From: a virus | IMG/VR virus record: IMGVR_UViG_3300040801_000310 | Span: 1-28,306 of that record | Reading direction: 5' to 3' (one strand) | DNA length: 28,306 nt | In this document: in pieces, positions 1 through 28,306 of the stretch | Layout: every line of letters starts with the position of its first letter | How positions within the stretch are numbered: the stretch's first letter is position 1 | The notes under the pieces: model-generated | What the model saw: the letters and a program-made list of their open reading frames with translations, nothing else | Told to the model about the DNA's origin: nothing | The model's database searches: none | Made by a program: the position numbers and the translations under genes

Positions 1-138
1 TGTTATGTAAACTCTATATACTTCATAGCCCTTCTGTTCTAATGCGTACTCTGGATTCTCGAACCAGTTATCATACATCGGAAGATCCGTTGTAGTGTCA
101 TCGAAGGGCTTAAATCCGATAACCTCAACTAGTCGCAC
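1..138 (-). CDS. Partial small protein, MRLVEV N-terminus
   Basis: The open frame runs off the left edge, and 46 codons are visible. A TGA stop lies just upstream in frame, so the only credible start is GTG at 138-136. This start overlaps the end of the next gene upstream in transcription by 14 nt, which suggests translational coupling. The N-terminus (MRLVEV) resembles those of other small proteins in this cluster (MRLYEF, MRLFEI, MKLLEL), and this supports the reading. No domain is recognisable in the visible part. Function unknown. Confidence 0.6.
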   Translation of the reverse strand, partial: MRLVEVIGFKPFDDTTTDLPMYDNWFENPEYALEQKGYEVYRVYIT

Positions 139-577
139 GTTTCAACAATACCTGTCTTACTTTATAATTACTATTCGGTGCGTCAATTATAAATTCATCA
201 AACTCCGAATCTTCTTTTCTGCGCGTGGTCCAACCTAACTCGGCTGCTGCCTTCTTTGCTAATCTAGCATAAAGTGGTGCCCGACTAGCTTCTGACTTAT
301 CACCCCGGAAAGATATAGTTCGTATTTGTTTCGGATTAGACTTAACTAAGTCACGAACAATATTAATAACTGTAGAAAATACTGTAACAGCATCTCCTCG
401 ACCGGTAAGTTTTAAACCCTCCATGCTCCTAAACGAAACCTCATAGGCATCAGTTGATATTTGTTCGACCAAAACCTCGAAGTGTTCGCCGTTTACTGTA
501 AATGCTGCTGTCCAGCCGTCGCCGTCTGAATCTATTTCATACTTGACCGGCTGATCGAAGAGTTCTAAAAGTTTCAT
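125..577 (-). CDS. Hypothetical protein, 150 aa
   Basis: The protein starts MKLLELFDQ and then has an alternating beta-rich half (residues 15-60) and a basic C-terminal half. The C-terminal half contains a run around residues 85-115 (IRTISFRGDKSEASR, then APLYARLAKK). From memory, a small-residue/SR-LY-R pattern of this kind occurs in uncharacterised T4-like phage proteins. The gene sits 7 nt after the stop of the 585-950 gene and has no clear Shine-Dalgarno, so it is probably read by coupling from that late-promoter transcript. The N-terminus resembles a capsid-targeting propeptide (LLE at 3-5). No catalytic motif was seen. Function unknown. Confidence 0.8.
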   Translation of the reverse strand: MKLLELFDQPVKYEIDSDGDGWTAAFTVNGEHFEVLVEQISTDAYEVSFRSMEGLKLTGRGDAVTVFSTVINIVRDLVKSNPKQIRTISFRGDKSEASRAPLYARLAKKAAAELGWTTRRKEDSEFDEFIIDAPNSNYKVRQVLLKRATS

Positions 578-584
578 TTAACTA

Positions 585-950
585 TTAGTACTCGTTTTTA
601 TATCTGTCGTACTTGTCCTGGAATGCCCAGCCTGCTTGGTCTTCCGGGGACGGATCTCTATCGCCATGCGGATCATCGTAGTCGGTATGCTGTTGGCTGT
701 ATTCTTGTCTGCCGTCTAGTTCAGCGTCGATAGTATTATACATACCGTATGCATGTTTAGCTTCGAACTCGTTATCGGCTGTTTTTTGACGGTTGTATTC
801 GTCCTTCCATTCCTCTAGCCAATATTGTAACGTTTCGTCATCCATTTCTTCCATCGGTCCTTCGCGCTTAAAATCGTCGAAAGTAGATGACGTCATTGCT
901 GACGCCTCTTGAATGGCTTCCATTAACTTACGCATTTCTATAGCTGACAT
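585..950 (-). CDS. Hypothetical acidic protein with MRKLMEA leader, 121 aa
   Basis: A longer frame is open to 1019, but ATG 950 is chosen. It has a strong GGAGAA Shine-Dalgarno 5-6 nt upstream and a GATAAATA late promoter at 983-990, and its N-terminus MSAIEMRKLMEA nearly matches that of the 2360-2986 protein (MSADDMRKLMEA). L-M-E|A fits the T4 gp21 prohead protease consensus (L/I-x-E|A/S), so the first 11 residues may be a cleaved capsid-targeting peptide. The rest is hydrophilic and rich in D, E, Q and Y, with no known fold visible. It is the first gene of an operon with the 125-577 gene. Function unknown; an internal head protein is an inference. Confidence 0.8.
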   Translation of the reverse strand: MSAIEMRKLMEAIQEASAMTSSTFDDFKREGPMEEMDDETLQYWLEEWKDEYNRQKTADNEFEAKHAYGMYNTIDAELDGRQEYSQQHTDYDDPHGDRDPSPEDQAGWAFQDKYDRYKNEY

Positions 951-982
951 TGTTTTCTCCACATCGTAGATTATATTCAATG

Positions 983-990
983 TATTTATC
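983..990 (-). promoter_or_regulatory. T4-type late promoter GATAAATA
   Basis: The reverse complement reads GATAAATA, one base from the T4 late consensus TATAAATA. It lies 32 nt before ATG 950 and only 3 nt from the CCA end of the tRNA-Gln gene. Confidence 0.75.
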
Positions 991-993
991 ATC

Positions 994-1068
994 TGGAAGA
1001 CCCTATGTGAGTCGAACACATATACTCTGAGTCAAAGTCAGATGCATTAACCATTATGCGAAGGGCCT
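994..1068 (-). tRNA. tRNA-Gln(UUG)
   Basis: The 7-bp acceptor has one G-U pair. T stem ATGTG/CACAT and the anticodon stem TCTGA/TCAGA are perfect. The anticodon loop is CTTTGAC, giving UUG. The D stem is GCAT/ATGC and CCA is encoded. The discriminator is U. The 3' end abuts a late promoter. Confidence 0.88.
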
Positions 1069-1074
1069 ATAATT

Positions 1075-1151
1075 TGGTACCTGGTAGTGGAATCGAACCA
1101 CTTCATTCCACCTTGTAAGGGTGGTGCCATCCCATTCGGCGCCAACCAGGC
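1075..1151 (-). tRNA. tRNA-Val(UAC)
   Basis: Acceptor ACCTGGT pairs with ACCAGGC (one G-U). T stem is AGTGG/CCACT and anticodon stem CCACC/GGTGG. The loop CTTACAA gives anticodon UAC. CCA is encoded. It is one of two Val(UAC) tRNAs here (also 8517-8590). Confidence 0.9.
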
Positions 1152-1157
1152 ATTGTT

Positions 1158-1232
1158 TGGTCGTGATGAGTGGAATCGAACCACCGTCACACTCCGTATG
1201 AAAGAGCTGCCTAACCATTCGGCCTCATCACG
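1158..1232 (-). tRNA. tRNA with CAU anticodon (elongator Met or Ile2)
   Basis: The acceptor CGTGATG/CATCACG is perfect, with C1-G72 paired, so it is not initiator-like. The anticodon loop TTCATAC gives CAU, and the innermost anticodon-stem pair is G-U. CCA is encoded. Met and lysidine-modified Ile2 cannot be separated by eye. An orphan CCA (1239-1241) lies just upstream in transcription, next to the HNH gene. Confidence 0.8.
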
Positions 1233-1259
1233 ATTGTTTGGTTGTCTGTTGTACGTGGA

Positions 1260-1769
1260 TTAATGCTTCTTCATTTTTAAGTAACGTTCGGTTCTTCGTT
1301 GGTTGTTGCGTTTACTTTTTATATTGCGGCCTCGCCACGTTGACGTTTGCGAGTGACAATTAGGACAGAGTGCCTCAACATTATCACGGGAATTATTCTG
1401 GTTATTGCCGTCTATATGCTCGTACTCGAGTGTAAGTTGTTCGCCCAGCCACTCGTCTAATCCACATTTATTACATTTTCCATCTTGATCTAGTATTACT
1501 CGCAGACGCTTACCCTGGATACCAATAACGTCCCAGTCTTGAGTTAACAACGACTCTAAGTAATTATGTGGGCTGCATGGACTAGCTGCACGAAGCGTTG
1601 CCATTTTAGCAACGATTTGCTCTTCTGATAAACTAGCCCAATATTTCTTATTTGCTATGCTTTTTCTTCTTCGGGATTCTTCAGTAAATGTTCTACTATT
1701 AGCACATCGCCTTGAACAATATACTCCCGACTTACTGTGTTCGTTGTTGCACTTCGGACACTCTTTCAT
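1260..1769 (-). CDS. HNH homing-type endonuclease, 169 aa
   Basis: The N-terminus carries a zinc ribbon (CPKC at 4-7, then C18 and C22) like those of free-standing phage HNH endonucleases. Residues 99-102 (CNKC) and 135-138 (CPNC) form a second zinc site around the HNH core, EYEHIDGNNQNN followed by an H near residue 139. These enzymes nick or cut DNA and spread themselves between phages. The start has an AAAGG Shine-Dalgarno and a late promoter at 1787-1794. The gene lies inside the tRNA cluster. Downstream (1239-1241) is a CCA with no tRNA body, as if the gene replaced a tRNA. The exact target is unknown. Confidence 0.9.
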   Translation of the reverse strand: MKECPKCNNEHSKSGVYCSRRCANSRTFTEESRRRKSIANKKYWASLSEEQIVAKMATLRAASPCSPHNYLESLLTQDWDVIGIQGKRLRVILDQDGKCNKCGLDEWLGEQLTLEYEHIDGNNQNNSRDNVEALCPNCHSQTSTWRGRNIKSKRNNQRRTERYLKMKKH

Positions 1770-1786
1770 AATCGAACCTTTACTTT

Positions 1787-1794
1787 TATTTATC
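1787..1794 (-). promoter_or_regulatory. T4-type late promoter GATAAATA
   Basis: The reverse complement is GATAAATA, 17 nt before the HNH start codon at 1769, with AAAGG between them. Confidence 0.7.
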
Positions 1795-1821
1795 TAAGAG
1801 AAGTTCGATTTTATAATATAC

Positions 1822-1912
1822 TGGTACTAGACGGAGGAATCGAACCTACACCAGGGGGTTATCTGCCCAATCCGCGTATAAAGCGGCCCACTCGCCACGA
1901 GTTACGCCTAGT
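1822..1912 (-). tRNA. Unusual tRNA, UAU anticodon with long variable arm
   Basis: The acceptor ACTAGAC/GCCTAGT pairs with one G-U, the T loop is TTCGATT, and CCA is encoded. The T stem has one mismatch. The anticodon loop TTTATAC reads UAU (Ile, AUA codons). However, the variable region is about 21 nt with a GGG/CCC stem, as in Leu, Ser and Tyr tRNAs. The D arm is compact (ACTC/GAGT around 5 nt, few D-loop Gs). Identity is therefore uncertain: an Ile tRNA with a class II body, or a non-standard or degraded tRNA. Confidence 0.65.
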
Positions 1913-1918
1913 ATTATT

Positions 1919-1994
1919 TGGTCGCCCGGAGTCGGACTTAAACCGCCACACTATCGTGAAAACACACGAGGAAAGCTGCATTCAGCACCGGACA
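1919..1994 (-). ncRNA. tRNA-like element, aberrant anticodon arm, CCA
   Basis: A 7-bp acceptor (two G-U), a T arm with loop TTTAAGT and encoded CCA are present. The T-loop C56 is replaced by U. The D-arm hairpin GCTG/CAGC has a 4-nt loop without GG. The anticodon-position hairpin TCGTG/CACGA has a 6-nt loop TGTTTT without U33. A UUU (Lys) anticodon is possible only by stretching the rules. It could be a degraded tRNA or a non-decoding tRNA-like RNA. Confidence 0.5.
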
Positions 1995-1999
1995 CAATT

Positions 2000-2074
2000 T
2001 GGTACTCCCAGAGAGGATCGAACTCTCTTCACTGCGCTGAGAACGCAGTATCCTAGCCAGTAGACGATGGGAGC
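2000..2074 (-). tRNA. tRNA-Glu(CUC)
   Basis: T stem GAGAG/CTCTC and anticodon stem CTGCG/CGCAG are perfect. Loop TTCTCAG gives CUC. The acceptor has one terminal G-U, and CCA is encoded. It is one of three Glu tRNAs in the window. Confidence 0.88.
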
Positions 2075-2075
2075 A

Positions 2076-2231
2076 TTATTTTTGTCTTTGCTTTTCTTCT
2101 TGGAGTTGTTTTATAACTCTACGTATTGTTGCTTTACGGGTTTCAGTAGTATAACTACTTAATAATTCCCATCTTAAATTTTCTTCTTTCTCTGATATGT
2201 TGCGTGGTCTACGCTTATCACCTTTGCCCAT
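2076..2231 (-). CDS. Small basic protein MGKGDKRRPRN, 51 aa
   Basis: This 51-codon gene starts at ATG 2231-2229 and ends TAA at 2076-2078, one base past the tRNA-Glu gene. It begins MGKGDKRRPRN and ends in a lysine/glutamine-rich helix (RRVIKQLQEEKQRQK). Upstream are GGAG at about 10 nt and a GATAAATA late promoter at 2259-2266. From memory, short proteins with a GDKRRP start occur in T4-like phages, but I know of no function. The frame fills the gap between two tRNAs with sensible protein composition, which supports it being real. Confidence 0.75.
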   Translation of the reverse strand: MGKGDKRRPRNISEKEENLRWELLSSYTTETRKATIRRVIKQLQEEKQRQK

Positions 2232-2258
2232 AATAAACTACTCCGTAAATGAGGTAAT

Positions 2259-2266
2259 TATTTATC
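2259..2266 (-). promoter_or_regulatory. T4-type late promoter GATAAATA
   Basis: The reverse complement reads GATAAATA, 27 nt before ATG 2231 and 9 nt from the CCA end of tRNA-Arg(ACG). Confidence 0.7.
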
Positions 2267-2275
2267 ATGTTTATT

Positions 2276-2351
2276 TGGCACCCCCGAAAGGAATCGAACC
2301 TTAGAGCATCAACGTTCGTAGCGTCGAGTCTGCTAGACCAGCAGCGGGGGT
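2276..2351 (-). tRNA. tRNA-Arg(ACG)
   Basis: The acceptor ACCCCCG/CGGGGGT is perfect. The anticodon stem is CAACG/CGTCG with one U-G pair. Loop CTACGAA gives ACG, presumably inosine-modified if the host deaminase acts on it. CCA is encoded and the discriminator is G. Confidence 0.88.
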
Positions 2352-2359
2352 AGTATATT

Positions 2360-2986
2360 TTAATGCCAGGAGCTATCTTCGCCGCCTCCGGCTTCCCAAC
2401 TGTCATACGGAAGAACGCTAGCGATCTTCTTGTAGGCTCCTAATATGCCGTGTTCTTTTACTAGGTCACGGAATATCTGTTGCTCTTCGTCGTATCCGTT
2501 CATTTCTAAACGACCAGCGTCAGTTGCTAGTTCTATCATGTCTATACTAGACACCGAATCAGCCGGGACATCGTATGCGATTTGATCCCACACTCTTCGA
2601 ATTGCACTTGCAAGGGTTTTCAGGGCAAGAATATCGGAACCAGATGTTACACTCTCATCCATCTCGTCGTCGTCGCTCGGCTGAACACGCTCGTATAGAT
2701 CACTGATGATTTCGTCTAGTGTTGTATCTCGGTCGCCGTAGCCGCCCGTCCCTAGTGATGCCTTAATATGGCCGCCTGGGTAAGACTGGAAACGATTGTA
2801 AATAACATCATCGTAACCGACTGCTTGTCTTAGAATAGTATCAAATGCGTTTATAGCATCTTTCATTTGCTCGTTTAAATCTTCTAGCTCACTAATGGCA
2901 TCGTATATCTTATTAGCATCCGGGTGACGTTCTGCTACCTCAAATACAACTGCTTCCATTAATTTTCGCATATCGTCTGCTGACAT
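2360..2986 (-). CDS. Hypothetical protein with MRKLMEA leader, 208 aa
   Basis: ATG 2986 has an AGAGG Shine-Dalgarno and a late promoter at 3016-3023. Residues 1-12 (MSADDMRKLMEA) nearly match the leader of the 585-950 protein and contain L-M-E|A, a prohead-protease-like site. The rest is mostly helical and acidic: residues 15-60 look coiled-coil-like (PDANKIYDAISELEDLNEQM), and the C-terminal tail is Gly/Glu/Asp/Ser-rich and ends WH. No enzyme motif was seen. Capsid targeting is inferred from the leader only. Function unknown. Confidence 0.85.
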   Translation of the reverse strand: MSADDMRKLMEAVVFEVAERHPDANKIYDAISELEDLNEQMKDAINAFDTILRQAVGYDDVIYNRFQSYPGGHIKASLGTGGYGDRDTTLDEIISDLYERVQPSDDDEMDESVTSGSDILALKTLASAIRRVWDQIAYDVPADSVSSIDMIELATDAGRLEMNGYDEEQQIFRDLVKEHGILGAYKKIASVLPYDSWEAGGGEDSSWH

Positions 2987-3015
2987 AAATAACCTCTATA
3001 ATTAGTCGTTTAGAG

Positions 3016-3023
3016 TATTTATC
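3016..3023 (-). promoter_or_regulatory. T4-type late promoter GATAAATA
   Basis: The reverse complement reads GATAAATA, 29 nt before ATG 2986, and ends 4 nt from the CCA of tRNA-Asp. Confidence 0.75.
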
Positions 3024-3027
3024 TAAT

Positions 3028-3103
3028 TGGCGGGGACGACGAGTTTCGATCTCGCTACCTTGGACGTGACAGGCCCACGCTCTCCCGATTGAGCTACGCC
3101 CCC
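3028..3103 (-). tRNA. tRNA-Asp(GUC)
   Basis: The acceptor pairs 7/7 with one G-U. The anticodon loop CTGTCAC gives GUC. The T loop reads ATCGAAA, so T54 is replaced by A. CCA is encoded and the discriminator is G, as expected for Asp. Confidence 0.88.
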
Positions 3104-3110
3104 TTTTATT

Positions 3111-3232
3111 TGGTGATATACTCGCGGTCTAGGGGCGTGTAGATTAAACACCTACTAGGCATAGCGTACATCTGTTTAACTACAGCACTAGGTCTCGTCT
3201 GTAGCCGCGCCTATGGGTTATCATAGCCTAAA
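3111..3232 (-). ncRNA. Structured spacer RNA with CCA-like end
   Basis: This 120-nt gap between tRNA-Asp and the next tRNA-like element has no ORF. It contains several stems: CGCGG/CCGCG (3123-3127 with 3205-3209), a 6-bp CTACAG/CTGTAG hairpin with a 13-nt loop (3180-3204), a 5-bp CTATG/CATAG hairpin (3211-3226) and a T-arm-like GTGT/ACAC hairpin (3137-2151 on the same scale, i.e. 3137-3151). On the minus strand the end nearest tRNA-Asp reads ACCA. It could be a stable RNA from the tRNA precursor or a decayed tRNA pair. Confidence 0.35.
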
Positions 3233-3236
3233 AGTT

Positions 3237-3346
3237 GCCCAAGGGAGGAATCGAACCTCCGTTTCACCGCCATACTCATCATCACTGTGTTCCGCGATTA
3301 CACAGCTAGAGACGTAACAAGCCGTCGCTTGCTCCTATACTCGGGC
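3237..3346 (-). ncRNA. 110-nt tRNA-like RNA without CCA
   Basis: A 7-bp acceptor (GCCCGAG with CTTGGGC) and a perfect T arm (GGAGG, loop TTCGATT, CCTCC) are classic. Between them, the D region carries a CAAGC/GCTTG hairpin with a 4-nt loop. The anticodon-position hairpin CTGTGT/ACACAG has a 9-nt loop. There are about 24 nt of variable region. The bases after the acceptor read ACT, so CCA is not encoded. No anticodon can be assigned. It may be an interrupted tRNA or a tRNA mimic. Confidence 0.5.
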
Positions 3347-3356
3347 ATAAACTCAT

Positions 3357-3608
3357 TTAAAAAATATAATTATAGATACAGTCATACACATAATCAGCGT
3401 GTTCGTTGTGTAGTTGTTCTATTTCTTCTTCGGTAAATTCATTTCCGTTTTTCCACCAGGCCCTTGCAATAAACGCATCGGCATAATCGGGGTGGTCGTG
3501 TATGTTAATACCCTCTACCTCTACATCGTCAATGAGTTCCACATTGATCGGTGTGTACTTCAAGCGGTAGATAATTTCATCTTCTTCTGACATAGTCGCA
3601 GTATACAT
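3357..3608 (-). CDS. Hypothetical acidic protein, 83 aa
   Basis: The frame begins at ATG 3608, with a second in-frame ATG at 3593 (MSEEDEI). Neither has a clear Shine-Dalgarno, and the shorter form starts where the acidic protein-like composition starts. Residues 33-75 (NIHDHPDYADAF, then a WW pair and FTEEEIEQL) resemble, from memory, small uncharacterised proteins of T4-like phages with a D-Y-x-D-A and T-E-E-E-I pattern. The protein is strongly acidic. Function unknown. Confidence 0.7.
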   Translation of the reverse strand: MYTATMSEEDEIIYRLKYTPINVELIDDVEVEGINIHDHPDYADAFIARAWWKNGNEFTEEEIEQLHNEHADYVYDCIYNYIF

Positions 3609-3636
3609 TATGTAATACGCATCTGCAACCTGTATT

Positions 3637-3710
3637 TGGCAGGCGCCTTAGGACTCGAACCTAAATCAACGGGTCTGCTCCCGCCGTGTTATCCGTTACA
3701 CCAAACACCT
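3637..3710 (-). tRNA. tRNA-like gene, 6-nt anticodon loop, isotype unclear
   Basis: The acceptor pairs 7/7 with three G-U pairs. The T arm (TTAGG/CCTAA, loop TTCGAGT) and D stem (GTGT/ACAC) are good, and CCA is encoded. The anticodon stem pairs best as GCGGG/CCCGT, leaving a 6-nt loop AGCAGA with no U33. A standard 7-nt loop breaks the stem after two pairs. GCA (Cys) would be the nearest anticodon, but this is not supported. It may be a decayed or non-decoding tRNA. Confidence 0.6.
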
Positions 3711-3718
3711 AAAAATTG

Positions 3719-3856
3719 TTATACTTCGTGTAGTTGTAATTCTAAGAGAATAATTTTACGTTCTAATTTTTGTGCCTTCTTCGTCTTATGCTTCGCTTCT
3801 GCTTTTAAAAGTTTTTTCCATAGGGCACGAAGCTCTTCTACCATGATCTCTGCCAT
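3719..3856 (-). CDS. Small coiled-coil protein, 45 aa
   Basis: ATG 3856 is preceded by AAGGAGAAG, one of the best Shine-Dalgarno sequences in the region, and the frame ends TAA at 3719-3721. The product (MAEIMVEELRALWKK...) is almost one continuous amphipathic helix with lysine-rich and leucine-rich faces, ending LLELQLHEV. A coiled-coil dimer is likely. The gene follows a hairpin-rich leader (3878-3939) downstream of tRNA-Trp. Function unknown; a small scaffold or adaptor role would be speculation. Confidence 0.8.
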   Translation of the reverse strand: MAEIMVEELRALWKKLLKAEAKHKTKKAQKLERKIILLELQLHEV

Positions 3857-3877
3857 GTGCTTCTCCTTTAATTAATA

Positions 3878-3939
3878 CAATGCAGCCTGGACCACGCATA
3901 AGGGCATCGGTCATCCTCCCTATACTAATCACTGCATTG
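3878..3939 (-). ncRNA. Hairpin-closed leader between tRNA-Trp and small gene
   Basis: An 8-bp perfect stem CAATGCAG/CTGCATTG closes a 46-nt interior with no ORF. It lies between the tRNA-Trp 3' end and the Shine-Dalgarno of the 3719-3856 gene. It could be a processing signal, an mRNA leader structure or a small stable RNA. Only the closing stem is firm. Confidence 0.4.
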
Positions 3940-3945
3940 CATGTT

Positions 3946-4018
3946 TGGCGGGCTACCTAGGAATCGAACCCAGTCCTACGGTTTTGGAGACCGATTGACT
4001 ACCTTAGCCACATAACCC
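3946..4018 (-). tRNA. tRNA-Trp(CCA)
   Basis: The acceptor pairs 7/7 with two G-U. The anticodon loop CTCCAAA gives CCA. The T arm pairs fully with one wobble. The outer anticodon-stem pair is A-A mismatched on the plus strand. CCA is encoded and the discriminator is G, as in bacterial tRNA-Trp. Confidence 0.85.
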
Positions 4019-4030
4019 ATTTATTTGCGC

Positions 4031-4146
4031 AGGAAGCCATTTCAACGTTCTAGTAGCATCTCCGCCTCCTAGCGGTGCTTTCAGTGTACTATAGTTAGTA
4101 TGCCTACTACTCTAGTACGTCGAGGAACGACTTACGTTGGCTTCCT
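4031..4146 (-). ncRNA. 116-nt multi-stem structured RNA
   Basis: This interval between tRNA-Trp and the initiator-type tRNA has no ORF. It is closed by a perfect 8-bp stem AGGAAGCC/GGCTTCCT. Inside are an AACGT/ACGTT helix (4044-4048 with 4134-4138), a GCA-CCGC/GCGG-TGC hairpin (4056-4078), a GTACTA/TAGTAC hairpin (4086-4118) and a GTCG/CGAC hairpin (4119-4131). The stems nest consistently into a multi-branch fold of tRNA-like outline. There is no T-loop motif and no CCA. T4 itself encodes two small stable RNAs (C and D) of unknown function in its tRNA cluster. Whether this is their analogue is an inference. Confidence 0.6.
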
Positions 4147-4152
4147 ATTGTT

Positions 4153-4226
4153 TGGTTGCGAGTGCCGGAATCGAACCGACCTAATGGGCTTATGAGACCC
4201 GCGAATAACCACTATTCTAACTCGCG
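4153..4226 (-). tRNA. fMet: Initiator-type tRNA-fMet(CAU)
   Basis: The 5' end is CGCGAGT and the 3' end ACTCGCAACCA, so C1 faces A72 unpaired, the hallmark of bacterial initiator tRNA. The anticodon arm is CGGGT-CTCATAA-GCCCA, with three consecutive G-C pairs, one step further from the loop than in E. coli tRNA-fMet. The flanking AGGTCGGTTCGATTCCGGC strongly resembles bacterial fMet. CCA is encoded. An Ile2 tRNA is the alternative but would not explain C1-A72. Confidence 0.8.
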
Positions 4227-4231
4227 TCAAA

Positions 4232-5053
4232 TTATAACTTTTGTTCTATGCTTCTTACTAATGCTCTCAAACGATTCATGTTTCCCATGATACGCGAACG
4301 GTGAACTGCTCTGTCTGCAGGATCTTGTAGACGGTTAGCAATTCCTAACCCACGCTTGGCAGCACTGTATTTGTTTAGGGCGTCTTGCAACATATCGCCG
4401 ATTGCAAAAAAATCTTCCTTGCTCATGCCTTCTCTAAGTGTGCTTGCTTTGCGCTTGCACTCTGTTAGTCTTACAAAGTAAGACTTTAATACAGACTCTA
4501 AGATGAAATACGGGTCAAAAACAACGTCAACGTGTTCGCCTTTGAGTATTGCGTTCTGTATTTTCTTGCGATCTTTAGATACTGCTTCTTTATCTAAATG
4601 ATACTCGTGGTCTTTAAAATACTGAAGCATGATTGCTTTAGCATCTTTATCTGTCAGTTTCGACTTTCTGTTACGAGCATCAATTTTTGCTCTACGCAAG
4701 TTATCTGCAACCTCGTAGCCTTTAGATTCAGCGTACTTAATCATTGTACTAGGAATCGTTGCGAACCAGCCTGCCTTATCTTCCATTTCCAACGGAAGTT
4801 CGCCGTGTACTAATGCGTACATTCTAGGCGCTGCTAGGCGCAGGCTGTTTTTATTTCTGCTGTAATCAACTAGCGCATCGTTAACCCTACTGCTCAACTC
4901 GGATTGTGACATCTTGTCGTCTTTTACGAGGTCAAGTATAAACTCTAATTCCTCAGGTGCAAGTCTAGTAGCTTTAAAGTTGCGCTCTTCTGGTGCTAAT
5001 TGACCATCAAGGTCTAATTCATTTAGCGCCGATTTAAATTCATAAAGTCTCAT
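4232..5053 (-). CDS. Hypothetical protein with capsid-leader-like N-terminus, 273 aa
   Basis: ATG 5053 has a GAGAGGA Shine-Dalgarno and a late promoter at 5080-5087. The protein starts MRLYEFKSALNELDLDG. L-N-E|L at 10-13 and L-Y-E at 3-5 fit the loose prohead-protease consensus. The body is basic, helical and rich in K, R, D and E, with a hydrophobic stretch around residues 190-205 (FDPYFILESVLKSYFV) and an Arg-rich C-terminus (HRSRIMGNMNRLRALVR). No signal peptide and no enzyme motif were seen. A basic protein with this leader would suit a DNA-associated internal head protein, but this is inference. Confidence 0.8.
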   Translation of the reverse strand: MRLYEFKSALNELDLDGQLAPEERNFKATRLAPEELEFILDLVKDDKMSQSELSSRVNDALVDYSRNKNSLRLAAPRMYALVHGELPLEMEDKAGWFATIPSTMIKYAESKGYEVADNLRRAKIDARNRKSKLTDKDAKAIMLQYFKDHEYHLDKEAVSKDRKKIQNAILKGEHVDVVFDPYFILESVLKSYFVRLTECKRKASTLREGMSKEDFFAIGDMLQDALNKYSAAKRGLGIANRLQDPADRAVHRSRIMGNMNRLRALVRSIEQKL

Positions 5054-5079
5054 AACATCCTCTCAGACAGTGTTTAGTG

Positions 5080-5087
5080 TATTTATC
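5080..5087 (-). promoter_or_regulatory. T4-type late promoter GATAAATA
   Basis: The reverse complement is GATAAATA, 26 nt before ATG 5053 and 15 nt from the CCA end of tRNA-Arg(UCG). Confidence 0.75.
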
Positions 5088-5102
5088 TAAGAGAAACATA
5101 TT

Positions 5103-5177
5103 TGGAGCCCCCGCGAAGATTCGAACTCCGAAGCTGACCACGTTCGAAGCGTGGTACCCGTCCACCGGGCCAGGGGC
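5103..5177 (-). tRNA. tRNA-Arg(UCG)
   Basis: The acceptor pairs 7/7 with one G-U. The anticodon stem CCACG/CGTGG is perfect. Loop CTTCGAA gives UCG. The T loop is TTCGAAT and CCA is encoded. The discriminator is U. Confidence 0.88.
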
Positions 5178-5182
5178 ATTGT

Positions 5183-5243
5183 TGGAGCCGCTTTGCACCA
5201 TGCCTTGGGATCAGCAAGTGGGACTCGAACCCTGATAAGCGGC
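5183..5243 (-). ncRNA. 61-nt CCA-tailed tRNA-like RNA with 5' T-loop motif
   Basis: The acceptor GCCGCTT/AAGCGGC is a perfect 7 bp and the 3' end reads TCCA. The T-arm-like sequence GGGTTCGAGTCCC lies right after the 5' acceptor strand, in the D-arm position. It sits inside an ATCAG/CTGAT stem. There is no anticodon arm and no T arm in the normal place. Length is 61 nt. It is tightly packed between tRNA-Arg and tRNA-Thr with the same spacer as real tRNAs. Confidence 0.55.
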
Positions 5244-5249
5244 ATTGTT

Positions 5250-5325
5250 TGGTGCCCACACGAGGAGTCGAACCCCGATCCGGAGATTACAAAACTCCGA
5301 TCTTAGCCATTAGAATTATATGGGC
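5250..5325 (-). tRNA. tRNA-Thr(UGU)
   Basis: The acceptor GCCCACA/TATGGGC pairs with one G-U. The T arm is CGAGG/CCCCG. The anticodon loop TTTGTAA gives UGU, with the innermost stem pair mismatched (U-U). CCA is encoded. Confidence 0.85.
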
Positions 5326-5326
5326 G

Positions 5327-5773
5327 TTATTTGTTGATCTTACCAAAGCGTTTGGCTTTATCGGTGTATTCTACACCCATCTTATCCCAAAACCGTTTGG
5401 CTTTCTTTTGAATGTCGTTGACTGTAAATCCTGCTTTAGTAGTATCTTTGATATCTTGGATAATTTTCCTACCGTAGCCGCCTTTTCTGAACTTAGGCTT
5501 AATTTCTATATTCACTAATCCCACAATTTCGTTAGTTTCGTCTTCTACAAAAAGCTCAACAAATCCAACTTCTGCATCCTCTTGCGGGACACCTTGCTTT
5601 AATAGTTCCATGCTGAATATTAAAAACTTCAAACGGGTCTGCCCTGCTGGACTGCTCCCCGAACGCATACCGCCCCACATAATAAAATTATCGTTTTCAT
5701 ATTGGGATAGACCCATTCCTACTTCGGAGCGGTTCATTGCGGGCATTTCTGCTAATATTTCAAATAGTCTCAT
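5327..5773 (-). CDS. GNAT-like acetyltransferase with capsid-leader-like N-terminus, 148 aa
   Basis: The C-terminal half shows a GNAT pattern: a beta strand EIVGLVNIEIKPKF, then RKGGYGRKII (the acetyl-CoA pyrophosphate loop, R/Q-x-x-G-x-G) near residues 96-105, then FWDKMGVEY near 129-137, matching the usual FYxKxGF ending. The enzyme would move an acetyl group to an amine of unknown identity. The start MRLFEILAE|M contains L-A-E, like the T4 capsid-targeting peptide MKTYQEFIAE|A. This suggests the protein may be packaged and clipped. A GATAAATA box lies exactly 5 nt before the ATG with no Shine-Dalgarno, so the late mRNA would be leaderless. Confidence 0.75.
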   Translation of the reverse strand: MRLFEILAEMPAMNRSEVGMGLSQYENDNFIMWGGMRSGSSPAGQTRLKFLIFSMELLKQGVPQEDAEVGFVELFVEDETNEIVGLVNIEIKPKFRKGGYGRKIIQDIKDTTKAGFTVNDIQKKAKRFWDKMGVEYTDKAKRFGKINK

Positions 5774-5778
5774 GCAAC

Positions 5779-5786
5779 TATTTATC
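5779..5786 (-). promoter_or_regulatory. Late promoter 5 nt before ATG (leaderless)
   Basis: The box GATAAATA is followed by GTTGC and then the ATG of the 5327-5773 gene. T4 late transcription starts about 6 nt past the box, so it would begin at or next to the A of AUG. Confidence 0.7.
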
Positions 5787-5791
5787 TAAAT

Positions 5792-5868
5792 TGGTACCGA
5801 CGGTGAGAGTCGAACTCACACTTTACAGAATCTAAACCTGCTCCCTCTGCCAATTGGGGTACGCCGGC
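5792..5868 (-). tRNA. tRNA with UAG anticodon (Leu?), short variable loop
   Basis: The acceptor pairs 7/7 with two G-U, T stem GTGAG/CTCAC is perfect, and CCA is encoded. The anticodon arm GCAGG-TTTAGAT-TCTGT gives UAG, which reads Leu CUA. The variable loop is only 5 nt (AAAGT), whereas bacterial Leu tRNAs have a long variable arm. The charging enzyme is therefore uncertain. Confidence 0.75.
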
Positions 5869-5874
5869 ATTGTT

Positions 5875-6072
5875 TGGCGCTCTATGTCATAGACAACATT
5901 ACCAGGACAGGTTTACCTTTAATCCGCGCTTCCGGGAACCACCCCTCACGCTTCTTGTCGCAGTAACCTTCCTTGCGTTTTCGCTCGGTAGTTTAGTCCG
6001 AGTTACTAGCGCCAGGAGTACACCACTAGGCATTTACCAGAGAGATCCTTATAAGTCTCTTTCGAGTAGAGC
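5875..6072 (-). ncRNA. 198-nt RNA closed by acceptor-like stem with CCA
   Basis: The ends pair as a 7-bp acceptor (GCTCTAC with ATAGAGC, one G-U) followed by GCCA, in the same spacer context as the tRNAs. The interior has no sensible ORF on the minus strand. It holds hairpins AGAGA/TCTCT (10-nt loop), CTCGG/CCGAG (9-nt loop) and a T-position ATGTT/GACAT hairpin with a 6-nt loop lacking TTC. It could be a tRNA with an insertion or a large tRNA-like RNA. The size is small for a group I intron and no intron core was recognised. Confidence 0.45.
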
Positions 6073-6079
6073 ATAAAAT

Positions 6080-6158
6080 TGGTGGAGGAACTTAGTATCA
6101 CGTTTGCTGATACAATCACGTATCAACCACAAATTGCGGTGTGAGTAACAGACCCCCA
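6080..6158 (-). ncRNA. 79-nt CCA-tailed structured RNA
   Basis: A 6-bp closing stem (TGGGGG with CCTCCA, one U-G) is followed by CCA. Inside are CCGCA/TGTGG and a set of competing hairpins built from three copies of GTATCA/TGATAC (6095-6125), one of which has a 7-nt loop. There is no T-loop motif and no anticodon arm. It occupies the gap before tRNA-Ile and resembles the other non-standard members of the cluster. Confidence 0.4.
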
Positions 6159-6165
6159 TAATATT

Positions 6166-6239
6166 TGGTACCCGGTGATGGTATCGATCCAACGTTTCGG
6201 TCTTATCAGGACCGCGTTCTACCTTTGAACTAACCGGGC
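6166..6239 (-). tRNA. tRNA-Ile(GAU)
   Basis: The acceptor ACCCGGT/ACCGGGC pairs with one terminal G-U. The anticodon stem CGGTC/GACCG is perfect. Loop CTGATAA gives GAU. The T loop starts ATCGA and the T stem has one mismatch. CCA is encoded. Confidence 0.87.
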
Positions 6240-6245
6240 ATTGTT

Positions 6246-6334
6246 TGGCGGAAGGCAGTGTACTCGAAACACATCCGCGTTAGCAGACGAAAGACTTAGC
6301 AGGTCCCCTCAGACGCCTATCTGATTTACCTTCC
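6246..6334 (-). tRNA. tRNA-Ser(GCU)
   Basis: The acceptor GGAAGGT pairs with GCCTTCC (one G-U). The anticodon arm GGGAC-CTGCTAA-GTCTT gives GCU. A long variable arm is present, as expected for Ser. The discriminator is G and CCA is encoded. The 89-nt length fits class II. Confidence 0.87.
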
Positions 6335-6342
6335 ATATTTTA

Positions 6343-6942
6343 TTAACAACTACAGGTAAAGAACGATCCTTTCTCGTCTTCGTGTACGTCCTCGCCCGTG
6401 ACTGCTGTGTAGTGTTCCCAGAACTCGTTCGGAACATACTCGCCTTCTAGCAAATCGCCTTTGTTTAAGTAATCGCCGCACCGAACATAATCTCTTGCTG
6501 CTTCTATTAGTTCGTCATAATCAAGACCGACACTCGACGCGAAAGATTCGATCCACTCTTCGGATTCTTTATTACCCGAAAGCACAGCTATAATCTCCTG
6601 TGCTTCGATCTCTTCCGAGTTCGGAAAGGCAGGGTGTTCCCATACATGGCGTAGTGACTTAATTTGTCTCGGATAAACCACTAGCCAAAACATTTCTCCC
6701 GGGTAGACATCTTCTGTCAGGAACGGATCTACCTTCCCCACTAGTGCAACATCATCACCGACAACACCGAATAATTTGCCCTTTCTTATCTCGACGCCGA
6801 TATCTTGGTTCGGAGAAAGTTTCCTGCTTGCATAAACTGGCTCAACTGCCAGGTGAATTGCATCTCGCTTTTCGTTCGGACTGATCTTCATGCCCAGTGT
6901 TTCTAGTGCATCGGTTGCTACAGTTCTCTTGTCTGCGCTCAT
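6343..6942 (-). CDS. Hypothetical protein, 199 aa
   Basis: The protein is soluble and acidic, and starts MSADKRTVATDALETLG. Residues 45-95 are beta-rich (VEIRKGKLFGVVGDDVALVGKV is a two-strand unit). A central patch KSLRHVWEHPAFP around 95-107 looks conserved in character, and the C-terminus ends FFTCSC. There is no transmembrane segment or catalytic motif I can name. Unlike its neighbours, it has no late box. A sigma70-like pair TTGCAT/TATACT lies at 6975-7001, so it may be expressed earlier than the late genes. A CAGGT Shine-Dalgarno is weak. Function unknown. Confidence 0.82.
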   Translation of the reverse strand: MSADKRTVATDALETLGMKISPNEKRDAIHLAVEPVYASRKLSPNQDIGVEIRKGKLFGVVGDDVALVGKVDPFLTEDVYPGEMFWLVVYPRQIKSLRHVWEHPAFPNSEEIEAQEIIAVLSGNKESEEWIESFASSVGLDYDELIEAARDYVRCGDYLNKGDLLEGEYVPNEFWEHYTAVTGEDVHEDEKGSFFTCSC

Positions 6943-6974
6943 GTGTTAGTACCTGTATGTGTTGTGGTTGCTAT

Positions 6975-7001
6975 AGTATAATAATTTCTAATACAATGCA
7001 A
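6975..7001 (-). promoter_or_regulatory. Possible sigma70-type promoter
   Basis: On the minus strand TTGCAT and TATACT are spaced by 15 nt, just downstream of tRNA-Asn and ahead of the 6343-6942 gene. The -10 element is close to consensus, and the short spacing lowers confidence. Confidence 0.45.
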
Positions 7002-7011
7002 CCAGTTTGTT

Positions 7012-7088
7012 TGGCTCCCCCCACACGATTCGAACGTGTCACATCTTGATTAACAGTCAAGTGCCCCCACCTAGAGGGCCCGAGAGGA
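7012..7088 (-). tRNA. tRNA-Asn(GUU)
   Basis: T stem ACACG/CGTGT and anticodon stem CTTGA/TCAAG are perfect. Loop CTGTTAA gives GUU. The acceptor is pyrimidine-rich (TCCTCTC 5' strand) with two G-U pairs. The discriminator is G and CCA is encoded. Confidence 0.88.
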
Positions 7089-7094
7089 ATTGTT

Positions 7095-7121
7095 TGGTGT
7101 TCTTCTTTTTACAGAAGAACA
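7095..7121 (-). ncRNA. CCA-tailed mini-hairpin (acceptor minihelix)
   Basis: A perfect 8-bp stem TGTTCTTC/GAAGAACA with an 8-nt loop is followed directly by CCA. It has the standard AAACAAT-type spacer towards tRNA-Asn. It looks like an acceptor stem whose tRNA body has been removed. It is not followed by a U-tract, so it is not a standard terminator. Confidence 0.5.
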
Positions 7122-7126
7122 TAATT

Positions 7127-7202
7127 TGGTCTGAGTGGAAAGATTCGAACTTTCTCCGAAGGCTTCCAAAGCCAATATGCTACCGTTAAACACCACACTC
7201 AG
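7127..7202 (-). tRNA. tRNA-Pro(UGG), copy 1
   Basis: The acceptor CTGAGTG/CACTCAG and T stem GAAAG/CTTTC are perfect. Loop TTTGGAA gives UGG. The outer two anticodon-stem pairs are mismatched, leaving GGC/GCC. CCA is encoded. Confidence 0.8.
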
Positions 7203-7209
7203 ATTATTT

Positions 7210-7286
7210 TGGTCCGGATAGTAGGATTCAAACCTACAACCCCTCCGCCCCAAACGGAGTGCGCTATCAAGTTGCGCTATACCCGG
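7210..7286 (-). tRNA. tRNA-Pro(UGG), copy 2
   Basis: The body is very like bacterial tRNA-Pro: CCGGGTA acceptor, D arm TAGCGCAACTTGATAGCGC, anticodon stem CTCCG/CGGAG, loop TTTGGGG (UGG), T stem GTAGG/CCTAC. CCA is encoded. Its 5' 20 nt overlap the end of the HNH gene at 7267-7848. Confidence 0.88.
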
Positions 7287-7848
7287 ATTGTTTTATATAT
7301 TCATCTACAATATCTCTAATCTCGTCTGCATATACACTATGCATATACTGATGATGTGTGGGGCACATCGGTATTAAATTTAACGGATCGTTATTATTGT
7401 GATCATTGTCATAGTGATGCACCGACACTATCTTATCTTCGCCGCACACTACACAACATTTTTCATGTTGCGAAAAACAAATGGTTCTATATCTGTGTGC
7501 TTTATGATTTCCGTGATCTGTTCCAGATCTAAATACAGTATTAGCACATGCTCTCGAGCAGGTACCTTTGCTGTATTTGTAATTTTTTATTGGTTTATTA
7601 CAATTCTCGCAGTATCGTATATTTACTGGGTTCAAATAACACGATGCCGTATGCTTGTTAATATTACCAGTTGTCATTTGTATGTCACAATACTGACATA
7701 CCCTGTATTCAAATACAGGCGTTGCTCGATTCTCTGGTGCCTTAAAGTACCAGTGAGCCCTAAACGACTTTAATGTTTTAAACACCCGACCGTTTTTTGG
7801 TGATGTGTATGTACCGTCTGTATTCTTATACTTGCTTAAATCACCCAT
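7267..7848 (-). CDS. HNH homing-type endonuclease, 193 aa
   Basis: Cys pairs at about 52-55 (CQYC) and 79-82 (CENC), with C96 and C100, build zinc ribbons. Residues 131-134 (CVVC) and C155, with HHYDNDHNNNDPLN followed by CPTHH, form the HNH nuclease core. Free-standing phage homing endonucleases have this design. The gene ends inside tRNA-Pro copy 2 (20-nt overlap). Just upstream of its start lies a tRNA 5' half with no 3' half (7862-7918). A CATAAATA box sits 5 nt before the ATG without a Shine-Dalgarno, so a leaderless late mRNA is likely. Confidence 0.9.
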   Translation of the reverse strand: MGDLSKYKNTDGTYTSPKNGRVFKTLKSFRAHWYFKAPENRATPVFEYRVCQYCDIQMTTGNINKHTASCYLNPVNIRYCENCNKPIKNYKYSKGTCSRACANTVFRSGTDHGNHKAHRYRTICFSQHEKCCVVCGEDKIVSVHHYDNDHNNNDPLNLIPMCPTHHQYMHSVYADEIRDIVDEYIKQSGYSAT

Positions 7849-7853
7849 ACATG

Positions 7854-7861
7854 TATTTATG
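7854..7861 (-). promoter_or_regulatory. Late promoter 5 nt before ATG (leaderless)
   Basis: The box CATAAATA is followed by CATGT and then the HNH ATG at 7848. This is the same spacing as at 5779-5786 and 16507-16514. Confidence 0.6.
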
Positions 7862-7918
7862 CCTAGTGCTTGTAGATTGAAACAAAATGCGGCACTAACC
7901 AGACTGAGCTACACACAG
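7862..7918 (-). pseudogene. tRNA 5' half, 3' half missing
   Basis: The minus strand reads CTGTGTG-TA-GCTCAGTCTGGTTAG-TGC, a standard acceptor strand plus D arm. An anticodon-like arm GCATT-TTGTTTC-AATCT follows, which would read GUU. No T arm, 3' acceptor strand or CCA follows. The sequence runs into the promoter and start of the HNH gene instead. It appears truncated by arrival of the HNH cassette. Confidence 0.6.
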
Positions 7919-7929
7919 ATTATTTTGAT

Positions 7930-8043
7930 TGTTTGCTATTGGACCCGGGGGCTGTGCATTAGTACTCCATTCCCGCATATGGGAAGGCCCTATTTCGCCA
8001 TCGCCTTGATCCAGCACACCCGTCTTTCGCTTAATAGCAAACA
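7930..8043 (-). ncRNA. 114-nt structured RNA with 11-bp closing helix
   Basis: Perfect 11-bp ends TGTTTGCTATT/AATAGCAAACA enclose a 92-nt interior without an ORF on the minus strand. A TTCCC/GGGAA hairpin (loop ATATGC) is clear, and there are GC-rich segments CCCCCGGG and GGCGATGGC. It sits between the tRNA half and the tRNA at 8049-8123. No T loop or CCA is present. Such a long closing stem is unlikely by chance. Its fold is not one I recognise. Confidence 0.6.
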
Positions 8044-8048
8044 AATTT

Positions 8049-8123
8049 TGGCGCCCCAGACGAGATTCGAACTCGCATTGTACTGATAGACAATCAGCTG
8101 CATTGCCATTATGCTACCGGGGC
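8049..8123 (-). tRNA. tRNA with GUC anticodon (Asp?), U37
   Basis: The acceptor GCCCCAG/CCGGGGC, D stem GCAT/ATGC and T arm are good, with CCA encoded. The anticodon arm GCTGA-TTGTCTA-TCAGT reads GUC by position. Base 37 is U rather than a purine, which is unusual. A normal tRNA-Asp(GUC) exists at 3028-3103, so this may be a diverged second copy. Confidence 0.72.
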
Positions 8124-8133
8124 ATATTTAAAA

Positions 8134-8175
8134 GCTAGAGGTCTTGGCACGGTTCAGAGCCGTGGATCACATAGC
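8134..8175 (-). ncRNA. Minimal tRNA-like RNA with anticodon-arm hairpin
   Basis: This 42-nt segment has ends GCTA/TAGC and a perfect anticodon-arm-like hairpin CACGG-CTCTGAA-CCGTG, whose loop would read CUG (Gln) with U33 and A37. There is no T arm, D arm or CCA. It could be the remnant of a deleted tRNA-Gln or an anticodon-stem mimic. Confidence 0.4.
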
Positions 8176-8180
8176 ATATT

Positions 8181-8254
8181 TGGTACCCCACGATGGACTC
8201 GAACCACCATGATCCGGTAATCGGCCGGAGATCTTCCCATTAGATGAGTGGGGC
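8181..8254 (-). tRNA. tRNA with GAU anticodon (Ile?), C33
   Basis: The acceptor pairs 7/7 with one G-U, the T arm is GATGG/CCACC, and the anticodon stem TCCGG/CCGGA is perfect. CCA is encoded. The loop CCGATTA reads GAU by position, but U33 is replaced by C and base 37 is U. Both are rare in decoding tRNAs. A normal Ile(GAU) is at 6166-6239. Confidence 0.65.
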
Positions 8255-8260
8255 ATTGTT

Positions 8261-8334
8261 TGGCAAACCGTGTAGGAATCGAACCCACGTCTTCTGGTTT
8301 GGAATCAGACGTTCTACCATTGAACTAACGGAAT
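8261..8334 (-). tRNA. tRNA with CCA anticodon (Trp-like, second copy)
   Basis: The loop TTCCAAA reads CCA (Trp). The acceptor has two internal U-U mismatches and the innermost anticodon pair is A-C. The D arm AGTTCAATGGTAGAAC looks Gly-like, so a Gly(UCC) tRNA with one inserted loop base is an alternative. CCA is encoded. Confidence 0.65.
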
Positions 8335-8340
8335 ACTATT

Positions 8341-8424
8341 TGGAGCGGATACAGAGAATCGAACTCTACTCCCGAAGGATCAGGGTGGAAGCCTGACGTC
8401 TACACCAGTTAGACAAGTACCCGC
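8341..8424 (-). tRNA. tRNA-Gly(UCC) with 11-nt UUCG variable arm
   Basis: The acceptor GCGGATA/TACCCGC pairs (one G-U), and the anticodon stem TCAGG/CCTGA is perfect. Loop CTTCCAC gives UCC. The variable region TCCTTCGGGAG folds as UCC-UUCG-GGA, a tetraloop mini-arm unusual for Gly. CCA is encoded. Confidence 0.8.
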
Positions 8425-8430
8425 AGTGTT

Positions 8431-8508
8431 TGGTGCAGCCCCCCGGAATCGAACCGGAATATCGAGTTCTTCAAACTCGCGCAATAGAACCATCTCTGCC
8501 AGAGCTGC
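8431..8508 (-). tRNA. tRNA-Phe(GAA)
   Basis: The acceptor GCAGCCC/GAGCTGC pairs with one G-U. The anticodon stem CGAGT/ACTCG is perfect. Loop TTGAAGA gives GAA. The T arm is GC-rich (CCCGG/CCGGA). CCA is encoded and the discriminator is A. Confidence 0.88.
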
Positions 8509-8516
8509 ATATATTT

Positions 8517-8590
8517 TGGTGCCCAGTGCTAGAATCGAACTAGCGTCATTTGCATGTAAGGCAAGCATTCTACCATTGAAATAACCGGGC
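8517..8590 (-). tRNA. tRNA-Val(UAC), copy 2
   Basis: The acceptor GCCCAGT/ACCGGGC pairs with one G-U. T stem GCTAG/CTAGC is perfect. Loop CTTACAT gives UAC. The outer anticodon pair is A-C. CCA is encoded. Confidence 0.85.
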
Positions 8591-8596
8591 GTTGTT

Positions 8597-8673
8597 TGGA
8601 GGGGCATGTGAGAATCGAACTCACCATTGTTCGGGTTTGCAATCCGATGCATTCGCCAGTCTGCCAATGCCCC
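8597..8673 (-). tRNA. tRNA-Cys(GCA)
   Basis: The acceptor GGGGCAT/ATGCCCC and T stem GTGAG/CTCAC are perfect. Loop TTGCAAA gives GCA. The discriminator is U, as required by CysRS. CCA is encoded. Confidence 0.9.
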
Positions 8674-8681
8674 TTTAAATT

Positions 8682-8764
8682 TGGTGGTAGAGGAGGGACT
8701 CGAACCCCCAACGGGAACGGCGCTTTACAGGCGCGGGCGCTACCAATTACGCTGCTACTCTACC
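8682..8764 (-). tRNA. t RNA-Tyr(GUA), 5' end set by hammerhead
   Basis: The acceptor GGTAGAG/CTCTACC is perfect. Loop CTGTAAA gives GUA. A short extra variable arm is present, as in bacterial Tyr tRNAs. CCA is encoded and the discriminator is A. Its first nucleotide (8764) directly follows the predicted cleavage site of the hammerhead ribozyme at 8760-8809, whose stem I uses tRNA bases 1-5. Confidence 0.9.
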
Positions 8765-8809
8765 TACACCGTTGCGGTGTTTCGTCTCTGATAAGACTCA
8801 TCAGGGTAG
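8760..8809 (-). ncRNA. Hammerhead ribozyme at the tRNA-Tyr 5' end
   Basis: The minus strand shows every conserved core element in order. CTACC is the 5' strand of stem I (8809-8805). CUGAUGA is the core (8804-8798). Stem II is GTCT/AGAC with loop TATCAG. GAA is at 8783-8781. Stem III is ACACCG/CGGTGT with loop CAA (8780-8766), and A17 is at 8765. The 3' strand of stem I, GGTAG (8764-8760), is the first five bases of tRNA-Tyr. The cleavage triplet is GUA (NUH rule). Cleavage after 8765 would free tRNA-Tyr at its exact mature 5' end, with a 5'-hydroxyl, without RNase P. It is an open-stem-I (type I) layout. Confidence 0.9.
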
Positions 8810-8811
8810 TT

Positions 8812-8853
8812 AACTGTATCAGTTGACTTTGCGTCTTTTTAACTAATACAGTT
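8812..8853 (-). ncRNA. 13-bp hairpin between tRNA-Ala and hammerhead
   Basis: AACTGTAT-T-AGTT pairs with AACT-G-ATACAGTT (one U-G), closing a 16-nt loop AAAAAGACGCAAAGTC that itself can form GAC/GTC. It starts 5 nt after the tRNA-Ala CCA and ends 2 nt before stem I of the hammerhead. It has no trailing U-tract. It may insulate the ribozyme fold or be a processing site. Confidence 0.65.
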
Positions 8854-8858
8854 GAATT

Positions 8859-8932
8859 TGGTGGAGGGTAGGGGAATCGAACCCCTGTCAACGACGTGCA
8901 AGGCCGTGGTAATCCCGTTATACTAACCCCCC
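8859..8932 (-). tRNA. tRNA-Ala(UGC)
   Basis: The acceptor GGAGGGT pairs 7/7 with one G-U. T stem AGGGG/CCCCT is perfect. Loop CTTGCAC gives UGC. CCA is encoded and the discriminator is A. It directly precedes the hairpin-hammerhead unit in the transcript. Confidence 0.88.
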
Positions 8933-8940
8933 GTTTTATT

Positions 8941-9010
8941 TGGTAGGCAGACTAGATTGGTTACTAGTATCACTTGCGAGAACTCGCAAGACTTTAATTA
9001 AGCTACTGCC
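8941..9010 (-). ncRNA. 70-nt CCA-tailed cloverleaf-like RNA without anticodon
   Basis: Ends GGCAG/CTGCC pair 5 bp, followed by UA and CCA. Inside, in tRNA order, are a tiny D-like hairpin CTT-AATTA-AAG, a 7-bp hairpin CTTGCGA-GTTC-TCGCAAG where the anticodon arm should be, and a 5-bp hairpin ACTAG-TAACCAAT-CTAGT where the T arm should be. A fully paired 7-bp arm with a tetraloop cannot present an anticodon, and the T loop lacks TTC. It is flanked by tRNA-Glu and tRNA-Ala. Confidence 0.6.
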
Positions 9011-9017
9011 AATTGCC

Positions 9018-9092
9018 TGGTCTCCCGACAGGGAATTGAACCCTGGTCGTTGGGTTGAAAACCCAATGTTCTAACCATTGAACTACCGGGAG
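9018..9092 (-). tRNA. tRNA-Glu(UUC), copy 1
   Basis: T stem CAGGG/CCCTG and anticodon stem TTGGG/CCCAA are perfect. Loop TTTTCAA gives UUC. The acceptor pairs with one G-U and CCA is encoded. The T loop is TTCAATT. Confidence 0.88.
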
Positions 9093-9093
9093 G

Positions 9094-9465
9094 TCATAAC
9101 TGATATTTAAGAGTAACAAAAGTTCTTAATTCGTCTATGTCTTTGCCGCGGTCCGAAGATGCCGCTAAAGTTTCCACATACGGAATAACTTTGCCTTTGT
9201 TTTCTAGGTACCAAGTTTTTTCTAAATATTCGACTGCACATTCCCACTCTATCAATTCCGGGTCCCATTGACCTTCGAGTCCCATGCACGAGCAGTGTGA
9301 ACCATAAACACCGTACAGTTTTTCGTTTTCTATGAACAATACAAAAGCAGAACCTTCGTACCCTTGGTGATTGTATTCTGCGTACAAGGGAATAGCGTTC
9401 TTAGGCGCTGGTGTTTCAAACTGCCCTAATACATCGTTCCAATCTTCAAATCCATCATATAACAT
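9094..9465 (-). CDS. Hypothetical protein with GSHCSC motif, 123 aa
   Basis: ATG 9465 has a strong AAAGGAG Shine-Dalgarno. Residues 34-70 run GYEGSAFVLFIENEKLYGVY and then GSHCSC, GLEGQWDPE. From memory, a GSHCSC-x-G-L-E-G-Q-W pattern recurs in small uncharacterised proteins of many phages and some bacteria. The two cysteines and the histidine could bind a metal, but this is inference. There is no membrane segment. It ends 1-2 nt from the tRNA-Glu 5' end. No late box is visible nearby, so its promoter class is unknown. Confidence 0.82.
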   Translation of the reverse strand: MLYDGFEDWNDVLGQFETPAPKNAIPLYAEYNHQGYEGSAFVLFIENEKLYGVYGSHCSCMGLEGQWDPELIEWECAVEYLEKTWYLENKGKVIPYVETLAASSDRGKDIDELRTFVTLKYQL

Positions 9466-9518
9466 AATATTCTCCTTTGTGAATTAATCTGCCAAGGTTG
9501 AGGTCACAAAGTTAAAAG

Positions 9519-9593
9519 TGGTACTCCTATAGGGACTCGAACCCTATTCAGCTGGGTGAAAACCAACTATCCTAACCCATAGACGATAGGAGC
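9519..9593 (-). tRNA. tRNA-Glu(UUC), copy 2
   Basis: T stem TAGGG/CCCTA is perfect. The anticodon stem GCTGG/CCAAC pairs with one G-U. Loop TTTTCAC gives UUC. CCA is encoded. With copy 1 and Glu(CUC), the window has three Glu tRNAs. Confidence 0.87.
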
Positions 9594-9608
9594 AGTGTAA
9601 ATGCTTTT

Positions 9609-9696
9609 TGGGGTGAGTAACGAGACTCGAACTCGCAAACCCATTACAGGCACCAGGGTCACAACCTAGCATGTCTACCATTCCATCATACCCACC
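9609..9696 (-). tRNA. tRNA-His(GUG)
   Basis: Loop TTGTGAC gives GUG. The discriminator is C73 and the base before position 1 (9696) is G, so the G-1:C73 pair that marks tRNA-His is encoded. The acceptor and T arm (ACGAG/CTCGC) pair well. The variable region is about 16 nt, long for His. CCA is encoded. Confidence 0.87.
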
Positions 9697-9997
9697 ACAA
9701 AAAACACTTTAAATTAAGTGTATAATGCGCCGGGGCTACTAACTACTTAGCGAGCTTTCACCCCATTGCAAAATTTACAAGGACATTTTTGTCCCGCAAA
9801 TAATGTCCTCACACTAAGAGATCCGGGGTACCTGGACTTTTATAATTACCACACTATAAAAGGGTTGCTAATGTATGAGTCGGGGAGGAGTTTCAACCTC
9901 CGCGCTTTCATACAAAACCGTCCTACCATCACCGAATACATGGTTCGTGTATTCGGGCCTAATGTTTGTGTTCTAGCTGCTCTGAAACATCAGGCAT
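9697..9997 (-). other. Gene-free structured region ahead of the tRNA cluster
   Basis: No convincing ORF is present. The strand holds strong stems: CCGAATAC/GTATTCGG with 9-nt loop (about 9932-9956), GTATGA/TCATAC around GGAGG/CCTCC (about 9873-9915), CTTTTATA/TATAAAAG (about 9838-9863), and AGGACA/TGTCCT alternatives (about 9780-9810). It could be leader RNA, decayed tRNAs or further tRNA-like RNAs. Coordinates of individual stems are approximate. Confidence 0.35.
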
Positions 9998-10022
9998 AAA
10001 AAAAGCAGCTCTTCAGCTGCTT
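9998..10022 (-). terminator. Rho-independent terminator
   Basis: On the minus strand a hairpin AGCAGCT-GAAG-AGCTGCT (7-8 bp) is followed by seven Us. It lies about 27 nt after the 10049-10204 gene and closes that transcript before the tRNA cluster. Confidence 0.88.
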
Positions 10023-10048
10023 CCTTAAAATCTTGTTTCTACATAACG

Positions 10049-10204
10049 TTATATTGTTTCTGTAGAACCTCGCTCTAAGGAAGCGTTAATCGGATCATAA
10101 TTAAAACCACTTTCTAATACTATAGATTCTGATCCAATATGACACACGGGTGCTGTGGCTTGGAGCCAGCGCATCGCGGTAATTTGTTTCAGTATCGTTG
10201 TCAT
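10049..10204 (-). CDS. Hypothetical protein, 51 aa
   Basis: This short gene runs from ATG 10204 to TAA 10049-10051. It is flanked by a late promoter (10251-10258) and a strong terminator (9998-10022), a complete transcription unit. The product begins MTTILKQITAMRWLQ and is mixed in charge, with no membrane segment and no motif I recognise. AAAGGA lies rather far upstream (about 13 nt). Context is the main argument that it is real. Confidence 0.65.
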   Translation of the reverse strand: MTTILKQITAMRWLQATAPVCHIGSESIVLESGFNYDPINASLERGSTETI

Positions 10205-10250
10205 TTGTCTTAGTAGTCCTTTAAATCCAATTGTTTTGAATTACAAAAGT

Positions 10251-10258
10251 TATTTATC
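10251..10258 (-). promoter_or_regulatory. T4-type late promoter GATAAATA
   Basis: The reverse complement is GATAAATA, 46 nt before ATG 10204. Confidence 0.7.
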
Positions 10259-10291
10259 TCTTTTGCAAATTTTTGTGTTCTTTATTGAACA

Positions 10292-10322
10292 AGCCTGCAT
10301 TATATAATAAAACATGCAGGCT
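10292..10322. other. 9-bp inverted repeat with AT-rich loop
   Basis: AGCCTGCAT/ATGCAGGCT pair around a 13-nt A+T loop, between two late boxes. There is no U-tract on either strand, so termination is not clear. It may be an operator-like or RNA hairpin element. Confidence 0.45.
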
Positions 10323-10384
10323 GTCAACCGTTTTGTAAAACTTTTTTCGTCTTACCTAATTTCAAGTTGCACAGTATATAGGTG

Positions 10385-10392
10385 TATTTATA
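10385..10392 (-). promoter_or_regulatory. Perfect T4 late promoter TATAAATA
   Basis: The reverse complement is exactly TATAAATA. It lies just after the 10411-10641 gene, so it would be a second, upstream promoter for the 10049-10204 gene. Confidence 0.65.
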
Positions 10393-10410
10393 TTCTGTCA
10401 ACCACTTTCT

Positions 10411-10641
10411 TTAATTTTCTGGAGTTGTTTCTCGTTCGCTGTTTGAGACTAACTTGTAAACCCTAACAGGCGATACATCACCCACTGGATCACTTGCTAG
10501 TACGTTACGTTTGCCGCCTTCGACTTCGCCGATTGCTGCCTTTACCATTTCACGAAATGCTGTATCTGAAAGTTTTTCGTTTTGCACATTTGCGGAAACT
10601 ATCTGAACAAAATGTCTTGCAGGTATAAGTCCGTTATTCAT
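10411..10641 (-). CDS. Hypothetical protein, 76 aa
   Basis: ATG 10641 is preceded by AGAGGC about 9 nt upstream. The protein reads like a real small protein: MNNGLIPARHFVQIV, then a helix KLSDTAFREMVKAAIGEVEGG and a polar tail. No motif is recognised. A gene-free structured region of 670 nt lies upstream and no late box was found for it. Confidence 0.6.
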   Translation of the reverse strand: MNNGLIPARHFVQIVSANVQNEKLSDTAFREMVKAAIGEVEGGKRNVLASDPVGDVSPVRVYKLVSNSERETTPEN

Positions 10642-11311
10642 TAGATGCCTCTGATAGAGTTAAAATACACATTACCATTAATGTATACAGTTCAACACTC
10701 TAACACCAAAACGTTTATCTACCAATTTGTTTCCACGTAAACTGTGCGGCAGTTCACACTTTTAATTTGTAAGTGAAGTAAGTAGGTCTCCACTCCTACC
10801 ATAGTCAGATATTGCATAGGGTCATAGCCATCGGCTTCACCGCTTAGGGGTTTAATCTGAGTGCAAAAAACTTTCCTATTACTTATACCATAATAGTTCT
10901 ATTAGTTGCGTACTTCTTGTGAAAAGCGGCTCTGGTAGTCATTCCTACTTTCGCATCATCCACTCACAGCGCCTGTGCTCTTCTATACTCGGCGTGTCTC
11001 GCCGTTGTCGAACGGGCATGTCTCTCCCACACTATTTACTTCACTGTCTACTATCTTAAGTCGGAAAGAACTGTTCCCTATAACAGTTTCTTTCCCATAT
11101 TTTATATGACATGCTACAGCATAGGGACACGTAGCAGTGGTTGCGGTATTATACGATCCGCTTCCGTTCTCACGCCTACGATAGTCCGACGTCGTGAACG
11201 CTATATACATGTTAGGAGCGATCTATACTCATCCAACAGCGGTTGCCTATTCAGGCTTTATGTAATATTTAAAGTTAATATAAAAGTTTTTAATAACGCA
11301 TAGGCGTACTC
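10642..11311 (-). other. 670-nt hairpin-rich region without a convincing gene
   Basis: On the minus strand at least eight clean hairpins follow one another: AACTG/CAGTT, GTAGG/CCTAC, AGCC/GGCT, GTAG/CTAC, CACAG/CTGTG, CGGCG/CGCCG, CCGTT/AACGG and a 13-bp stem with one bulge at 11063-11095. A 75-codon frame at 10983-11210 and a 32-codon frame at 10719-10817 exist but lack Shine-Dalgarno sequences, and the first contains the 13-bp hairpin. The density of hairpins suggests a structured RNA. No tmRNA, RNase P or intron core was recognised. Confidence 0.4.
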
Positions 11312-11722
11312 CTATTTTGGTTTAAATATCGATACACGCTCAATATTGTATTTAAGTGCTACCATAATCTGGTCTTCGTAGATTATTTCGCGTACAATTG
11401 CAGCGTTCTCTCTCATGCTCTTAACCGAATCAAGTTCGTTGAGCCGAGTTAGTAGATTAACATCTTCTGCTAAGATGTCAACCGGATCTTTGTTGTATTG
11501 CTGCTCAGACATATCGCTGTTAATGATTATCTTTACTACTTTGTTTGTGCTTCGTTGAAGATAAACCCAAACAGCCTGGGAACCGGACGTTTCGCTATAT
11601 ATGCGAATGTAGCGTTCCTTGAACCTTGTACCAAAAATAAGAATATCGTGCAGGTCCTTTTCAAATTTTTCGTGGGCCTCGAAGAATTTTTCCATCGGTA
11701 CTTCGGCATCTGGATAACACAT
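11312..11722 (-). CDS. Hypothetical protein, 136 aa
   Basis: The start chosen is ATG 11722, which overlaps the previous stop as TAATG, typical of coupled translation. A GTG at 11737 would add five residues. The protein is soluble and mixed in charge (MCYPDAEVPMEKFFEAHEKF at the start), with a helical acidic segment around 75-110 (DILAEDVNLLTRLNEL) and a beta ending VALKYNIERVSIF. It is the last gene of an operon that begins with the fibre-like protein at 13013. It may be a fibre-associated or chaperone-type accessory, inferred from position only. Confidence 0.72.
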   Translation of the reverse strand: MCYPDAEVPMEKFFEAHEKFEKDLHDILIFGTRFKERYIRIYSETSGSQAVWVYLQRSTNKVVKIIINSDMSEQQYNKDPVDILAEDVNLLTRLNELDSVKSMRENAAIVREIIYEDQIMVALKYNIERVSIFKPK

Positions 11723-12123
11723 TAACGTCTGGCCCACTCTGAAACAAAGTGATCGTCTGCAACAGTTAGTCGCATAAGGGATGCAAAAGACGGATCTTCT
11801 CGGCGCTCTTTAATATAGCCCTGCCAGGTAGAAACATTCTCCCCCCTGCAACACAACGGAACACAAGTCTCTATGAACTTTACATGGTCTGCCCATGCAA
11901 CATCGTTCTTAATATGTGGGTGTGCATGAGTCCGCGCTTCGTCGTATTTTCCCCTCAGCATAAGGGTAGTACAAGAACCCGGTTCCCAACCATAACGGAA
12001 ATAATTTTTTACTGCATCGACTATGTTTTGGTCTACTCGCATAAATTTCACACAGTTAATATTGTCTGTTATTAGTATAACAACAACATCGTCAACTGTC
12101 AACCTAGTTATACGTATCTCCAT
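11722..12123 (-). CDS. Hypothetical protein, 133 aa
   Basis: ATG 12123 lies 16 nt inside the upstream fibre-like gene, so it is translated by overlap. The protein has a beta-rich start (MEIRITRLTVDDVVVILI), a central patch with HAHPH (about 66-70) and three cysteines near 86-92 (CVPLCC), and ends HFVSEWARR. The His/Cys cluster might bind metal. No family is recognised. It belongs to the three-gene unit 13013-11312. Confidence 0.72.
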   Translation of the reverse strand: MEIRITRLTVDDVVVILITDNINCVKFMRVDQNIVDAVKNYFRYGWEPGSCTTLMLRGKYDEARTHAHPHIKNDVAWADHVKFIETCVPLCCRGENVSTWQGYIKERREDPSFASLMRLTVADDHFVSEWARR

Positions 12124-13013
12124 CCTGCAGTAGAATCTATGTACTCGAGCGTAAACGGCGATGAGCTACTCACCACTAAATCAGATGCAGCATTTTGTAT
12201 TAATTGTCCGTTCCTTGCTACTGTTAAATTATTTGTATTCCACGTTAATAGGTAATCAATAAATGCCACTTGGTCACCCACACCGGGAGTTAGCGGCAAA
12301 GTTATCGTTATTGCCGAACTAAGAGTATTAACAGGAATTCTTTCGCCGGGGGATGCAGTATAGGCAGAAGTTTTCGGGTCAGTCGTAGTTACTATACCAG
12401 GTAATGTCGTCCAACTGGTAGTAGCTGACCCATTTGTCGATAAAACTTGTCCGGCAGTGCCATCTGCTCCTGGCCAGATTTGCCCCTGAAGTATTAAATC
12501 GGTTCCTGCTGTGATTACTAAAGAATCCCCAGCATCAGTTTCGATTATGGCCTGATTTCCGGTTGTCCCTATAACCACAGAACCGGTTCCGTCTGGTACC
12601 AAATTAATATCTGCGTTCGATGCCGCAGTAGAAATCGTAACCCCTTCGTCGCCGACAAGAGACAGGGAGACGCCGATATCGGTTACGATTGATGCGTTAC
12701 TAGTGTCACCGACTACTACATTACCCCCGGTTCCGGGGGTAATAAAAATATCATCACTTAGCGCAATAGTAGCATCCCCGGTAAGAGAAATAATCGAATC
12801 GTCAAGAAAAGAAATATCGTCAAATACTAAGTTACGCCAGACCGTCGGAACAGAACCCTTGTATTGTAACGAGCCGTTTGTAGAATCAAACCAGAAATCA
12901 CCTTCGGCCGCAACACTAGCTAATACTGCATCGCCTTGATGCAATGTAGTTCCTTGTTTGCCGATTGTGAAGCTAGGAGACGCGGTCCCCTTTGCATTTA
13001 TAGTTACTGCCAC
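12108..13013 (-). CDS. Fibre/tail structural protein-like, 301 aa
   Basis: The protein is low in Cys/Lys and rich in Thr, Ser, Gly, Val and Asp, with repeated beta units such as VVVGDTSNASIVTDIGVSL and VVIGTTGNQAIIETDAG, typical of trimeric phage fibre or adhesin shafts. Residues 170-200 (IWPGADGTAGQVLSTNG) share a module with the large fibre protein at 17158-19680 (VWPNADGTAGQVLATDG). It has no signal peptide. It is the first gene of a minus-strand operon with a late box at 13078-13085, divergent from gp14. Role: probably a virion surface fibre component; this is inferred from composition and the shared module. Confidence 0.75.
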   Translation of the reverse strand: MAVTINAKGTASPSFTIGKQGTTLHQGDAVLASVAAEGDFWFDSTNGSLQYKGSVPTVWRNLVFDDISFLDDSIISLTGDATIALSDDIFITPGTGGNVVVGDTSNASIVTDIGVSLSLVGDEGVTISTAASNADINLVPDGTGSVVIGTTGNQAIIETDAGDSLVITAGTDLILQGQIWPGADGTAGQVLSTNGSATTSWTTLPGIVTTTDPKTSAYTASPGERIPVNTLSSAITITLPLTPGVGDQVAFIDYLLTWNTNNLTVARNGQLIQNAASDLVVSSSSPFTLEYIDSTAGWRYV

Positions 13014-13077
13014 TGTGTCTCCCTATGTCAGACGTAATGTCTGTCTAGCACATGCTAGTCATAAGATATTATTTTAC

Positions 13078-13085
13078 TATTTATC
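13078..13085 (-). promoter_or_regulatory. T4-type late promoter (divergent, minus)
   Basis: The reverse complement is GATAAATA, 64 nt before the ATG at 13013. It is one half of a divergent late-promoter pair with 13130-13137. Confidence 0.65.
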
Positions 13086-13129
13086 GTCTATCTAAGAAAC
13101 CCAGTTTTAATTTTCGGTTATGTTTTAGT

Positions 13130-13137
13130 GATAAATA
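13130..13137 (+). promoter_or_regulatory. T4-type late promoter (divergent, plus)
   Basis: GATAAATA lies 19 nt before ATG 13157, with CGGAG between. It drives the gp14-gp15 run. Confidence 0.75.
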
Positions 13138-13156
13138 CACTAAACGGAGATTTATT

Positions 13157-14344
13157 ATGCCTAAAATATCAATGTGGAAGCCTAACAAGGGCAACGACTA
13201 TCAATTTGCCGACAGAATGGCGGGCGAGAACCTGTGGATCGGTGGAGTAAGCCTTTTGCTGCACAAGTACACCGGGCCGGAAGGTGGCGGTGGCATAACA
13301 GATATTCAGGATATGCTGTTTTTAGAAAACAGGGACAGGGACTACGACGATAATGTGTACGAATTGCGCGGACACTATACGCCTGAAGACGTAGAATACG
13401 ATCTCACACAATTTGGTATATTCTTATCTAGTGATACGTTGCGTTTTACTTTTCATTACAACGATATGATTAAACTATTCGGGCGTAAAATTATGGCAGG
13501 CGATGTTATCGAGATGCCTAGCGCAAGAGATAAGACACTAAGCGGAGAGTCGATAAACGAATACTATGTAGTTCAAGATGCACTATATTCAGCACCAGGA
13601 CATTCGATGACATGGTTTCCTCATTTGTGGAAGGTTCGTGGCAAACAGATGCCGGCTGCTCCAGAATACCAAGATATACTCGATAAGGCTGCAACAGGCG
13701 ACACCGCCGGAGGCGAGGGCAACGGAACGGGGCTCATGCCGCCCGGATATGCAGAAGCGGTAGACGGGTGCGGCAACCCAGGATACGGAGAGAATCATAA
13801 CTTGAAAGACGCACTAGATTTATACTGCGAGATACTCGGCATCACAGACGCCATCGTAGAAGAGGCAGCAGGGAATGTTTTTTATGATCCTAAGTATTTC
13901 GATACTGCACATCTTTACGTTACAATCGACGAAGAAACAAAATATCCACTAATAACATATTGGGCAGGTGGCGATGGCGTTCCGCCGAATGGGGCGCCGT
14001 TGAGAGGCATCGGAGTAACATTCCCAGAAGACATGCAAGATGGCGAATATTACTTGCGAATAGACTACAACCCTGATCGATTATTTCAAAAGCAGGGAAA
14101 TTGTTTTGTAAGAATCGAAGACGATTTGCGTAAGATATGGACAGCATACAACAGGCGCCTCGACACTTATATCGATAACATAGAAATGACTGTACTGGAC
14201 AACGGCGACATCGAAAGACAAAAACAACCACTCAGTAAGGTTATTTCTGCCAAGACTGATCTAAATGCAGAAAATCAAAAACTAACACTAGAAAAACAGG
14301 CCAAGCACGAAGAAATTGCTAAGAAACTAGACGGAGCATCATGA
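13157..14344 (+). CDS. 14: Neck protein gp14 homologue, 395 aa
   Basis: The frame is open from 13052, but ATG 13157 has a CGGAG Shine-Dalgarno and a late box at the right distance, so it is preferred. Residues 50-130 match T4 gp14 in pattern: an FG-D/N-x-D-T-L-R-F-T-like strand (GIFLSSDTLRFTFHYND), then KLFGRKIMAGDVIEMP, then a tail of YYVVQDALYSAPGHSMTWFPHLWKV, comparable to gp14 GDLIYFP...FEINWVEPYDPFY. gp14 with gp13 forms the neck that joins filled head to tail. At 395 aa it is longer than T4 gp14 (256 aa), with Gly-rich inserts around 185-215. Two small genes and gp15 follow. Confidence 0.82.
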   Translation: MPKISMWKPNKGNDYQFADRMAGENLWIGGVSLLLHKYTGPEGGGGITDIQDMLFLENRDRDYDDNVYELRGHYTPEDVEYDLTQFGIFLSSDTLRFTFHYNDMIKLFGRKIMAGDVIEMPSARDKTLSGESINEYYVVQDALYSAPGHSMTWFPHLWKVRGKQMPAAPEYQDILDKAATGDTAGGEGNGTGLMPPGYAEAVDGCGNPGYGENHNLKDALDLYCEILGITDAIVEEAAGNVFYDPKYFDTAHLYVTIDEETKYPLITYWAGGDGVPPNGAPLRGIGVTFPEDMQDGEYYLRIDYNPDRLFQKQGNCFVRIEDDLRKIWTAYNRRLDTYIDNIEMTVLDNGDIERQKQPLSKVISAKTDLNAENQKLTLEKQAKHEEIAKKLDGAS

Positions 14345-14517
14345 AAACACACGGCGACTACAAGGCAAGAATAGATGCTATGATGGGGATCAAATCTGCT
14401 GTGCCGAAAGAAAAGGCAGACCCGGAATTGGCAAAACTAAAGCGTGAGCTAAGAGATTCAAAGATAGCTACCAACAAATACAAGAGTCTGTATGCTGCTA
14501 AGATGGAGAAAAAGTAA
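14341..14517 (+). CDS. Small basic protein, 58 aa
   Basis: Its ATG overlaps the gp14 stop as ATGA. The product is Lys/Ala-rich and mostly helical: MKTHGDYKARIDAMMGIKSA, then a helix ELAKLKRELRDSKIATNKYK, ending KMEKK. The tight packing between gp14 and gp15 suggests translation with them. Function unknown. Confidence 0.75.
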   Translation: MKTHGDYKARIDAMMGIKSAVPKEKADPELAKLKRELRDSKIATNKYKSLYAAKMEKK

Positions 14518-14607
14518 TTGGCAGTTGTATACAAACACACCTGTAAGGGTAGTAAAAGAGTGTACCGAAGCGATGGTACTTTTTATATGAGAAAGGAGGT
14601 TAGGTAA
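14518..14607 (+). CDS. Possible 29-aa protein with TTG start
   Basis: TTG follows the previous stop directly (TAATTG), GGAG lies about 9 nt upstream, and the frame ends TAA at 14605-14607, directly before the GTG of gp15. The peptide (M)AVVYKHTCKGSKRVYRS is basic. It exactly fills the gap between its neighbours, which is the main support; TTG starts are uncommon. Confidence 0.5.
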   Translation: MAVVYKHTCKGSKRVYRSDGTFYMRKEVR

Positions 14608-16070
14608 GTGGATTTTTTTATGACGGCCAGCTAAGACGATATCTAGTACAGTTTATTAGAATCTTTAGCGAGATACAAATACAAACCGGGAACCTCGAGG
14701 AAGGTACGCTCGTTCAACGGCGAGTTCCTGTCGTATATGGAGATCCATCATGGATGGGTGCTCAAATAATAAAAGGACAAAGCCAGAATACCGCAATGCC
14801 TAGTCCGATGATGTCTGCGTGGATCTATGGTATTAATATGGCGCCTGAACGCAGACAAGATCCTGCGTTCGAAAGCCAAGTGAACGCAATTGAGCGGACC
14901 TTTAATTCAGAAACAAACGAATACGGTCGTGAAGTCGGAAATCGAAGCACGATCAATCGTTACATGCCTGTACCGTACAACCTAACTATGCAGTTAGACA
15001 TATGGACAACTACTACAACAACCAAACTGCAAATACTAGAACAGATTTGGATGATATTTAATCCCTCAGTTCAATTGCAACAGAATTCAAACAAGTTCGA
15101 CTGGTCTGCACTGTTTGAGGTAGAAATGATCGAGACGGTCTGGTCAAACAGATCTATACCGCAGGGCACCGAAGCAGAAAAAGACATTGCCAGTTTAAGA
15201 TTTAACGTTCCTATCTGGATTAATCCGCCTGCGAAAGTTAGGCGTATTAAAATTATCGAAGAGATTGTTGTTAATGTTAACGCTGCGTCTAGTTTACCAG
15301 CACACGAAATCGATCAAAATATCCTCGACCCGATGTCGTGCATCGGCGAACGTATTGCACAGATTATCGTCACACCCGGAAGTTATAAAATCGGAGTAGG
15401 AATAGACGGACTAGCACCGAACGAAATTATACTGTTATCTCCGTACGGCGTAGCCGACCCTAATCTGTCATGGAAACAACTGTTCGAAGCGTACGGCAAT
15501 ATCGAGGACAACGAAACCATCCTCAGACTAAAACTAGATCCAGATATAGAAAAGAACGACGACGATATACTCGGAACTGTAACAGTTGACCCGCTACGTC
15601 CGAACATTTTAACATACACAGTAGACGAAGATACATTACCTAATACGCTAGCAAGCGGCCCGGTACTCGATATAATCGATCCAGTGCAGCATTACCCGGG
15701 CGACGGCACGTTGCCCCCTGCTGTTGCTGGTGCAAGATATCTTTTCATAGGTAACATGACTGACGGCGAGGAGCCAGCAACACCATTCGCGCCTGCACCG
15801 CCTAGTTACTGGGGGCTTCTAAACGCATACGAGAACGATATCGTCGAGTTCGACGGACAGAACTGGTTTATTAGCTTCGACAGTCGCGCAGAAGAGGCGA
15901 ATCAATATGTGTTCAACTTGTCTACCGGTAATCAGTATCGCTTCACTGGTGACGAGTGGGTATTTACATACCTCGGAGAATATTCTCCGGGATACTGGCG
16001 TATGGAAAATATTAACGCAGGCAATTTGCCATGGAACCCCGACGACCCTAGCCCGAGTGACTTATGCTAA
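14608..16070 (+). CDS. 15: Tail sheath stabiliser gp15 homologue, frame broken after 4 codons
   Basis: The long frame has an ATG only at 14754, but the same frame upstream encodes FFYDGQLRRYLVQFIRIFSE and then QIQT, matching the T4 gp15 start (FGYFYNSSFRRYATLMGDLF, then SNIQI). No start codon exists in that frame before the TAG at 14601. GTG 14608 has an ideal AAAGGAGG 8 nt upstream but is in another frame; it reads V-D-F-F, then stops at 14632. A -1 shift at the T7 run (14613-14619) joins them to give MDFFYDGQLRRY. gp15 caps the contracted or extended sheath at the neck. The C-terminal half (after about residue 190) is extra compared with T4 (272 aa). Either a sequencing slip or programmed slippage explains it. 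Confidence 0.78.
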
Positions 16071-16504
16071 CACCGACAATAGAGAAGACTGGCGTAGGTG
16101 CATTATTTCTGTGTTCAAAAACTTCTCGAGTGATGCTAAACTTACGAGCACCGTATAAGACGCACAGTCTTTGCTGGTCACTGTGGGGAGGCATGACAGA
16201 AGGCTGCGAGACGCCCAAAGAAACATTGCTTCGCGAACTCGAAGAGGAGATGGGCATTGTCCCGGAGATCTCTCGTATATATCCGTTTGACATTTATGAA
16301 TCAAAAGACAGACATTTTAGATATTATACCTTTGTCTGTGTAGTAGACGAAGAGTTTACTCCTAGTATAAACAAAGAAGCTGTTGGTTATGCGTGGACAA
16401 AATTAGGAGTGTGGCCGAAGCCAATGCATGCCGGCGCAAGGACATCTCTCTGCAAAGCAAAATCAGTCGAAAAACTAAAGATGATACTAGAGCAACACAA
16501 ATAA
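16064..16504 (+). CDS. Nudix hydrolase, 146 aa
   Basis: Residues 43-66 form a full Nudix box: GGMTEGCETPKETLLREL-EEEMGI matches G-x5-E-x7-REU-x-EE-x-G-U, which binds Mg and hydrolyses a nucleoside diphosphate linked to another moiety. The substrate cannot be told. The ATG overlaps the gp15 end (ATGCTAA), so the genes are co-translated. T4 and its relatives carry Nudix enzymes that act on NADH, ADP-ribose or Ap3A, but no identity is claimed here. The later half has ESKDRHFRYYTFVCVV and AVGYAWTKLG, typical of the fold. Confidence 0.92.
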   Translation: MLTPTIEKTGVGALFLCSKTSRVMLNLRAPYKTHSLCWSLWGGMTEGCETPKETLLRELEEEMGIVPEISRIYPFDIYESKDRHFRYYTFVCVVDEEFTPSINKEAVGYAWTKLGVWPKPMHAGARTSLCKAKSVEKLKMILEQHK

Positions 16505-16506
16505 CA

Positions 16507-16514
16507 GATAAATA
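16507..16514 (+). promoter_or_regulatory. Late promoter 5 nt before ATG (leaderless)
   Basis: GATAAATA is followed by TTTAC and then ATG 16520. No Shine-Dalgarno is possible in a transcript starting about 6 nt after the box. It has the same geometry as at 5779 and 7854. Confidence 0.7.
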
Positions 16515-16519
16515 TTTAC

Positions 16520-17062
16520 ATGGACGAGAAGGTCATATGTTTTAGAGAGGCACGAATTCGACGCGCGGTTCAGCGTAGAGAATACGACCGTAGAATGTCT
16601 AAACTTAGATGCTCTATGTATATGCAGAGCGTTAACAGCACCGAGAAGAAAAGTTATCTCAGCGACACTGAGATAGAGTTCGATAAAGAATACGCAGACC
16701 TCAACAAAAAATTATTATCAAGACATCGTAAATATAGGTACCCGACAATCTTAAGCGGATACCGAAAAGAAATAAACCCAATCGATGCATTATACCAAAA
16801 CCTACAAGAATCACTATTCAAATATGATCCCGAAAACGAATTCTGTGTGTGGGTCATCAACTTGTTTAAGGACGATACTTGGCTTACACAGTTACTATCA
16901 GACCTAGAAGATGACTGCCATGCAATTTCTAAATTTCAAAAGAAGCACCGTAACAACCCGAACAATGTCGGACTCGATAAATTACATATCCTCCAGAATA
17001 TCAAATCTAATTTCGAACACTACGCAGAGTTGTTTACGATGATGCAATCCTGGGAAGAATAA
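16520..17062 (+). CDS. Hypothetical protein, 180 aa
   Basis: ATG 16520 directly follows a late box with 5-nt spacing and no Shine-Dalgarno, suggesting a leaderless mRNA. The protein begins with a very basic segment (FREARIRRAVQRREYDRRM) and then turns acidic and helical. Residues around 105-140 contain NEFCVWVINLFKDDTWLTQL, a hydrophobic patch. It ends WEE. No motif is recognised. It is the last gene of the plus-strand run, before a bidirectional hairpin at 17094-17116. Confidence 0.8.
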   Translation: MDEKVICFREARIRRAVQRREYDRRMSKLRCSMYMQSVNSTEKKSYLSDTEIEFDKEYADLNKKLLSRHRKYRYPTILSGYRKEINPIDALYQNLQESLFKYDPENEFCVWVINLFKDDTWLTQLLSDLEDDCHAISKFQKKHRNNPNNVGLDKLHILQNIKSNFEHYAELFTMMQSWEE

Positions 17063-17093
17063 CCCGGTATAGAAATACTAACCCACTAGTATC

Positions 17094-17116
17094 AGAGCGG
17101 CTACCTTGGCCGCTCT
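17094..17116. terminator. Hairpin between convergent genes
   Basis: AGAGCGGC/GCCGCTCT form 8 bp with a 7-nt loop, between the plus-strand 17062 end and the minus-strand 17158 end. U-tracts are short on both sides, so it is a weak or bidirectional terminator. Confidence 0.6.
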
Positions 17117-17157
17117 ATTGTACGAATATCGGCAAAATTGCGCTAGCAGATTGCAAC

Positions 17158-19680
17158 TTAGGCGCCTGTATACTGTATCCAATATGCTACCAAATACGGA
17201 GGCAACGACGGCGTAACAGTGTGCGTATGACTACTCACTGTATTCGACGTACCGGTGTGCGTATGGTTACCATTTGAAGCTGCAGAGCCCGTATGACTGT
17301 GGGCACTTCCTGATGTAGTAACAGACACAGTATGAGTGTGTGCGCCTGTTGTGCTTGTGTTACCATGGTTGTGCGACCCGCTTGAGCCAACTAGCCCAGT
17401 TGCGCCGAGTGTCGGAGTTGTGCTAGTCGGATTCGATGCAACAATTGTATAACCTTTCGAGCCGCTGTTATTAGTTAACGAAACCGCACAGTATTGCAAG
17501 AATCCAACAGGTGTAGGTGTTCCTGACTGTACTTCTGTATCGTTTACGAACATAGGGTGTGCGTGATTTGGTATCTGTGCAGAAGTTAATGTAACCGATC
17601 CTGTAGTGTGCGAGTGATTACCTGCCGAGGCCGTAGTTGCTGTATGGGAGTGATCGCCGCCGCTGTTGATTGTTAGCGAGTGAGTATGCGCTCCTGCTGT
17701 ATCGACACTGAGAGTATGCGAGTGTGATCCAGCTGCCGTTGTTGTTATAGCGGCAGGGAACGAGCCACCACCGACGCCGACCGACGGGAAGTTTGTTCCC
17801 TGGCCGAATATAGTTCTATCTTGTAGATTAATTGTTCCGTTTGTTCCGTCTGCAACATGCCAACCAAACGGTAAGCTCGCAGGCGAGCCGACGAACGCTT
17901 TAATTTCGCCTATTATCGGCGCGGCTGCTGTACTGTTTATTGTAATCTCAGTTGCAGTCTCTGTGATCGTTACTCCGGATCCCATTACTAGGGATTTGAA
18001 CTGTAAATCTACACCGCTCTTAGTCGCATATACTCCTGCGCCGGTACCTAGGTTAGACGCCGTATTGTCCTCACCGCCTCCGGCACCGCTAGCGTCGATT
18101 TGAACAGCATTAGTAAGTTCGGAAATTGTAACTCCGGTTCCTGCTACTAGTGTTCTAAATTCTAATACGCCTGCATTATTCTGTTTAAATACTTCGCCCT
18201 GCGAAGTTGGCGGAGATACTGGTGTTAAGTTTGTAGCACCAGTGATAGTACCGCTAATAGACTGAGGTACAAAATTAGTACCATCCCATTCTAATACTTG
18301 TCCTACAGTAGGTGCAGTAGTTGTAATATCTACGTCGTTTAGGTCACCGATACTAATTAAGTCGAGATTGCCCTCATGTATAATCGTATAATCAGTTGTT
18401 AAGCCAAAAGTTCCTTGGCGTACTAACGGATCAAGTCCTGCATTCTCAGAACGTATTGCAGTCTGCGCCGTTCCGCCGTCGCCCACAATAACATAATCGT
18501 TGGGGTCGATCGAAATTAGATTTTGTACTGCGGTATAAGCAGCGTTGTAGCCCTGTATGGCAGTATCGTTTTTAATTTTTACCGGTTGAAAGATTACACC
18601 GTGAATGTCAATCGCATTTAAATCTTCACCGAGGTGTACAAAAGTTACGTTCGGGAACAAAGGATCACTAGGTGGTGTAACGTCCCAGCGTATTATATTT
18701 GTCAAGTTGCCGGCTAACATTTCTACGCCAGTGTTTAATACCATATTCTTATCAATATGGATCGTATCACCGGCAGGCGCAATTCGAAGATGAGAAGTTC
18801 CAGCTGTTGTTAGTGTAGTTTCGCTGAGTGGACTAGCAAACACAACATTTCCAGAGTCTGCATTAAGGACAATATCTTCAGTTGATGCTACTTCGGTGTA
18901 AATTTCGAATCCGGTTACATCTAAATTACCGCCTAGCTTAGGCGACGTACCGGATGTAAAGTTCCAGTCGGTCCCGCCACCGCTGCCGCCTGTAGTAAAA
19001 GACAAGTTGCCGGAGCCGTCTGTTGCTAGCACCTGTCCAGCAGTTCCGTCTGCATTGGGCCACACTAGGCCCTTTAATGACAAGTCACCATCCGGCTCGA
19101 TCGATAAAGGCTGGGACGTTTCAGTTGAAATTACTGCCGGGCCAGTGCCGCCGATACTAACAACGCCGGTGCCGCCTACTAGGGATAAATCTTTTGCGGC
19201 TGCCGATTCTACAGTAACCGCGCCGGGGTTTGGGGTGCCATCGTCTACAAGTATGCGACTAGTATCAGAATCGAACATCAGATCTAACCCGCTGCCGGTT
19301 TCTGTATATATTGTAAATCCGGCTGCATTTAAATTGCCACCTAATTCAGGAACCGACCCCGATATGCCATCCCATCCGGAACCACCAGTACCAGATTGAT
19401 CGACCCATGTTAAATTTCCCAGTCCATCCGTAGACAATACTTGCAAATTAGTACCGTCTGCGTTAGGCCATATAACATCTCCGGGTAGAATTAAATCACC
19501 TAAGGTAGGCTGAATACGCAAGTTCTGACCAGTGTCGGTTGTAATTATGCCGTCTGTTGCACTACCTTCAACACGGAAAACTCCGCCGAATCTGCCTGTT
19601 AAGTCTCTCGGTGCTCCAGCGTTATCGGGCGTTGCATTCCACTCGAATATGCCGCTCTGAGAAATGTTTTTATCTGCCAT
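17158..19680 (-). CDS. Tail fibre protein with collar domain and His-rich tip, 840 aa
   Basis: The N-terminal two thirds is a Thr/Gly/Asp-rich beta shaft with two copies of VWPNADGTAGQVLATDGSG-like units and GGNLDVTGFEIYTE / GGNLNAAGFTIYTE repeats. Residues about 592-640 (IGEIKAFVGSPASLPFGWHV and ADGTNGTINLQDR) fit the phage tail-collar family. Residues about 650-835 hold more than ten H-x-H motifs (SHSHT, THTH, HSHTG, NHTHT), which in T4 gp37-type fibres hold metal ions along the shaft. It ends LPPYLVAYWIQYTGA, a typical collar tail. It is probably a receptor-binding distal fibre. The late box is at 19713-19720. It shares a module with the 12108-13013 protein. Confidence 0.88.
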   Translation of the reverse strand: MADKNISQSGIFEWNATPDNAGAPRDLTGRFGGVFRVEGSATDGIITTDTGQNLRIQPTLGDLILPGDVIWPNADGTNLQVLSTDGLGNLTWVDQSGTGGSGWDGISGSVPELGGNLNAAGFTIYTETGSGLDLMFDSDTSRILVDDGTPNPGAVTVESAAAKDLSLVGGTGVVSIGGTGPAVISTETSQPLSIEPDGDLSLKGLVWPNADGTAGQVLATDGSGNLSFTTGGSGGGTDWNFTSGTSPKLGGNLDVTGFEIYTEVASTEDIVLNADSGNVVFASPLSETTLTTAGTSHLRIAPAGDTIHIDKNMVLNTGVEMLAGNLTNIIRWDVTPPSDPLFPNVTFVHLGEDLNAIDIHGVIFQPVKIKNDTAIQGYNAAYTAVQNLISIDPNDYVIVGDGGTAQTAIRSENAGLDPLVRQGTFGLTTDYTIIHEGNLDLISIGDLNDVDITTTAPTVGQVLEWDGTNFVPQSISGTITGATNLTPVSPPTSQGEVFKQNNAGVLEFRTLVAGTGVTISELTNAVQIDASGAGGGEDNTASNLGTGAGVYATKSGVDLQFKSLVMGSGVTITETATEITINSTAAAPIIGEIKAFVGSPASLPFGWHVADGTNGTINLQDRTIFGQGTNFPSVGVGGGSFPAAITTTAAGSHSHTLSVDTAGAHTHSLTINSGGDHSHTATTASAGNHSHTTGSVTLTSAQIPNHAHPMFVNDTEVQSGTPTPVGFLQYCAVSLTNNSGSKGYTIVASNPTSTTPTLGATGLVGSSGSHNHGNTSTTGAHTHTVSVTTSGSAHSHTGSAASNGNHTHTGTSNTVSSHTHTVTPSLPPYLVAYWIQYTGA

Positions 19681-19712
19681 TGCTTGTTATCCCCAAAAAA
19701 TCCTGTTTTGTG

Positions 19713-19720
19713 TATTTATC
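19713..19720 (-). promoter_or_regulatory. T4-type late promoter GATAAATA
   Basis: The reverse complement reads GATAAATA, 32 nt before the fibre ATG at 19680, just after the terminator of the capsid operon. Confidence 0.75.
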
Positions 19721-19747
19721 AAGAAAATGAAATTATAAATTTTAGTC

Positions 19748-19776
19748 AAAAAGAAAGGGGCATTTGCCCCTTTCTT
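19748..19776. terminator. Strong terminator after the major capsid gene
   Basis: AAGAAAGGGGC/GCCCCTTTCTT form an 11-bp hairpin with a 4-nt loop, and the minus strand continues TTTTTGAC. It is 24 nt after the gp23 stop and ends the head operon. Confidence 0.92.
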
Positions 19777-19799
19777 AATAGTCCGAAAACTATTAGTTC

Positions 19800-20987
19800 T
19801 TAGTAGAACTTTAGTGTAGCAGAGTCAACACCAATTGTGCTCAAGTAATCAGCCGCGTTACCGAAGCTGTTAGCTGTGTTGGTAAGCTCAAGGTAACCGT
19901 ATCTGGTCATGAACGAAACAACTGGCTCAAAAGTGTTTGGATCCATTACTGGACCAGTGCTCATTAGAGGAATGTATGGGCAGTAGTATGCCGCTGCATC
20001 TGTCTCTGTTGGGCCTTTGTATCCGATCAACACAGGAGTGTTGTCAGAGGCGTACTGGTCAACGTATACACGCATTGTGCTGTTCAAAGTACCAACAAAC
20101 TTAGTGTTTGTAGGAGCTTCGAAAGTACCTTCAGTTGTGCGAGCAAAAGTCGAAGTAGTAGCAGACTGGAGGATTGTTAACGCGGTTGGCGAAACAACAG
20201 CCCAGTTAGCAGCGCCACGACGTGTGCGAGCAGCAATTAGGTTAGCTTGCTGGTTGATCATAACTGCTAGTGCAGCATGTTCGTCACCAACGTAAGTAGC
20301 GGTACCACTTACAGCAGCCTGGTTGTATGTTGTTGGAGCAACCGGTACTAGTCTACGTAGGTTCTGTAGCATTTCCTGGTCGATTTCAACGGTAATTTCT
20401 TGTGCAAGTGCCTGCATGATTTCAGCTTCAACGTCTACACCGTGGATAGCGTTAGCATCCTGTGCAGCTTCGAAGGTCCAACGAGCAGATAGCTTACGAG
20501 TTTTAGCTTCAACAGTCTCTTTCAAGATCTGGATGCTTAGTTTGTTACCTGGTAGACCTTCTAGCTGTGCAGTTGGAGCAGCAGCAGGATAAGGTGCAAC
20601 AGATGAGTTCGGTGCATTGTTACCGGAGTAAGCACGAGCTAGCTCAAATGGGCTAAGTGCTTCAGTACCAGCAGTAACGCCAGCAGCCGAATCGGCGTAA
20701 CGTACTCTTAATGTGTGAATCTGACCTACTGGGCCAGTCATAGGCTGTACACCCATGATCTCGTTAGCAATAACAGTAGGCATTACACGTCTGATAAGAG
20801 GAAGCATTACTTTGTTAAGTACTGCAATGTTACCAGCTTGGGTTGAACCCTGTGATGCACTTTCTGTTAATTGACGACGAGTGTTCTCTAGGACTACGTC
20901 CATGTTCTTTTTGCGAGACCCCTGAAGACCTTCTAATAAGGCTTCTTTGGTGGCCCCCCAATTGCTTTCAAATAGCTTGTTTGCCAT
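19800..20987 (-). CDS. 23: Major capsid protein gp23 homologue, 395 aa
   Basis: Residues 60-100 (LPLIRRVMPTVIANEIMGVQPMTGPVGQIHTLRVRYAD) align in pattern with T4 gp23 MVRRAIPNLIAFDICGVQPM-x-SPTGQVFALRAVY, the best gp23 hallmark. L-T-E|S near residues 39-42 is a likely gp21 cleavage site that removes the N-terminal delta domain. Length is shorter than T4 gp23 (521 aa) and closer to short marine forms. It has an AAGGAG Shine-Dalgarno and follows gp22 by 16 nt. It builds the hexamers of the head. Confidence 0.95.
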   Translation of the reverse strand: MANKLFESNWGATKEALLEGLQGSRKKNMDVVLENTRRQLTESASQGSTQAGNIAVLNKVMLPLIRRVMPTVIANEIMGVQPMTGPVGQIHTLRVRYADSAAGVTAGTEALSPFELARAYSGNNAPNSSVAPYPAAAPTAQLEGLPGNKLSIQILKETVEAKTRKLSARWTFEAAQDANAIHGVDVEAEIMQALAQEITVEIDQEMLQNLRRLVPVAPTTYNQAAVSGTATYVGDEHAALAVMINQQANLIAARTRRGAANWAVVSPTALTILQSATTSTFARTTEGTFEAPTNTKFVGTLNSTMRVYVDQYASDNTPVLIGYKGPTETDAAAYYCPYIPLMSTGPVMDPNTFEPVVSFMTRYGYLELTNTANSFGNAADYLSTIGVDSATLKFY

Positions 20988-21003
20988 TGTTAGTTTCTCC
21001 TTG

Positions 21004-22125
21004 TTATTTTAGGCCTGCAAGAGTTTTTAGTGATTCAAGCTCACTGTTAAACTCATTGTCGGCATTTTCTTGGAGGGCCTTATTGGGTGCCCTGTTGCCT
21101 GTTCTTTCAGATAGTCTACGACCCTCATTGAGTGTTGTAGGTCCTTTCTTACGAACAGCCGTTTCGTTTAATACAGCAGGTAGATACTTATTGAAAGCTT
21201 TCTCTAAGTCCTGTGTCCTTACTGATTCAAGTAAATCTTTCATAACGCCTCTTTTCTCTTTTGCAAGAGGAGACATCAATTCAGACATTACTTTATTTCT
21301 GCTAATTCTATCATTAGCAATGTTTAGTTTGGATTGTAGTCCTTCCGCAATCATTTCTTTCTGACGGGCAGCTTCCTTGATTGCTTCGATTTCTGCATCC
21401 TTCTGTGATAGTACTTGCTGAAGCTTGCTTACCTCTGTACCTTCATTTAGGTAAGAAGTTAGGTATTCTCCGACAAACGCCTCATAAATTCTGCGGCCAA
21501 ACTCGTTTTCACGTGCTAGTTTAATATCATCTTTAAACTGACCAATTTCTGCTCTAAGAACAGTATTGATGTTAGCTTCGACGATTTTAGACGCACGAGA
21601 AATAAACTGCTTTTTGGTTTCTGCAAGGTGTTTTTTACCTTCGGATACCATTTTAACTTTTTGCTCAACAAGTTCACGCTTGTCCTTGCGGAATTCGCGA
21701 ATCTCTTCTGCTAGCTGTTTCAGTAAAAAGTTCTCAAGCTTCTTGAAGTTTTCCTTCATGTTAGCTTTATCAGTGTGTAACTCTTTAACCTCTTTTGCAA
21801 CTTGCTCGGTGATAAACTTGTTAAGGACAGAAGTGTGTTCTTTTATTTTGCTTTTGTAAGCGATGCGTTCGGAAACAAGCTGACGCTTGTCCTCCGCAAA
21901 TTCTTCGAGTTCAACGCGGATCTTGTCAGTAAGGAACTGATCCATTGCTTCAGCTAGTACGCCTTTATCGTGCTCGTACTTTCTAGCAAATTCTTCACGT
22001 AGCTGGGCTGTGAGTTGTTCTTTAGCTTCTGACAGCTTAGACTCCCATGCTTCGTTGATCTGTTCTTGTGTTTCTACTGAAAGCCCTGCGCTCTCACTCA
22101 AGATTTTGTTTAATTCTTTTGGCAT
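21004..22125 (-). CDS. 22: Prohead scaffolding core protein gp22 homologue, 373 aa
   Basis: The protein is almost entirely charged coiled coil (residues 20-280) with a repeated unit of roughly 60 residues. Examples are MDQFLTDKIRVELEEFAEDK, LNKFITEQVAKEVKELHTDK and NFLLKQLAEEIREFRKDKRE. The C-terminal third has L-x-E sites (LNETAV, LNEGRR, LQENAD) where gp21 would cut it during maturation. Position between gp21 and gp23 is the T4 order. It forms the core around which the head assembles and is degraded afterwards. Shine-Dalgarno GGGAG precedes the ATG. Confidence 0.92.
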   Translation of the reverse strand: MPKELNKILSESAGLSVETQEQINEAWESKLSEAKEQLTAQLREEFARKYEHDKGVLAEAMDQFLTDKIRVELEEFAEDKRQLVSERIAYKSKIKEHTSVLNKFITEQVAKEVKELHTDKANMKENFKKLENFLLKQLAEEIREFRKDKRELVEQKVKMVSEGKKHLAETKKQFISRASKIVEANINTVLRAEIGQFKDDIKLARENEFGRRIYEAFVGEYLTSYLNEGTEVSKLQQVLSQKDAEIEAIKEAARQKEMIAEGLQSKLNIANDRISRNKVMSELMSPLAKEKRGVMKDLLESVRTQDLEKAFNKYLPAVLNETAVRKKGPTTLNEGRRLSERTGNRAPNKALQENADNEFNSELESLKTLAGLK

Positions 22126-22138
22126 CTTGAGTTCTCCC

Positions 22139-22771
22139 TTAAACTTTAAGTTCGTTAATAAACTTGATTATGTCTTTATGTAAATGTTTGTGTGCGATCG
22201 GATCATTATAAACAGCACCACGTGCCGTCTCAAATACTTGCGAACCGCCTTTCATATTAAAAAGACTTTCGTAAATTGTGCGTGGATACGCATTCGGCGC
22301 ACTTGGCTGAGCAACAATGTCAACTGTAACAATTTCAAAATCTGAAACAGCGCCAGTGTCGTCAACGTTACCGCTACCGCGGGAGGAAACACCTAGTTTC
22401 GCTCCCGACTGTAGCAATGTCTTTACAATTTCGCCCATCGGTGTTGGGATTATTTTGAGCTTGCCGTGTCCGTCGGCACCATCCATCCACATTTCCGTGA
22501 TCATGTGTGATACACGGTCTAGGTTAATAGACAGCTCTTCTGGGTGATCAAGCTCTCCCATAACAGTTTCGCCACCATTGATTTTCTCGTTGATAACTTT
22601 TACTGCTCTACCGATTTCTCTTAATGGGTAAACACGCTGGTTCTGATTACGCACATCGCCCTGTATAAAGATACCCTTCATACACAGATCCTTGCCATCT
22701 TTTAAACCTTCTACAACTAAATGTGCGTTATCAAACGACATGTACTCGTATAGCTTGTTTGCCATTTCCAT
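22139..22771 (-). CDS. 21: Prohead core protease gp21 homologue, 210 aa
   Basis: Residues about 32-50 (GIFIQGDVRNQNQRVYPLRE) match T4 gp21 GIFMQAEVVNRNKRLYPKR. The catalytic His sits in GELDHPEE (about 77) and the Ser in GVSSRGSG (about 133), with the DIVAQPSAPNA region after it, as in the U9/S80 herpes-type serine proteases. It cuts after (L/I)-x-E in gp22, gp23 and internal proteins during maturation. ATG 22771 has AAGGA 5 nt upstream; a second in-frame ATG at 22765 gives MANKLYEY, which resembles the gp23 start. Confidence 0.93.
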   Translation of the reverse strand: MEMANKLYEYMSFDNAHLVVEGLKDGKDLCMKGIFIQGDVRNQNQRVYPLREIGRAVKVINEKINGGETVMGELDHPEELSINLDRVSHMITEMWMDGADGHGKLKIIPTPMGEIVKTLLQSGAKLGVSSRGSGNVDDTGAVSDFEIVTVDIVAQPSAPNAYPRTIYESLFNMKGGSQVFETARGAVYNDPIAHKHLHKDIIKFINELKV

Positions 22772-22781
22772 TTATCCTTCC

Positions 22782-23723
22782 TTACGGCTTTTTAGGCGCA
22801 GTTGAAAGTGGGCTTTTGGTATTAGTAGCGCCTTTTTTAGAGTGGCTACCTGTACCTACGAAATCACCGTCGGTATCTTGCTTACCGTGGTTAACGTCTT
22901 TCGGGTTAACATCGATGTTGTCGCTTGGGGTGTCGTCTTTAGCCTTATCGGAGTCGCCGCCTTTAGGGCCGTCTGGTTGACCACCTTTACCTTTGCCGAA
23001 GTCAACTGGCTTAGCACCGTCTATGCTTTTAGCCGGGGCATCGGTGAAAGTTGACTTAGTGTCTACTTTGCCTGACTTAGACTGCTTGCCAGTTCCGACT
23101 AATTTGCCAGTACCTGCATCACGGTCTTGTCCGGTGCTAGGAACAGCGTCTTGGAGCTTAGTAGCTTCGCCAACGTACATTCCTTCTTCCATTTCTGGCT
23201 CTAGTTCCATTTCAGCTTCGCCGTCGACTTCGAAGTCTTCTGCGTCGTGATGTGGTTCTTCGAGTTCAGCAGCCATTAACTGCTCAAATTCTGCACGTAG
23301 CTCTTCAAGCTGGGCTTCTAAATCCTCAACCTTGTCTTCTACGTCCATGTGCTCTTCTTCGTGATCGTCGAATTCGCCGTCTCCGTCGAAGTCGAAATCT
23401 TCTTCGTCTTCGCATTCTTCGTCGTCGTCGCATTCTTCACTATCGAATTCTACTTCTACTTCGCCGTCTTGTAGTTCATCGGCTTCGATATCTTCTTTTG
23501 CTGTTCGAACGTCGCGAGTAAAATCTTGCTTCATATCTCCACCAATGGACTCGTCCATTGCTTCGTCCATGTCTTCCTCGTCTTCGTCTTCTTCGTTGAC
23601 AAGTTCTTCATAGATGTTACGAGCTTTTTCTACTACGAGATCGTGCAAAAGTTCCTCAGCTTTCTCTACATCCTCATTTACGAGGAAATCTAGTATTTGC
23701 TCAAGTTTCTTTTGTTGTGACAT
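22782..23723 (-). CDS. 67: Acidic prohead core protein, gp67-like, 313 aa
   Basis: Residues 10-45 (FLVNEDVEKAEELLHDLVVE then KARNIYEELVNEEDED) match the T4 gp67 pattern (NDLVAARKLFAEAM...IARNFLIEGEEPED), a short helix followed by a poly-acidic run. The middle (45-175) is extremely rich in D and E. The last 130 residues are a Gly/Lys/Asp/Ser low-complexity tail with repeated TGKLVGTGKQSKSGK-like units. T4 gp67 is only 80 aa, so this is a greatly extended version. It sits between gp21 and the portal as in T4. Its role is to join the prohead core and direct head shape. Confidence 0.8.
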   Translation of the reverse strand: MSQQKKLEQILDFLVNEDVEKAEELLHDLVVEKARNIYEELVNEEDEDEEDMDEAMDESIGGDMKQDFTRDVRTAKEDIEADELQDGEVEVEFDSEECDDDEECEDEEDFDFDGDGEFDDHEEEHMDVEDKVEDLEAQLEELRAEFEQLMAAELEEPHHDAEDFEVDGEAEMELEPEMEEGMYVGEATKLQDAVPSTGQDRDAGTGKLVGTGKQSKSGKVDTKSTFTDAPAKSIDGAKPVDFGKGKGGQPDGPKGGDSDKAKDDTPSDNIDVNPKDVNHGKQDTDGDFVGTGSHSKKGATNTKSPLSTAPKKP

Positions 23724-23759
23724 TGCTTGCAGTCTCCCATTGGAAAAAATTAATAGATA

Positions 23760-23767
23760 TATTTATT
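23760..23767 (-). promoter_or_regulatory. T4-type late promoter AATAAATA
   Basis: The reverse complement is AATAAATA, 36 nt before the core protein ATG at 23723; the first base differs from consensus. Confidence 0.55.
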
Positions 23768-23905
23768 ATCTAATGCTATTTACCGACGTGACTGAAAAGG
23801 AAGGACGTAATAGGCCAAAAAGAAGTCTTTTTTTTGACCCTAGTGATATTTATGACAGAATTTCAGAAAATTCTATGCTATGTTAATGTGAATTATTTGA
23901 CGGGT

Positions 23906-24118
23906 TTACATACCCTCCGCGTCTGGCTGCGCGCCGTACATGGTGGGCACAAATGCTAAATGCTCAGCCTTATCCAGCATTTCTGCATCCTTGGCCTTAC
24001 GTAGTTTCTGCAAATGACGGAGAGTTAACCGTGGTCTACGGGTATCGTCGTAATCGAATTGTGCAGCTTTATCGTCTTCGATACTATAAAACTCTACTAA
24101 TAGTTCCCGTGCTTTCAA
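23906..24118 (-). CDS. Small conserved head-module protein, 70 aa
   Basis: The start is TTG at 24118-24116 with AAAGGAG 8 nt upstream. A perfect late box TATAAATA lies at 24143-24150. Residues 25-45 (DTRRPRLTLRHLQKLRK) are the recognisable part; from memory, similar R-P-R-x-T-L-x-H-x-x-x-L sequences sit between portal and gp21 in other T4-like phages. The N-terminus MKARELLVE|F contains L-V-E, a possible capsid-targeting cleavage site. It ends YGAQPDAEGM. Function unknown; a prohead role is inferred from place. Confidence 0.82.
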   Translation of the reverse strand: MKARELLVEFYSIEDDKAAQFDYDDTRRPRLTLRHLQKLRKAKDAEMLDKAEHLAFVPTMYGAQPDAEGM

Positions 24119-24142
24119 AATTAATCTCCTTTCATCTAACTG

Positions 24143-24150
24143 TATTTATA
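24143..24150 (-). promoter_or_regulatory. Perfect T4 late promoter TATAAATA
   Basis: It overlaps the end of the portal gene and lies 24 nt before the TTG start at 24118. It probably boosts the core-protein genes. Confidence 0.75.
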
Positions 24151-25858
24151 GATCTTCGCCGAAATCAGCGGCGTCTGCATCAGACATCTCGTCGCTTACA
24201 TCTAGGTCTGCGTCTGCGTCTGCAGGGTCTTCAAAACCCTCGTCGGGTGCCATATTGTCAATCCCGCTGGGCGTAATACCTGCATCCCCGAGTGCCATCG
24301 CTGGCATTTCTTCTTTGCTAACGTTTTTCGACGACCCTTTCTCTTCCTTCCATAGACGTTCGTTTTCGTTGATCTCTTGCTCTGTAAGACCTAAATAACG
24401 CTTTAAAGCAAATCGCTTCGAAATATATGGAACGTCGGCCATGCTGCTAAACACATTAATTTGGGCGGCGTCTAACTCTAGCTGGCGATATTCGCTAAAA
24501 CTTTGCGGAGGTGTCAGCTTTAATGTGAACAAAGAGTTATCAATTGTGATGCCACGAAATGTTAAAAATAGCTTAAATTCTTCATCGAGTGGCTTAATTA
24601 CATGGCGCTGGTGGCGCTCGCATACTTTTGCGAAACGGAATTCTTGTATGAATGCAGTACCGACTCTGCCATCGTTATAAGATGCAGTGCCATCTTCTGG
24701 GCCAGTAGGGAGATAACTGCTCGGAACACCAAGCGCCCTAAGCATTTTATTATTAAAGTAGCGTAAATCATCAATGTCTCCTAGGTTCTCGCCGCCTGGC
24801 AATGTCTCTACTTTAGATCCACGGCCTTCACTTGTCACAGCAAAGAAGTAATCTTCTAGCATGGACATGGGGTTATATGCCGAATCTACAATGTTCTGGC
24901 CGCCGCCTGTACGAGACGGAATACGCTTTTGCTGTACTTCGTAGCGAATACGTTCTAGATATTGTTGTGCTTTGTTAGGCGGCATAGTACCTGTGTCAAT
25001 AAAGAACACGCGGCGCTCTGGCGCTCTATGTACACGATAAATTAGTATACTATCTTCTAAAAGTTCTTTCTGCTTATATACTTTGTATACTTGCTCAAGG
25101 ATACTAAGTCCAAACGGCCACGATGCGCTCATTCCGTCAGATAATGTTATTTGACGTACATGTGCCGCATCAACTGGTATTTCGTCCGATGCCTGGAATG
25201 TGTCATTGCCGCCGCCTGGCGTCCCGTAATATGTTGTAGTATAGTTTACAGCACCATTTAACGGCGGCGAAAACACCAAACTAGTGGAGCCGTAACTGGG
25301 GCCGTTGGGCCCGTATTGCGAAGTAGCAACCAGATCTTTTAGGTTTAAATCAAGATCACGCATATAATATGCTTCGATTTTCTTGCCTTCGCTTTCGTTT
25401 ACAACTACTTTCATAACTTTATTCGGGTCGCACCAGTACAACTTATATGTCTCTGGGTCACGAATAAAGAACTGATCACCGTACTGCAATGTCGATCTAA
25501 ACGTATTCCATATACGCTTATTCCACTCATTTAAAATACACCACTGCTTTAATGTCTTAGTCAGGATGTTTATTTCTGCAGGTGACGGCTGTTCGTTCCA
25601 TTCGAATACAAACGGTAATTTAGTTTCTTCGTCTTCTTCTGTACTAAAATCTGCTAATGTGTCTAGTGCAGCGTGAATTTCGTGGTCGAAATTCATAGTC
25701 TCGTAGACGTTATATCTCTGTAGACGATCTGGTGGGCCTGCATACACTTCTGGTAGCCAAGAGTTATATTTACTTGCGCTAGCATAGCTACTCGACAGTG
25801 TAGAAGACTGTGCTGGTAGCACAGAGTTTACAGGTTTGAAATACTTTTTCCAGCTCAT
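24146..25858 (-). CDS. 20: Portal protein gp20 homologue, 570 aa
   Basis: This is the vertex protein through which DNA enters and leaves the head. It starts MSWKKYFKPVNSVLPAQ. Characteristic gp20 regions include YETMNFDHEIHAALDTLADF (about 52-71), an internal LPTGPEDGTASYNDGRV (about 386-402) near the conserved FIQEFRFAKVC, and RIRYEVQQKRIPSRTGG (about 305-321). The length suits the family (T4: 524 aa). The last 60 residues form an acidic Asp/Ala tail. ATG 25858 has AGGT upstream and follows the tape-measure-like gene by 14 nt. Confidence 0.93.
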   Translation of the reverse strand: MSWKKYFKPVNSVLPAQSSTLSSSYASASKYNSWLPEVYAGPPDRLQRYNVYETMNFDHEIHAALDTLADFSTEEDEETKLPFVFEWNEQPSPAEINILTKTLKQWCILNEWNKRIWNTFRSTLQYGDQFFIRDPETYKLYWCDPNKVMKVVVNESEGKKIEAYYMRDLDLNLKDLVATSQYGPNGPSYGSTSLVFSPPLNGAVNYTTTYYGTPGGGNDTFQASDEIPVDAAHVRQITLSDGMSASWPFGLSILEQVYKVYKQKELLEDSILIYRVHRAPERRVFFIDTGTMPPNKAQQYLERIRYEVQQKRIPSRTGGGQNIVDSAYNPMSMLEDYFFAVTSEGRGSKVETLPGGENLGDIDDLRYFNNKMLRALGVPSSYLPTGPEDGTASYNDGRVGTAFIQEFRFAKVCERHQRHVIKPLDEEFKLFLTFRGITIDNSLFTLKLTPPQSFSEYRQLELDAAQINVFSSMADVPYISKRFALKRYLGLTEQEINENERLWKEEKGSSKNVSKEEMPAMALGDAGITPSGIDNMAPDEGFEDPADADADLDVSDEMSDADAADFGEDL

Positions 25859-25872
25859 TAATAATTTACCTA

Positions 25873-28221
25873 TTATGCAGTTTGATTAACAACTGCTGTT
25901 CGTGTTCTCTTTGTTTCCGACACCTGTTCTGACAGTTTCATGGAAATATCTTTAAGTGTATCTATTTGTTGACGTAATAACGTATTTATCTCATTGTCTG
26001 CGGCCATGCCGCCAGGACTGGTCGGATTAGTCTGCTGAAGTTCCGAAATGTCAGTTTTAGTAATAGGATTGGGCTCGTCTTGTTGTATTTGTACAACTTG
26101 CTTTTCTCCCATTGTTATACGGCCGGAAGAAAAACTTAACGATCCCATACTTTCTACTCTTGCCATAGCATCTGCTAATAAATTAACGTCGTCGGCTAAT
26201 GTCAATATCTGAGAACTCTGCCCTACTCCGACCCAATCTGCAAAAGCAGACACCGCACCGCCAATTGCTCCGGCGATTCCGCCTGTACCCATTGCAATTA
26301 ACCCGCCGCCTAGTGCAACAATTCCGTCGCCGACTGCGGTTAACTTACTACCATCTAAATTCTGCAACTCCTTTAAACTGTTAGTGAAAAGTGGTAATCC
26401 TGTTCCTAATATAGCTGCGGCTCCGCCTAGTGCTGCACCGATTGCTACAATCCCCCCAGAAAATACTGCAATACCAGCTGCAACCGCAGGCGACGCAAAT
26501 GCCGAAAAGCCTTTTGCTAATCCTCCCATTACACCACCTGTTAATCCACCGATACCCTTGCCTAGGCCGCCACCGACGGCTCCTGCTGCTCCGCCTTTAC
26601 CGCCCATTCTTAGTTTACCCAATATGCCCGATAATGCTCTGCCGATGTATGTAGAGATAATCTTCACGCCAGCTGTGCCGGCAATCGCTATTCCTATTGC
26701 GGCAGCAATGGCGCCCGGGAGACCACCGAATTTTTCTATAAAGTCAGTTACTGATCCGGTTATATCCATATTGTTGAATTTTTCTAATACCCAGCCGAGT
26801 CCTTTTACAAATCGCCCGAATCCACTTAGTAGTTGCTTTAATGTCTCACTAAACACAGGAGCCATATCTACCATGGTAGTAGTAATATTTTCTATCATCG
26901 TAGAGATTGATTTTGCGAACTCCTCATTTGAAAACATTGCACCTAGCGTTCTACTGAAGATTTGAGTAAATGATTTCCATGTGTCTTGGAAATCAGCATA
27001 ACCTTCTGCCTGAAGCTTTTGCTGATTAAGTGCCTCTTGTTCTTCTTTTGTTCTTGCCTTTGATACTTTAATATTTTCTTGTAACTGTTTACCCCAAATA
27101 ATCATTTGATTGCGGGCCTGGCCTTCTTCGCCCATACGTAGTGCTAGCTCTTGATTACCTTCTGCAATCCGATCAACTAGTGCTGCGAGTGCATCTTCCG
27201 TTGGTGTGATCCCGTTACGCGCCATGTTGCGTATCTTTTCAAATGCATCTATCGCGCCAGGAGCGGTCACAGTTAACGCATTGAAGAATTCGGTATTAGC
27301 AGCATACGGCGAAGCAATTGCATCAAATAGCTGACGCTGCATCGTAGGGTCGCTGAATACCATGCCGATGTTGTCAAACGCCTTCTTAACACCTTCGCCG
27401 CCTTGCTGTATAAATGCTGTACTATCTACAGACGCTTTAACTGTATCGTTGATTTGTTTTTGTATTTCTTCCCTCGATTTACCTAAAATAGTACTCCACT
27501 TATCGAACTGCTTAAATGCTTCTGTTGCTGATTTAGTCATCTGTGCCTGGGTTTGATTGTTAACAAACCCTAAAATACGTTGCTGCTCTAAATACTCTGC
27601 AACAAACTCACTAGCTTCTCCGCTGTTCACACCTAACGCCTTGACATTACCGAGGAAGTCTCTAGATACTGCCGCAAAACGCTGCACACCGTATATGTTC
27701 AGGACGTTGCCGTATTCTTGTTGCAATGCAATCAATTCCTGGAATGTCAAGTTTGCTGTCTTTGCAGCATCTGCAAATGTTGCTAGTCCGGGCGCAATCC
27801 CTTTAACGGATCCTGCTAAGTTCATACCGGCTTGTGTTAGCTCGAGGTTCAGTGCTAATTGATCACTAATCGAATCTGCTAATCCTACTACCGCTGCAAC
27901 AGTACCGGTTAATGCTGCTGTTAGAAGGCGACCTTTAGTTATTAAAGATTTACCGAAAAAGTTTGTAGCTTCTGTGGTTTTCTTTGTAGCTTCTGTTTGT
28001 TTTTTAGTATCTTTTTCTAACTCGTTTATAGCATTATCTAAGTCGTCGAACCCCTTTTTATTAGGTCCTAGCCCATTCTTTCCTAACGATTTAGCTTGCT
28101 GGGCCGTAATCTTGCCCATCTTTTCAAGTTCTTTCAGGATACCTAACGCTGTTTTTTCAGATGCCCAGGCTTCGGCAGGTTTACCTGCAATCGATTCAAT
28201 ATTTACACTGCTGTCTGCCAC
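25873..28221 (-). CDS. Tape-measure-like structural protein, 782 aa
   Basis: GTG 28221 with GAGGAAAG is the start. Residues 45-90 are coiled coil rich in K, E and T. Further along, Ala/Gly-rich hydrophobic stretches (about 95-115, 520-545, 560-660) look like the membrane-active glycine segments of tape measure proteins (GGKGGAAGAVGGGLGKGIGG). Long helices lie between. The C-terminus is a short coiled coil (LLRQQIDTLKDISMKLSEQV). It lies just before the portal. A role as tail-length ruler or injected internal protein fits composition; it does not look like T4 gp29 in sequence. Confidence 0.65.
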   Translation of the reverse strand: MADSSVNIESIAGKPAEAWASEKTALGILKELEKMGKITAQQAKSLGKNGLGPNKKGFDDLDNAINELEKDTKKQTEATKKTTEATNFFGKSLITKGRLLTAALTGTVAAVVGLADSISDQLALNLELTQAGMNLAGSVKGIAPGLATFADAAKTANLTFQELIALQQEYGNVLNIYGVQRFAAVSRDFLGNVKALGVNSGEASEFVAEYLEQQRILGFVNNQTQAQMTKSATEAFKQFDKWSTILGKSREEIQKQINDTVKASVDSTAFIQQGGEGVKKAFDNIGMVFSDPTMQRQLFDAIASPYAANTEFFNALTVTAPGAIDAFEKIRNMARNGITPTEDALAALVDRIAEGNQELALRMGEEGQARNQMIIWGKQLQENIKVSKARTKEEQEALNQQKLQAEGYADFQDTWKSFTQIFSRTLGAMFSNEEFAKSISTMIENITTTMVDMAPVFSETLKQLLSGFGRFVKGLGWVLEKFNNMDITGSVTDFIEKFGGLPGAIAAAIGIAIAGTAGVKIISTYIGRALSGILGKLRMGGKGGAAGAVGGGLGKGIGGLTGGVMGGLAKGFSAFASPAVAAGIAVFSGGIVAIGAALGGAAAILGTGLPLFTNSLKELQNLDGSKLTAVGDGIVALGGGLIAMGTGGIAGAIGGAVSAFADWVGVGQSSQILTLADDVNLLADAMARVESMGSLSFSSGRITMGEKQVVQIQQDEPNPITKTDISELQQTNPTSPGGMAADNEINTLLRQQIDTLKDISMKLSEQVSETKRTRTAVVNQTA

Positions 28222-28248
28222 GTTTCTTTCCTCGGTATTAAGTACATA

Positions 28249-28256
28249 GATAAATA
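28249..28256 (+). promoter_or_regulatory. T4-type late promoter at right edge (plus)
   Basis: GATAAATA is followed by GCGTT and an ATG at 28262 opening a 13-codon frame (MKLSSIYQLILEL), then TTGGAG and the window end. It likely serves a plus-strand gene starting just outside. Confidence 0.6.
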
Positions 28257-28275
28257 GCGTTATGAAACTTTCTAG

Positions 28276-28283
28276 TATTTATC
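28276..28283 (-). promoter_or_regulatory. T4-type late promoter for tape-measure-like gene
   Basis: The reverse complement is GATAAATA, 54 nt before the GTG at 28221. It overlaps the divergent plus-strand unit. Confidence 0.65.
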
Positions 28284-28306
28284 AACTTATTTTGGAGTTA
28301 TAGAAA

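Follow-up and report, generated by a model that had tools for sequence, protein, structure and literature searches.

We found that, in the genome of a large uncultured phage, a tRNA-Tyr gene is preceded by a putative type I hammerhead ribozyme whose predicted cleavage site coincides with the first nucleotide of the tRNA, and whose stem I would be built in part from the tRNA itself. This is probably a genuine hammerhead fused to tRNA-Tyr, which trims the tRNA 5' end co-transcriptionally and independently of RNase P. Candidate fusions of this kind recur in eight or more further phage sequences from the environment, which suggests that the phages carrying them finish their tRNA-Tyr without RNase P. 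The motif, its position, covariation, recurrence and the order of folding were taken from sequence and calculation, and it is cleavage, the chemistry of the ends and the use in vivo that we infer.

Hammerhead Motif Upstream of tRNA-Tyr

The analyzed window is the whole stretch of 28,306 nt (one strand, positions 1–28,306 of the IMG/VR virus record IMGVR_UViG_3300040801_000310). Its head genes are T4-like, and its capsid protein is 79% identical to the capsids of Pseudomonas jumbo phages MIJ3 and PA5oct. The tRNA array of the window comprises 29 ARAGORN calls, every one on the minus strand, with neighbours around 8180–8770 often only 6–9 nt apart; two HNH endonuclease ORFs (1260–1769 and 7267–7848) are also localized within the array. 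tRNA-Ala and tRNA-Tyr are separated by a 94-nt spacer, which contains a 13-bp hairpin and the hammerhead motif (Table 1). No counterpart of this hairpin was noticed in the other fusions described below.

Table 1. Predicted features of the tRNA-Ala/tRNA-Tyr region of the window.
Feature	Position	Strand	Basis
tRNA-Ala(UGC), upstream in the array	8859..8932	-	ARAGORN
13-bp hairpin between tRNA-Ala and the ribozyme (arms 8853-8841 and 8824-8812)	8812..8853	-	sequence; MFE fold of 8858-8679
Stem I, 5' strand CUACC (CTACC), in the tRNA leader	8809-8805	-	descriptor scan; covaries with the tRNA 5' strand in relatives
Catalytic core C3-A9, CUGAUGA (CTGATGA)	8804-8798	-	descriptor scan, alignment
Stem II hairpin, GUCUUAUCAGAGAC (GTCTTATCAGAGAC); loop can also pair with the core	8797-8784	-	descriptor scan, folding, alignment
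Core G12-A14, GAA	8783-8781	-	descriptor scan
Stem III hairpin, ACACCGCAACGGUGU (ACACCGCAACGGTGT), closing pair A15.1-U16.1	8780-8766	-	descriptor scan, alignment
Predicted cut, A17 (8765) ^ G (8764), GUA site	8764..8765	-	descriptor scan, ARAGORN
Stem I, 3' strand GGUAG (GGTAG), tRNA-Tyr nucleotides 1-5	8764-8760	-	descriptor scan, ARAGORN
tRNA-Tyr(GUA), CCA encoded, odd D-arm, 9-nt variable region	8682..8764	-	ARAGORN, Rfam

Judged by its sequence, the minus strand at 8809–8760 carries a complete type I hammerhead motif, in the order CUACC, CUGAUGA, GUCUUAUCAGAGAC, GAA, ACACCGCAACGGUGU and A^GGUAG. The nucleotides required in the core (C3 U4 G5 A6 N7 G8 A9...G12 A13 A14, and H17, which must not be G) are all present, A being permitted at H17 by the consensus in PMC3088659, and the closing pairs 10.1–11.1 (G-C), 15.1–16.1 (A-U) and 1.1–2.1 (G-C) are intact. 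With stems II and III closed as hairpins and stem I connecting the leader with the tRNA, the topology is that of type I, and the predicted fold agrees in sequence and structure with the definition of this class. The complete core proposed in the initial annotation of this DNA was thus confirmed by the minus-strand sequence and the descriptor scan. Its placement of the cut between 8765 and 8764, at nucleotide 1 of the tRNA, proved correct as well, because ARAGORN independently puts tRNA-Tyr(GTA) at 8764–8682. Stem I comprises only 5 bp, and no tertiary contact between its side and loop II, which is conserved among the tRNA-Tyr fusions, could be assigned.

The acceptor stem of this tRNA-Tyr (GGTAGAG/CTCTACC-ACCA) is perfect and the CCA is encoded; by its appearance, the molecule could equally be processed by RNase P. 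Its D-arm is unusual (an extra base) and its variable region is short; both features are shared with the tRNA-Tyr of L192, L241 and the first copy in L194 (all described below), the variable region in this group having 8–9 nt instead of the usual long arm.

A strict descriptor applied to both strands of the window gave a single match, the 8809–8760 motif. Across 300 dinucleotide shuffles, the loosely set descriptor matched 0.007 times per window, and at the stringency attained by the motif it never matched. The best hammerhead matches in Rfam stayed below the gathering score (RF03152, 20.2 bits, gathering 56.3; RF00008, 14.8 bits, gathering 48.5), as the initial annotation had feared. The gathering score is an operational threshold and not a defining feature of a ribozyme. 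Relatives with unmistakable covariation also score below it (RF00163, 23.2 against 34; RF00008, 32.2 against 48.5), thus the low scores reflect the Rfam models and not an absent structure.

Recurrence in Other Phage Contigs

The IMG/VR sequences were scanned with a pattern that joins a hammerhead core to the downstream T-loop of any tRNA, and in which both the isotype and the exact cut position were left free. The scans indicated nine more hammerhead/tRNA-Tyr fusions, located on eight contigs (L188, L192, L193, L194 (two, in tandem), L200, L213, L241, and L243), each with the predicted cut at nucleotide 1; an additional locus, L196, repeats the L193 fusion sequence identically. Two of the tRNAs, in L241 and in the first copy of L194, were missed by ARAGORN and revealed by acceptor pairing and the T-loop, and the Rfam start of the L241 tRNA coincides exactly with the cut (as L687:2428). 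Capsid identity of the carriers to the window phage ranges from 80% (L194) down to 30–37% or none detected, and the carriers therefore include distinct phage lineages.

Other isotypes were also encountered. In L205 (12183–12323), a hammerhead is located on tRNA-His with the predicted cut at -1, which would leave G-1 opposite C73. tRNA-His needs G-1 in this position, and bacterial RNase P leaves it too. The tRNA-Gly fusion of L211 would be cut one base upstream of the tRNA, and in L620 the predicted cut falls 6 nt ahead of a tRNA-Leu and stem I lies in the leader; this locus was the sole addition from scans allowing longer gaps and non-GG T-loops. L201 and L529 were rejected as fusions, as the sequence downstream is no tRNA.

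tRNA-Tyr is strongly over-represented among the fusions. Within the loci fetched by tRNA-related patterns, a fusion was present in 8 of 43 non-redundant tRNA-Tyr versus 2 of about 1130 other tRNAs (Fisher p 7e-11, a value inflated by the homologous leader common to L192, L193, L200, L213, and L243, because of which the fusions are not fully independent). Upstream of the hammerhead in the same five loci there is a conserved small basic ORF (...KYNTAKVF..RKA.AK.GYRKHK.SLPDESYRGRN...), open through the ribozyme into the tRNA, whose translation could disturb ribozyme folding.

A hammerhead scan requiring G1/U8/A14 after the cut gave many hammerheads, none of them at a tRNA, and the search for hammerheads downstream of tRNAs that could make 3' ends gave no type III at a tRNA 3' end. 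There was no fusion among the matches listed for the same pattern in one genome per prokaryote species, and no extra one among the matches listed for relaxed-core scans. Eight named large phages yielded no match, including with the covariance model, and BLAST of the fusions against named phages returned tRNA similarity only, or nothing.

It could be argued that the main task of the hammerhead is to split a long phage transcript, or to generate the 3' terminus of the RNA upstream, with RNase P maturing the tRNA and the ribozyme being redundant there. Hammerheads located elsewhere than at a tRNA 5' end are indeed common in phages (a contig often has several), they are found at other positions inside tRNA arrays without cutting at a tRNA end (L652, L564, L563, and L569), an ORF stops 8–12 nt before the core in L241 and L211, and processing of long phage transcripts was proposed by Perreault et al. 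in 2011 (PMC3088659). However, we regard this explanation as unlikely, as such a function needs neither a cut at nucleotide 1 nor a tRNA serving as stem I, and it leaves unexplained the ten predicted tRNA-Tyr cuts at nucleotide 1, the predicted tRNA-His cut exactly at G-1 and the preference for tyrosine.

Covariation of the Three Helices

The pairing of leader and tRNA in stem I is preserved throughout. In 12 fusions, 60 of 60 stem I pairs are formed despite 10 different leader pentamers, whereas re-pairing controls averaged 42.5 pairs and never exceeded 55 (0 of 20,000 reached 60). As tRNA nucleotides 1–5 also pair with nucleotides 68–72, this covariation involves three strands. The earlier proposal that stem I is made from tRNA bases 1–5, and is thereby common to the acceptor stem, was strengthened by the compensatory changes in the further fusions, and so were the proposed anatomy and the position of the cut.

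In the alignment of nine sequences (A2), 100% of the cells were paired and two-sided changes occurred in 10 of 16 pairs, with a covariation of 0.60 versus 0.21 for shuffled and at most 0.12 for slid alignments. All three helices of the hammerhead are thus kept by compensatory change. Moreover, when the second L194 copy was withheld from the building of a covariance model, the model recovered it at 62 bits.

Folding Order and Proposed Mechanism

According to the proposed mechanism, stems II and III would fold during transcription of the tRNA array, and tRNA nucleotides 1–5, on emerging, would pair at once with the leader to form stem I. The ribozyme would then cut in cis just before nucleotide 1, generating the mature tRNA 5' end. 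After roughly 70 further nucleotides, the 3' acceptor strand would emerge and displace the leader from nucleotides 1–5, the acceptor stem would close and the leader would be released.

The competition between stem I and the acceptor stem, with the folding order setting the timing, had been claimed before and is supported by calculations on partial transcripts. For the window copy, the pairing probability of stem I was 0.97–0.99 up to +45 nt and 0.83–0.87 to +76, and at +79, with the 3' acceptor strand present, it was 0.02, compared with 0.97 for the acceptor stem. These energetics support the order of events; as stem I loses to the complete acceptor stem, a ribozyme that cuts slowly would come too late. 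In most members, stem I is predicted to be formed once tRNA nucleotide 6 is out (0.81–0.99; 0.50 in L188). In L200 and L213, which have a long variable arm, the computed stem I survives the full tRNA, in a calculation that leaves aside tRNA modification and tertiary structure.

A feature missed in the initial annotation is a potential pairing between loop II (UUAUCAG) and the core (CUGAUGA). The resulting core-sequestering hairpin beats the hammerhead fold by 1.3 kcal/mol in the window copy, where the stem II pairing probability is about 12% in a model which ignores tertiary contacts. This is a warning that the window copy could be slow. The competing hairpin might even point to a decaying relic of a once active ribozyme, in line with the clearly decayed copy before a disrupted tRNA-Tyr in the close relative L683. 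Nevertheless, all core positions and closing pairs of the window copy are intact and stem I fits the window tRNA perfectly, which makes such decay improbable.

With an active hammerhead, the tRNA-Tyr 5' end would be made without RNase P and would bear a 5'-OH in place of the 5'-phosphate. Both the replacement of RNase P and the 5'-OH end are predicted from hammerhead chemistry; PMC5895719 describes the cleavage as yielding a 5'-OH and a 2',3'-cyclic phosphate, and the expected tRNA would therefore differ chemically from the RNase P product. That these two ends serve ligation or circularisation, as in retrozymes, is very improbable, as the two tandem hammerhead-tRNA-Tyr units of L194, from which double cleavage would release a ligatable unit, are just one case and the other arrays have a single unit.

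Comparison with Known Systems and Significance

The fusions share the same core, three stems, predicted chemistry and phage setting with the bacterial and phage hammerheads of Perreault et al. 2011 (PMC3088659; RF00163, RF00008, and RF03152), but differ from them in that stem I is common to the tRNA acceptor stem and the cut would make the tRNA 5' end. That paper reports integrase and prophage contexts and proposes mRNA processing, and the word "tRNA" appears in it only in a reference title. The closest functional relatives are the theta ribozymes (Kienbeck et al. 2024, PMC10879173), likewise small self-cleaving phage ribozymes cutting at a tRNA edge, for which RNase-independent tRNA maturation was proposed. 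Theta ribozymes have an HDV-like fold, remove the 3' trailer and occur in gut phages, where the CCA is seldom encoded (4.5%; PMC10879173), while the fusions analyzed here are hammerheads, would remove the 5' leader and have the CCA encoded in nearly all cases. The window motif itself was rejected as a theta ribozyme, having no HDV-like Rfam match and its cut at the 5' end of the tRNA, not the 3' end.

RNase P is considered to make tRNA 5' ends almost universally. It would give the same 5' position as the fusions, including G-1 of tRNA-His; however, it acts in trans and leaves a 5'-phosphate, whereas the fusion would be a cis-acting RNA from which a 5'-OH is expected. In the literature searched (exclusive of preprints and most subscription journals), we found no hammerhead described at a tRNA 5' end. 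If the proposed mechanism is true, a natural cis-acting ribozyme using the tRNA's own acceptor strand would constitute a second RNA-based solution to making the 5' end, complementing the theta ribozymes and their proposed role at the 3' ends of phage tRNAs. This mechanism would also provide a biological role for one class of phage hammerheads and predict 5'-OH tRNAs in infected cells.

The finding poses the question of why tyrosine is singled out. The Septu system and retron-Eco7 PtuAB cleave the variable loop of tRNA-Tyr (PMC11555353, PMC13096335), and the window-type tRNA-Tyr, with its short variable region, might be a poor target for them; a counter-defence role is therefore possible. We consider it doubtful, though conceivable, that a dedicated RNase P-independent route to tRNA-Tyr, quick and giving a 5'-OH, evolved in some large phages against host systems that destroy this tRNA.

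Other Hammerhead Loci

Several loci with a different organization were recorded in the scanned contigs. In L683:1501–2441 (IMGVR_UViG_3300040801_001572), a decayed hammerhead stands before the 5' half of a tRNA-Tyr. An HNH-like ORF and another tRNA-Tyr, itself intact, interrupt this gene, whose old acceptor 3' strand persists at 2431. This looks like a homing-endonuclease-driven replacement of the tRNA. The contig of L241 has a second strong hammerhead (L687:1501–1664; 64.5 bits). Downstream of it come a helix resembling an acceptor stem (GGGGAAG...CUUCCCC) but lacking a tRNA body, some 80 nt of unexplained sequence and then a tRNA-Met. In L652:7559–7708, a hammerhead is localized 15 nt before tRNA-His, and in L109:2343–8602 about a dozen hammerhead motifs are gathered inside 7 kb of one phage contig.
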